Source: Caulobacteraceae bacterium
GTDB lineage: Bacteria; Pseudomonadota; Alphaproteobacteria; Caulobacterales; Caulobacteraceae
NCBI GenBank assembly: GCA_025352085.1
Contig: JANXUA010000029.1
Span: 55,887 to 119,886, forward strand
Reading direction: 5' to 3'
DNA length: 64,000 nucleotides
This document shows, in pieces, positions 1 to 64,000 of this stretch; the stretch's first letter is position 1; each line of letters opens with the position of its first letter. Made by a program: the position numbers and the translations under genes. The notes beneath the pieces are model-generated. The model did not search any database. It was given only the letters and a program-made list of their open reading frames with translations, and was not told where the DNA came from.

Positions 1-11
1 GGTAGCCGCCC

Positions 12-2051
12 ATGCCCATAGCCAAGGTCAACGGCGTGGACGTCGAGTTCGAGAACGGCATGACCGTGCTGCAAGTCGCCGAACTCGCGGGCGAGGAGAT
101 TCCGCGCTTCTGCTACCATGAACGGCTGTCGATCGCCGGCAATTGCCGGATGTGTCTGGTGGAAGTGAAGCCGGGGCCGCCCAAACCGCAGGCGTCGTGC
201 GCCCTGCCGGCGGCCGAGGGCCAGGAGATCATCACCAACTCGCCGATGGTCAAGAAGGCCCGCGAAGGCGTGATGGAATTCTTGCTGATCAACCATCCGC
301 TCGATTGCCCGATCTGCGACCAGGGCGGCGAGTGCGATCTACAGGACCAGTCGATCGGCTATGGGCGCGACGCCACGCGCTATGACGAAAACAAGCGCGC
401 CGTCGAAGAAAAATACATGGGTCCGCTTATCAAGACGGTCATGACCCGCTGCATCCAGTGCACCCGCTGCGTACGCTTTATCACCGAGGTGGCCGGGGTA
501 TCGGAAATCGGCCTGATTTCGCGCGGCGAGGATGTGGAGATCACCACCTATCTTGACTCCGCGGTGATGAGCGAACTGTCGGCTAATGTGATCGACCTGT
601 GCCCCGTCGGCGCGCTGACCTCCAAACCCTACGCCTTCAACGCCCGGCCATGGGAGCTGACCAAGACCGAGAGCGTCGATGTCATGGATGCGCTCGGAAG
701 CGCCATCCGCATCGACGCGCGCGGCCCGGCGGTGCTGCGCGTGTTGCCGCGCACCAACGACGCGGTCAACGAGGAGTGGATCAGCGACAAGACCCGTTAC
801 GCTTGTGATGGCCTCTCTCGTCAACGCCTGGACAGGCCGATGATCCGGGTCAAGGGCAAGCTGCAACCGGCGAGTTGGTCGGAGGCCTTTGCATTGGTCG
901 CGGCGCGGATCATGGCGGCCAAGCTGGAAAGGATCGGCGCCATCGCCGGCGATCTGCAGGACGCCGAATCGATGAAGGCGACGCTGGATCTGTTCCGATC
1001 GCTGGGCGTGGCCAACCTAGATTGTCGCCAGGACGGGGTGAAGCTGGGCGCCGGACCGCGCGAATCCTGGCTGTTCAACTCGACCCTCGCCGGGATCGAC
1101 GAGGCGGACGCCTTGATGATTATCGGCGCCAATCCGAGGCTAGAAGCGCCGGTGCTCAATGCGCGCATCCGCCGGCGCTGGCTATCGGGCAAGCTTCTGG
1201 TGGGCGTGATCGGAGAACGGGCCGATCTTGGCTATGACTATAACTATTTGGGCGCGGGACCCGACGCGATCGGCCAATTTGTCAAACAAGGCGCGATTTC
1301 AAAGCAGAAGCCGGCTTTCCTGATTGGACAAGGCGCGCTCGGTCGGGACGACGGCGCTGCGGTGCTGAAACTCATCGGCGAGGCGGCCAAGGCGCTGGGC
1401 GTCGTGCGTGAGGGTTGGAACGGCTGGAACGTGCTGCATACGGCCGCGGCGCGGGTCGGCGGGCTGGATATGGGCTTCATCCCCGGCCAAGACGGTCTGT
1501 GCGCCCGCGACATGACCGCCAAGGGCGCCCTGGACGTCCTCTTCCTGTTGGGGGTCGACGAGCTCGATCTGGGTAAGACCGACGCCTTCGTGGTCTATCT
1601 GGGTACGCACGGCGACGCCGGCGCCCACCGCGCCGACGTGATCCTGCCGGGCGCCGACTATACCGAGAAGCCAGGTCTCTACGTGAACACGGAAGGCCGG
1701 GTGCAGCGTGGCGAGCGGGCGGTGTTCCCCAAGGGCGAGGCCAAGGAAGACTGGACCATTCTGCGCGCCCTGTCGGAACATCTGGGCGCGAAGCTGCCCT
1801 ATGACACGCTGGATCAACTGCGTGGCAAGCTGTTCGCCGATCATCCGACCTTCGGCCAGATCGATTTTGCGCCAGGCTCGATCCCGGCGGCGCTGGATCT
1901 CGCCAAGCTCGGCGCCAAGGGCAAGGTCGGCGACGCGCCGTTCGCGAGCCCGATCAAGGCCTTCCATCTCACCAATCCCATCGCGCGGGCCAGCGTGACC
2001 ATGGCCGAGTGCGCCGCCCTCACGGCGGGCCTGAAACACGCGGCGGAGTAG
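12..2051 (+). CDS. nuoG: NADH-quinone oxidoreductase subunit G
   Basis: 679 aa; N-terminal 2Fe-2S ferredoxin motif ([15 protein letters not shown]), [15 protein letters not shown] and [10 protein letters not shown] motifs; first gene of a nuoG-N run. Confidence 0.97.
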
Positions 2052-2056
2052 GGGGC

Positions 2057-3139
2057 ATGAATGAATTTTGGGCGTGGTTAGTCGCATTCTTCACGAGTTG
2101 GCCGGTCGTCACCGTGTTGCAAATCCTCGCTGTTCTAATCTGGCTCCTCTTGTCCGAGGCCTTCTTCCTGCTGGCTGACCGCAAGATCTGGGCCGGGGTG
2201 CAGATGCGCAAGGGCCCCAACGTGGTCGGCCCGTTCGGCCTGCTGCAGTCATTCGCCGACCTCATCAAATTCGTGCTCAAGGAAATTGTCGTCCCGTCAG
2301 GGTCGGACAAGTTCGTGTTTTTGCTGGCGCCGGTGATCAGCTTCACCCTGGCCTTCGGCGCCTGGGCGGTAATCCCGCTCGCGCCTGGCTGGGTGGTGTC
2401 CAACATCAATGTCGGCGTGCTCTATCTTTTCGCCATCTCGTCGCTCGGCGTCTACGGCATCATCATGGGCGGCTGGGCGTCGAATTCGAAATACCCCTTT
2501 CTCGGCAGCCTGCGTTCGGCGGCGCAGATGGTCAGCTACGAGGTCTCGATCGGGTTCGTGATCGTCACCGTGATCCTCTTGTCCGGGTCGCTCAATCTGC
2601 AGACCATCGTCGCAAAACAGGCCGGCGGGTTCTGGAACTGGAATATTCTGGGCGGCGGCGGGTGGAAGAACCTGCCGGCGGCCTTGGTGATGATCCCGAT
2701 GTCGGTGGTGTTTTTCATCTCGTCTTTGGCCGAAACCAATCGCCCGCCGTTCGATCTGCCGGACGCGGAGTCCGAACTCGTCGCCGGCTATCAGGTGGAA
2801 TACTCCTCCACCCCGTTCCTCCTCTTCATGATCGCCGAGCTGTGCAGCATCCTTTTGATGTGCGCCATGATCAGCGTTCTCTTCTTTGGCGGCTGGCAGG
2901 CGCCGTTCCCGACACCATTCACCGCCGCATGGGCGCCGACCTGGGTCAGTTTGTTTGGCTTCTTCTGGCTCTGGATCAAGATCATTTTCTTCTTCTTCCT
3001 GTTCGCCATGGTGAAGGCCATCGTCCCGCGCTACCGCTATGATCAGCTCATGCGCCTCGGCTGGAAGGTATTCTTGCCGCTGTCGATCGCCTCGGTGGTG
3101 CTGATCGGGGCCTGGCGCGTGTTCGGGCCGGGGGCGTGA
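2057..3139 (+). CDS. nuoH: NADH-quinone oxidoreductase subunit H
   Basis: Multi-TM protein with [14 protein letters not shown] and [20 protein letters not shown] motifs; start placed at the ATG just after the nuoG stop rather than at the track start 2009. Confidence 0.96.
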
Positions 3140-3169
3140 CTCCGATTTGCCAGGTGAGGTAGGGCGACC

Positions 3170-3661
3170 ATGTTCCAGCGCATCAGACAAGCCATCAGGG
3201 GCGCGGCCCTCATGGATTTCATCGGGGCCTTTGGCCTGGGCATGAAATACATGATCCGGCCCAAGGCGACCGTGCTTTATCCCAATGAGCGCGGCCCGCA
3301 ATCGCCCAGATTCCGGGGCGAGCACGCTCTGCGCCGCTATCCCAACGGCGAAGAGCGCTGCATCGCCTGCAAACTGTGTGAGGCGATCTGCCCGGCTCAG
3401 GCCATCACCATTGAAGCGGAACCCCGAGACGACGGCTCGCGGCGCACCACCCGCTATGACATCGACATGGTCAAATGTATCTATTGCGGCCTGTGCCAGG
3501 AGGCCTGCCCGGTGGACGCCATCGTCGAGGGCCCCAACACCGAGTTCGCGGTCGAAACCCGCGAGGAACTCTATTACGACAAGGCCCGCCTGCTGGATAA
3601 CGGCGATCGGTGGGAGCGCCAGATCGCCAGGAATTTGGAACTCGACGCGCCCTATCGCTAG
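3170..3661 (+). CDS. nuoI: NADH-quinone oxidoreductase subunit I (two 4Fe-4S clusters)
   Basis: [12 protein letters not shown] and [12 protein letters not shown] motifs; position in the nuo operon. Confidence 0.97.
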
Positions 3662-3739
3662 GCGCGTTTCATACGCTAGAACACGGGCGCGATTCCGAGG
3701 CGACCCGCCTAAACGAACGACGGAGAGCTGACGAACCCC

Positions 3740-4357
3740 ATGGTGCTGCAGGCCATCGCCTTTTACCTGCTCGCGGCGACTACCTTGGTTGCCGGCGTGG
3801 CCGTGATTTCCGCGCGAAATCCGGTGCACTCGGTGCTGTTCCTGATCACCGCCTTCTTTTCCGCCGCCGGCCTGTTCGTGCTCCTGGGCGCCGAGTTCCT
3901 GGCGATGATCCTGATGGTGGTCTACGTCGGCGCCGTCGCGGTCCTCTTCCTGTTTGTGGTGATGATGCTGGACGTCGATTTCGTCGCCCTGCGCCAGGGG
4001 TTCGCGCGCTATTTGCCGATCGGGGCGCTAGTGGCGGGGTTACTCACTATCGAGATGATTTTCGTGGTTTGGACAGTCGCCCACTCCGGCGCGGCGTCGA
4101 AATCCACCGGTCCGGCCACGCCCATGCCAAACGTCACCAATGTCGAGGCGATCGGCCGGGTGCTCTACACCGACTATGTGTATTTCTTCCAGGCCGCCGG
4201 CCTGGTGCTGCTGGTCGCCATGATCGGCGCCATCGTGCTGACCCTCAAGCATCGCGAGGGCGTGCGCCGCCAGGATATCGCCGCCCAGGTCGCCCGCACC
4301 CCCGCCGCCGGCATGCGTATGGTGTCGATCAAGTCCGGCGAGGGGATCGACGAATGA
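3740..4357 (+). CDS. nuoJ: NADH-quinone oxidoreductase subunit J
   Basis: Hydrophobic, [52 protein letters not shown]. Confidence 0.96.
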
Positions 4358-4662
4358 TCATCGGTCTCTTTCACTATCTGGCGGTCGCAGCCGCGCTGTT
4401 CACCATCGGGGTGCTGGGCATTTTCGTGAACCGCAAGAATGTGATCGTCATCCTGATGTCGATCGAGCTGATCCTGCTGGGGGTGACCATCAATCTGGTG
4501 GCGTTCTCGACCTTCCTGCATGACGTGGTGGGCCAGATATACGCCCTGTTCGTGCTGACCGTCGCCGCCGCCGAGGCCGCCGTGGGACTCGCCATTCTGG
4601 TCACCTTCCATCGCGTGCGCGGCAATATCGCCGTCGACGACGCATCGGTCATGAAAGGGTAG
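4354..4662 (+). CDS. nuoK: NADH-quinone oxidoreductase subunit K
   Basis: In-frame ATG at 4354 inside ORF 3610-4662; [52 protein letters not shown]; 4-bp overlap with nuoJ. Confidence 0.96.
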
Positions 4663-4676
4663 GGGGCGCCTTTTCC

Positions 4677-6698
4677 ATGACACCCCAGCTCCTCGTCACC
4701 CTGCTCGTCTTCGCACCGTTTGCCGGCGCGTGCATCGTCGGCGCCTTGGGCAAGCGGATCGGCGATACACCGTCGATGGCCATCACCACCGGTCTTTTGT
4801 TTGTCGCCTGCGCCTTATCGTGGACCACCTTCATCGGTGTGGTGGGCGGCGGCATGCCGGCGCATTTCACCGCGACCGTTGCGCCATTCATCGACGTCGG
4901 GACCTTCAAATCGGCTTGGTCGGTGCGGATCGACACGCTTTCGGCGGTCATGCTGGTCGTGGTGACGACGGTTTCGGCCCTCGTTCACCTTTATAGCTGG
5001 GGCTATATGGCCGAGGACGAAGGCAAGCCGCGCTTCTTCGCCTATCTGTCTTTCTTCACCTTCGCCATGCTCGCCTTGGTCACCGCCACCGACTTCATGC
5101 AGCTGTTCTTCGGCTGGGAAGGCGTGGGCCTGGCCAGCTATCTCCTGATCGGCTTTTGGCATCACAAGGCCACCGCCAACGCCGCGGCGATCAAGGCGTT
5201 CGTGGTCAATCGGGTCGGCGACGTCGGCTTCGCGCTGGGCATCATGACTGTCTATTGGGCGTTCGGAACCATCCGCTTTGCCGAGATATTTCCGCAGGTG
5301 GCCGGCCACACCCATCTGGCGTGGAGCTTCGCGGGCCGGTCCTGGCCACTGGTCGATCTGGCCTGTGTGCTTCTCTTCATCGGCGCCATGGGCAAGTCAG
5401 CGCAGTTTTTCCTGCACACCTGGCTGCCCGACGCCATGGAAGGCCCGACGCCGGTGTCCGCCCTGATTCACGCCGCGACCATGGTGACGGCGGGGGTCTA
5501 TATGGTCTGCCTGCTCTCGCCGATGTTCGAATTCGCCCCCGTCGCGCGGCACGTCGTCACCATCATCGGCGCGGTGACGGCTCTCTTCGCCGCGACCGTC
5601 GGTCTCGCGCAGAACGACATCAAGCGGGTGATCGCCTATTCGACCTGTTCTCAACTGGGCTACATGTTCTTCGCCGCGGGCGTGGGCGCCTATCACGCGG
5701 CCATGTTCCACCTCTTTACGCACGCCTTCTTCAAGGCCCTGCTGTTCCTGTCGGCCGGATCGGTCATCGTCGGCATGCACCACGAGCAGGACATGCGCAA
5801 AATGGGCGCCCTGTGGAAGCTGATGCCGATCACCTACGGCGTGATGGTGATCGGCACCCTGGCGATCACCGGCGTAGGCATTCCGGGGATCGATCTGGGA
5901 TTTGCCGGCTTCTATTCCAAGGACGCCATCATCAACGCCGCCTTCCTGGCCGGCGGGAGCGACGGGATTTCCTATTTCGCCTTCGTCGTGGGCCTGCTCG
6001 CGGCGGGCCTCACCTCGTTCTATTCCTGGCGCCTGATCTTCATGACCTTTCACGGCCACGCCAAATGGGCCGATGACCGCCGCGCGCACGATGCGCATGC
6101 GGCCTACAATCACGGCCACGACGATCACGCTCATGGCCATACGCCGCACGAGAGCCCATGGGTGATGCTGGTTCCGCTGGCGGCTCTCGCCGTCGGCGCC
6201 GTCTTCGCCGGCGGCGTGTTCGCCGAACAGTTCATCGGCCCGGACAAGGCTCAGTTCTGGCGCGGCGCGATCACCAGCGCTCCGATCGCCACCGGAGCGG
6301 CGGCGGTTCTTCCGGCGTGGGAGGTGTGGGCGCCGCTGGCGGTGACGGCGCTGGGTCTATTCGGAGCCTGGTATGTCTATGTCCGCCACGAAGGCATGGG
6401 CGCGCGGATCGCGGCGCGGAAGGGACCGACCTGGGCGCTTCTCTATAACAAATGGTATTTCGACGAGATCTACGACGCGACCTTCGTGCGCGGCGCGGCG
6501 CGGCTTGGCGATCTTTTCTGGAAAGTCGGCGACCAGCGTATCATCGACGGCCTCGGTCCCGATGGCGTTTCGGCGGCGTCCTACGCCGTCGGCAAGGCGA
6601 CCGGCAAGGTTCAGACCGGTTATGTTTATCACTATGCGTTCGTAATGCTGCTGGGCGTCGCCGGCCTGCTGTCGTTCGCTCTGTGGGCGTTCCACTAG
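4677..6698 (+). CDS. nuoL: NADH-quinone oxidoreductase subunit L
   Basis: 673 aa; [49 protein letters not shown] antiporter-type motifs. Confidence 0.97.
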
Positions 6699-6699
6699 G

Positions 6700-8187
6700 A
6701 TGGCCGGTATTCTCTCGCTCACCAGCTTCGCGCCGCTGATCGGCGTGACGGCCATCCTGCTGTTGCGGATGTTCGCCAAGGCGGAGGACGCGGGCACGGT
6801 CACGGCGACCAAGTGGATCACGCTTCTGACGACCCTGGTGACGCTGGCCCTATCGACCCTGCTGGTCGCCAAATTCGATCCCAGCCAGGCTGGTTTCCAA
6901 TTTGTTGAGGACAAGCCCTGGTTCGCGGGCCTGCACTATCACATGGGCATTGACGGGATTTCGGTCCTCTTCGTGCTTTTGACGGCATTTCTCCTGCCGA
7001 TTTGCATCATCGCCTCCTGGAAATCGATCGAGACCCGCGTGGTCGAGTATATGATCGCCTTCCTGGTGCTCGAGAGCCTGGTGATCGGGGTGTTCTGCGC
7101 CCTCGATCTGCTGGTGTTCTACCTGTTCTTCGAGGCCCAACTGATCCCGATGTTCCTGATTATTGGCATCTGGGGCGGCAAGCGACGGGTCTACGCCGCG
7201 TTCAAATTTTTCCTCTACACCCTGCTGGGCTCGGTGCTGATGCTGGCGGCGATCCTGGCCATGATCGGCATCGCCCATACCTCGTCCATTCCCGAATTGA
7301 TGACCTACAAGTTCTCAGCCGGCGTGCAGACCTGGCTGTGGCTGGCCTTCTTTGCGTCGTTCGCGGTGAAGATGCCGATGTGGCCGGTGCACACCTGGCT
7401 GCCCGACGCCCACGTCGAGGCGCCCACCGCCGGTTCGGTGATCCTGGCCGGCATCCTCCTGAAGATGGGCGGCTACGGCTTCATGCGCTTTTCGCTGCCG
7501 ATGTTTCCGCACGCCAGCCTTCAGTTCACACCGCTGATCTTCGCCCTGTCGGTGATCGCCATCGTCTACACCTCGCTAGTTGCTTACCGGCAGACTGATA
7601 TGAAGAAGCTAATCGCCTATTCGTCGGTGGCGCACATGGGCTTTGTGACCATGGGCATATTCTCCGGCACCTTACAGGGCGAACAGGGGGCCTTGTTCCA
7701 GATGCTCAGCCACGGCCTGATCTCTGGCGCCCTCTTCCTGTGCGTCGGCGTGGTCTATGACCGCATGCACACCCGCGAGATTGCTTTCTACGGGGGGGTG
7801 GTGAAGCTGATGCCGATCTACGCGGCGGTGTTCATGCTGTTCACCATGGGCAATGTCGGCCTACCAGGCACCAGCGGCTTTGTCGGCGAGATACTCACCC
7901 TGACCGGAACCTATGGCGCGGCCACCTGGCCGGCGATTGTAGGCGCGACCGGCATGATCCTGTCGGCGGTCTACGCCCTGACCCTCTATCGCCGCATCGT
8001 GTTTGGCGAGATCACCAATCCAGCCCTGAGCGAGATCACCGATATCGACGGCCGCGAAATCCTGATCTTCGCGCCGCTGATCATTGGAACCCTGCTCTTG
8101 GGCCTACATCCGAGCGTGATGTTCGATATCACCAACGCCTCCAGCCAATATCTGGTTGACGCCTTCCAAGCGGCGACGGGCCGATGA
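6700..8187 (+). CDS. nuoM: NADH-quinone oxidoreductase subunit M
   Basis: 495 aa; [50 protein letters not shown]. Confidence 0.97.
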
Positions 8188-8197
8188 GAGACGTTCG

Positions 8198-9628
8198 ATG
8201 ACGGCCCCCACAGCCCAAATTCTTTCGCTTCCCGAACTGATCCTGGCCTTTTCCGCTGTGGCTCTGCTGATCTGGGGTGCGTTTCAGAAACGCCCGTCGA
8301 TCTTGCTGTCGGCCGCCGCCGTCGGCGCGTTGATAGCCGCCGCCATCGTCGCGGCGACTGGACCTTTGGGACGAGCCTTCGACGGCGGCTTGATTGTCGA
8401 CGCAGGCGCGGTCTTCTCCAAGGTGGTGATCTACCTTACCAGCGCCGTCGCCATTCCGCTCACCGATCAGTGGTTCAAGCGGCGCGGCGTGACGCGGTTT
8501 GAGTTTCCGGTTCTGGTCATCCTGGCCGCCCTAGGCATGGGCATGATGGTATCGGCCGGAGACCTGATCGCCCTCTACATCTCAATCGAACTGCAGTCGC
8601 TCGCCCTGTACGTTCTGGCCGCGTCACAGACCGACAATGAAAAATCCTCCGAAGCGGGCCTGAAATATTTCGTTCTGGGCGCGCTATCCTCAGGCATCCT
8701 CCTCTATGGCGCCTCGTTGATCTATGGCTTCGCCGGCTCGACCCGTTTCGATTTGATCGCTGCATCGATGACCAATGGTGCGGGCCCAGGCGCCCTGTTT
8801 GGCCTGGTGTTTTTGATCTGCGGCATCGCCTTCAAGGTTTCCGCCGCGCCGTTCCATATGTGGACGCCGGATGTTTACGAGGGCGCGCCGACGCCGATCG
8901 TCGGCTTCTTTGCCGGGGCGCCCAAGCTCGCGGCCATGGTGCTATTGGCCCGGGTTTTAACCGAAGCATTTGGTGGCGCGGTGGAGCAATGGCGGCAGGT
9001 GCTCGTCGCCATGGCTTTGATCTCGGTCGGCGTCGGCGCCTTTGCGGGCCTGGCGCAAAAGGATCTCAAACGCCTGTGGGCCTATTCGTCCATCGCCGGC
9101 ATCGGCTACGCCCTAACCGGCCTGGCGGCTGGCGGCGTGGCCGGGATTCAGTCGATGCTGATGTTCGTGGTGCTTTATGTCGTGGACGTGACCGGCTTTT
9201 TTGCCTGCCTCACGGCCCTGACCCGGGACGGCAAGCCGATGCAGACCTTCGATGATTTCGCCGGCCTCGCCCGCGAGCGCCCGGCTATGGCCATCGCCCT
9301 GACCTTTTTTGCCCTCTCGGCGCTTGGCCTGCCGCCGTTCAGCGGCCTGTGGGCGAAATATTATGTGTTCAAGGCCGCGCTGGGCGCGGGTCTGGCCCCC
9401 ATCGCCGTCGCCGCGCTGGTCGGCAGCGTGGTGGCCGCTTTCTACTATCTCAAACTGATCAAATTGATGTGGTTCGACCCATCGCCAGGACCGACCGACA
9501 CGCCGACCCGCGCGGCGAGCCTGGTGACCTACGCCGCGGCCTTTTTCGCCTTCCCGGGCGTGCTAGTCGCTTTGATCTATCTCGATCCTCTGGCGTATGC
9601 CGCCGCGATGGCCCTGACGGCGCGGTAG
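8198..9628 (+). CDS. nuoN: NADH-quinone oxidoreductase subunit N
   Basis: Proton-pumping subunit motif FHMWTPDVYEGAPTPIVGFFAGAPKLAAMVLL; start at ATG 8198 (MTAPTAQ). Confidence 0.95.
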   Translation: MTAPTAQILSLPELILAFSAVALLIWGAFQKRPSILLSAAAVGALIAAAIVAATGPLGRAFDGGLIVDAGAVFSKVVIYLTSAVAIPLTDQWFKRRGVTRFEFPVLVILAALGMGMMVSAGDLIALYISIELQSLALYVLAASQTDNEKSSEAGLKYFVLGALSSGILLYGASLIYGFAGSTRFDLIAASMTNGAGPGALFGLVFLICGIAFKVSAAPFHMWTPDVYEGAPTPIVGFFAGAPKLAAMVLLARVLTEAFGGAVEQWRQVLVAMALISVGVGAFAGLAQKDLKRLWAYSSIAGIGYALTGLAAGGVAGIQSMLMFVVLYVVDVTGFFACLTALTRDGKPMQTFDDFAGLARERPAMAIALTFFALSALGLPPFSGLWAKYYVFKAALGAGLAPIAVAALVGSVVAAFYYLKLIKLMWFDPSPGPTDTPTRAASLVTYAAAFFAFPGVLVALIYLDPLAYAAAMALTAR

Positions 9629-9725
9629 ACCCGGCGCCGGGCTATGGCGGCGCCTCGTCAGAAGTGCATCATTCCAGCCACAACTCTGTTGAGTTTAGGG
9701 CACACCTCAGGCTAAACAGGCCACT

Positions 9726-11972
9726 ATGACGATGACGCCATCGCCTTCCATTTCCAGTGCGGACGCGTCTGACCCCTCGGGCGGGCGCATGCGCGCGCTG
9801 ATGGGCGGATGCTATGCCGTGGCGGCGATCCTGACGGCGACGTCGGTCGGCTTGGGGTCTTCGCCCAGCCTGATCGGGCCGCTTGGTCCAGCAAGCCCTG
9901 TCGTTCTTTTGCTGATGGGCCTGGGCTTCCTGCTGATCGCAGCCCTCGCCGCTGTACTGGGCTGGCGATTGATGCGCTTGCTCGGAGAACGGGACCGCAA
10001 CGCCGGCGCTCGTCTGCACTTGCGATTTGTAGCCCTGTTCGCACTGGCCGCGGTCGCACCGGCGGTGATCGTCGCGTTCTTCTTTGGTGTTTTGGTCACG
10101 CGCGGGGTCGACAACTGGTTCAGCGCGCGCGTGCAGACGGTGGTTGAGAACTCGGCGACGGTGGCGCGGAGCTATCTGGAGGAGGGACAAAAGTCGATCA
10201 GTGACCGGGTGGCCAGAATGGCCGGGGCGCTGAAGCCGGCAGCGCCCATCCTGGTCAAATCACCGACCGACTACAACCGCTATTTGAGCGCCTTGACCGT
10301 CGACAACGGTTTTTCGTCCGCCTATCTCATCGATCGTCAGGGCGGGGTTTTCGCCCGCGCCGAGCCGGCCGGCGTCGCCCAGTTGGCGACTCCGCCCGCC
10401 GCGAGCTTCCAGGCAGCGGATGAAGGCGATATTTCGCTGGGCGAGTTTGAATCCACCGACCTCTATCGCGCCCTGTTTCGTCTGCCAGGATATGACGGCA
10501 CCTATCTCTACGTCGTTCATCCATTGAGTCATGGCATTTTCCGGCATTTGCATGAAACGTCTGACTCGCTGGCGGCCTATCGAAAGGCCAAGGCCGGGCG
10601 GGCTCGGATCAAGGCGGCGTTCTATCTGAGTTACCTCGAAACCGTGCTGTTGGTACTGGTCGGCGCCGTTTGGTTCGGCATGGCCGCGGCGGCCAGGATC
10701 GCGGAACCGGTGGCGCGCTTGGTGCAGGCGGCCGGTCGGGTCGCGGCCGGCGACCTGACCGCGCGGGTGGATTCTGGGCGCGACCCGGAGGAGATCGCGG
10801 TCCTGTCGCGTGCCTTTAATCGGATGACGATTGATCTTCAACAACAGCAGAAGGATTTGCGCGCCGCCCACGTCGAGGCTGAATCGGGACGCCTGTTCAC
10901 CGAGGCAGTGCTGCTGGGCGTGAGCGCGGGCGTCATCGGTCTTGATCCGCGAGGCAGGGTGTCGGCGGTGAATCGCCAGGCTGATCAGCTTCTGGCTCTA
11001 AAACCGGGCGCTAGTCGCGCCAAGAATATCGCCGAGGTCGCGCCGGAATTAGCCGACGTTGCCGCGCGCGCGAAGGACGTTGAAGGCGAAGCGGAAGCGG
11101 ACGTCGATGTCATCCGCGGCGGCGAAACCCGGCGGCTGCGCGCACACGCCAGACATGGCCCGGAAGGCGTGGTTCTGACCTTCGACGACATCACTGGCCT
11201 GGTGTCGGCCCAGCGCAACGCGGCCTGGAAGGACGTGGCCCGCCGTATCGCCCATGAAATCAAGAATCCACTGACGCCAATCCAACTTTCGGCGGAGAGG
11301 CTGAAACGTAAATATCGTGATGAGATTACGAGTGATCTTGAGACATTTGATCGTTGCACCGACACGATCATTCGCCAGGTCGGCGACATCGGACGGATGG
11401 TCGACGAATTCTCGGCATTCGCACGCATGCCGGCCCCCCGCTTCGCTAGCCATGACGCCGCCGAGTTGGTTCGCCAGGCCGTATTCGCCCAGCGCGTGGC
11501 TGACCCACGCGTGGCGATCGAGGTCCACGGTGACAGCGCGCCGATCATGCTGGTGTGCGACGGGCGGATCGTCGGCCAGGCCCTGGCCAATGTCCTCAAG
11601 AACGCAGGCGAGGCAATCGACGCCCGCATAGCCGCAACGCCGGCGCCGCCAGGTCGTATCGACGTCCATCTGGCGCTGAGTGAAGAGCGCGTCGACGTCA
11701 TCATCGATGACAACGGTGTGGGCCTGCCGGCGCAAGATCGTGACCGCCTGACCGAGCCCTATGTGACGACGCGGATCAAGGGAACGGGCCTGGGTCTGGC
11801 GATCGTGCGGCGCATTCTGGAAGATCACGGCGGCCGGCTGGTGCTGAACGACAGGCCGCGCGGCGCCGAGGGACCGGTCGAGGGCGCGCGGATCGTCCTG
11901 TCGTTTCCTCTCGGCGATCCGGGCCGGATCGGTCAGGATAACACGGCCCAGGCCACACAGGTGCATGCATGA
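9726..11972 (+). CDS. ntrY: Nitrogen regulation sensor histidine kinase NtrY
   Basis: Multi-TM N-terminus, HAMP, PAS, RRIAHEIKNPLTPIQLSAERLKRKY H-box, HATPase motifs; overlaps ntrX by ATGA. Confidence 0.95.
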   Translation: MTMTPSPSISSADASDPSGGRMRALMGGCYAVAAILTATSVGLGSSPSLIGPLGPASPVVLLLMGLGFLLIAALAAVLGWRLMRLLGERDRNAGARLHLRFVALFALAAVAPAVIVAFFFGVLVTRGVDNWFSARVQTVVENSATVARSYLEEGQKSISDRVARMAGALKPAAPILVKSPTDYNRYLSALTVDNGFSSAYLIDRQGGVFARAEPAGVAQLATPPAASFQAADEGDISLGEFESTDLYRALFRLPGYDGTYLYVVHPLSHGIFRHLHETSDSLAAYRKAKAGRARIKAAFYLSYLETVLLVLVGAVWFGMAAAARIAEPVARLVQAAGRVAAGDLTARVDSGRDPEEIAVLSRAFNRMTIDLQQQQKDLRAAHVEAESGRLFTEAVLLGVSAGVIGLDPRGRVSAVNRQADQLLALKPGASRAKNIAEVAPELADVAARAKDVEGEAEADVDVIRGGETRRLRAHARHGPEGVVLTFDDITGLVSAQRNAAWKDVARRIAHEIKNPLTPIQLSAERLKRKYRDEITSDLETFDRCTDTIIRQVGDIGRMVDEFSAFARMPAPRFASHDAAELVRQAVFAQRVADPRVAIEVHGDSAPIMLVCDGRIVGQALANVLKNAGEAIDARIAATPAPPGRIDVHLALSEERVDVIIDDNGVGLPAQDRDRLTEPYVTTRIKGTGLGLAIVRRILEDHGGRLVLNDRPRGAEGPVEGARIVLSFPLGDPGRIGQDNTAQATQVHA

Positions 11973-13360
11973 TCAGTGACATTCTCGTCGTCGACGACGA
12001 GGCGGACATTCGCGAACTCGTGGCGGCCATCTTGCAGGATGACGGCTACGCGGTGCGCACGGCGCACAACGCCGAGACGGCGCTGGCCGCCATCCGCGCG
12101 CGCAAACCGGCGCTGATTGTCCTCGATATCTGGATGACCGGCGGCGGAATGGACGGGCTTGAACTCTTGGATATGGTCAAAACCTTGGACACCGACCTGC
12201 CCGTGGTGATGATTTCCGGCCACGGCAATATCGAAACAGCCGTCAGCGCGATCAAGCGCGGCGCCTACGATTTTGTGGAAAAGCCGTTCAAATCGGACCG
12301 CCTTCTGCTGATCATCGAACGGGCGCTGGAGGCGGCTAATCTCAAACGCGAGAACAAGCGCCTGCGCACCCAGGCCATCGTGCCCGACGGCATGGTCGGC
12401 GCGTCCGTCGCCTCACAGCAGCTCCGCGCCATGATCAGCAAGGTCGCGCCCGCCAACAGCCGAGTGCTGATCTCTGGTCCTCCCGGAGCCGGCAAGGAGA
12501 CGGCGGCCCGGCTGATTCACGCCGCGAGCCCCCGTGCGCGCGGCGAATTCGTGGCCATCAGCGCGGCTGGCATGACGCCGCAACGGATGGATCTGGAACT
12601 GTTCGGAGAGGAAGGGGAGGGCGACCGGCCGGCCAAAATCGGTGTATTCGAGCGCGCTCACGGCGGCACGCTATATATCGATGATATCGCCGACATGCCG
12701 CGCGAGACGCAGAGCCGCATCTTGCGCGTCCTGGTGGAACAGCGATTCCGTCGGGTGGGCGGCGCCCAGGACGTGCAGGTGGATGTGCGGGTGGTGTCGT
12801 CGACATCGCGCGACCTCGCCGAGGAGATCGCGACCGGGCGTCTGCGCGAGGACCTGTTCCATCGTCTTAACGTTGTTCCTTTACGCGTGCCGGGTCTGGC
12901 TGAACGCCGCGGGGATATTCCCGCTCTGATCGACTATTACCTAGATCGCCTCAGCACCGCCTCGGGCCTGCCAAAACGGAGACTGGCCGAGGACGCTTAC
13001 GCCACATTGCAGGTTCAGGCGTGGCCCGGAAACGTTCGGCAATTGCGCAACGTGGTGGAGCGGATTCTAATCCTGGCCGCGGGAGATCCGGATCAACCGA
13101 TTACCGGCGACATGCTCCCGCCTGAAGCCGGCGCGACACCGCCAGCCGGGGGCCTCGGGGCCGAGCGGATCATCGCCCTGCCTCTGCGCGAGGCGCGCGA
13201 ATTGTTCGAGCGCGAATATCTCGACGCCCAGATCATGCGTTTTGGTGGCAATATTTCGCGCACCGCGGCGTTTATCGGTATGGAGCGCTCGGCCCTGCAC
13301 CGAAAACTGAAATCTCTTGGCTTTGGTGGCGTGCGCCTGGCCGATGAAGCCTGCAACTGA
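11969..13360 (+). CDS. ntrX: Nitrogen assimilation response regulator NtrX
   Basis: Receiver domain (VVDDEADIR, VLDIWM), AAA+ domain GPPGAGKE and GGTLYIDDIADMP, C-terminal Fis-like HTH. Confidence 0.94.
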   Translation: MISDILVVDDEADIRELVAAILQDDGYAVRTAHNAETALAAIRARKPALIVLDIWMTGGGMDGLELLDMVKTLDTDLPVVMISGHGNIETAVSAIKRGAYDFVEKPFKSDRLLLIIERALEAANLKRENKRLRTQAIVPDGMVGASVASQQLRAMISKVAPANSRVLISGPPGAGKETAARLIHAASPRARGEFVAISAAGMTPQRMDLELFGEEGEGDRPAKIGVFERAHGGTLYIDDIADMPRETQSRILRVLVEQRFRRVGGAQDVQVDVRVVSSTSRDLAEEIATGRLREDLFHRLNVVPLRVPGLAERRGDIPALIDYYLDRLSTASGLPKRRLAEDAYATLQVQAWPGNVRQLRNVVERILILAAGDPDQPITGDMLPPEAGATPPAGGLGAERIIALPLREARELFEREYLDAQIMRFGGNISRTAAFIGMERSALHRKLKSLGFGGVRLADEACN

Positions 13361-14223
13361 TGGGACGGATCGCTTACGTGAACGGCCGCTTTGTTCGTCA
13401 TGCCGAGGCGGCGGTGCATATCGAAGATCGCGGATATCAGTTTTCCGACGGCGTTTACGAGGTGTGGGCGGTTCTCGACGGAAAACTTGCCGATTCAGCG
13501 GGGCATTTCGCGCGGTTGAAGCGCAGCCTGGGCGAACTGCGCATTCCGGCCCCGATGAGCGACGCGGCGTTGAAGATCGTTCTGGCCGAGACGGTGCGCA
13601 AGAACCGCATTCGCGAGGGTCTGGTCTACCTGCAGGTGACCCGCGGCGTGGCGCCGCGCGATCACCCCTTTCCCGATCCGCCGCCCGTGCCCGCTATTGT
13701 GATCACGGCCAAGGCGGTCGATCCGGCGATTGCCAAACAGCGCGCGCAAAAGGGCGCCGCCGTGGTCACCACACCCGAAAATCGCTGGGGGCGGTGCGAC
13801 ATCAAAACCGTCAGCCTGTTGCCCAATGTCCTGGCCAAGCAGAAGGCGAAAGAGGCCGGCGCCGTCGAGGCTTGGTTTGTCGACGATCTTGGCCTGGTGA
13901 CCGAAGGCGCCTCGTCCAACGCCTGGATTGTCGACGCGGCCGGGGTCCTGCGCACCCGCGATATCCAGGCCAACATCCTGCGCGGCGTGACGCGCGCGAG
14001 CCTGCTGGCGTTGATCGACGGCTTGGGGGTCACGTTCGAGGAACGCCCTTTCACTCCGGCGGAGGCAAAATCCGCCAAGGAAGCCTTCATTACAGGCGCC
14101 GGAACCCTGGTTTTGCCCATTGTGCGGATCGATGGCGCCAATGTGGGAAATGGCGCGCCCGGCCCGGTGGCGAAACGCCTGCGCCATCTCTATATCGAGC
14201 ATGCGCGGCGCGGCGCCGATTAA
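13360..14223 (+). CDS. D-amino-acid (D-alanine) aminotransferase, class IV PLP fold
   Basis: MGRIAYVNGRFVRHAEAAVHIEDRGYQFSDGVYEVW...QVTRGVAPRDHPFP...ASSNAWIVD; typical DAAT motifs. Confidence 0.92.
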   Translation: MGRIAYVNGRFVRHAEAAVHIEDRGYQFSDGVYEVWAVLDGKLADSAGHFARLKRSLGELRIPAPMSDAALKIVLAETVRKNRIREGLVYLQVTRGVAPRDHPFPDPPPVPAIVITAKAVDPAIAKQRAQKGAAVVTTPENRWGRCDIKTVSLLPNVLAKQKAKEAGAVEAWFVDDLGLVTEGASSNAWIVDAAGVLRTRDIQANILRGVTRASLLALIDGLGVTFEERPFTPAEAKSAKEAFITGAGTLVLPIVRIDGANVGNGAPGPVAKRLRHLYIEHARRGAD

Positions 14224-14271
14224 CGGCGCCCCTCGATATTCACGCGCGGCAAGCACAATAGAGAGGCTTTT

Positions 14272-14523
14272 GTGTCCAACGAAAAAAAGCAGAATTTGCA
14301 GGACGCTTTCCTGAACGCCGTGCGCAAGGCGCGCACGCCGGTGACCATATTCCTGGTCAATGGCGTCAAGTTGCAGGGCGTGGTGAGCTGGTTTGACAAC
14401 TTCTGCGTCCTGCTACGACGCGATGGTCAGGCCCAGCTGGTCTACAAGCACGCCATCTCCACCATCATGCCCAGCGCGCCGGTTCAGCTCTACGAGCCGG
14501 CTGAAGAAGACGAGGACGATTGA
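14272..14523 (+). CDS. hfq: RNA chaperone Hfq
   Basis: [64 protein letters not shown] start. Confidence 0.97.
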
Positions 14524-15821
14524 AGACCAAACTCGTCGATCACCGCGCGCCCGATCTGGCGGCGCTCGTCATCCATCCGGTTCATCCGCGTGGCGGCGCA
14601 ACCCGCGCGCCGGAGACTCGGCTGGCGGAGGCGGTGGGGCTAGCGGCCGCCTTGGACCTTAAGGTCAGCGAAGCCATGGTCGCCCCCCTGCGGACGATGG
14701 CCTCGGCAACTCTGTTCGGCAAAGGGCGGGTGGATGACATCGCCGCCCTGTGCAAGGCGCAGGGCATCGACGTTGTGGTCGTCGACGATGCGCTGACTCC
14801 GATCCAGCAGCGTAACCTGGAGCGCGCCTGGAAGACCAAGGTCCTCGACCGCACCGGCATGATCCTGGAGATCTTCGGTCGCCGCGCCCGCACCGGCGAA
14901 GGGCGTTTGCAGGTTGAACTGGCGCGCCTCGACTATGAACGCTCGCGCCTCGTGCGCACCTGGACCCACCTTGAGCGGCAACGCGGGGGCTTCGGCTTTC
15001 TGGGCGGGCCTGGCGAAACCCAGATCGAGGCCGACCGGCGGCTGTTGATGAACCGGATCGTCAAGCTGAAAGCGGAACTGGCCGAGGTGCGGCGGACACG
15101 CGGATTGCAGCGGCGCTCGCGCAAACGCGTCCCTTATCCGATCGTCGCCCTCGTCGGCTACACCAACGCCGGAAAATCGACCCTGTTCAATCATTTGACG
15201 GCGGCCAAGGTTCTGGCTCAGGATATGTTGTTCGCCACACTCGATCCGACTCTGCGACGGCTGGCTCTGCCGGGCGGCCGGCCGGCGATCTTGTCCGACA
15301 CCGTGGGCTTCATATCCGATCTGCCCCACGGACTGGTCGAGGCTTTTCGCGCCACGCTCGACGAGGTGCGCGAAGCCGATGTGATCCTACATGTGCGCGA
15401 CATCGCCGATGAGGATTCCGACGCGCAGCGCCAGGATGTGGAGATCGTTCTGGCTCAGATCGGCATTGGACCGGACAGCCAGCGCAAGCTCATCGAGGTA
15501 TGGAACAAAAGTGATCTCCTGACGCCCGACGGTCTCGCTGATGTCGACGCTCGAGCGTCGAGGGTCGGCGCGGTTGTGGCTTCGGCGATCAGCGGAGAGG
15601 GAACGTCGGCCCTCCTCACCCGGATCGGCGCCCTCGTCGCTGAAGACCCCGAGCGGGCGTTCAGGCTTGACGCTTCGGACGGCGAGGGCCTCGCCTGGCT
15701 CTACCAACACGGCCGCGTCACCGCCCGTAACGAGACCGAGGATCTGGTGACGATCGTCGCGCGACTGGACCGTCAGGCGCTCGGTCGCTTCGAGCAGTTG
15801 AGGCCCGGCGCGACCGGTTAA
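14520..15821 (+). CDS. hflX: Ribosome-dissociating GTPase HflX
   Basis: [29 protein letters not shown]; follows hfq; probable TTG start overlapping the hfq stop (TTGA). Confidence 0.95.
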
Positions 15822-16630
15822 GCGTGGAACCGTTTCTCCGCTGCCTTCGCGGCCTGCCAGAGGTCCTCCATTTCCACCAAATTCGACTGGGCCGGCGTGC
15901 GGCCGTCAGCGTCGAGCGCTCGCTCGATGAACTCGAACCGGCGGGTGAACTTGGCGTTCGAGCCCCTCAAGGCGCTCTCCGGATCAATCTCCAGATGCCT
16001 GGCGATATTGGCGCACACAAACAGGACGTCGCCAAGTTCGTCGGTGATCCGCGCCCGGTCGCCGACGGCGATTTCAGCTTCCAGTTCGCCGACCTCCTCG
16101 TGCAGCTTGGTCAGCACCTCGTCGATTTGCGCCCACACAAAGCCGACGCGGCCAGCGCGCTTTGAGAGTTTCACCGCCCGCGTAAGAGCGGGGAAGCCAA
16201 GCGGAACGTCGCTGAGGATACCATCCGAACCTTTTGAATTGGCTTGACGTTCGTTGTCCTTGATCTCTTCCCAGGCCTGGGCCTGTTCTCCGGCGGTCCG
16301 GGCCTGGACGTTGGCGAAGACATGTGGATGCCGGCGGGTCATTTTCGCGGCGACGCTCCGCGCGATATCGGCAAAGTCGAAAACCCCGGCCTCCTTAGCC
16401 ATCTGGGCGTGAAAGATCACCTGGAATAGCAGGTCGCCGAGCTCATCACGCAAGTCTGTCATGTCGTCACGCGCGATCGCGTCGGCGACTTCATATGCTT
16501 CTTCAATGGTATAGGACGCTATGCTCGCAAACGTTTGCTCCTTGTCCCACGGACAGCCGTCGTCGTGTGATCGCAGGCGGGCCATCAGATCAAGCAGGTC
16601 GGACACGGCCGCGTCGGCGCGGTCAGTCAT
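15818..16630 (-). CDS. mazG: Nucleoside triphosphate pyrophosphohydrolase MazG
   Basis: LMARLRSHDDGCPWDKEQTFASIASYTIEEAYEVADAI...ELGDLLFQVIFHA; second MazG repeat ITDELGDVLF. Confidence 0.95.
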   Translation of the reverse strand: MTDRADAAVSDLLDLMARLRSHDDGCPWDKEQTFASIASYTIEEAYEVADAIARDDMTDLRDELGDLLFQVIFHAQMAKEAGVFDFADIARSVAAKMTRRHPHVFANVQARTAGEQAQAWEEIKDNERQANSKGSDGILSDVPLGFPALTRAVKLSKRAGRVGFVWAQIDEVLTKLHEEVGELEAEIAVGDRARITDELGDVLFVCANIARHLEIDPESALRGSNAKFTRRFEFIERALDADGRTPAQSNLVEMEDLWQAAKAAEKRFHA

Positions 16631-17384
16631 TCTGCGGCGCCAGGTCGCGCGTGGACATGAGCCGCCAACCGGTCATGTCGAGAATCTCGATGGGTGAAAA
16701 CTTCGCCTTGTAATCCATCTTGGCGCTGCCTCGCACCCAATAGCCGAGATAGAGATAGGCGAGGCCGGTGTCGTTCGCTTGGCGCACGTGATCGAGAATG
16801 ATGAATGAACCGGGGCTGGCGCGCGCGATGGCCGGGTCGAAAAAGCTGTAGACCAGCGACAGACCGTCGGCCATTTCGTCGACCAGCGCGCAGGCCAACA
16901 AGGCTCCTGGGCCGCCGTCCGCCGATGGCGCCCGATATTCCACCATGTGCGTGCGAACCGTGGTGTCCTCGACCATGGCGACATAGTCGGACCAGGACAT
17001 GTCGGCCATGCCGCCGCCGGCGTGACGAGAGTTCAGATAGGCGGTGAGGAGATCGTACTGTTCTCGCGTGGCCTCGGCTTCGACCAGATGGCGCACGACA
17101 TGCGCGCCGCGCCCGAGCACGCGCCGCTCGGAACGGGAAAACACATAATCGTTGACCGGCAGGCGCGCCGATACACAGGCCGCGCACCCTTCGCACGCTG
17201 GCCGGTAGGCGATGTTCTGCGATCGGCGAAAACCGCCATGGGTCAGAGAATCGTGCACCAAGGGTCCGCCGGCCATCGGCAAATGAGCAAACACCTTGCG
17301 TTCCTTGCGATCAGGCAGGTAGGGGCAGGGCGAGGGCGCCGTCAGGAAGAACCGTAGTTGCCGGGTCGGTGTATGATGGGTCAC
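16623..17384 (-). CDS. bpt: Aspartate/glutamate leucyltransferase (Bpt, ATE/Bpt family)
   Basis: TRQLRFFLTAPSPCPYLPDRKERKVFAHL...LTHGGFRRSQNIAYRPACEGCAACVSARLPV; start uncertain (GTG at 17384 or ATG at 17426; the track start 17486 is probably too long). Confidence 0.9.
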   Translation of the reverse strand: MTHHTPTRQLRFFLTAPSPCPYLPDRKERKVFAHLPMAGGPLVHDSLTHGGFRRSQNIAYRPACEGCAACVSARLPVNDYVFSRSERRVLGRGAHVVRHLVEAEATREQYDLLTAYLNSRHAGGGMADMSWSDYVAMVEDTTVRTHMVEYRAPSADGGPGALLACALVDEMADGLSLVYSFFDPAIARASPGSFIILDHVRQANDTGLAYLYLGYWVRGSAKMDYKAKFSPIEILDMTGWRLMSTRDLAPQND

Positions 17385-17485
17385 GGTTGCACTGAGTCTT
17401 GCATTTAGGCGATGATTAGGAGCCATGGCGCGCCAGAGTGCAAGAGTGGTTTGCGTCAGAGCGCGGGTGAGAGAGGGACGGCACA

Positions 17486-18340
17486 ATGCGGGTCGCGTTT
17501 ATCGGACTGGGCGTGATGGGCTTTCCGATGGCCGGGCATCTGGCCGCGGCAGGGCATTCGGTCAGCGTCTTCAATCGCTCGCCCGACAAGGCGATTCTCT
17601 GGGCGGAGGGTTACGCTGGCGTGACCGCCGCGACGATCGAGGACGCCGTGGTTGGAGCCGAACTTGTGGCGCTATGCGTCGGCAATGATGGCGATGTCCG
17701 CGCCGTTGTGAACACCGCGCTGTCGTCCTTGGCCAGAAGGACGATCATCGTCGATCACACCACGACGTCGGCCAGGCTCGCACGGGAGATGGCGGCTCTT
17801 GTCAAAAAGCGGGGCTGCGAATTTCTCGACGCGCCGGTGTCCGGCGGTGAGGCCGGCGCGAAGAACGGTCAGCTTTCCATCATGATCGGCGGCGAGTCGG
17901 AGGCCGTCGCGCGCGCTCGGCCGGTGATCGGCGTCTACGCCAAGGCGATCCGCCACATGGGCGAAGCCGGATCGGGGCAACTGACCAAGATGGTCAATCA
18001 GATCTGCATCGCCGGCGTCGTTCAAGGCTTGGCTGAAGGTGTCGCCTTCGCCAGAACCGCCGGCCTCGATCCCAACCTTGTTTATCTGGCCGTCTCACAA
18101 GGCGCCGCGCAATCGTGGCAGATGGACAACCGCTGGAAGACCATGGCCCAGGGCGAGTTCGAGTTCGGCTTTGCCGTCGACTGGATGCGCAAGGACCTGG
18201 GCCTGGTTCTCGACGAAGCCCGCGCCAACGGCGCTCGGGTCGAGGTCACCGCTCTGGTCGATCAGTTCTACGCCGAGGTGCAGGCCATGGGGGGGCGACG
18301 CTGGGACACCTCCAGCCTGGCTGCACGGTTGCTGAAATAG
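17486..18340 (+). CDS. NAD(P)-dependent oxidoreductase, 3-hydroxyisobutyrate dehydrogenase / beta-hydroxyacid dehydrogenase family
   Basis: MRVAFIGLGVMGFPMAGHLAAAGHSVSVFNRSPDKA, DAPVSGGEAGAKNGQLSIMIGG, GSGQLTKMVNQ. Confidence 0.92.
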   Translation: MRVAFIGLGVMGFPMAGHLAAAGHSVSVFNRSPDKAILWAEGYAGVTAATIEDAVVGAELVALCVGNDGDVRAVVNTALSSLARRTIIVDHTTTSARLAREMAALVKKRGCEFLDAPVSGGEAGAKNGQLSIMIGGESEAVARARPVIGVYAKAIRHMGEAGSGQLTKMVNQICIAGVVQGLAEGVAFARTAGLDPNLVYLAVSQGAAQSWQMDNRWKTMAQGEFEFGFAVDWMRKDLGLVLDEARANGARVEVTALVDQFYAEVQAMGGRRWDTSSLAARLLK

Positions 18341-18582
18341 GTTCGAGTGCCCGCGCTGGTAACTACGGTGGTCGCCTGAGCATTCGGGGGCGGTCCAACT
18401 GCCCGGGAAAAATGGCAATTGCCTATGGGCTGAATTTTCGTTGGCAAAGCCCCAAAACCCAATACCAAGGCCGGTCTGCCGGGAAATTGAGCGTGAAAAT
18501 GGCGAATGCTGCATGAATAGCAACAGCGCGAAATATATGTTGCGTCTTTTGAATATAAAAAGGAATGAAAAGGAGTGTTTTT

Positions 18583-18933
18583 ATGTCAACCCAAACCGTG
18601 AGCGACACTCCCGTTATCGAATGGGATGACGGAGTCGTCTTCGTCTTTTCATGGTCGAGCAAAAAGTTTTACGGTGGCCTTATCCATCTTCAGGTCGCTC
18701 AAGCCAACGCCACCGGTACCCAGACCCAGGTGACAAATATCCTGCAGACGCTTAGCCAAACGCAATTTCAAGTCTCTAGCGACCCGCAAAGCTGGATGGA
18801 CACGATAAAATCGGCGGCGCGGAGCTCGGGAAACAAGGTGGTGATCACCTTCGATGATTCCACCTCCGTCCATTATACAACCCAGGTCGGAACCAGTTAC
18901 GATTTGCAGGTGCTCTACAGCTTGGCCGGATAG
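18583..18933 (+). CDS. Orphan small protein of unknown function (116 aa)
   Basis: ATG at 18583 preceded by AAAAGGAG Shine-Dalgarno; continuous ORF with no family I recognise; Ser/Thr/Gln-rich, predicted soluble; in an AT-richer patch. Confidence 0.65.
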   Translation: MSTQTVSDTPVIEWDDGVVFVFSWSSKKFYGGLIHLQVAQANATGTQTQVTNILQTLSQTQFQVSSDPQSWMDTIKSAARSSGNKVVITFDDSTSVHYTTQVGTSYDLQVLYSLAG

Positions 18934-18943
18934 CTAACCGCAG

Positions 18944-19456
18944 TCAGCGCACGCTCGCCAGAACCGCGAGCTTGGCCACGGTGTTCATGTTACGGGCCGT
19001 TCCCGATTTGGCGGCGGGAATTTTGAGCCGGGAATCGGTCATGCCCTCGCCGTACTAGATGTAGATTTCGCGGTCGCCAAGCTGGCCCTTCTCATCCGTT
19101 TGCCCGACCAACCTATCCAAAGCTTCGACCCGGGGCGGTTCGTCGAGGAAAATGGCCACGGTCCGATTTCCCGGCCCCTCGGGAAACGAATTGTTCGCGA
19201 GTACATCGGATATTTCGGTGCGAGTACAAACCAGCACCCCAACCGGCTTTCCGGCATAGGCCCGCAGTCGGTCCTCAAGAGTGGCCATGACCGCACTTTC
19301 CGACGCACTGCTTTCAAAGACCACATTGCCGCTGGCGATGAAGGTTTCAACTTGCTTGAACCCCGCAGCCTCGCATATCGCCTTGAGTTCGGTCATCGGC
19401 AATTTGCCTGTCCCCCCGACATTCACGGCAGGGAGTAGGGCGACAAAGACGGTCAC
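18944..19456 (-). pseudogene. DUF1697 family gene interrupted by an in-frame TAG
   Basis: Minus-strand ORF 19456-19055 gives MTVFVALLPAVNVGGTGKLPMTELKAICEAAGFKQVETFIASGNVVFES...GDREIYI then TAG (19057-19055); the same frame continues YGEGMTDSRLKIPAAKSGTARNMNTVAKLAVLASVR to a TGA at 18946-18944, matching the expected DUF1697 C-terminus. Confidence 0.82.
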
Positions 19457-20688
19457 CGCGCCAATCCAACCGTTTCAGGGGTTGTCGTCGGCGTCGACTG
19501 CAATCGCCATAGGACGGTCAGCGACAGACCAGCAACCAGGATAAGCGTCACGCGCCAGGGCACCGCCAAAGCTGAGCCCATGACGCGGGGCGCGACCGCA
19601 AGCGCGACGCCGACCAGAACGAGGCGCGCCGTCTCCGCCGGTCTGGCCCACGCCGCGCCTTCCAACAACACGCCTTGCGTCAACAGGCCCACGGCGATGA
19701 GTGCGCCCCACGCCAGCGCCTCGACGCCACTCATGACGCCCGCCTGGATCAGAAAAGCGACCAGGGCCAGATTGCCAATGGCGTATTGCGCCACAACATA
19801 GAAGCGGACGCCCTTTGAACTCTTCGCGCCAAAGCGCGTGAATGCGTTTCGGTCCCAAGGCGCGGGCGCCTTGCCCCCGCCGCCTGGAGGGCCAAGCCAG
19901 ACGGCCAGCTTGCTCTTGATCCCGTGGGCCTGAACGGAGGAGCGCCAGAGATCGGCATAGACGTGAAGGTTGCCCCAGATCGGATTGTAGGCGCGCAAGG
20001 GCGTGCGCACGCCATAGAGGATTCGCTCTTCCGCGCGCTCGTCAACGAAGGTGCCGAACAGGCGATCCCAAAGAATGAGAATGCCGCCGTAGTTGCGGTC
20101 GAGGCAATAGTCGTTCTGCCCGTGGTGAACGCGATGATTGGACGGTGTCACCAGCACTCGGTCGAGCCAGCCAAGACGGCCAATCAGTTCGGTATGCACC
20201 CAGTACTGATAGAGCAGGTCGATCAGGCCAACGATCAGGAACAGCGTCGGCGACACGCCGAGGATAGCCATCGGCATGTAGAAAATCCACCCGAACAACG
20301 CCCCTGTCGAGGTTTGCCGAAGCGCGGTCGAGAGGTTGAAATACTCCGACGAGTGATGCACCACATGCGCCGCCCACAGCACGGCGACTTCGTGACCCAT
20401 GCGGTGGGCCCAATAATAGCAAAAATCATAGAACACCAAGGCTACGATCCCCACGGCGAGCGACGTCTCCGGCCAGGTCGCCATGCGCGCGAAGTGGTAG
20501 ACCGCGACGTAGATCCCAAAGCTCAGCAGCTTCGTCCCGGCGCCCGCGAGCTGGCTCATCACCCCAAAATTGAGGCTGCCGAGCGCATCGGCTAGATCAT
20601 AGGCCCCTTTTCGCACGCGCGAGACGATCAGAGCCTCGATGAGCACGGAGAGTAGAAAGACGGGAATGGCGTAGACGATGGGCGACAT
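19453..20688 (-). CDS. Sterol desaturase / fatty acid hydroxylase superfamily membrane protein
   Basis: 411 aa, multi-TM, histidine clusters YYWAHRMGHEVAVLWAAHVVHHSSEYFN and NHRVHHGQN; overlaps the DUF1697 start by 4 bp. Confidence 0.9.
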   Translation of the reverse strand: MSPIVYAIPVFLLSVLIEALIVSRVRKGAYDLADALGSLNFGVMSQLAGAGTKLLSFGIYVAVYHFARMATWPETSLAVGIVALVFYDFCYYWAHRMGHEVAVLWAAHVVHHSSEYFNLSTALRQTSTGALFGWIFYMPMAILGVSPTLFLIVGLIDLLYQYWVHTELIGRLGWLDRVLVTPSNHRVHHGQNDYCLDRNYGGILILWDRLFGTFVDERAEERILYGVRTPLRAYNPIWGNLHVYADLWRSSVQAHGIKSKLAVWLGPPGGGGKAPAPWDRNAFTRFGAKSSKGVRFYVVAQYAIGNLALVAFLIQAGVMSGVEALAWGALIAVGLLTQGVLLEGAAWARPAETARLVLVGVALAVAPRVMGSALAVPWRVTLILVAGLSLTVLWRLQSTPTTTPETVGLAR

Positions 20689-20696
20689 TTGGAACG

Positions 20697-21713
20697 TTAC
20701 TCTCCAAACATCCGCGCCGCCCTGGGCGCGAAATAGGTGATCACGCCCGCGCAGCCGGCGCGTTTGAACGCGGTCAGGCTCTCCAGGATCGCCCGTTCTT
20801 CATCCAGCCAGCCGTTTTGGGCCGCCGCCATGATCATCGCGTATTCGCCGGAAACCTGGAAGGCGAACGTCGGCATGGAGAATGTCTCGACCACGCGGCG
20901 GACGATATCGAGATAGGGCATGCCCGGCTTGACCATGCCCATGTCGGCGCCCTCGGCGATATCGAGGGCCACTTCGCGCAAAGCTTCGTCGCTGTTGGCC
21001 GGATCCATCTGATACGTGGCCTTGTCGGCGGGGTTGTCGACCGATCCGGTCGCGAGTTTTCCTGAACCGATCGCCTCGCGGTAAGGGCCGTAGAAGGCCG
21101 AGGCGTATTTGGCGGCGTAGGACATGATCAGGGTGTCCTTCAGTCCCGCCGCCTCCAGCGCCGCCCGCAGGGCCCCCACGCGGCCATCCATCATGTCCGA
21201 CGGCGCGAGGATATCGCAACCGGCGTGAGCCTGCATCAGACCTTGGTCAACCAGGCGCGCGATGGTGGCGTCGTTGATGACGCGGCCGGCCTCGATCACG
21301 CCGTCGTGGCCGTGGTCGGTGAAGGGATCGAGGGCGACATCGCACATGATCCCGACTTCCGGCGCGGCGTCTTTCATCGCCTTCACCGCGCGGGCGATCA
21401 GGCCGTTGGGGTCGGCGGCTTGCGAGCCGACCGCATCCTTTCCGGCGCCGTCAATATGCGGAAAGACGGCGATGGCCGGGATGCCCAGAGCCTTGGCCTC
21501 GCGCGCTGCTTTGGCCGCCTCAGTGATCGAAAGGCGTTCAATTCCCGGCATGGATGACACCGGCACGCGGCCCTCGCCTTCGTGCACCACCATCGACCAG
21601 ATCAGATCGCTGGGCGTGAGCCGGCTTTCGCGGACCAGCCTGCGTGTCCATTCAGCCTGGCGTAGACGGCGAAGGCGAAGGGCGGGGTAGGACGCCAAGG
21701 AAGGCTGGCTCAT
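20697..21713 (-). CDS. hemB: Delta-aminolevulinic acid dehydratase (porphobilinogen synthase)
   Basis: DVALDPFTDHGHDG, SDMMDGRVGALRAAL, YAAKYASAFYGPYREA, MVKPGMPYLDI; ATG at 21713. Confidence 0.96.
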   Translation of the reverse strand: MSQPSLASYPALRLRRLRQAEWTRRLVRESRLTPSDLIWSMVVHEGEGRVPVSSMPGIERLSITEAAKAAREAKALGIPAIAVFPHIDGAGKDAVGSQAADPNGLIARAVKAMKDAAPEVGIMCDVALDPFTDHGHDGVIEAGRVINDATIARLVDQGLMQAHAGCDILAPSDMMDGRVGALRAALEAAGLKDTLIMSYAAKYASAFYGPYREAIGSGKLATGSVDNPADKATYQMDPANSDEALREVALDIAEGADMGMVKPGMPYLDIVRRVVETFSMPTFAFQVSGEYAMIMAAAQNGWLDEERAILESLTAFKRAGCAGVITYFAPRAARMFGE

Positions 21714-21943
21714 CGGTCTAAGAGTCCTCAAGGGTCGTCGGCGTTGGCGTCGCTTTTAGACCATGGATCAAGGGAATATCAGCCATCGCTTGCTTTGCGG
21801 CGTCGGTTTTGGCAGTTAGCGCCCCAATCACGCAGGGGCCATAGGGTCGCCTGGACCGGCCTGAACAGGCTTTAAACGTCGAAAAATCCAAACCGCACCG
21901 CGGATGTTGGGTTCGGCCAGAGAGAACGAGGGGCAATTTCCCG

Positions 21944-24070
21944 ATGAATTCAGTGCTGATGTTGGTTTTCGGGGCCGGACTGTTGGCCGTCGCCTACGCC
22001 GCCGCGCAAACATGGATGCTGCTCAAGGCCTCCCCCGGAAACGCCAAGATGCAAGAGATCGCCGCGGCGATCCAGGAAGGCGCGCAGGCCTATCTTCGCC
22101 GTCAGTACACCACCATCGCCATGGTCGGCGCGGTGATTCTCGCCATCATCTTTTTCTTGATCGGCTGGCGCGAAGCCATCGGCTTCCTGATCGGCGCGGT
22201 TCTATCGGGGCTGGCCGGATTCGCGGGCATGCTGATTTCGGTGCGCGCGAACGTGCGTACGGCGCAGGCGTCGTCCGAGAGCCTGGCTAAGGGCCTCTCA
22301 CTCGCGTTTCGATCCGGCGCTGTGACCGGCATGCTGGTGGCGGGTTTCGCCCTTCTGGGCGTCGCGGGCTATTATGCGATCCTGACCCGGCACATGGGCC
22401 TGGAGCCCACCAGCCGCGATGTGGTTGATTCGCTGGTCGCGCTTGGCTTTGGCGCCTCGCTGATCTCAATCTTCGCCCGCCTGGGTGGCGGCATTTTCAC
22501 CAAGGGCGCCGACGTCGGCGGCGACATGGTCGGCAAGGTCGAGGCCGGCATTCCAGAAGACGACCCGCGTAACGCCGCGACGATCGCCGATAACGTCGGC
22601 GACAACGTCGGCGACTGCGCCGGCATGGCCGCCGACCTTTTTGAAACCTATGCGGTGACCACCGTCGCCACCATGGTTCTCGCGGCGATCTTCTTCACCG
22701 GCGATTTGGCCGAACCGATGATGCTGCTGCCACTGGCGATCTGCGCCGTGTGTATCGTCACCTCGATCATCGGGGCCTTCGCCGTACGTCTGGGCAAGAG
22801 CGGCAACATCATGGGGGCCCTGTATCAGGGCCTGATCGTCACCGGCGTCCTTTCGGTTCCGGCCGTCTGGTGGGTCATCCACCAGCTCGTCCCGGCTGAG
22901 GGCGTGACCGTTATGGGCCGCGCGATCAGCGTCGATTCGCTGTTTTACTGTGGTCTCGTCGGCCTGGCCGTCACCGCCGCCATCGTGGTGATCACCGAAT
23001 ACTACACCGGCACCAACTTTCGCCCGGTCAAATCAATCGCCAAGGCGTCGGTCTCCGGTCACGGCACCAACGTGATCCAGGGTCTGGCCATGTCGTTGGA
23101 ATCCACCGCCGCTCCGGCGTTGGTGATCATCGTCGGCATTGTCGCCACCTTTCAGTTCGCCGGCCTGTTCGGCATCGCCATCGCCACGACGACCATGTTG
23201 TCACTGGCCGGCTTCATCGTCGCTTTGGACGCTTTTGGTCCAGTGACCGACAACGCCGGCGGCATCGCCGAAATGGCTGGTCTTCCCGGTGAAGTGCGGG
23301 TATCCACCGACGCGCTCGACGCGGTCGGCAACACCACCAAAGCCGTCACCAAAGGTTACGCCATCGGTTCGGCGGGCCTGGGCGCCCTGGTTTTGTTCGC
23401 CGCCTATACCCAGGACCTGAAATACTTTTCGGCCAATTCCGACCAGTTCCCGTTCTTCGCGGGCATGGACAATGTCGCGTTCGACCTTTCCAACCCCTAC
23501 GTCGTGGTTGGCCTACTGTTCGGTGGGCTGTTGCCGTTCCTGTTCGGCGGCCTGTCGATGACGGCGGTGGGCCGCGCCGCCGAGGCGGTGGTGGCCGAGG
23601 TTCGCCGCCAGTTCCGCGAAAACCCCGGTATCATGACCTATGAGGTCAAGCCGGAATACGGCCGCGCGGTGGACATCCTGACCAAGGCGGCGATTCGCGA
23701 AATGATCGTACCGTCCCTGTTGCCAGTCGCGTCTCCGGTCATGCTGTTCTTCGTCATCCAGTTCATCGCCGGCAAATCGGAAGCCTTCTCGGCCCTGGGC
23801 GCCATGCTGATGGGCGTGATCGTGACCGGCCTGTTTGTCGCCATCTCCATGACCAGCGGCGGCGGCGCCTGGGACAACGCCAAGAAGCTGATCGAAGAGG
23901 GTCATCACGGCGGCAAGGGCTCCGAAGCCCACAAGGCCGCCGTCACCGGCGACACTGTCGGCGATCCCTACAAGGATACGGCGGGCCCGGCGGTCAATCC
24001 GATGATCAAGATCACCAACATTGTTGCTCTGCTTCTTTTGGCGGTTCTGGCGCACAGCGCCGCGCACTAG
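21944..24070 (+). CDS. hppA: Membrane-bound proton-translocating pyrophosphatase, K+-independent type
   Basis: 708 aa; [66 protein letters not shown] signature. Confidence 0.96.
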
Positions 24071-24094
24071 ATCTGGATCGCCGTTGACACATGG

Positions 24095-24125
24095 AAAGGG
24101 CCGCCACGATAGGGGCGGCCCTTTT
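24095..24125 (+). terminator. Rho-independent terminator after hppA
   Basis: Perfect 11-bp inverted repeat AAAGGGCCGCC-acgatagg-GGCGGCCCTTT followed by TTCTTT. Confidence 0.85.
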
Positions 24126-24192
24126 CTTTGCAGGTCTTCGACGTCGATCGCGACGGTTGCGTTGGCGGCCGCACCGCGTGGAACGCAATGGT

Positions 24193-24678
24193 CTAGTGGG
24201 GCGCGCCGCCGTGAGAGTTTGGAGTTTGGTCTTGGTTGGGCGGCAGGGCGCCGGCCGCGCTGATGCTGCCCAACAGCTGTTCGAGCACCGTCAATTCGCG
24301 ACCCCGCGTTGGCGTTTCGCGACCGTTATAGGCGATGACCCGCCCGTCCTTCAGGGAATAGGTGTTAACCGCGCTAACCTGATCGCCGCCCTTGGTGAAG
24401 GCGATCGCCACCACGTCGCGCCGGTTGACGCGTGGCTGGTAAAACCCGGTCTTGCTGGAAAGCTGGGAAATGTAGAACCAGGTCTCATTGTCGATCGCCG
24501 ACTTGGCCGTCGGCGTGCCCAGCCGCGACAGAACCGTCGAGCGGGTGTCCGTTCCCACCTTGACGTCGGCGGGCGCCTGATCGATCACCTGAAAACCCTG
24601 ATAGCTGGCTACAGGCGTGCAGGCGCAGATCGCGAGCAGGCTGACAGATAGGATGGCGGCGACTGCCTTGCGGAGCAT
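24193..24678 (-). CDS. bamE: Outer membrane protein assembly factor BamE (SmpA/OmlA family lipoprotein)
   Basis: Lipoprotein signal (LSVSLLAICAC), SmpA/OmlA-like GTDTRSTVLSRLGTPTAKSAIDNETWFYIS. Confidence 0.88.
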   Translation of the reverse strand: MLRKAVAAILSVSLLAICACTPVASYQGFQVIDQAPADVKVGTDTRSTVLSRLGTPTAKSAIDNETWFYISQLSSKTGFYQPRVNRRDVVAIAFTKGGDQVSAVNTYSLKDGRVIAYNGRETPTRGRELTVLEQLLGSISAAGALPPNQDQTPNSHGGAPH

Positions 24679-24728
24679 GGGCGACGGGTCTCGCTTAAGA
24701 TTCAACAACGGCTCCTGACCTAGAAGCC

Positions 24729-25334
24729 TTGGTCGCGGGTTTCAATGATAGACGTAAACATTTCCCACACTGCGAAAACGAGGCGCCAGAGCCTATGCTA
24801 GGACTAAAACGTGAGAAACCGCCGATGCTGACGGCGGCGGAAGGCTTGCACGCCTGGGCCGTGGCGCATGCGCGGGCGGGGGCTCTTTACGCCGAAATGG
24901 GCGCGCCGGACACGGTGGAGGGCCGATTCGAGCTCCTGACCCTACACGTTCTGCTAGTTATGGATCGGTTGAAATCTGGGGGCGCGCCGGCGGCGGTCCT
25001 GCGCCAACAGCTGTTTGACGTCTATTTGAGCGATCTCGATGGCGCAATGCGGGAGATGGGCGTCGGCGATCTAGCGATGGGCAAGCGCATGCGAAAATTG
25101 GGCGAGGCGTTCTATGGCCGCGCGAAAGCGTTCGATCTGGCGCTTGAAGCCCTCCCGGAACGCGCGCCGCTCAATGCGCTGATCGCCCGCACGGCGCTGG
25201 CCGGAGAGCCTGCTAAGACGGCGGAGACTCTGTCGTGCTATGTCATAGATTGTCGCTTCCGATTGGCGGCTTTGCCGGACGCCGGCCTGTTGGGCGGCGT
25301 CGTTGATACTTGGGAAGAGCCCCGCGATGACTGA
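24729..25334 (+). CDS. Ubiquinol-cytochrome c chaperone (CBP3-like) family protein
   Basis: LLTLHVLLVMDRL...VLRQQLFDVYLSDLDGAMREMGVGDLAMGKRMRKLGEAFYGRAKAFD; divergent from bamE. Confidence 0.88.
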   Translation: MVAGFNDRRKHFPHCENEAPEPMLGLKREKPPMLTAAEGLHAWAVAHARAGALYAEMGAPDTVEGRFELLTLHVLLVMDRLKSGGAPAAVLRQQLFDVYLSDLDGAMREMGVGDLAMGKRMRKLGEAFYGRAKAFDLALEALPERAPLNALIARTALAGEPAKTAETLSCYVIDCRFRLAALPDAGLLGGVVDTWEEPRDD

Positions 25335-25848
25335 GCCGCCGCCGTGGAGCCATCCGATCGCTTGGTCGGCGGCGGGGACGGTCGAAAGCCGGCTGCATCT
25401 GCAGGCTGACGCCGACGACCGCGCCCTCGTGGCGCGTTTTCTTGATCTGGAAGGGGTGAGCAAGCTTGAGGCGAGCATCAGCGCGCGCGCCTGGCTGGAC
25501 GGAATGGAGCTGAACGGGCGCATCGTCGCGGTTGTGACGCGTCTGTGCGGCGTATCGCTCGAGGCGTTTGATGAGTCTGTCGACGCGCCGCTGCACATGC
25601 GTCTCGTCCCGGTCGGCAGTCCGAACGCGCCGGTTGAGCACGATGGCGAGGTGATCGTTGATCTCGACGCCGACGATCCCCCCGATGTGGTCGATGGCGG
25701 CGGCATCGATGTCGCCGCCTATGTCGTCGAGGCCCTGGCCCTGGCCCTTGATCCCTTCCCTCGTAAGCCCGGCGCGGTGTTTGAGGCGCCCGCCGAAACG
25801 CCGCCCGCCTCGCCATTTTTAATCCTGCGCGATCTGCCGCTGAAATGA
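25327..25848 (+). CDS. DUF177 (YceD-like) family protein
   Basis: LDGMELNGRIVAVVTRLCGVSLEAFDESVDAPL...ALALDPFPRKPGA; directly upstream of plsX. Confidence 0.85.
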   Translation: MTEPPPWSHPIAWSAAGTVESRLHLQADADDRALVARFLDLEGVSKLEASISARAWLDGMELNGRIVAVVTRLCGVSLEAFDESVDAPLHMRLVPVGSPNAPVEHDGEVIVDLDADDPPDVVDGGGIDVAAYVVEALALALDPFPRKPGAVFEAPAETPPASPFLILRDLPLK

Positions 25849-25964
25849 CCATGGGCCGGCGTCGGACAAAAGACGCCGGCTGGCCGCTTGCATCGCGCGC
25901 ATCCGGCTGTATCGTCCGACCGCCTTGGATCAACCGGTCCGTATGAGGAGCTGACAGCGCCGCC

Positions 25965-27032
25965 GTGCCGGATCTTTTGGTGATTTCAATCGACGCCATG
26001 GGGGGAGACCACGGTCCGACGGTCGTCGTGCCGGGTGTGGCGCGGGCCTTGAAAGCGATGCCAGGCGGCGAGGTCCGATTCCTGCTGCACGGGGACCCTG
26101 CGACGTTGGGTCCGGTGCTCGCGCGCTTTCCGGACGTCGCCAAGGCCAGCGAGGTTCGTCCCGCGACCGGCGTCATCAGCAGCGAAGCCAAGCCGGCGCA
26201 CGCCATGCGTCGCGGCAAGGGCACCTCCATGTGGAACGCGGTGGAAAGCGTGCGCTCGGGAGAAGCGGCGGCGGCCGTCTCGGCGGGTAATACCGGCGCC
26301 CTGATGGCGATATCGCGTCTGTTGCTGCGTATGGCGGGAGCCATGGATCGTCCGGCCCTGGTGGCCAACTGGCCGACCATGCGTGGCGTAACCTCAGTCC
26401 TGGACGTCGGCGCCAATGTCGTGTGCGACGCCGAGCGTCTTGTGGAATTCGCCGTCATGGGCGTGGCCTATCATCGCGCGGTGCATAAGACTGACCGGCC
26501 GTCGGTCGGGCTGCTCAATGTCGGCACCGAGACAGAGAAGGGGCACGACGATGTGCGCGGCGCCGATCGCCTCCTACGCGAATCGCCCCTCGATTTCGAC
26601 TACCGCGGCTTTGTCGAAGGCGATGATATCGCCAAGGGGACGGTGGATGTGGTCATCACCGATGGCTTCACCGGCAATGTCGCGCTCAAGACCGCCGAAG
26701 GTCTGGCGCGATTTTTCAGCGCACAACTGAGAATGACGTTTACGGGTTCGATGCAGGCCAAGCTTGGCGCCCTGATTGCCAGGCCGGCGCTCAAGGCGAT
26801 GGCGGAGCGTCTCGACACCGGATCGGTCAATGGCGGACCGTTTCTGGGGCTCAACGGGACCGTGGTGAAAAGCCACGGCAGCGCCGATGCGCGCGGATTC
26901 GCCAATGCGATCGTGCTGGCGGCAAATCTGGCGCGAAGCGACATCGCCGCCGAGATCGACCGCAATCTTCAGCGAAAGCCCGCGTCGGCGCCCAATCGGG
27001 AAAGCCCCAACCGGGAAAGCATCGAGGCGTGA
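25965..27032 (+). CDS. plsX: Phosphate acyltransferase PlsX
   Basis: SIDAMGGDHGPTVVVPGVA, SAGNTGALMA, NVGTETEKG; GTG start; overlaps fabH by GTGA. Confidence 0.95.
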   Translation: MPDLLVISIDAMGGDHGPTVVVPGVARALKAMPGGEVRFLLHGDPATLGPVLARFPDVAKASEVRPATGVISSEAKPAHAMRRGKGTSMWNAVESVRSGEAAAAVSAGNTGALMAISRLLLRMAGAMDRPALVANWPTMRGVTSVLDVGANVVCDAERLVEFAVMGVAYHRAVHKTDRPSVGLLNVGTETEKGHDDVRGADRLLRESPLDFDYRGFVEGDDIAKGTVDVVITDGFTGNVALKTAEGLARFFSAQLRMTFTGSMQAKLGALIARPALKAMAERLDTGSVNGGPFLGLNGTVVKSHGSADARGFANAIVLAANLARSDIAAEIDRNLQRKPASAPNRESPNRESIEA

Positions 27033-28009
27033 CCGAAGTGCTGCGCAGTGTCGTCACTGGCGTCGGCGCCGCACTGCCGCCCGATATCGTGACCAATGAT
27101 GACCTGGCCAAGTTTGTCGACACCAGCGACGCCTGGATCGTCGAGCGTACCGGCATCCACGCCCGTCATCGCGCCGCCGCGGATATGCCAACGTCCGATC
27201 TGGCGACCTCGGCCGCAAGGCAGGCCTTGGCGGTGGCGGGACGGTCGGCGGCGGACGTCGATCTGATCATCATCGCCACGACCACGCCCGACCTGACCTT
27301 TCCGGCGACCGCAGCCATCGTCCAGCGTAAGCTGGGCGCGCCGGTCGGAATCGCCTTCGATGTCCAAGCGGTGTGCTCGGGATTCGTTTACGCCATGGCG
27401 GTCGCCGACAATTTCATCGTCCGGGGCATGGCCAAATGCGCCCTGGTGATCGGCGCCGAGACTATGACTCGTTTGATGGACTGGACCGATCGCGGCACCT
27501 GTGTGCTGTTTGGGGATGGCGCCGGGGCAGTTGTGCTGGAACCGATGTCCGGGGAGGGAACGACCGCTGATCGGGGCATTCTCGGCTTCGCATTGCGCGC
27601 CGACGGCACCAAACAGGACCTTCTCTATGTCGATGGCGGGCCATCAACGACTGGGACCGTGGGCAAGCTGCGCATGCAGGGCAATCAGGTGTTTCGGCAC
27701 GCCGTGGTGAATATCTCCGAGGCGGTGATTGCCGCCGCGGAACAGGCCGGGATCACCTTGTCCCAGGTCGATTGGTTCATTCCGCATCAGGCCAACCAAC
27801 GTATTCTCGATGGCGTGGCGCGCCGTCTGGGCATCAATGCCGACCGGGTGATCTCCACGGTGGCCGAGCACGCGAACACCTCGGCCGCCTCGATTCCCCT
27901 GGCCCTGGCGTGCGGAGTCGCCGATGGGCGGATCAAACCGGGACAGATGCTGCTGATGGAGGCTATGGGCGGCGGGCTGACCTGGGGCGCCGTGGTTTTG
28001 CGGCTATGA
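27029..28009 (+). CDS. fabH: 3-oxoacyl-ACP synthase III
   Basis: VVTGVGAALPPDIVTNDDLA, AVCSGFVYAM active-site Cys, HQANQRI, NTSAASIPLAL. Confidence 0.96.
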   Translation: MTEVLRSVVTGVGAALPPDIVTNDDLAKFVDTSDAWIVERTGIHARHRAAADMPTSDLATSAARQALAVAGRSAADVDLIIIATTTPDLTFPATAAIVQRKLGAPVGIAFDVQAVCSGFVYAMAVADNFIVRGMAKCALVIGAETMTRLMDWTDRGTCVLFGDGAGAVVLEPMSGEGTTADRGILGFALRADGTKQDLLYVDGGPSTTGTVGKLRMQGNQVFRHAVVNISEAVIAAAEQAGITLSQVDWFIPHQANQRILDGVARRLGINADRVISTVAEHANTSAASIPLALACGVADGRIKPGQMLLMEAMGGGLTWGAVVLRL

Positions 28010-28068
28010 TCAAACGCGCGCGAAGCCATTGACTTGACGACCTAATCTCGGCCATTCAACAGAGGCTG

Positions 28069-28383
28069 ATGGGAATATCAATGACAAGCAAAACACTGAC
28101 CCGGGCGGATCTCACCGAAGCCTTGCACGAGGAGGTCGGGCTGACTCGACAAGACTGCACCGGATTGGTGGAAAGGACCCTCGGACTCGTTGCGGACGCG
28201 ATGGAGCGAGGCGAGACGGTCAAGCTTTCGGGGTTTGGGGTCTTTCAAGTCCGCGCTAAGCGCCAGCGCATCGGGCGCAACCCCAAAACCGGCGAGCCGG
28301 CGACGATCGAACCGCGCCGCGTTATCGGTTTTCGCGCCTCTCAGGTGCTGAAAGCGCGCATCGAACGCGCGCTGGCCAAATAG
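28069..28383 (+). CDS. ihfA: Integration host factor subunit alpha
   Basis: [29 protein letters not shown]...[44 protein letters not shown]; an alternative ATG at 28081 may be the true start. Confidence 0.95.
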
Positions 28384-28396
28384 GTCACAAGGCGAA

Positions 28397-28771
28397 ATGG
28401 CCAAGGGCCCGGACGCGTTCCGCACGATCTCCGAAGCCGCCGAAGAAGTCGGCGTAGCCCAACACGTTCTGCGGTTCTGGGAAACCCGCTTCACCTTTAT
28501 CAAGCCGATGAAACGAGCCGGCGGGCGGCGGTTCTATCGCCCGCGCGATATCGCCGTCCTGACCACAATTCATCGATTGCTGCACGCCGACGGCCTGAGC
28601 ATAGCCGAAGTGCAGAAGCTCCACCGGGCGGGTGGGCTGAAATCACCGGCGTCTCCGGCCGATGAGACACCGGGTAGGCTCGACGGCGCGGGGCGTTCTC
28701 ACCTGAACGCGGCCCTCGCCGATCTCCTGACCGCGAAGTCCAATTTGGACCTTCTGCTGAAGGCCCAATAA
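28397..28771 (+). CDS. MerR family transcriptional regulator
   Basis: FRTISEAAEEVGVAQHVLRFWETRFTFIKPMKRAGGRRFYRPRDIAVLTTIHRLLHADGLSIAEVQKL. Confidence 0.93.
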   Translation: MAKGPDAFRTISEAAEEVGVAQHVLRFWETRFTFIKPMKRAGGRRFYRPRDIAVLTTIHRLLHADGLSIAEVQKLHRAGGLKSPASPADETPGRLDGAGRSHLNAALADLLTAKSNLDLLLKAQ

Positions 28772-28833
28772 CGGTGGGACTTTGCGATTGCCCCTCAGGG
28801 AACGCCTCTCTATAAGGGCGCTCCTCCCTGCAT

Positions 28834-28910
<77 letters not shown>

Positions 28911-28944
28911 TTTTCGCCTGACCTTTGGGCGTCAGCAGGGACTT

Positions 28945-30033
28945 ATGATCGGCCATCCTCAAGCCGTAATGACGAAATCTCCGGCGTTTTCCGCGGCCTC
29001 GCCGTCGGAGGGCGCCGGGCGTTCGCCGTTTACCGCCCTCTGGTTGTTCTGCTTGGCCGTGCTGGTCGTGGCCATGGTTGTCGTCGGCGGCGCGACGCGC
29101 CTGACCGGTTCGGGCCTGTCAATCACCCAGTGGAAGCCTCTGCTGGGAGCCATACCGCCCCTGTCGGACGCCGCCTGGATCGACGTCTACCATCGTTATC
29201 AGGCGACGCCGCAGTACCATCTGGTCAATCGGGGGATGACCCTTGAACAATTCAAGCCGATCTTCTGGTGGGAGTGGTCGCACCGCCTGCTCGGGCGGGC
29301 GCTCGGCGTCGTCTTCGCCCTGCCTTTCATCGCGTTGATCGCGACCCGCAGGCTTCCGCGACGCTTGGTCCCGGCTTGCTCTCTTCTGTTCGCTCTGGGC
29401 GGACTGCAGGGCGCCGTGGGGTGGTGGATGGTCAAGAGCGGTCTTGAGGGCCGCGTCCTGGTCGCGCCGGAGCGTCTGGCGACGCACCTGGGTCTCGCGC
29501 TCATCCTGCTGTGCGCCTTGATATGGACCGGACTGGAGGCCTGGGCGGGCGAGGCGACGGAGCCGCAGCGTCGCCGGGATGGCTGGCGCGTCGCGGCCGG
29601 GCTGTTCGCGGCTGGGGTTTATCTTCAATGCCTGTTGGGCGCCCTGGTTGCCGGTAACCAGGCCGGGCTGCTCAACGCCGATTGGCCCTTGATGTCCGGT
29701 CGACTGTTTCCCGCTGATTACGGGCAAGGCGGGTTGTGGTCGACCTTCGCTCACGGGGCGGCCGCGGTTCAGTTCAACCACCGCCTGCTGGCGTATGCGC
29801 TGACCGTCTTCGCCCTGGGCCTGGTTTGGGCCGCAACGCGTTCGGAGAAGGTAGCGCGCGCGTTACGCAACCTTTGCATAACCATCGGCATGGTGGCTTG
29901 CGTCCAGGCCGTTTTGGGGGTTTCAACCCTGTTGACGGTGGTCGCCCTGCCGATTGCCGTGCTCCACCAATTGACGGCGACCGTGCTTCTGTCGTTCGCG
30001 GTCGCCCTGGCGTGGCGCGCGCGACGAATTTGA
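28945..30033 (+). CDS. ctaA: Heme A synthase (COX15/CtaA)
   Basis: GGATRLTGSGLSITQWKPLLGAIPP, FWWEWSHRLLGR, LNADWPLMSGR, QFNHRLLAY; start at ATG 28945 or 28969 because the track start lies in the tRNA. Confidence 0.93.
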   Translation: MIGHPQAVMTKSPAFSAASPSEGAGRSPFTALWLFCLAVLVVAMVVVGGATRLTGSGLSITQWKPLLGAIPPLSDAAWIDVYHRYQATPQYHLVNRGMTLEQFKPIFWWEWSHRLLGRALGVVFALPFIALIATRRLPRRLVPACSLLFALGGLQGAVGWWMVKSGLEGRVLVAPERLATHLGLALILLCALIWTGLEAWAGEATEPQRRRDGWRVAAGLFAAGVYLQCLLGALVAGNQAGLLNADWPLMSGRLFPADYGQGGLWSTFAHGAAAVQFNHRLLAYALTVFALGLVWAATRSEKVARALRNLCITIGMVACVQAVLGVSTLLTVVALPIAVLHQLTATVLLSFAVALAWRARRI

Positions 30034-30198
30034 TATGGTATCATATTACCGCATCGAAAGTCTTTAGGAAATTCGGCGGGTTGAAGGCGGTTTTCGAACG
30101 CGAACGCCTTGACACCAACCGCCCACGCCTTTAACAGCCGCGCCTCAATCCCGAGCGTCGCCCCCAAGCGGCGCTCACCTTTTTTGCGGACAAATTCC

Positions 30199-30675
30199 AT
30201 GATCACCAAGACGACCTCCCATGCCAAGGCGGCGACGGTCGAGAAGGCCTGGATCCTGATCGACGCCCAGGACGCGATTGTCGGGCGCCTCGCCAGTTTC
30301 ATCGCCATGCGTCTGCGCGGCAAGCATCGCGCCGACTACACGCCCAACGTCGATTGCGGCGACAATGTCGTGGTCATCAACGCCGACAAGGTGAAGTTCA
30401 CCGGTCGCAAACTCGAACAAAAGACCTATTACTGGCACACCGGACACCCCGGCGGGGTCAAGGAACGCACCGCCGGCAAGATTCTCGACGGCCGTTTCCC
30501 CGAACGCATCCTGGAGAAGGCCGTGGAGCGCATGCTGCCCAAAGAGAGCCCGCTCGCCCGCAAGCAGATGACCCACCTGAAACTCTACAACGGCGCCGAG
30601 CACCCCCATGAGGCGCAAAGCCCGACGACGGTGGATTTCGCCGCCCTGAACACCAAGAACGCCCGGAGCCAATAA
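30199..30675 (+). CDS. rplM: 50S ribosomal protein L13
   Basis: [52 protein letters not shown]. Confidence 0.97.
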
Positions 30676-30677
30676 TC

Positions 30678-31151
30678 ATGACCGAATCACACGGCCTTGA
30701 GGCTCTGCAGAGCCTGTCGTCCAACCCCGCGCCCGAAGCGGTGCGTGAACCGCAGATCGACAAGGACGGTCGCGCCTACGCCACGGGCAAGCGCAAGAAC
30801 GCCGTCGCCCGCGTTTGGATTAAGCCGGGCCGCGGCACGATCACCATCAACGGTCGCGATCAGGAAACCTATTTCGCCCGCCCCGTGCTGCGCATGATGC
30901 TCGCTCAGCCGATGCAGGTGACCGATCGCGTCGGCCAGTTCGACGTTGTCGCCACCGTGGAGGGCTCGGGCCTGTCGGGTCAGGCCGGCGCGGTGCGCCA
31001 CGGCATTTCCAAGGCCCTGACCTACTATGAGCCCGGCCTGCGCGCGCTCCTGAAACCGCACGGCTTCCTAACCCGCGACAGCCGCGTGGTGGAGCGTAAA
31101 AAGTACGGCAAGGCCAAGGCCCGCCGCAGCTTCCAGTTCTCCAAGCGCTAA
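30678..31151 (+). CDS. rpsI: 30S ribosomal protein S9
   Basis: [28 protein letters not shown]...[49 protein letters not shown]. Confidence 0.97.
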
Positions 31152-31175
31152 CCGGCGAACCTTTTTCAAATCGCC

Positions 31176-31214
31176 AAGGGCGCTTCGGTTTGGACCGGGG
31201 CGCCCTTTTTCTTT
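31176..31214 (+). terminator. Rho-independent terminator after rpsI
   Basis: AAGGGCGC ... GCGCCCTT hairpin with internal CGGT/ACCG pairing, followed by TTTTTCTTT. Confidence 0.8.
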
Positions 31215-31242
31215 ATGGACCATTCAGCAGGAGCGAGCGGCG

Positions 31243-32202
31243 ATGGTCGCCAGGGTGTTCATCGACGGAGAGGCCGGAACTACGGGCCTGCGCATTCGCG
31301 AGCGCCTGGAGGGCCGCGCCGACCTGCAACTGATCAGCATTGAACTGGCGCGGCGCAAGGATCCCGCCGCTCGGCAGGGCTGCCTCAACGGCGCCGATCT
31401 GGTCATTCTGTGCCTGCCCGACGCCGCGGCGCGGGAAGCGGTGGTCCTGATCGACAATCCGACGGTCAAGGTGATCGACGCCTCCACCGCGCACCGGGTC
31501 GCGCCAGGCTGGGTGTATGGTTTTCCGGAGATGTCCCAGGCGCAGCGCTCCATCGTGGCCGGCGCCACGCGGGTCAGCAATCCCGGTTGCTATCCGACCG
31601 GCTTCATCGCCCTCGTCAAGCCCTTGATTGACGAGGGACTGCTGCCCGAGACTTGGCCGGTGACCGTCGGTGCCGTCTCCGGCTATTCCGGCGGCGGCCG
31701 CTCGATGATCGCCGAGTTCGAAGATGCGGCCTCACCCGACTTTACCCATGCCGCCTACCGGATCTATGCGACGAACCTCGCCCACAAACATGTCGCGGAA
31801 ATGGGCGTCTATACGGGCTTGGCGACCGCGCCCCTGTTCACGCCGGCAGTCGGACGGTTTCATCAAGGCATGATCGTCGAGGTTCCGTTGCACCTTGCGG
31901 CGCTACCGATGACGCCGAAACTCGCCGATCTCCATGCGGCGTTGAGTGCAGCCTATGCCGACGAGGCCTTCGTCCGCGTGGCGTCGCTGGAAGAGTGCGC
32001 GGCGACCGCCAATCTCGATCCCGAAAAACTGAACGGAACCAACATGATGGAGCTCTATGTTTTCGGCTCCGACACGCTCGGCCAGGCCCGGCTCGTCGCC
32101 GTCCTCGATAACCTTGGCAAGGGCGCATCCGGCGCAGCGGTGCAGAACCTCAATCTGATGCTGGGCCGACCGGAGGGGGAGGGACTCGCACTCCCGGCTT
32201 GA
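31243..32202 (+). CDS. argC: N-acetyl-gamma-glutamyl-phosphate reductase
   Basis: [51 protein letters not shown] (short ArgC type). Confidence 0.95.
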
Positions 32203-32233
32203 TCTACGCCGTCGGAAAGCCGATCTAGGCGAC

Positions 32234-33193
32234 ATGGCTCTGGTCATAGACAAAACTTCTGCGCGCGGCCTTCGTCATCCGGAAAAGCAGGCGCGGGCCG
32301 ATACGCCGGTTCTGCGCAAACCGGCGTGGTTGCGCGTCCGCGCGCCAGGCTCTGTGGGCTACAACGAGACGCGGCGGATCGTAAAGGAGCACGGTCTTGT
32401 CACCGTTTGTGAAGAAGCGGCCTGCCCTAACATCGGCGAATGCTGGAGCCAATCGCACGCCACGATGATGATCATGGGCGAGACGTGCACGCGGGCTTGC
32501 GCTTTTTGTAATGTTTCCACGGGTTTGCCCGGATCTCTGGATGCCGACGAGCCGCGCCGGGTCGGCGCGGCGGTGGCGATGATGCGGCTCAAGCACGTGG
32601 TCATCACGTCGGTCGATCGCGACGATCTTTCCGACGGCGGCGCGGCGCATTTCGCCGCCACGGTCAGTGCCATTCGCGCCGCCGCGCCCGCCGCGACCAT
32701 CGAGATCCTCACCCCTGATTTCCTGCGCAAGCCGATAGCGGCGGCGCACGCGGTGATCGATTCGGGTCCGGACGTCTTCAACCACAATCTGGAGACGGTG
32801 CCGCGGCTCTATCTCTCGATCCGCCCGGGCGCGCGTTACTATCAGTCAATGCGTCTGCTGGAGCGGGTCAAGGAACGGGCGCCGGACATGTTCACCAAGT
32901 CCGGCCTGATGGTCGGCCTTGGCGAAACCAAGGAAGAGGTGATGCAGGTGATGGACGACATGCGCGTCGCCGGCGTCGATTTCCTGACCATCGGCCAATA
33001 TCTGCAGCCCACGCGCAAGCACGCGCCGATCGACCGGTTCGTTGAGCCGGAGGAATTCGCCGCCCTGGAGACTATCGCCCGCTCGAAGGGGTTCCTGATG
33101 GTTTCAGCCAGCCCGCTGACGCGATCGTCTCACCACGCCGGCGGGGATTTCGCCCGCCTTAAGGCGGCGCGTCTGGCGCGCCAGGCCGCCTGA
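32234..33193 (+). CDS. lipA: Lipoyl synthase
   Basis: [67 protein letters not shown]. Confidence 0.97.
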
Positions 33194-33202
33194 TCGGCTC
33201 CA

Positions 33203-33646
33203 TTGCGCCAGAGCCTGACGCGCCGTTTGCCCTATACGCCACAGCAGCTCTTCGAGTTGGTCGGCGACGTCGAACGCTATCCGCAGTTCGTGCCGTGGAT
33301 CACAACGCTGACGACATGGAATCGGCGCGAAGCCGGGGAGGGTGTAACCACGTTCGACGCCCAAGCGCACGTGCGCTTCGCCATCATCCACGAGCGGTTC
33401 ATCACCCGCGTCACCCTGAACGCCGCGGCGCTTGCGGTGGACGTCGCACTCATTTCTGGGCCGTTCACCCGACTTGAGAATCACTGGCGGTTCGCCGCCG
33501 ATGGCGAGGGGACCAGCTTGAGCTTCGAGATCGACTTCGAATTCGGTTCACGCCGTCTGGAGCGAATTCTCGCCGCCAATTCTGCCTATGCCGTCGCTCG
33601 TCTGGTCGGTTGTTTTGAAGACCGCGCGGCGGCGTTGTATCAATGA
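33203..33646 (+). CDS. COQ10/RatA-family ubiquinone-binding START-domain protein
   Basis: YTPQQLFELVGDVERYPQFVPWITTLTTWNR...FEIDFEFGSRRLERIL; directly downstream of lipA; TTG start. Confidence 0.88.
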   Translation: MRQSLTRRLPYTPQQLFELVGDVERYPQFVPWITTLTTWNRREAGEGVTTFDAQAHVRFAIIHERFITRVTLNAAALAVDVALISGPFTRLENHWRFAADGEGTSLSFEIDFEFGSRRLERILAANSAYAVARLVGCFEDRAAALYQ

Positions 33647-33681
33647 GCCGCGCGCGACTCGCGGCGCCTCGGAGGTAGGAC

Positions 33682-34104
33682 ATGGATGTATCGCGACCAC
33701 CGATCTGGCTGATGAAGACCGAACCGGCGAAGTATTCCTACGCCGATCTGGCCCGCGACGGCCGCACGGTATGGGACGGCGTACGCAACAACCAGGCCGC
33801 CCTCTACTTGAAGGCGATGAAGGTAGGCGATTTGGCTTTTATCTATCATTCCGTAAGCGATTTGGCGGTGGTCGGCGTCGCGCGCATCGTGCGCAAGGCC
33901 TTCATCGATCCGACCGACCCGGCTGGGCGCTTCGTCGCGGTCGAGATCGCCCCTGACATAAGTTTGGCCAAGCCCGTGCCGCTCGCCGACCTGCGCGCCA
34001 ATTCGAAGCTGGCCGGTATGGCCATGTTCCGCCAGTTCCGCCTTTCCGTTTCACCGGTGACGCCGGACGAGTCGCGGGTGATCCTGGCGATGGGCGCGGG
34101 TTAG
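33682..34104 (+). CDS. EVE domain-containing protein
   Basis: IWLMKTEPAKYSYADLARDGRTVWDGVRNNQAALYLKAMKVGDLAFIYHS. Confidence 0.92.
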   Translation: MDVSRPPIWLMKTEPAKYSYADLARDGRTVWDGVRNNQAALYLKAMKVGDLAFIYHSVSDLAVVGVARIVRKAFIDPTDPAGRFVAVEIAPDISLAKPVPLADLRANSKLAGMAMFRQFRLSVSPVTPDESRVILAMGAG

Positions 34105-34108
34105 CCGC

Positions 34109-34600
34109 CTAGCGCAACCGTTCGCGCAGCATTTCCAATGCTACCTGGACTGCGGCCATCTGGACTTCCCAGCGGGTTTCAAACTCGAACATTTCCAGCC
34201 GGTGATGCACCGACTGGTTGGCTCTGGCGGTGGCGAAGTGAACCGTGCCGACCGGCTTGAGCGGCGATCCGCCGTCTGGGCCGGCCACCCCGGTGATCGA
34301 AACGGCGACGTGGGCGTGCGAGTGCTCGACGGCGCCTTCGGCCATCATCCGCGCCACCGGCTCGGACACCGCGCCCAGATCGGCGATCATATCGCCCGAT
34401 ATGCCCAGCAATTCCTGCTTGGCGCGGTTGGTGTAGGCGACGAACCCGCGTTCGAACACGTCTGACGCGCCCGGGATGGAGCAGATTGCGCCTGCCACCA
34501 AACCGCCGGTGCAACTCTCCGCCGTCACGATCCGCAGCGACCGCGCGCGCGCATCATCGATCACCAATCGGGCGAGCGTTTCGATTTCCAAAGAGAACAT
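34109..34600 (-). CDS. CinA C-terminal domain protein (nicotinamide-nucleotide amidohydrolase, PncC-like)
   Basis: IVTAESCTGGLVAGAICSIPGASDVFERGFVAYTNRAKQELLGI...SITGVAGPDGG. Confidence 0.93.
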   Translation of the reverse strand: MFSLEIETLARLVIDDARARSLRIVTAESCTGGLVAGAICSIPGASDVFERGFVAYTNRAKQELLGISGDMIADLGAVSEPVARMMAEGAVEHSHAHVAVSITGVAGPDGGSPLKPVGTVHFATARANQSVHHRLEMFEFETRWEVQMAAVQVALEMLRERLR

Positions 34601-34628
34601 TTATCAATACCCTTTTGATATCCTGTAA

Positions 34629-35777
34629 CTAACCCGGCACGGATATTGACACCGCCGCCTGCGCGGCCAGACCTTCGCCGCGACCGGTAAAGCCGAGCTG
34701 TTCGGTGGTTGTCGCCTTCACGCTAACCTGATCGACGTTCAAACTCAGCAGTTCGGCCAACCTCTCGCGCATGGCCTGACGATGCGGTTTGATCTTAGGC
34801 GCCTCGCAGATCAGGGTCACGTCGACATTGTTGATCACCCCGTCGCGCGCGGCGATGAGGGCGGCGGCGTGGCGCAGGAAGACCGTCGAGTCGGCCCCTT
34901 TCCACCGGGGGTCGGTCGGGGGAAAGTGATCGCCGATGTCGCCTTCGCCGATGGCGCCCAGCAGGGCGTCGGTGAGTGCGTGCAGGCCGACGTCCGCGTC
35001 GGAGTGGCCGATGAGGCTGTGGTTGTGCGCGATCTTAACTCCGCACAACCAGACGCCGTCGCCCTCGCCGAACCGGTGTACGTCAAATCCCTGACCGATC
35101 CGGATTACGCGCTGAGGCCTCGCCAATTGTTCGGCCATGACGAAATCCTCAGGATAGGTGAGCTTGAACAACATCGGATCGCCGCGCGTCAGGGCAATTC
35201 GCCCGCCAGCCCGCTCCACCACCGCCAGATCGTCGGTGGGCGCCTCGCCCGGCGCCCAGGCGTCATAAGCGGCGCTGATGACGCCAAGATGAAAGGCCTG
35301 CGGCGTCTGCGCGCGCCACAGACTATCACGCGGCGCGGTGGTTACGGCGCCCGAGGCGCTGCGCGCCTTGAGCGTGTCGGTGACCGGCAGGGCGGGCGCA
35401 GCGCCATCGGTGCCTCCGAGCGCGGCGATCAGGGCCAGGATGTGCTGGTTGGTGAGAAACGGTCGCGCGGCGTCATGGATCAGCACGATCTCGTCGGCGC
35501 CGGGCCCCAGCGCCGCCAGGCCGGCCTTGACCGAATCGGCGCGCGTCGCCCCGCCTTGAACGAGCAACCAGCCGGACAGGCCGGCGAAGGCTCGCACGGC
35601 CTCATCGGCGCCGTTGGCGGAAACAACGACCACCACGCGCCGTGCGCCGGCGGCTTGAAACGCCTCCAGCGACCACCGTGCGACGGGCCGTCCGGCCAGG
35701 GCACGCCACTGCTTGGGCTCGCCCGCGCCGGCGCGTTCTCCCGAGCCTGCGGCGACAATGATGGCTGAAAACGTCAT
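34629..35777 (-). CDS. ispDF: Bifunctional 2-C-methyl-D-erythritol 4-phosphate cytidylyltransferase / 2,4-cyclodiphosphate synthase
   Basis: IspD half [19 protein letters not shown], IspF half [23 protein letters not shown]...[30 protein letters not shown]. Confidence 0.96.
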
Positions 35778-35888
35778 GCGATCCGCTTATAGGGGCGCCG
35801 CAGCGGCGGAAATAGGTGGTTTCAACCGCGCTGGCCAATGGGCTATCGTCGGGCGCCGCGCAACCAAATCGCAACATAGGAAAACCTC

Positions 35889-36920
35889 ATGGCCTCCAGG
35901 ATCGCCGAAGACCCGCGTATCGACCCCAGGATCAAGGCCATGTTCGGCGCTATGCCGATGGCGCCGGTCCGTGACGTGGCCGACCGCGAAGAGTTGCTCG
36001 CGATCATGAATTCGGACGCCGCCAAGGCGCAGGGAACTGGGCTTCAGGTCATGCTCGAAATGATGGACAGTGAGGCGCTGACGCCGTCGGCGAATTTCGA
36101 CATCAGCACCGAGAAGGTTCAATCCGCGCCGGACGGCAACTGGATCAACATCCAGTTCATCCGCCCTCGCACCGCCGAGCGCCTGCCGTGCGTCTACTAT
36201 ATTCACGGCGGCGGCATGCAGATGCTCTCCTGCTACTACGGCAACTATCGCTCTTGGGGCAAAATGATCGCCGCGCAGGGCGTCGCCGTGGCCATGGTCG
36301 ATTTTCGCAATGCGATCACGCCGTCCTCGATCCCCGAGGTGGCGCCGTTCCCGGCTGGGCTGAATGACTGCGTTTCCGGTGTAAAATGGCTGCGCGCCAA
36401 CGCCGCGACCTTGAACATCGATCCCGCGCGGATCGTCATCGCCGGTGAGAGCGGGGGCGGAAACCTGACCCTCGCCACCGGACTGAAGCTCAAGCAGGAC
36501 GGCGACATCGGCTTGATCAAAGGCCTGTACGCTCTGTGCCCCTATATCGCCGGCGAGTGGCCGCTGCCGCAGAATCCGTCTTCAACGGAAAACAACGGCA
36601 TCTTGCTGGACCTGCACAACAACAATGGCGCCATGGGCTATGGCATTGAGGCGTGGCGCGCGCGCGATCCGCTGGCGTGGCCGGGCCACGCCTCGGCCGA
36701 CGACGTCAAAGGCCTGCCGCCAGTGGTGATCAGCGTCAACGAGTGTGATCCGCTGCGCGATGAAGGGATCAATTTCTATCGGCTGCTGATCCAAAGTGGG
36801 GTCAGCGCCCGGTGCCGGCAAGTGATGGGGACCGTGCACGGCACGGAGGTTTTCCCGATCTGCTGCCCGGACATCAGTCGCGCGACCGCCCGCGATATCG
36901 CCGATTTTTGCGCCAACTGA
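35889..36920 (+). CDS. Alpha/beta hydrolase, HSL-like (HGGG / GESGGG) family
   Basis: CVYYIHGGGMQM oxyanion motif, IAGESGGGNLTLA nucleophile elbow, C-terminal Asp and His (NECDPLRDEG, GTVHGTE). Confidence 0.9.
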   Translation: MASRIAEDPRIDPRIKAMFGAMPMAPVRDVADREELLAIMNSDAAKAQGTGLQVMLEMMDSEALTPSANFDISTEKVQSAPDGNWINIQFIRPRTAERLPCVYYIHGGGMQMLSCYYGNYRSWGKMIAAQGVAVAMVDFRNAITPSSIPEVAPFPAGLNDCVSGVKWLRANAATLNIDPARIVIAGESGGGNLTLATGLKLKQDGDIGLIKGLYALCPYIAGEWPLPQNPSSTENNGILLDLHNNNGAMGYGIEAWRARDPLAWPGHASADDVKGLPPVVISVNECDPLRDEGINFYRLLIQSGVSARCRQVMGTVHGTEVFPICCPDISRATARDIADFCAN

Positions 36921-36949
36921 CCAGGGCGGGTTTACCCGGGGATCATAAT

Positions 36950-36966
36950 TGCCTAAAGAGTAGGCA
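36950..36966. promoter_or_regulatory. 17-bp inverted repeat TGCCTA-N5-TAGGCA upstream of dusB-ntrB-ntrC
   Basis: TGCCTAAAGAGTAGGCA read directly; same 6-5-6 layout and TGC...GCA ends as NtrC-type sites; function inferred. Confidence 0.4.
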
Positions 36967-36968
36967 TT

Positions 36969-37991
36969 GTGGATGATCAAAAATTCAGCAACCATATGAA
37001 TATCGGCGGCGTCGATGTTCTCGGCCGGGTCTGGCTGGCCCCCATGACTGGCGTCACCGACCTGCCGTTTCGCCAGGTCGCGGCGCGGCTGGGGGCGGCC
37101 TACGTCGCCACCGAAATGGTCGCGTGCCAGCAGTTCGCGGCGGCCCGGCCCGAAGTGGTTCGCCGCGCCGCCGTCGGCGAAGGTCTGCCCTTGATGGTGG
37201 TCCAGCTCGTGGGCGGCGACCCGGACGCGGTCGCCAAGGGCGCGACGCTGGCGACGGAGGCAGGCGCGCATATTATCGATCTTAATTTCGGCTGTCCCGC
37301 CAAGACGGTCACCGGGGTCGCCTGCGGTTCAGCCATCATGCGCGATCTCGACCAAGCCGAACGCCTGATTTCCGCCGCTGTGGACGCCACCGACGCGGCG
37401 GTGACCGTCAAGATGCGGTTGGGCTGGGATGATGCGGCGCGCAACGCACCCGAACTTGCGATCCGGGCGCAGGGCGCCGGGGCGAGGGCGTTGACTGTCC
37501 ACGGTCGCACCCGCCGTCAGTTCTATAAGGGCGTCGCCGACTGGCAGGCCGTGGCCGAGGTCAAGGCGGCCGTGACCATTCCGGTGATCGTCAACGGCGA
37601 CATCGTCGATCTGGACGCGGCGCGGCAGGCCCTTGCCCAATCGGGGGCGGATGCGGTGATGATCGGTCGCGGCGCCCTGGGGCGACCGTGGATCGCCGCC
37701 CATCTCGAAGCCGCCCTCGAGGGGCGCCATGTGGCTGAGCCAGGCCCGGCGGAACGCGCGCGGATTGTCATCGACCACCTGGACGGGAGTGTGCGGTTTT
37801 ACGGTGAACGCCGCGGCCTGCGCATGTTTCGCAAGCACCTGGCTGCCTATGTCGACGCGGCGCCCTGGCCGGTCGCGGCCGAAGCGCGACGCAATGCCCG
37901 GGCCCGACTGTGCGGGCTTGAAACGGCAAGCGAAGTCGCTGCCGCGCTCTGCGCCCTGTGGTTGGAACGGCCTGATCGGATGGCGGCGTGA
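36969..37991 (+). CDS. dusB: tRNA-dihydrouridine synthase (DusB/NifR3)
   Basis: VWLAPMTGVTDLPFRQVAARLGAAYVATEMV, DLNFGCPAKTVTG, VHGRTRRQFYKG; GTG start, alternative ATG at 36996. Confidence 0.95.
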   Translation: MDDQKFSNHMNIGGVDVLGRVWLAPMTGVTDLPFRQVAARLGAAYVATEMVACQQFAAARPEVVRRAAVGEGLPLMVVQLVGGDPDAVAKGATLATEAGAHIIDLNFGCPAKTVTGVACGSAIMRDLDQAERLISAAVDATDAAVTVKMRLGWDDAARNAPELAIRAQGAGARALTVHGRTRRQFYKGVADWQAVAEVKAAVTIPVIVNGDIVDLDAARQALAQSGADAVMIGRGALGRPWIAAHLEAALEGRHVAEPGPAERARIVIDHLDGSVRFYGERRGLRMFRKHLAAYVDAAPWPVAAEARRNARARLCGLETASEVAAALCALWLERPDRMAA

Positions 37992-39091
37992 GAGAGGCGC
38001 CCGAACATCGCCGCGCCGCCGCGTTCGATCTGTGGCCGCAGGCGGCGCTGCTCCTGGATGGCGCTGGAACTATGACAGCGGCGAACGAGGCGGCCGAGCA
38101 ACTCTTCGGCCAGGGCTTGTCCATGCTCGCGCGTCATACCGTGCAAAGTGCTCTGCCGCCGGGCGCCGAACTGGCCGCTCTGGTTGATCGCTGCATCGCC
38201 GAGAACGGCGCCGTGCGCGAGCGGGAGGTCGAGATCGAGGTGCTAGGACAGCCGACGTTTACCGCCGATGTGGCCGCCACACCTCTGTCAGACGGGACAA
38301 TCCTGCTCACCGTACACGTGCGCGGCGCCACCTCCGGCGTTGACCGCACGGCTGACCCCGCCGGTCTGCGCTCGGTCATGGGTTTGGGCGAAATGCTCGC
38401 CCACGAGGTGAAAAATCCGCTCGCCGGTATTCGCGGGGCGGCGCAACTGCTCAAAGCGAGCGCCGGCGCGGAAGACATCCCCCTGGCTCAGTTGATCGTC
38501 GATGAGACCGACCGCATTCGTCGACTGATCGATCGGATGGAGGCCCTCTCCGGCGATGATCCGCCGGAGCGATCGGCCGTCAATATCCACCAGGTGCTCG
38601 ACCGCGTGCGCGCCCTGGCGGCCAACGGTTACGCCGATGGGTTGGCGCTGAAGGAGCAATATGATCCCTCCTTGCCGCCCGCGTGGGGCGAAGAGGACCA
38701 GTTGATCCAGGTCTTTCTCAATTTAACCAAGAACGCCGCAGAGGCCGCTCGAGCGCGGGGCGATGGTCGCGGCGAGATTTCAATAACCACGGCCTATCGT
38801 CACGGTGTGCGCATTCGTGGGGCCGACGGCGCGACCATCCACGGCGGCCCGCTCGAGGTGCGGGTCATCGACAATGGCGTGGGCGTGCCGCGCCGGCTGC
38901 GCGACCATCTGTTCGAACCGTTCGTCACGACCAAGGCGCAGGGGGCCGGCCTTGGCCTCGCGCTGGTGTCCAAACTGGTCGCCGGGCATGGCGGCTTGAT
39001 TGATTTCGAATCCGAACCGGGGCGCACGGTCTTCCGGGTTTTGCTGCCGGCGGCGCCCGCCGCGGCGCTTGAAGAGGCTATGTCGGCATGA
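37988..39091 (+). CDS. ntrB: Nitrogen regulation sensor histidine kinase NtrB (GlnL)
   Basis: PAS plus [21 protein letters not shown]-box, [34 protein letters not shown]. Confidence 0.95.
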
Positions 39092-40506
39092 GCGGGCCCA
39101 CGCAGAAGATCCTGATCGCCGATGACGATTCGTCAATCCGGCTGGTGCTCAGCCAGGCCTTCACCCGTCTGGGCTATGATGTGCGGGCCACGGGCAATAC
39201 CGCGACCTTGCTCAAGTGGGTGACGGACGGCGACGGCGAGCTGGTGATCACCGACGTCGTCATGCCCGATGAAAACATCTTCGACGTGCTTCCACGTATT
39301 CGTAAACAGCGCCCCAAGCTGCCGGTCATCGTGATGAGCGCGCAAAATACCCTGCTGACCGCCATCAACGCCGCCGAGCTGGGCGTGTTCGACTACATTC
39401 CCAAACCATTCGACCTTGACGACATGGCGGCCCTGGTCCGGCGCGCCCTGGCGAGGCCGGCGGATCGGGAGGCGACCAAGGCGCAGGCGCTGGCGGTGCG
39501 GGACGAGCGCCTGCCACTGATCGGTCGCTCGGCGCCGATGCAGGAGGTTTATCGCACCATTTCGCGCCTGGTGGGCGCGGACCTGACCGTGCTCATTCTG
39601 GGCGAATCCGGCTCGGGCAAGGAACTGGTGGCGCGGGCCCTGCATGACCTTGGCCGCCGCCGAGACGGGCGCTTCGTGGCGATCAATCTGGCCGCCATTC
39701 CGCGCGGACGAGTGGACACCGAACTTTTTGGTCAGGGTGACGGCGAGATGGGGCGATTGGCCGAGGCCGATGGCGGCACGTTGTTTCTCGATGAGATCGG
39801 CGACATGCCGCTGGACGCCCAGACCCGGCTGTTGCGGGTGTTCGACGGCGCCGATCCGGCGATCAATCCCAGAACCGGACGAAAGCCGAACGCCCGGGTA
39901 ATCGCGGCGACCAACCGCGACCTTCGGTCCTTGATCTCGCAGGGCTTGTTCCGCGAAGACCTGTATTTTCGCCTCAACGTCGCCCCCATCCGCGTTCCGC
40001 CCCTGCGGGAGCGCACCGAGGATATTCCCGAGCTCGCGCGAGCTTTTTTGCTGCGCGCCAGCCGCGAGGGTCTGCCGTCGAAGACCATCGATCAGGCGGC
40101 GCTCGACCGGCTAAAACTACATCCCTGGCCTGGCAATGTGCGCGAGTTGGAAAACCTGATCCGTCGCGTCTGCGCCCTCTATGGCGAGGAGATCATCGGC
40201 GCCCGGATCATCGAACGCGAGTTGACCGAACAGGTCCGCGCGCCCGTCGGCGACGAACCGGACACTCTGTCGAAATTGGTCGAGCGCAATCTCGCCTCTT
40301 ATTTTGCCTCTCAGCCGGACGGCGTGCCGCCGCAGGGGCTCTATGACCGGGTCCTCGCCGATATCGAGCGGCCACTGTTTCAACTCACCCTCGCGGCCAC
40401 GCGCGGCAACCAGATGCGGGCTGCTGAAGTGCTTGGGCTCAATCGCAACACCCTGCGTAAACGCCTCAGCGATCTGGGGATTGAAAAGGCCAAGGCCGCC
40501 AAGTGA
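39088..40506 (+). CDS. ntrC: Nitrogen regulation response regulator NtrC (GlnG)
   Basis: Receiver [22 protein letters not shown]+ [38 protein letters not shown]; Fis-like [24 protein letters not shown]. Confidence 0.95.
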
Positions 40507-41237
40507 CGTCACCGATTCCGATTGTCATCTTCGACGAAATTGATTCGACCAACGCCGAAGCCCGGCGCAGGGCCGAAGCGGGCGAGGGGGGGCCGGTCTG
40601 GTTCATCGCCGCCCGTCAGAGCGCGGGACGCGGACGGCGCGGGCGGGTCTGGGACACCAGCCTCGGCAACCTCGCCGCTACCTACCTTTTCACCAGCGCC
40701 CGGGCCCCCGCCGAGGTGGCGCAGATCTCGTTCGTCGCAGCCCTGGCCGTTGCGGATTTGGCGAGCACCTTCGCGCCGGCTCACCTCGTCACCCTCAAAT
40801 GGCCCAACGACACGCTGATCGCGGGGCGCAAGACGGCGGGGATTCTGGTGGAGTCCGGTCCCGCGCCCGCCGGAGGGCTGTGGGTTGCGGTCGGCATCGG
40901 GGTCAATCTGGCGCATGCCCCGCAAGGATTGACGTCGTGGGCCCTGCCGCCGACATTTCTAGGCGAGTATGGCCGCACGCCGACGCCCACCCAGGCCCTG
41001 ACAGTGTTGAGCGATGCGTTTGAGCGCCGGCGGACGGTCTGGGAGCGCGAAGGTTTCGCCACAATCGCCGCGGACTGGACGGCCACGGCGCATGGTCTCG
41101 GCGAGCGTTGCGTGGCGCGCCTGCCGAGCGAAACCATCGAAGGGATCGCCGAGGGACTCGACGCGGACGGCGCGCTCAGGCTTAGAACACGGGGGGGCTC
41201 CGTGCGCAGAATCACCGCCGGAGACGTGTTTTTCTAG
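40503..41237 (+). CDS. birA: Biotin--[acetyl-CoA-carboxylase] ligase
   Basis: [55 protein letters not shown] start overlapping the ntrC stop. Confidence 0.95.
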
Positions 41238-41255
41238 GAAACGAGGGGCTGCTCC

Positions 41256-42035
41256 ATGTTGTTGGCCATCGAACAGGGCAACACCAACACCCTTTTTGCC
41301 GTGTACGACGGTGAAACGTGGGTCGCGCAATGGCGGGCGGCCACCGAGGCCTCGCGCACGGCCGACGAATACGCGGTGTGGCTGTCGCAACTCCTGGCCA
41401 TGACCGGGTTGGCGATGAGTGCTATCGACGCCTGCGTTATTTCTAGCGTCGTGCCGCAATCCATCTTCAACCTGCGCAATCTGGCGCGGCGGTATCTCAA
41501 TGTCGAACCGATGATTGTCGGCGAAAATGTCGATCTGGGCATAGCCATACGTATCCAAAAGCCCTCCGAGGCCGGGGCGGACCGGCTAGTCAACGCCATT
41601 GGCGCGCACATGGTTTATCCCGGCGCCCTGCTGATCGTGGATTCCGGCACCGCGACGACCTTTGACGTGGTCGGCGCGGACGGCGCGTTTGAAGGCGGGG
41701 CCATCGCGCCTGGCATCAATCTCTCCATGCAGGCCCTGCATGAAGCGGCGGCGCGGCTGCCAAGAATCGCCATTCAGAAACCCGCGCACGTCATCGGCAA
41801 GGGTACGGTCGAGGCCATGCAGTCTGGGGTGTTCTGGGGCTATGTGTCCCTCATCGAAGGCTTGGTCGCGCGGATCAAGGCCGACTATGGCGCGCCCCTG
41901 ACCGTGATCGGCACCGGCGGCATTGCTTCGCTGTTCGAAGGGGCGACCAAGGCCATCGATCACTTCGATCATGACCTCACCATCCTTGGCCTACTCGAAA
42001 TCGTGCGCCGCAATCCCCATTTGCGCCAACCATGA
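41256..42035 (+). CDS. coaX: Type III pantothenate kinase
   Basis: [55 protein letters not shown]. Confidence 0.95.
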
Positions 42036-43717
42036 CCAATTCTCCCGCGCCCGCCGACGAACTCGTATTCCTCCCCTTGGGTGGCTCGAACGAGATCGGC
42101 ATGAACTTCAACCTTTACGGCTACGGTCCGCCGCGCGCCCGCAAATGGATCGTCGTCGATCTGGGCGTCACCTTCGGGGACCAGACGACGCCGGGGGTGG
42201 AGATCATCCTGCCCGATCCGACCTTCATCGAGGAATACGCCAAGGACATCCTCGGTATCGTTCTGACCCACGCCCACGAAGACCATATTGGCGCCGTCGC
42301 CTGGTTGTGGCCGCGCCTCAAGGCGCCCCTCTACGCGACGCCGTTCACCGCCTTTCTGCTACGGGAAAAACTGCGGGAAAAAGGTTTGCTGGACGAAGCG
42401 AAGATCACCGAGGTCGCTTTGGGCGGGACGCTCAAGCTTGGTCCGTTCGACCTCACCCTTCTGACCCTGACCCACTCTATCCCGGAGCCCAATGGCGTCG
42501 CCATCCGCACACCGCTGGGCACGATCCTGCACACTGGCGACTGGAAGATCGATCCCGACCCGATCACGGGCGCCAAAACTGATGAAGACGCCATCCGCGC
42601 CCTGGGCGACGAGGGCGTGCTGGCCATGGTATGTGACTCCACCAATGTGTTCGTAGACGGGGAAGCCGGTTCTGAAGCCGACGTGCGCACCACACTCAAC
42701 GCCTTGATCGGAACGCTCAAAGGCAAGGTCGCGGCCGCCTGTTTCGCCTCCAATGTGGCGCGAATGGACACCATCATCCGCGCCGCCGCGGCCAACGGCC
42801 GGCGGGTGTGTCTGGTCGGCCGCTCGATGATCCGCATGTCGCAGGCGGCCCGTTCCGTGGGCCTGCTGAACGATGTTGGGCCTTTCCTGAACGACGCCGA
42901 AGCCAAAAATTTTCCCGGCGATAAAATTCTTTATCTGTGCACTGGCAGCCAAGGCGAGCCCCGCGCCGCCCTTTCACGGATGGCGGACGGCAGCCACCCG
43001 CATGTGAAACTGGGCGCGGGCGATTCCTGCATATTTTCATCGCGGATCATTCCGGGTAATGATGTGCCGATCCGCAATCTGCAGAACAAGCTCGCCGACC
43101 GCGGCGTGCGGCTCTACACCGAGCGCGATCACCCTGGCATCCACGTCTCCGGCCACCCCTGCCGCGACGAACTCAAGCGGATGTACCAGTGGGCTCGCCC
43201 GGCCATAGCGATTCCGACGCACGGCGAGCGGCGCCACCTCCTCGAACACGCCGCCTTAGCGCGCGATCTTCAGGTCGGTCAGGCGCTTGCGCCGCGCAAC
43301 GGCGACATGGTCCGCCTGGCGCCGGGCAGCGCGATGGTGATCGACGAGGTCCCCGCGGGGCGTTTGTACATCGACGGCGGCGTGGTCACGCCGGAGAACG
43401 GCGACGCCCTGCGCGAACGGCGTCACGCGGCGACCAATGGCATGCTCACCGTCAGCGTCGCCCTGGACGGCCGCAGCTCTCTGGCGTCGGGCCCGCAGGT
43501 GCGCTGCCTGGGCATGCCCGGCGATGACGACTATTCGGTTGGCGACGCCGCCGACGACCTCGCCGACGAGGCCCGCCATGCCTTCCATCGCTTGTCTCCC
43601 GATGAGTGCGACGACGACGACGCGGTGGAGGCGGCATTGTCCCGCGCGGTGAAGAAAGCCGCCTTCCGCATTTGGAAACGCCGCCCGATTGTGGAAACAA
43701 CGGTCCTCAGGGTGTAG
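42032..43717 (+). CDS. rnj: Ribonuclease J (metallo-beta-lactamase / beta-CASP)
   Basis: [42 protein letters not shown], 561 aa. Confidence 0.95.
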
Positions 43718-43765
43718 TTGTCGTTTCCGCCCGCGACGGTGGAAGGATTTCGGAGCGTCTCAACC

Positions 43766-44188
43766 ATGATCGGCAAGTTAAACCACGTCGGCGTCGCCAC
43801 GCCTTCCATCGAGGAGTCGTGGAAACTGTATCGTGACGTGCTTGGCGTCACCGACATTACCGATAAGCGCGCCCTGCCTGAACAGGGCGTGTGGGTTTCG
43901 TTCGTCAACCTGCCAAACGCCCAGATCGAATTGATTGAGCCCTATGGCGAAGCCTCGCCAATTCACGGCTTCTTGGCCAAGAACCCGCGCGGCGGCCAGC
44001 ATCATGTCTGTTTCGAGGTTGCCGATATCATCTCAGCCCGCGACGACATGCGCGCCAAGGGCGCCGCGGTGCTCGGCAACGGCGAGCCGCGCATCGGCGC
44101 GCACGGCGTACCGGTGATCTTCGTACACCCCAAGGATATGGGCGGCGTGCTGGTTGAGTTGATGCAAACGCCTGGGGACGCGCGCTGA
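43766..44188 (+). CDS. mce: Methylmalonyl-CoA epimerase
   Basis: IGKLNHVGVATPSIEESWKLYRDVLGV...NPRGGQHHVCFEVADI...IFVHPKDMGGVLVELMQ; start at ATG 43766. Confidence 0.94.
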   Translation: MIGKLNHVGVATPSIEESWKLYRDVLGVTDITDKRALPEQGVWVSFVNLPNAQIELIEPYGEASPIHGFLAKNPRGGQHHVCFEVADIISARDDMRAKGAAVLGNGEPRIGAHGVPVIFVHPKDMGGVLVELMQTPGDAR

Positions 44189-44189
44189 C

Positions 44190-44450
44190 GTGACCTTCGA
44201 AAGCGGCATAGCTATTTACCTGACGATCTGGTGGACCATTTTGTTCGCCGTTTTGCCGCTGGGCTCGCGCAGTCATGCCGAGGAGGGAATTCCGGTTCCC
44301 GGCGGCGGCGATCCGGCCTCGCCAGTCAATCCCAACCTGAAGCGCAAGTTCATCACTACGACCTGGGTGTCGGCGATCATCTTCGCTATGCTTTGGGCGG
44401 TGTTGCGGTTCCACCTTGTCACCCTGCCAAGCTTCCCCGGCTCGCACTGA
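44190..44450 (+). CDS. DUF1467 family membrane protein
   Basis: 86 aa, two TM segments, YLTIWWTILFAVLPLGSRSHAEEG...NLKRKFITTTWVSAIIF; between mce and proS. Confidence 0.92.
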   Translation: MTFESGIAIYLTIWWTILFAVLPLGSRSHAEEGIPVPGGGDPASPVNPNLKRKFITTTWVSAIIFAMLWAVLRFHLVTLPSFPGSH

Positions 44451-44481
44451 GCGATTGCCCCCCTTTTAGGATGTGTCGCCT

Positions 44482-45801
44482 ATGCGCCTGTCGCGCTTTT
44501 TTCTGCCTGTTCTGAAGCAAACCCCGTCCGAGGCGCAGATCACCTCGCACCGGCTGATGTTGCGCGCCGGCATGATTCGCCAAGAGGCGGCGGGCATCTA
44601 CGCCTGGCTGCCGCTCGGCCACCGGGTCCTGCGCAAGATCGAGCAGATCGTGCGCGAGGAAATGGATCGTGCCGGGGCGGTCGAGTTGCTGATGCCGACC
44701 CTTCAACTGGCGGACCTGTGGCGCGAAAGCGGCCGCTATGACGCCTATGGCGCCGAGATGCTGCGCATCACCGACCGCCACGAGCGCGAAATGCTGTACG
44801 GACCGACCAATGAGGAGATGATCACCGAGATTTTCCGCGCTTCGGTGAAATCCTACAAACAGTTACCGCTCAATCTTTATCACATCCAATGGAAGTTCCG
44901 CGACGAACAGCGCCCCCGTTTTGGGGTCATGCGCGGGCGCGAGTTCCTCATGAAGGACGCCTATTCCTTCGATCTGGATGAGGCGGCCGGGCGCGCGTCG
45001 TATGATCGGATGTTCGTCGCCTATCTGCGCCTCTTTGCCCGGATGGGCCTGAAAGCCGTGCCGATGAAGGCCGAAACCGGGCCGATCGGTGGGGAACTGA
45101 GCCACGAGTTCATCGTTCTGGCTCAAACCGGAGAGTCGGCGGTGTTTCTCGACAAGCGGATTTTGGACCTGCCCATCCCCGCTGATGACGTCGACTATCG
45201 CGGCGATCTGACGCCCGTCATCGACGCGTGGACCCATCTCTACGCCGCCACCGAGGACGTGCATGACGCCACCCGCTATGAGCGCGACACCGCCGAGGTG
45301 GACCGCATGACGGCGCGCGGCATTGAGGTCGGGCAGGTGTTCTTCTTCGGCGATAAATACTCCACGCCGATGAAGGCTACGGTCAGCGGCCCGGACGGTG
45401 CCGAAAGGCCGGCCCAGATGGGCAGTTACGGCGTCGGCGTTTCGCGTCTGGTCGGCGCGATCATTGAGGCAAGCCACGACGATGCCGGAATTATCTGGCC
45501 CGATACGGTCGCGCCCTATGGGGTGGGGATCATCAATCTGCGGGCCGGCGATGCGACGTGCGACGCCGCCTGCGAGAGCGCCTACGCCGCCCTGACCACC
45601 GTCGGCAAGGAGCCGCTGCTGGACGACACCGATGAGCGCCCGGGCGGCAAGTTCGCGGCCATGGATTTGATCGGCCTTCCCTGGCAATTGATCATCGGAC
45701 CGCGCGGCCTCGCCGAAGGCATGGTTGAACTCAAACGCCGCGCGACGGGCGACCGCCAGACCCTGTCGCTGGACGCGGCGCTGCAGGTCATCTGTGGTTG
45801 A
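44482..45801 (+). CDS. proS: Prolyl-tRNA synthetase (short alphaproteobacterial type)
   Basis: [86 protein letters not shown]. Confidence 0.96.
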
Positions 45802-45856
45802 GAAAAGAGGCTTCTTCAGCTTTCCCTTCCGACAAAAGGGAGGGAGGAATCGCGTC

Positions 45857-47125
45857 ATGACCCCCCGCCCGTTCAGCGCCTGGGAGCGCACAATCGCGCT
45901 TCGCTATCTGTTGACCAAGAAGAGCCATGGCGGCGTGGCGCTGATTTCGATCATCTCGTTCGCCGCAATCGCCCTGGCGGTCGCCGCGCTGATCATCACC
46001 ATGTCGATCATGAACGGCTTTCGCACCGAACTGTCCGCCAAAATCCTTGGTTTCAACGGCCATGCCTATTTGGTCGGCGGGAATATGACCCCGGCGGACC
46101 GATTGGCCATGGTGAGGCGCATTCGCGCCGTCCCCGGTGTCGTCGAGGCCACACCGGTGGTGGAATCGCAGGCCCTTGTGCAGGGGCCAATGGCCGCCGC
46201 CGGCGCCGTGGTGCGTGGCATCGATCCGGCGGACCTGCGCGCCACGCCGATCATCGCCGGCAATATCAAGACCGGCTCGATGGCGGGGTTCGGCAAGGGT
46301 GATGAGGGCGGCGAAGAGGTGCTCGTTGGTCAGAAGCTCGCCGACACCCTGGGCCTCGCCGCCGGCGATCCTATTTCGATCATTTCGCCGTCGGGAGGAT
46401 CGACCGCCTTTGGAACGCTGCCGCCACGCAAGACCTATGTCATCGGCGGTCTGTTTTCCGTTGGCATGAGTGAATACGACCAGACCTTCATCTACATGCC
46501 GCTCAATCAGGCCCAGTTGTTCTTCGGTCGCGACACCGCCGTGGACTTCATCGAGATTAAGCTCGACGATCCGGACAAGGCGCCGGGCATGAAGCACGCT
46601 CTGGCCGCCGCGGCCGGGCCGGGCGCCATCGTCAGCGACTGGACGGAGAAAAATCAGGCCTATTTCGGCGCCCTGCAAGTCGAGCGCAACGTGATGCGCA
46701 TGATCTTCATGTTCATCGTCGCCCTGGCCGCCCTCAACATTATTTCCGGCCTGGTCATGCTGGTGAAAAATAAGGGGCGTGACATCGCCATATTGCGCAC
46801 GATCGGCGCGGGGCGGGGAGCGATCCTGCGCATTTTCTTCATGTCCGGAGCCCTGATCGGCGTTGCCGGGACTTTGGCGGGTTTGGTGTTCGGCCTGGTC
46901 TTCTGCCTCAATATCGAAGCCATCCAACGATTCATTGAATGGGTGACCGGGGTGCAGGTGTTCAACGCCGACGTCTACTTCCTCGCTCACGTGCCGGCCA
47001 GGGTCGACTGGCTGGAGGTGACGCTGGTGTGCCTATGGTCTCTGTTCGCCGCCTTCAGCTTTACCCTACTGCCCGCCTGGCGCGCGTCGCGCCTCGATCC
47101 GGTGGAGGCTCTGCGCAATGAATAG
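45857..47125 (+). CDS. lolC: Lipoprotein-releasing ABC transporter permease LolC/LolE
   Basis: ERTIALRYLLTKKSHGGVALISIISFAAIALAVAALIITMSIMNGFR; MacB/FtsX-type C-terminus ending ASRLDPVEALRNE; start at ATG 45857. Confidence 0.93.
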   Translation: MTPRPFSAWERTIALRYLLTKKSHGGVALISIISFAAIALAVAALIITMSIMNGFRTELSAKILGFNGHAYLVGGNMTPADRLAMVRRIRAVPGVVEATPVVESQALVQGPMAAAGAVVRGIDPADLRATPIIAGNIKTGSMAGFGKGDEGGEEVLVGQKLADTLGLAAGDPISIISPSGGSTAFGTLPPRKTYVIGGLFSVGMSEYDQTFIYMPLNQAQLFFGRDTAVDFIEIKLDDPDKAPGMKHALAAAAGPGAIVSDWTEKNQAYFGALQVERNVMRMIFMFIVALAALNIISGLVMLVKNKGRDIAILRTIGAGRGAILRIFFMSGALIGVAGTLAGLVFGLVFCLNIEAIQRFIEWVTGVQVFNADVYFLAHVPARVDWLEVTLVCLWSLFAAFSFTLLPAWRASRLDPVEALRNE

Positions 47126-47804
47126 CGCGCCGGTGCTGCACATTCGCCATCTGCGCCGCTCCTACGTCACCGGCGAAGGGAAAATTGACGTGCTGAAGGG
47201 CGCCAATCTCACGGTTGCGCCGGGCGAAATCGTCGGTCTGATCGGACCATCGGGATCGGGTAAGTCGTCCCTGTTACATGCGGCGGGTCTGCTTGAACGC
47301 CCGACTGGGGGCGAGATCGTCGTCGAGGGGCGCGATTGCGCCGATCTGAGCGACGCCGAGCGAACGCAGATACGTCTACGGACGATCGGTTTCGTTTATC
47401 AATTCCATCACTTGTTGCCGGAATTTAGCGCCTCCGAGAACATCACCCTACCGGCCCTAATCGCCGGCGAGTCCGTGGCCGAAGCTCGCACCCGGGCGCG
47501 GGATCTCCTTGAGTGGATGGGCCTGGGCGAGCGGCTCAACCATCGGCCGGGCCAACTTTCCGGCGGTGAACAACAGCGCGTCGCCGTCGCCAGGGCGCTG
47601 GTCAATCGTCCACGCCTCTTGCTGGCGGACGAGCCCACCGGCAATCTCGACCCTGAAACGTCCGGCGCCCTGTTCAAAATCCTGCACAAGCTGGTCCGCG
47701 CCACCGGCGTCGCCGCGCTGGTCGCGACCCACAATCTGGAGATGGCGGCGCACATGGACCGGGTGCTCGCCCTCAAGGACGGCAGGTTGGTGGCGCATCA
47801 CTAG
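47118..47804 (+). CDS. lolD: Lipoprotein-releasing ABC transporter ATPase LolD
   Basis: GPSGSGKSSLLHAAGLLE Walker A, LSGGEQQRVAVARALVNRPRLLLADEPTGNLDP. Confidence 0.94.
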   Translation: MNSAPVLHIRHLRRSYVTGEGKIDVLKGANLTVAPGEIVGLIGPSGSGKSSLLHAAGLLERPTGGEIVVEGRDCADLSDAERTQIRLRTIGFVYQFHHLLPEFSASENITLPALIAGESVAEARTRARDLLEWMGLGERLNHRPGQLSGGEQQRVAVARALVNRPRLLLADEPTGNLDPETSGALFKILHKLVRATGVAALVATHNLEMAAHMDRVLALKDGRLVAHH

Positions 47805-47807
47805 CGC

Positions 47808-49808
47808 TTAGGCCGCGCGCGCGGTCGAAATCACGTCGTCGGCCGCCCGGCCGGTCAGTTCGGCCAGATGATCGAAGGCGGCCTCGAAGGTCCCCAACCC
47901 TTGGGTCAGAGACCGGATTTCGGCGATCAGATCGTGACGCTCGCTCTGGGGCAGATAGGCCTCTATCGCGTCCCAGCCCGGCCAGCCGTCGCGCGGACCG
48001 AAGCCGAGGATCTGTCCGCGCCGCGCCGAAAGGGCGGCGTTGATATTGGCGATGGCGGTTGACGGCGCGAACACGCGCAACTTTTCGATGGGTTCAAGCA
48101 GACGCGAGCCGCAGGCCTTCAACCCCTCGTCAATGGCCAGCTTGCCGGCGATCCGGAAAGCCATTTCCGAGGAATCCACCGCGTGAAAGCCGCCGTCCAC
48201 CAGGGTCACTTCCAAATCGACGACCGGAAAGCCAAATGGTCCCTTGGCGAGGCCGTCGCGCACGCCCTGCTCGACCGCCGGAATCCATTGCTTGGGTATC
48301 GCCCCGCCGGTGATCTTGCTGACAAAGGCGAAACCCTCGCCGCGGCCCCGCGGCTTGATTTCGATAGTGACATCGGCGAACTGGCCGTGGCCGCCGCTTT
48401 GTTTCTTGTGCCGCGCCTTCTTCTGCGTCCCACCGCGAATGGTCTCACGGTAGGGCGTCGCCGGTTTGCTGGTGGTGATATCGACGGTGTATCGCCGCTT
48501 CAACCGCTCCATCGCCAGGCGCACGTGCCCTTCGCCCTGACCCGACAACAGGACCTGGTGGTTTTCCACGTCGTGGGTCACGGAAAGGCCGGTATCCTCC
48601 TCCAGAAGCCGCGTCAGGGCGCCCGACAGACGCACGTCGTCCTTGCGATTGGCCGCGGCTATGGCCAGGGCGAAGAGGGGGCCACGCGGCTCACCGCCGA
48701 TGCGCGGCTGGGCCTGGGCCCCCAGGCTGAGCACATCGCCTGCGCCGGCCGCCTCGATCTTGCCGATGGCGACCACATCGCCGATCTCGGCGATGGCGAG
48801 CTTTTTGTAGGCGGCGCCCTGAATTGATGACAGACCCCCGACGCGGCCTCGGTCCCCGTTGGGCAGGGTGACTTCCGAGCCGTCGGCAAGCCTGGCTCCG
48901 AACACCCGGGCGTAAGCGAGTTTGCCCGCCTGGCCGGTCCAAGTGCTATTGATAACCACCGCGCCCGATCCCCAAAATCCCAGACGGGCGGCGGCGCGCG
49001 CCGGAGCGGGGGTTTCGTGCCTCAACGCTTTGAGCAGGCGTCGCACGCCAAAGCCGTTCAGCGCCGAGCCGAAGAACACAGGAACGATCAGGCCCTCATT
49101 CATGTCGCGCACCAGATCGGCGAACACCAGATCGCGATCGGGCTGAACGTCCGATAGCAATTGTTCCATCAATTCATCATCAAAATCGGCGAGCTGCTCA
49201 AGCATGTGAAAGCGCGCGTCAGCTTCGGCCACGGCCAGATCGCCGGCCAGATCGGTCCGTTGCGAGGCTTGGCCCGGCCGCCAGACGAAGGCCCGCTCCA
49301 GCGCCAGGTCGACATAGCCGGACACCTTTTCGTTTTCGACGATCGGCAGTTGGCGGGCGACCAGCGGGACGGCGCTGATCGGCTTTAGGGCCGCCAGAAG
49401 ATCCCCCAACGATCCACGCGCCTGATCCATCTTGTTGATGAACAGCGCGCGCGGCGTGCCCAGAGTCTCAAGCTGGCGCATGATCGGTTGCAACAGCGAG
49501 GCCTTGGCCGCCTCCGGCTCGGCGACGATCAGGGCCAGATCGACCGCCGCCAGGGCCGCGTCGGCTTCCGCGGCCAATTCCAGGGAACCCGGACAATCGA
49601 TCACCGCGTAGTGGTCGCCCATGAAGTCGAAGCCGGCCAGATTGAGTTCAACCGAATGGCCGCGCGCCTTGGCCTCGGGACTGAAATCGCCGACTTTGCG
49701 ATCGGGCGACCCGGCCGCCTGAAGCATGGCTTCCAGAAGCGCGGTCTTGCCGCTTCCTGTCGGCCCAACCAGGGCCAAGGCCCGGACCCCTGCATCCCGA
49801 GCGACCAT
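47808..49808 (-). CDS. Elongation factor G-like translational GTPase paralogue
   Basis: 666 aa, EF-G domain layout; P-loop GPTGSGKT, DCPG, NKMD; EF-G domain IV/V-like C-terminus (FGFPVVDLEVTLVDGGFHAVDSSEMAFRIA); divergent N-terminus. Confidence 0.88.
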   Translation of the reverse strand: MVARDAGVRALALVGPTGSGKTALLEAMLQAAGSPDRKVGDFSPEAKARGHSVELNLAGFDFMGDHYAVIDCPGSLELAAEADAALAAVDLALIVAEPEAAKASLLQPIMRQLETLGTPRALFINKMDQARGSLGDLLAALKPISAVPLVARQLPIVENEKVSGYVDLALERAFVWRPGQASQRTDLAGDLAVAEADARFHMLEQLADFDDELMEQLLSDVQPDRDLVFADLVRDMNEGLIVPVFFGSALNGFGVRRLLKALRHETPAPARAAARLGFWGSGAVVINSTWTGQAGKLAYARVFGARLADGSEVTLPNGDRGRVGGLSSIQGAAYKKLAIAEIGDVVAIGKIEAAGAGDVLSLGAQAQPRIGGEPRGPLFALAIAAANRKDDVRLSGALTRLLEEDTGLSVTHDVENHQVLLSGQGEGHVRLAMERLKRRYTVDITTSKPATPYRETIRGGTQKKARHKKQSGGHGQFADVTIEIKPRGRGEGFAFVSKITGGAIPKQWIPAVEQGVRDGLAKGPFGFPVVDLEVTLVDGGFHAVDSSEMAFRIAGKLAIDEGLKACGSRLLEPIEKLRVFAPSTAIANINAALSARRGQILGFGPRDGWPGWDAIEAYLPQSERHDLIAEIRSLTQGLGTFEAAFDHLAELTGRAADDVISTARAA

Positions 49809-49899
49809 ACGCCGTCCTCCCGCAGCTACCGGGGCAAACCTACGCCTAGTTTCAGGGCTGTGGGAAGGGGGCGATGCGCGCGATACCTATGCGCAGGGC

Positions 49900-50487
49900 T
49901 TACCCGCCCATCATCTTGCGAAACGCCGCCCGGTCGGTGATCCGCGCCGCATAAGCCTTGAGCACCGGGGTTTCGGCGACCATCTTGGACATCATCATGA
50001 AATTCAGCCCGCCGCCCAGCATGATGTCCACCGCCGAAAACGTATCGCCGAGGAAATAGTCGCGCGTCGCCAGATGGGCGTTGAGCACCGCCTCCACCTC
50101 GTCCGCCGGCGCCCACCCCATGGCCCCAGGCACATGCTTGATCTCGAACCGCCGGGAGATCAGCGCCGGCTCCATCACGCCTGGTCGATAGGCCAGCCAG
50201 GACAGGTATGCGCCGCGCGTCGCCTGGCCGGGCAGTGGTCCCATCGGAACCGTCCGGTATCTATCGGTTAGATATATTGCGATGGCGCTCGACTCGAACA
50301 CCGTCTCGCCATCGTCGCTCAAGGCCGGGACCTTGCCGTGTGGATGAGGATTGGCCGGATCGCGCGCCCCGGTGCCATCGGGCCGGCGCCAGTCGACGTC
50401 ATGGATCTCATACGGAATGCCGAGCTCCTCAAGGAGCCAGACAATGCTGGCCGCGCGGGTGTTGGGGGAATGGTGGAGGGTGATCAT
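49900..50487 (-). CDS. Glutathione S-transferase family protein
   Basis: MITLHHSPNTRAASIVWLLEELGIPYEIHDVDW...NPHGKVPALSDDGETVFESSAIAIYLTDRY; start at ATG 50487. Confidence 0.92.
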   Translation of the reverse strand: MITLHHSPNTRAASIVWLLEELGIPYEIHDVDWRRPDGTGARDPANPHPHGKVPALSDDGETVFESSAIAIYLTDRYRTVPMGPLPGQATRGAYLSWLAYRPGVMEPALISRRFEIKHVPGAMGWAPADEVEAVLNAHLATRDYFLGDTFSAVDIMLGGGLNFMMMSKMVAETPVLKAYAARITDRAAFRKMMGG

Positions 50488-50552
50488 TGACGGACTGCAT
50501 GGATTGAGTTTCGAGAGTAGAAATCTTGACATGAAATTCAGTATTGACATAG

Positions 50553-50567
50553 GAACGAAACAAGAAC
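50553..50567 (+). promoter_or_regulatory. Alphaproteobacterial LexA-type operator GAAC-N7-GAAC
   Basis: GAACgaaacaaGAAC read directly, 40 bp upstream of the 50607 smORF; matches the published alphaproteobacterial SOS box pattern GTTCN7GTTC / GAACN7GAAC. Confidence 0.75.
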
Positions 50568-50606
50568 AATAACGAACCTCGAACATTATTGTCGGAGGAT
50601 AACATC

Positions 50607-50696
50607 ATGGTTCGGTTCGCTCGGGAGTCGTTGGCGCTTGCGTCGGTGGTCGGGTTCGTTTGGATGGTGTGTCAGGCGGCGCAGTTGGCGGCCTGA
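50607..50696 (+). CDS. sidA: 29-aa single-TM protein, probable SOS-induced cell-division inhibitor SidA
   Basis: MVRFARESLALASVVGFVWMVCQAAQLAA; Shine-Dalgarno GGAGGA at 50594-50599; LexA-type box upstream; directly upstream of dnaE. Same length, membrane character and context as Caulobacter crescentus SidA. Absent from the supplied ORF track (every listed ORF is at least 60 aa). Confidence 0.8.
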   Translation: MVRFARESLALASVVGFVWMVCQAAQLAA

Positions 50697-50724
50697 GTCG
50701 CTCAAAGCGTGAGGAGTTGAAGTC

Positions 50725-54144
<3,420 letters not shown>

Positions 54145-54159
54145 ACGAGAGTCATCAAC

Positions 54160-54951
54160 TCACCTCGCCACGGCATAGATCATGATCCCGGTGGCCACGG
54201 CCAGGTTGAGGCTGTCGGCTCGTCCGCGCATGGGGATTTTAACCGCGACATCGCAGATGGCCGCCAATTCGTCGGGTAGACCCGCCTGTTCATTGCCCAT
54301 CAGAATCAGGGTCGGATCGCGATAGTCCGCCGCGCGAAAATCGGTGTCGGCGGTCAACAGAGTGGCGACCACCGCGCCCGGCCAGCGCGCGCGCCAGGCG
54401 ATAAAGCCGGCGACGCTCGATCGAGCCAGAGGCAAGGCGAAGATCGACCCCATTGTCGCCCGCACCGCCTCCACCGAATAGGGATCGCAGCATTCGCCGA
54501 CCAGGATCACCCCGCCGCAACCGGCGGCATCAGCAGTGCGCAAGATGGTTCCCAGATTACCCGGGTCGCGCACCGCCTGCAGCGCCACCCAGCAGCGGGC
54601 GGCGGACGGGTTCAGAGCCTCGAGGTGGGTGAAAACCTGCTCGAACACCCCCAAAACAGCCTGGGCGTTATCGCGCCTGGAAATCTTGGCGAGGATGGCG
54701 TCGCTGACTTCAACGGTCTCGCCAGCCACCGCCGCCGCCTCTTGGGTCAACGGATGGTCCGCCGCGGCCGCGCCATACAACAGAATGCGCGGAACTCGCC
54801 CGAGCCGCACGGCCTCGATCACGCTCTTCAAGCCCTCGACCAGGAATAAGCCGGTTTCGTCTCGCGCTTTTCGAAGATGCAGGGCCCGCGCCGCCTTGAC
54901 GGTCGGATTGATCAGGGACGTGATCGTGCGGGAAGCCGCGCGCGGGTTCAT
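54160..54951 (-). CDS. TrmH-family (SpoU) RNA methyltransferase
   Basis: INPTVKAARALHLRKARDETGLFLVEGLKSVIEA, VRDPGNLGTILRTADAAGCGGVIL, GNEQAGLPDEL, IPMRGRADSLNLAVATGIMIY; ATG at 54951 overlaps the upstream stop. Confidence 0.93.
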   Translation of the reverse strand: MNPRAASRTITSLINPTVKAARALHLRKARDETGLFLVEGLKSVIEAVRLGRVPRILLYGAAAADHPLTQEAAAVAGETVEVSDAILAKISRRDNAQAVLGVFEQVFTHLEALNPSAARCWVALQAVRDPGNLGTILRTADAAGCGGVILVGECCDPYSVEAVRATMGSIFALPLARSSVAGFIAWRARWPGAVVATLLTADTDFRAADYRDPTLILMGNEQAGLPDELAAICDVAVKIPMRGRADSLNLAVATGIMIYAVAR

Positions 54952-55856
54952 GCGGCGCTCCATCGGGCGAAGAACGACAAGCCCACGCCGCGCATCCCCG
55001 CCTCTTCCATCAGCGCCAGCTCGCCCCAATCAACGGTCCCGCCGCGCGCGCCGACGACGTCGCCCATAACGCCCGCCAGGGCGAGGCCGGAAATCCGTTC
55101 GGAATAAGCGTTAAGCAGGATGAAGGAAGCTTCAAACGATAGAAGTTCGACACAACCTTTTAATAAATCAGGTAAATCAGCGTGCAGTCTCCACACCTGT
55201 CCGCCCGGTCCACGGCCATATTTCGGAGGATCGAGAATGATGGCGTCATAGCGCGCGCCGCGCTTTTGCTCACGCGTCACCCATTTGCGGGCGTCCTCGC
55301 AGATCCAGCGGATGGGCGCGTCGGCGAGGCCGGCCAGAGCGGCGTTGTCCTTGCCCCAAGCGACGGCCTTTTTCGAGGCGTCCACATGAGTGACGCTGGC
55401 GCCCGCCGCCGCGGCCACGAGGCTGGCGACGCCGGTGTAGCCAAACAGGTTCAGCACGCGAAGCCCTTGTCCAGCGGACTTCAACCGGTCCGCCAGCCAA
55501 GTCCAGTTGGCCGCCTGCTCGGGAAACACCGCCAGATGACGAAAAGCCGTCAGCCGTGCGTGGAACGCAACTCCTTTCCACGCCATCGGCCAAGCGTCGT
55601 CAATCGGCCGCACGCGACGCCAGTGACCGGAGTCTTCTTCATCGCTCGGGTCGAACACCGCGTCCGCCGTCGCCCAGACCGAATCGGCCAAGCCGGGGGA
55701 CCAAAGGCATTGAGGTTCAGGGCGGATGATCGTGACGTGGCCATACCGTTCGAGTTTCCGTCCACCGCCGCTATCGATCAGGGCGTAGTCCGACCAGCCG
55801 GTCGTACGCATCACCAGTGGGTCGGACGCGATCGCGGGACGGGCCATGGGGATCAT
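54948..55856 (-). CDS. Class I SAM-dependent (RlmI-like) RNA methyltransferase
   Basis: VLNLFGYTGVASLVAAAAGASVTHVDASKKAVAWGKDNA, DAIILDPPKYGRGPGG. Confidence 0.9.
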   Translation of the reverse strand: MIPMARPAIASDPLVMRTTGWSDYALIDSGGGRKLERYGHVTIIRPEPQCLWSPGLADSVWATADAVFDPSDEEDSGHWRRVRPIDDAWPMAWKGVAFHARLTAFRHLAVFPEQAANWTWLADRLKSAGQGLRVLNLFGYTGVASLVAAAAGASVTHVDASKKAVAWGKDNAALAGLADAPIRWICEDARKWVTREQKRGARYDAIILDPPKYGRGPGGQVWRLHADLPDLLKGCVELLSFEASFILLNAYSERISGLALAGVMGDVVGARGGTVDWGELALMEEAGMRGVGLSFFARWSAA

Positions 55857-55989
55857 ATCTATCGCTTAAGGGGCGGAGGGCCGCTTCGTCCAGCATGTGA
55901 TATTCGCAATCGATGGCGCCTCCCTTGTGATTTGTGATGGATTCACGTCTATTGCACGATTAAACCCACGTCATGGAGACGACGCGCCG

Positions 55990-56625
55990 GTGTCCGACAT
56001 CCTAAGCAAACCATTGAAATCGGCGCGCAAGCCCAAAGGCGACGGCCACCTGCGCCGTGCTGAAATCCTCCGCGCCGCCGAACGTATATTCGTGGTCGAA
56101 GGCTACGAAGGCGCAACCATTCGCAAGATCGCGGATGAGGTAGGGGTTTCATCTACCTGTCTTTACATGCATTTTCGTGACAAAGATCAGATCCTTCTCG
56201 AAATCTGCACCGCCGCCATGGAAGAACTTCTCTCGATCAATACGGAGATAACGGCGCGTCCCATCGACCCCGTTGAGCGGGTGCGCATGATGCTGAACGC
56301 CTATATCGATTTTGCGCTCAAACACCCCAACGCCTATCGCTTGGTGTTCTGTTCTTCGCCTCTGGCCGCGTCGATGCAGAAGCAGGAGGTTACCCTCGAC
56401 CTTGGTGATCAATGTTATCAACGCTTTTCCGGCGCGGTACGTGAGATCTCGGCCCAAGCACGCCTGAAGATCGGCGACCCGCGCACGGTGCCTCAGGCCC
56501 TATGGGCTGCCTGCCACGGCCTAGTCGCCCTGATGCTGACCAAGCCGCAATTTGATTGGGCTGACCCCAGCGAACTATCAAAGGTGATGGTCGACGGCCT
56601 CCTGTTCGGATTGATCGCCGATTAG
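55990..56625 (+). CDS. TetR/AcrR family transcriptional regulator
   Basis: RRAEILRAAERIFVVEGYEGATIRKIADEVGVSSTCLYMHFRDKDQILLEI; GTG start at 55990 proposed. Confidence 0.9.
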   Translation: MSDILSKPLKSARKPKGDGHLRRAEILRAAERIFVVEGYEGATIRKIADEVGVSSTCLYMHFRDKDQILLEICTAAMEELLSINTEITARPIDPVERVRMMLNAYIDFALKHPNAYRLVFCSSPLAASMQKQEVTLDLGDQCYQRFSGAVREISAQARLKIGDPRTVPQALWAACHGLVALMLTKPQFDWADPSELSKVMVDGLLFGLIAD

Positions 56626-56630
56626 TCGTT

Positions 56631-57440
56631 TTGCGACTACTGACAATCCTCTACGCAATCGTTGCCGCCACCTCGCTCGCGGCGCAACCTCGCGTCGTCT
56701 CCCTCGATCAATGCGCCGACCAATACGTGCTGGCGCTGAGCCCGCGCGTGGGCATTGTCGGCCTCTCCAACCGCGCGCTGAACGCCGATTCCTACCTGCG
56801 CGAAGCCGCCAGAGGTCTGCCGCGCGGTCGGGCGGACACTGAAACGGTGCTGGCCAAACGCCCCGACGTGGTCGTGCGATGGTGGGGCGGCGAGCCGCGT
56901 CTGCTCGCCGACTTGAACCGCCGGGATGTGAGAGTGGTGCGTCTTGAGGACGCCGAGGATTTTTCCGGCGTGCGCCGCAACGTGCGTCTCGTGGCAGCCG
57001 CCCTCATGCAAGTTTCGGCGGGCGAACGGCTCATCGCCGACATGGACCGCCGCCTGGCCGCTAGCTCCGGCGCCTGGAGCGGGCGGGGCGGGCTGTATCT
57101 CTCCTCCGGAGGCGCAACGGCGGGGCGTGGAACCCTGATCGACGCCATGATGCGCGCCGCCGGCCTGACAAACCTCGATACCGGAATCGGCTTTCACACG
57201 GTATCCCTTGAAGGCCTGGTCGCACATCCGCCGAGCGCGGTCGTGCGGGGGTTTTTCGACGCCCCCGACGCCGGCGCGGCATCGTGGGGCGTGGGGCGAC
57301 ACCCGGTTTTGCGCCGCCTGATCGCCGGACGCACGCTGGTATCCGTGCCGGGCGCCATCCTCGCCTGTCCGGCCTGGTTCGCCGCCGACGGGGTTGAGCT
57401 GATCGCCAAGGCCGCGCAAAGGAAGAGGGAGTCCAACTAG
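56631..57440 (+). CDS. ABC transporter substrate-binding protein, BtuF-like (cobalamin/iron-chelate type)
   Basis: Short signal peptide, PRVVSLDQCADQYVLALSPRVGIVGLSNRA...LAKRPDVVVRW; TTG start; followed by FecCD permease and ATPase. Confidence 0.82.
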   Translation: MRLLTILYAIVAATSLAAQPRVVSLDQCADQYVLALSPRVGIVGLSNRALNADSYLREAARGLPRGRADTETVLAKRPDVVVRWWGGEPRLLADLNRRDVRVVRLEDAEDFSGVRRNVRLVAAALMQVSAGERLIADMDRRLAASSGAWSGRGGLYLSSGGATAGRGTLIDAMMRAAGLTNLDTGIGFHTVSLEGLVAHPPSAVVRGFFDAPDAGAASWGVGRHPVLRRLIAGRTLVSVPGAILACPAWFAADGVELIAKAAQRKRESN

Positions 57441-57469
57441 ATCGCGGTCACCCGCCGAAATGAGTCTCG

Positions 57470-58447
57470 ATGCGCCTGATCGCCTTCCTGATCATCTTCC
57501 TGATCGCCGCCATGGCCGTGTCGATCGCGTTCGGCGAGACGGCGCTGACCGCCGCCCAATATCACCAGGCCTTCACCGTTCCGGGTTCCGCGCCCGGCGA
57601 AATCCTGTGGAGCCTGCGCGCGCCCCGCGCCGTGGCCGCGGCCCTGGTCGGGGCGGCATTGGGGTTGGCCGGAGGCGTGATGCAGGGCCTGTTGCGCAAC
57701 CCGCTCGCCGAGCCGGGCGTACTGGGGATTTCCGCCATGTCGGCTCTCGGCGCCGCCATCGCCATCGCCGCGGGCCTGGCCGTCTCGCCGGGGGCCATCG
57801 AGATCGCGGCCCTCGGCGGCGCGCTGGGCGCCGGGGTGCTGGTGGTGTTCCTCGCCGCGCGGCTGAGAGAGCCGCCCAGCCTGATCCTGTTCGGCGTGGC
57901 GCTTTCGTCCCTCGGCGGCGCCTTGACCGCCCTGGTTTTCAATCTATCGCCGTCGCCGATCGCCACGGCGGAGGTGTTGTCCTGGTTAATGGGATCGGTC
58001 GCCAACCGGAGCTGGAGCGACGGTCTCGTCGCCCTCATCCCTATCGCACCGGGAGTCGCCTTGAGCGCCTGGAGCGCGCGGGGCCTGACTATGCTCAGCC
58101 TAGGCGAAGACACCGCCGCCTTGTCGGGCCTGCCCATGGCGCGGTTGCGCATCGCCGCCGTCGCGGGCGCGGCCCTGCTCACCGGCGCGGCGGTGGCCAT
58201 GGCCGGGGTGATCGGCTTTGTCGGCCTGGCCGCGCCGCACCTGACGCGTGGAGCGGTGTCCGATGATCCTGCCCGCACCCTCACGCCTTCGGCCATCGTC
58301 GGCGCAATCTTGTTGGTCGGCGCCGATCTGGCCGCGCGGATCATTCCGACGCCGGAGGAGCTGAAGCTGGGCGTGGTGACCGCCCTGTTCGGCGCGCCGC
58401 TGTTCGCCCTGATCGCCTGGCGCGCGTCGCGGAGTTGGCGGGGGTGA
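57470..58447 (+). CDS. ABC transporter permease, FecCD/BtuC family
   Basis: LRAPRAVAAALVGAALGLAGGVMQGLLRNPLAEPGVLGISAMSALGAAIAI; GFVGLAAPHLTR. Confidence 0.92.
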   Translation: MRLIAFLIIFLIAAMAVSIAFGETALTAAQYHQAFTVPGSAPGEILWSLRAPRAVAAALVGAALGLAGGVMQGLLRNPLAEPGVLGISAMSALGAAIAIAAGLAVSPGAIEIAALGGALGAGVLVVFLAARLREPPSLILFGVALSSLGGALTALVFNLSPSPIATAEVLSWLMGSVANRSWSDGLVALIPIAPGVALSAWSARGLTMLSLGEDTAALSGLPMARLRIAAVAGAALLTGAAVAMAGVIGFVGLAAPHLTRGAVSDDPARTLTPSAIVGAILLVGADLAARIIPTPEELKLGVVTALFGAPLFALIAWRASRSWRG

Positions 58448-59199
58448 CCGCCGCGCTGGAGCTTGACGGCGTCAGCGTCGATATCGCCGGGCGACGGGTC
58501 GTCGACGGCGTGAGCCTGACCGTCGCGGCGGGCGAGGTGGTCGGCGTCGTCGGCGCCAACGGCTGTGGCAAGACCACCGCGATCCGCGGCGCCCTCGGCC
58601 TCATCCGCCTCCAGACCGGCGAAGCCCGCCTGGCCGGTCGCCCGGTTTCGGGGCTGGGCGAGGCGGATCGCGCACGCCTGGCCGGCTATCTGCCGCAGGA
58701 GCGACGCGTTGGCTGGAACCTGCCCGCATGGCGCGTCGCGGCGCTGGGCGCCCCGCACCTGCCGCCCGCCAAAGCGCGCGCAATCGCCATGGACGCCCTG
58801 GCCGAGGTCGATATGACTGATCTGGCGGAGCGCGGCGTGTTCGACATGTCCGGCGGCGAGCGTGCGCGGGTTCTGCTGGCGCGGCTCCTCGCCACGGGCG
58901 CGCCACTCCTCATCGCCGACGAACCCGCGGCTGGCCTGGATCCCGACGCCCAGCTTCTGGTCGCCGACCTCCTGCGCGCCCGCGCCGCGCGCGGCGGCGC
59001 CGTCCTCGTCACCCTGCATGACCTGACCCTCGCCGCGCGGAGCTGCGACCGGCTGGTGGTGATGACCAAGGGGGGGGTGGTTGCAACGGGAACGCCGCGT
59101 CAGACTCTATCGCGCGAGATCTTAAGAGAGGCTTTTAGACTCGACGGCGGCTTGATCGAGACTCAAGCCGGCCTCGTGGTGGCCGCCCACCGACAATAG
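58444..59199 (+). CDS. ABC transporter ATPase, FepC/BtuD family
   Basis: GANGCGKTTAIRGALGLI Walker A, MSGGERARVLLARLLATGAPLLIADEPAAGLDP; GTG start overlapping the permease stop. Confidence 0.92.
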   Translation: MTAALELDGVSVDIAGRRVVDGVSLTVAAGEVVGVVGANGCGKTTAIRGALGLIRLQTGEARLAGRPVSGLGEADRARLAGYLPQERRVGWNLPAWRVAALGAPHLPPAKARAIAMDALAEVDMTDLAERGVFDMSGGERARVLLARLLATGAPLLIADEPAAGLDPDAQLLVADLLRARAARGGAVLVTLHDLTLAARSCDRLVVMTKGGVVATGTPRQTLSREILREAFRLDGGLIETQAGLVVAAHRQ

Positions 59200-59213
59200 T
59201 CATTTGATCGCCT

Positions 59214-61301
59214 CTACGGCCTGACCGGCTCAAGCGCGCTCGCGGCTCCAACCGCTGATACTATGCCGTCGCCCGATCCGCCGCCGTAGGTATAGCCGTA
59301 GCTGCCGCGCTTGAGATCATTGGCCAGGGTGATCGGCGCCGAACCGCCGTGCAGGCGGGCGCGGTAGACCTGCGTCGCTTCCAACACCCGCATCACATAG
59401 TCGCGGGTCTCGGTGAAGGGTATACACTCAATGAAATCCAAGGGGTCGGTCGAGGAGCTGCGCGGATCGCCGCACATTCCGGCCCATTGCGTCGGACGGC
59501 CGGGCCCGGCGTTATAGGCGGCTGCAGCCATGACATACGAGCCGCTGAACTGGGCGACCAACTGGCCGAGATAGGTCGATCCCACCTTCATATTGTAGTC
59601 GGCGTCTTCTAGGCTGCCGTAGCCATAGCCGGCCCGGCGGGCCACGATCGCCGCTGTCGCCGGCATGAGCTGCATCATGCCGCGTGCGCCCGCGCCCGAC
59701 CGGGCATTGGGGTCAAAGCCGCTTTCCTGGCGGGTGATGCCCAGCACCAGCGACGGCTCGGGCGCATCGGCCGCCAGGGGCGTCGTATGCAGGGGGTAGC
59801 CGCGCTCGGGCAGGATGAAGCCGTGCTTGGCCGCATTGCGCACCACCTTCATGGCCAGTTCCTGATCCGCAACACTCTGCGCCAGATCGACCAGCATGGC
59901 CTCGTCGGAGGCGGTGGCGGCGGTTTCCGACATGGAGGCGATGAAGGGTTTGAGAGTGTCCTTGGCGCCGAGGCTGGCGATCAGTCGCGCCGCGCGCACC
60001 GGCTCACGGGCCTCGAACCGCATCCGGTCCGACGTCGAGATTGATGGATCACGTCCGAGCACCATGGTCGCGGCGCCGCCGCGCGATGCGGCAAGCTGGC
60101 CGTAGAAGGTGGTGTAGAATTTCGCCGCCTGGCCAAAATAGAGCTGTGCCGCCAAGGGGTCCCCCTCGGCCTCCGCCGCGCGCCCGCGCCAATAGAGGGC
60201 GCGGCTCTGGGTCAGGGGCGATTGGCCGATCGCCTGGAGCTTGGCGAAATGGTCATCGGCCCGGTGCGGGTCCTTCAGGCGCGTCAGGGCGATCCAACCG
60301 GCGAGGAATTGCGAATCAGCGGCGTCTGGGCCGGTCGTAAGGCCCGTGTGCGCCGCAGCCGCATAGGCCCCCGCGCTATCGCCGGCCCGCAAAAGGGCGC
60401 CGGCGATGCCGCCGTGCTTCCACAGTCGGTCGCCCGCCGCCGGATTGGCGATGGCGTCCGGCAAATAGCCGGTTAGGGCCGTCGCGCCGGCCGAATCGCC
60501 ACGATCGCGCAGGGCGATGACCCGCTCATAGGCCAGACCCGGACTGGTCTGATCAGCCGGGGGCAGGGCGCTGATCAGCGCCGAGGCGGTCGGATCGTTG
60601 CGACGCACGGCCATGCGCGCCTTGGCGATGGCTTGCTGGTCGGGGGGCAGCAGGCGCAGCAGGTCCTGCGACGCCGTGCCATGCGGGCCGTAGAGCAGGA
60701 AATCCTCACGCGCGGCGTAGTCGGCTGGGGTCAGCACATCGCCGAACCGCGACAGCATCAGTTCCTGGGCGTCTTCGTCGAACACCAACGTCCGCCAGGC
60801 CTTGCGGATGACGTCGCCCGCGGCGGCCCGTTGACCGTCCGAACGCAGGGCGCCGGCCAGAGCCATGGCGCCCTGGGCGGTGGCCGGTTCGTCATGTCCA
60901 AACCAGGCGATAATCTCCCGCGACGACAGTCCCGAGCGGTCGAGCAATTTTTCGGCGGCGATCTGGCGGCGAATCGCTCTGGGCCAATCAGCCAGATCGC
61001 GCCTCGCCGAATCGGCTTCGGTCCAGGTCATCGAATCGGGCGCGGCGTCGGCGATGGCCCACAGGGCGATCTTGCGCCAAAGAGGATCGGCCATGGTCGC
61101 CATGACCGCGTGCACACGAGCGCCGTCGCCGCTTTTCGCGGCCGCCAGGGCGCTTACCACCGAATTGGGGTCGTTCACGATCACCGGCGCGACCGGGGAA
61201 TAGGCCGGTTGCGGGGCGTCGCTGGACAAGGTTTGGCCCGTCGCCAATCCCCCCGTAAACATGAGGGCGGTGAGGGCGACGGACGATCTTTTTAGATGCA
61301 T
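59214..61301 (-). CDS. Soluble lytic murein transglycosylase (Slt family)
   Basis: C-terminal SLT domain [31 protein letters not shown]...[14 protein letters not shown]...[16 protein letters not shown]-terminal helical region; start at ATG 61301. Confidence 0.93.
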
Positions 61302-61484
61302 CAGCGTATTCAACGACAATCCCAACCGACTCCCAACGACCAAACACCCAACGACGAACACCAAACGATCCTGCGGCCTTCATCGACAAACGGATGGTTG
61401 CCGGTTCGCCCCCTGGCGACCTATGGTTGGAGTCTAACTCAAAACCGCGCCCGCGCGCGGCTCGTTCACGGCTTTTTGCATATC

Positions 61485-62387
61485 ATGACATCTTCCACCG
61501 TTTCGACGTCCCTCTTCAAGGGGGTGATGCCCGCCTTGGTGACCCCGTTCGCCGGCGATCAGGTGGACGAAGACGCCTTTGTCCGTCTGGTCGAGCGCCA
61601 GATCGCCGCCGGCGTGCACGGCCTGGTGCCGGTGGGTACGACTGGCGAGACCGCGACGCTAAGCCACGATGAGCATCGCAGGGTGGTCGCCCTGTGCGTT
61701 AAAACCACGGCCGGCCGACTTCCGGTCATCGCCGGCGCCGGCTCCAATTCCACCGCCGAGGCGATCGAACTGGTCGCTCACGCCAAGGCCGCAGGCGCCC
61801 AGGGCGCCCTGGTGGTGACGCCCTACTACAATCGTCCGAGCCAGGAAGGGCTCTACCAGCATTATCGCGCGATCAATGGCGCGGTCGACCTGCCAGTCAT
61901 TGTCTACAACGTCCCCTCACGCACCAGTGGCGACATCGCCAACGAGACTCTGGCGCGGTTGGCGAAGCTGCCCAACATCGTCGGGATCAAGGACGCCACC
62001 GGCGATATGACCCGCGCCAGCCTGCAGAGGCTGACCTGCGGGCGGGATTGGGTGATGTTGTCGGGCGATGATCCGACGGCGCTCGGCTACATGGCCCATG
62101 GCGGCCACGGCTGCATTTCGGTGACCGCCAACGTCGCGCCGGGGCCGTGCGCCAGGTTCTTCGACGCCTGCCTGGTGGGCGACTGGGCCCGGGCCCTGGC
62201 CCTTCAGGACAAGCTGGTTCGGCTGCACAAGGCCCTCTTCCTCGACGCCTCGCCCGCCCCTACCAAGTTCGCCCTGGCGCATCTGGGCTTGTGCGCGCCG
62301 GACGTGCGCCTGCCGATCGCACCCTGCGCCGAGGGAGTGAAGGCCGACATCCTCACCGCCATGGATGACGCCGGCGCCGCGGCATGA
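61485..62387 (+). CDS. dapA: 4-hydroxy-tetrahydrodipicolinate synthase
   Basis: [80 protein letters not shown]; start at ATG 61485. Confidence 0.96.
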
Positions 62388-62839
62388 CCGGCAAACTGAT
62401 CGCCGAGAACCGCCGCGCGCGGTTCGACTATTTTCTGGAGGAAAAATTCGAGGCGGGCCTGATTCTGACCGGCTCGGAAGTCAAATCCCTGCGGCTGGGC
62501 AAGGCCAATATCGCCGAATCCTACGCCGGCGGCAATGGCCGCGACCTGATGTTGGTCAACGCCTACATTCCCGAATACGGCCCGGCCAACCGGTTCAATC
62601 ACGAACCGCGTCGTCCGCGCCGTCTGCTATTGCATCGCAAGCAGATCGATAAACTCCTCGGCGCGGTGCGCCGCGATGGGCGCACTATCGTGCCCACCCG
62701 CCTGTACTGGAACGAAAAGGGCCTGGCCAAGCTCGAACTAGCCCTCGCCAAGGGCAAGAGCGCGCCCGACAAGCGCCATACCGAAGCCGAGCGCGACTGG
62801 AAGCGCGAACAGGGCCGCCTGATGCGGGATCGCGGGTAG
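62384..62839 (+). CDS. smpB: SsrA-binding protein
   Basis: [43 protein letters not shown]...[33 protein letters not shown]. Confidence 0.97.
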
Positions 62840-62850
62840 GGCATGCGCCT

Positions 62851-63495
62851 CTAGCCCGCCAACACCTCCCGCGCCCGCTCGAAAACCGCGTTGAACATCG
62901 CCGGCGTGAGGCGCCCGGTGTTCGTGTTGAGGCGGCTGCAATGATAGCTGTTGATCACGTGATGGGCGCCGGCGAGGGTCTCGGCGCCGTGGCCACTCGC
63001 GCCCGCCGACGCCGGTAGGCCCAAGGTCTTCATCAAACTGCGACGCGCGACATCGCCCAGGGTAATGATCACCTTCAGACGGGGCAGGGCGGTCAGGCGG
63101 GCGGCGAGAAAAGGACGACAGGCGGCCTCTTCGGCGGGCAAGGGCTTGTTGCCGGGCGGCGCGCAGCGCACCGCATTACTGATCATGCAATCGACGAGCT
63201 GAAGGCCATCGTCGACGCGCGCGCCGTAACGTCCTCGCGCAAAGCCTTGAGCGATCAGGGTTTCGTAGAGCAGAATTCCCGCGAAATCGCCGGTGAAGGG
63301 CCGGCCGGTGCGATTGGCGCCTTGGCGACCGGGGGCCAGACCCAGCACCAGCAGGCGCGCGTCCGGATCGCCGAATGACGGCGCCGGGCCGTTGAACCAA
63401 TCGGGGTGAGCGGCGCGGTTTTCGCCGCGATAGGCGACCAGGCGCGGGCAGAGCGGGCAGTCGCGCGCCGGTTCGCCGGTCGCCCGATCACTCAT
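62851..63495 (-). CDS. Uracil-DNA glycosylase, family 5 (UdgB-like)
   Basis: CPLCPRLVAYR, GLAPGRQGANRTGRPFTGDFAG, NAVRCAPPGNKPLPAE, NSYHCSRLNTNTGRLT; start ATG at 63495 overlapping the NYN stop. Confidence 0.9.
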   Translation of the reverse strand: MSDRATGEPARDCPLCPRLVAYRGENRAAHPDWFNGPAPSFGDPDARLLVLGLAPGRQGANRTGRPFTGDFAGILLYETLIAQGFARGRYGARVDDGLQLVDCMISNAVRCAPPGNKPLPAEEAACRPFLAARLTALPRLKVIITLGDVARRSLMKTLGLPASAGASGHGAETLAGAHHVINSYHCSRLNTNTGRLTPAMFNAVFERAREVLAG

Positions 63496-64000
63496 CGAGC
63501 GGGCCGTCATGCAGGAATTTCGGAAGTCGATCGCGTTCGCGATGCGGGCGGCCGATGAGGTCTTCCAGATCGGCCAGGTCGACAAAGTCGTCCGCCGCTC
63601 GCCGCAGATCGTCCGACGCCATCGGCGGTTGCGTTTTGACCGTCGAAACCACCGTCACCCGCACGCCGCGCCGCTGCACCGCCTCGATCACCGCCTTGAA
63701 GTCGCCGTCGCCGGAAAAGAGCACAATGTGGTCGGCGCGGGCGGCGATCTCCATCACATCGACAGCGACCTCGACGTCCATGTCGCCGCGGTACCGCTTG
63801 CGGCCCTCCCGATCGGTGTATTCGCGCGCCGGTTTGGTTACCATGGTGAAGCCGTTGTAATCCAGCCAATCGATCAGGGGGCGAATCGACGAAAACTCCT
63901 GATCCTCCATGATAGTGGTGTAGTAATAGGCCCGGATCAGTAAGCCGCGCTTGCGAAATTCATCGAGCAAGCGTTTGAAATCGATATCGAAACCGAGGCT
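63488..64000 (-). CDS. NYN domain (LabA/DUF88) protein, 5' end beyond the window
   Basis: RAYYYTTIMEDQEFSSIRPLIDWLDYNGFTMVTKP...KRYRGDMDVEVAVDVMEIAARADHIVLFSGDGDFKAVIEAVQRRGVRVTVVS; the frame stays open to the window edge (SLGFDIDFKRLLDEF), so the listed start at 63970 is not real. Confidence 0.92.
   Translation of the reverse strand, partial: SLGFDIDFKRLLDEFRKRGLLIRAYYYTTIMEDQEFSSIRPLIDWLDYNGFTMVTKPAREYTDREGRKRYRGDMDVEVAVDVMEIAARADHIVLFSGDGDFKAVIEAVQRRGVRVTVVSTVKTQPPMASDDLRRAADDFVDLADLEDLIGRPHRERDRLPKFLHDGPLDE

Follow-up and report, generated by a model that had tools for sequence, protein, structure and literature searches.

A probable orthologue of the Caulobacter division inhibitor SidA upstream of dnaE, and candidate relatives at dnaE in other Alphaproteobacteria

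SidA of Caulobacter crescentus is a 29-residue inner-membrane protein that is induced upon cleavage of LexA (PMC4211646, PMC9578287, PMC12700426). It contacts both FtsW and FtsN, and point mutations in ftsW and in ftsI suppress its effect (PMC4211646); because of these contacts and suppressors, the protein is thought to keep the septal-wall complex inactive (PMC4211646, PMC9578287, PMC12700426). Published AlphaFold 3 models, which are of low confidence, position it against transmembrane helix 7 (TM7) of FtsW (PMC13396833). Here we describe a small gene that resembles sidA in a 64-kb stretch of DNA from a Caulobacteraceae bacterium, referred to throughout as the window, and the distribution of similar genes in the family, in the order and in the Alphaproteobacteria at large. 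The gene had been recognized before in a sequence-only reading of the window, whose description of C. crescentus SidA (29 aa, inner membrane, SOS induction, FtsW/FtsN) agrees with the published account (PMC4211646).

The gene occupies positions 50607 to 50696 of the forward strand: an ATG at 50607 opens a frame of 29 codons, closed by a TGA at 50694-50696, and encodes the peptide MVRFARESLALASVVGFVWMVCQAAQLAA, a predicted single-transmembrane (TM) division inhibitor. A Shine-Dalgarno (SD) sequence, GGAGGA, is found at 50594-50599, 7 nt 5' of the ATG. All of these elements are as the sequence-only reading had given them, and so is the interval of 28 bp between the TGA, which ends at 50696, and the ATG of dnaE at 50725. 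The maximum of the Kyte-Doolittle hydropathy averaged over 19 residues, calculated from sequence only, is 1.76. Short ORFs are common in high-GC DNA (10 kb contain 120 with 25 aa or more), and this one could in principle be a chance ORF without a product. However, when both strands of the window are considered, no other SD-led ATG ORF of 25-35 codons has a hydrophobic core, and in 20 local shuffles of the window the mean number of such ORFs was 0. The SD site, together with the curated family match, the operator and the family-wide conservation presented below, also speaks against chance, to which we assign a practically vanishing probability; by conservation this reading is refuted.

The identity of the peptide was assessed with the NCBIfam equivalog NF033228 (div_inhib_SidA), which it matches with 64.9 bits (cut-off 35) over positions 1-29 of 29; in a control panel of well-known genomes this profile matches Caulobacter vibrioides only. 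Since the match is full-length, the gene order with dnaE is kept family-wide and a LexA operator is present, the assignment of the ORF as an orthologue of Caulobacter SidA, previously put forward as probable, is supported. Twenty-nine residues are few for distinguishing SidA from a subfunctionalised paralogue, although sidA is single-copy in the genome of the window. In Pfam, PsaJ was returned for the peptide below threshold only and was dismissed as a chance likeness of short TM helices; a search of PHROGs gave no match, and Rfam found no structured RNA over 50300-50900. It had also been suggested that length-limited annotation would probably miss the gene. This is what we would expect of length-limited callers, or of MAGs processed without an NF033228 step, but not of pipelines that use NF033228: as the SidA family is already in NCBI's library, a pipeline with that library should name the gene. 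By itself, then, the copy in the window is no discovery but an ordinary member of a family with existing NCBI annotation; its value lies in the correct annotation of a checkpoint gene, which length-limited ORF callers can lose.

The promoter region of sidA consists of the 119 bp (50488-50606) that separate it from a divergent glutathione S-transferase-like gene on the reverse strand (49900..50487, likely start at 50487; Pfam GST_N/GST_C, with weak NCBIfam GST matches). The LexA-type promoter proposed from the sequence can be recognized here as a tandem predicted operator at 50553-50584. Its first box, GAACGAAACAAGAAC (50553-50567, forward strand), is a perfect alphaproteobacterial SOS box, GAAC-N7-GAAC, in agreement with the published consensus GTTCN7GTTC (PMC9578287, Table 1); the second, TAACGAACCTCGAAC (50570-50584, forward strand), lies 17 nt after the first and has one mismatch. 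In the nearest relative (L002) both boxes are perfect and occupy the same two positions. Only two perfect GAACN7GAAC/GTTCN7GTTC sites occur in the whole window, one of them being GAACGAAACAAGAAC. Genome-wide, there are 89 perfect matches to the motif, against 46 for the reversed control; the motif by itself is thus weak evidence, and what matters is its position before sidA. A TTGACA hexamer (50544-50549) sits just 5' of the perfect box, and a simple scan, which does not model Caulobacter promoters, found no sigma-70 consensus promoter upstream of sidA.

The conservation of the peptide was studied at loci fetched through dnaE alone, with the peptide never used as a query, and is therefore not argued in a circle. 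The peptide was present directly 5' of dnaE in 47 of 47 Caulobacteraceae-type loci retrieved in this way, including that of Caulobacter vibrioides T5M6, and was absent from the five loci retrieved from other orders. The search of relatives with the peptide itself, which had been proposed along with the orthology, also found it conserved: matches at E <= 1 were obtained in 230 of the 249 family genomes sampled, and in most of the others either a divergent copy is recovered by a profile or the start of dnaE is missing from the assembly. Five genomes that were re-searched without finding SidA (G095, G100, G043, G044, G050) are uninformative as to its loss, because the start of dnaE is missing from their assemblies too. 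Three others (G017 and G031, of one genus, loci L188 and L187, and G016) have dnaE but lack both sidA and a LexA box in front of it. These look like true losses, and in the genus of the first two the SOS division brake has apparently gone. A second SidA-like ORF, of 37 aa, occurs in one genome of the family, on the minus strand of locus L086 (1473-1586), with a score of 29.7 bits, under the NF033228 cut-off; as it lies away from dnaE and no counterpart was found elsewhere in 149 family genomes, it reads as a lineage-specific paralogue or remnant.

The operator is conserved as well. A strict LexA box lies within 160 bases upstream of 63 of the 81 distinct sidA gene sequences, and 17 of the remaining 18 have a box with one mismatch, the last being cut by a contig end. 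Among 66 distinct genes of 29 codons (2145 pairs) pS is 0.59 and pN 0.22, so that sidA is under purifying selection; M1, S13, F17 and V18 are invariant in this set, and W19, M20 and A25 nearly so.

The dnaE gene downstream (50725..54144, forward strand, 1139 aa; NF004226 and Pfam) encodes the alpha subunit of DNA polymerase III, in its replicative form DnaE1: it scores 1411.6 bits against the NF004226 equivalog (cut-off 1002), while the score of PRK05672, for the error-prone DnaE, stays under its cut-off. We found no terminator-like site in the 28-bp interval, and dnaE is therefore likely to be induced along with sidA in the SOS response. The same arrangement, a short ORF 28 bp 5' of dnaE and no terminator in the gap, would suit a translated leader that serves mainly to couple or attenuate the expression of dnaE and whose peptide has no function. 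Against this, it is the amino acids and not only the frame that are conserved, with pN well under pS and an SxxxFVWM core kept. Moreover, the distance between sidA and dnaE ranges among relatives from 24 to more than 300 nt, a variation so wide that leader coupling could hardly tolerate it, which disfavours a mere translational leader; in addition, the C. crescentus peptide is active when expressed from a plasmid (PMC4211646). We consider a leader without a functional peptide very improbable.

These results can be combined with the C. crescentus data into a scheme for the action of SidA in the organism of the window, to which SOS induction, inner-membrane location, FtsW/FtsN contact and the division block are carried over from C. 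crescentus. In the undamaged cell LexA would occupy the boxes at 50553-50584 and keep the promoter closed. Upon DNA damage RecA would become active and LexA be cleaved, giving a transcript that begins with sidA and probably runs into dnaE. The 29-aa peptide would then insert as one TM helix with its charged N-terminus in the cytoplasm and keep the FtsW/FtsI/FtsN septal-wall complex in an inactive state, and the cell would grow undivided until LexA builds up again. The genome contains lexA, with a box of its own upstream (C55:14759-14773, before C55:14832), and ftsW, in the order murD-ftsW-murG and divided between two contigs (G000:C14 start and C27 start; L137, L138); given these genes and the data on C. 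crescentus SidA, the same function is expected here.

One hydrophobic helix under SOS control is also what would be seen if sidA encoded a toxic TM peptide of the DinQ/TisB kind, which disturbs the membrane in general and does not have FtsW as its target; E. coli DinQ is described as an SOS-regulated toxic single-TM peptide (PMC3567139). However, the match to the SidA equivalog NF033228 points elsewhere, as do the site of action of C. crescentus SidA at FtsW/FtsN and the suppressor mutations in ftsW and ftsI (PMC4211646). In addition, conservation within the helix is residue-specific, which suggests specific contacts. We see very little chance that general membrane disturbance is the correct description. 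Overall, the best explanation of the locus is an orthologue of Caulobacter SidA that would impose a LexA-controlled, damage-induced block of division, and we hold this to be very highly probable.

In an order-wide sample no match to NF033228 above the cut-off was obtained outside the Caulobacteraceae; one order-level match, in genome G255, covered 8 residues only and was discarded. This genome does carry at dnaE a divergent SidA-like peptide that NF033228 misses. When GAAC-N7-GAA boxes are taken together with the perfect ones, the succession of LexA box, SD, single-TM peptide of about 30 residues and dnaE is found in 50 of 51 loci of the family that we denote f4, in 15 of 43 loci of f3 and in 2 of 2 of f5. 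SidA-like LexA-boxed TM microproteins were seen 5' of dnaE in the order's other families at loci L189, L190, L191, L192, L194, L198-L234, L236-L241 and L256-L275. Nine tested peptides of the f families have no match in NCBIfam, NF033228 included, and two tested ones have none in Pfam. Purifying selection acts on the peptides within close groups of f3, f4 and f5: pS and pN are, for example, 0.45 and 0.09 in one f4 group and 0.41 and 0.013 in f3. The identity of f4 peptides to one another's reference is 23-57%. A profile-profile comparison of f4 with SidA gives a probability of 95% and E 2.8e-8 over 23 columns, which include a GF-x-W-M core. With shuffles that keep the composition of the N-terminus and of the helix, 20 of 28 SidA sequences beat the 99th percentile of shuffles against the f4 profile, and 11 of 26 sequences did so in the reverse direction.

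The survey was extended to 114 dnaE loci of Alphaproteobacteria, mostly one per family. A perfect LexA box lies within about 430 bases of dnaE at 13 of these loci. An SD-led TM ORF of 24-36 codons was found in 10 of the 13 boxed loci and in 5 of the 101 without a box (Fisher p ~1e-8); as a hydropathy criterion, applied to ATG starts only, was used to call these ORFs, their hydrophobicity is not independent evidence. Scored with a profile built from SidA plus f4, 7 of the 10 peptides at boxed loci outscore 298 or more of 300 shuffles, the other three being indistinguishable from shuffled sequences. The peptide of locus L372, MTNFLKDFLALSSVVGVLWAVTVWSAIVGSALT, which comes from outside the order, is plainly SidA-like (33.7 bits, with 0 of 300 shuffles as good). 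Loci outside the order that have a LexA box and an SD-led TM ORF of 31-35 aa 5' of dnaE are L305, L339, L351, L352, L353, L358, L372, L381, L382 and L383. A score of 19 bits was also obtained for L370, a locus that lacks a perfect box. At L378 (G537) a LexA box is followed by an SD-led ORF 5' of dnaE that starts with GTG, and which falls outside the ATG-only count; it may represent a further form of the cassette. Overall, the combination of LexA box, TM microprotein and dnaE occurs in about a tenth of the sampled families of Alphaproteobacteria.

Stated cautiously, these observations suggest that a SidA-like cassette under LexA control, placed 5' of dnaE, has a greater age and a broader distribution than the annotated family. 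We give slightly better than even chances to the stronger reading, that SidA represents a single branch of an ancient SOS cassette of Alphaproteobacteria which would act as a damage-induced division brake also in many lineages that NF033228 misses. We found no published description of SidA outside Caulobacter, which is weak evidence, coverage of the literature being partial. If the microproteins upstream of dnaE are relatives of SidA, the alphaproteobacterial division stop during SOS becomes directly testable, and so does the question of why a division brake is tied to the gene of the replicative polymerase.

The unnamed microproteins share with SidA the LexA box, the SD, a length of about 28-36 aa, one predicted TM helix and dnaE as the next gene; they differ in that the tested ones escape NF033228 and Pfam. 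Like SidA of C. crescentus, the peptide of the window has 29 aa, a full-length profile match, a predicted single TM helix with a basic N-terminus, dnaE downstream and a LexA box, the difference being that the second LexA box of the window is degenerate, and Caulobacter-type SidA copies are roughly 66-79% identical to it. DidA of C. crescentus is also a small membrane division inhibitor that is induced by DNA damage and targets the FtsW/I/N complex (PMC4211646), but it is SOS-independent, controlled by DriD and binds FtsN; the LexA boxes upstream of the ORF and its match to the SidA family speak against this identity. YneA, SosA and ChiZ, from Gram-positive bacteria and mycobacteria, are likewise small proteins with a single TM segment that are induced in the SOS response and inhibit division at a late step; they have no known sequence relation to SidA, and ChiZ and YneA have LysM domains. 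In AlphaFold models SidA, too, sits on TM7 of FtsW, but on the face opposite to that of YneA, SosA and ChiZ (PMC13396833).
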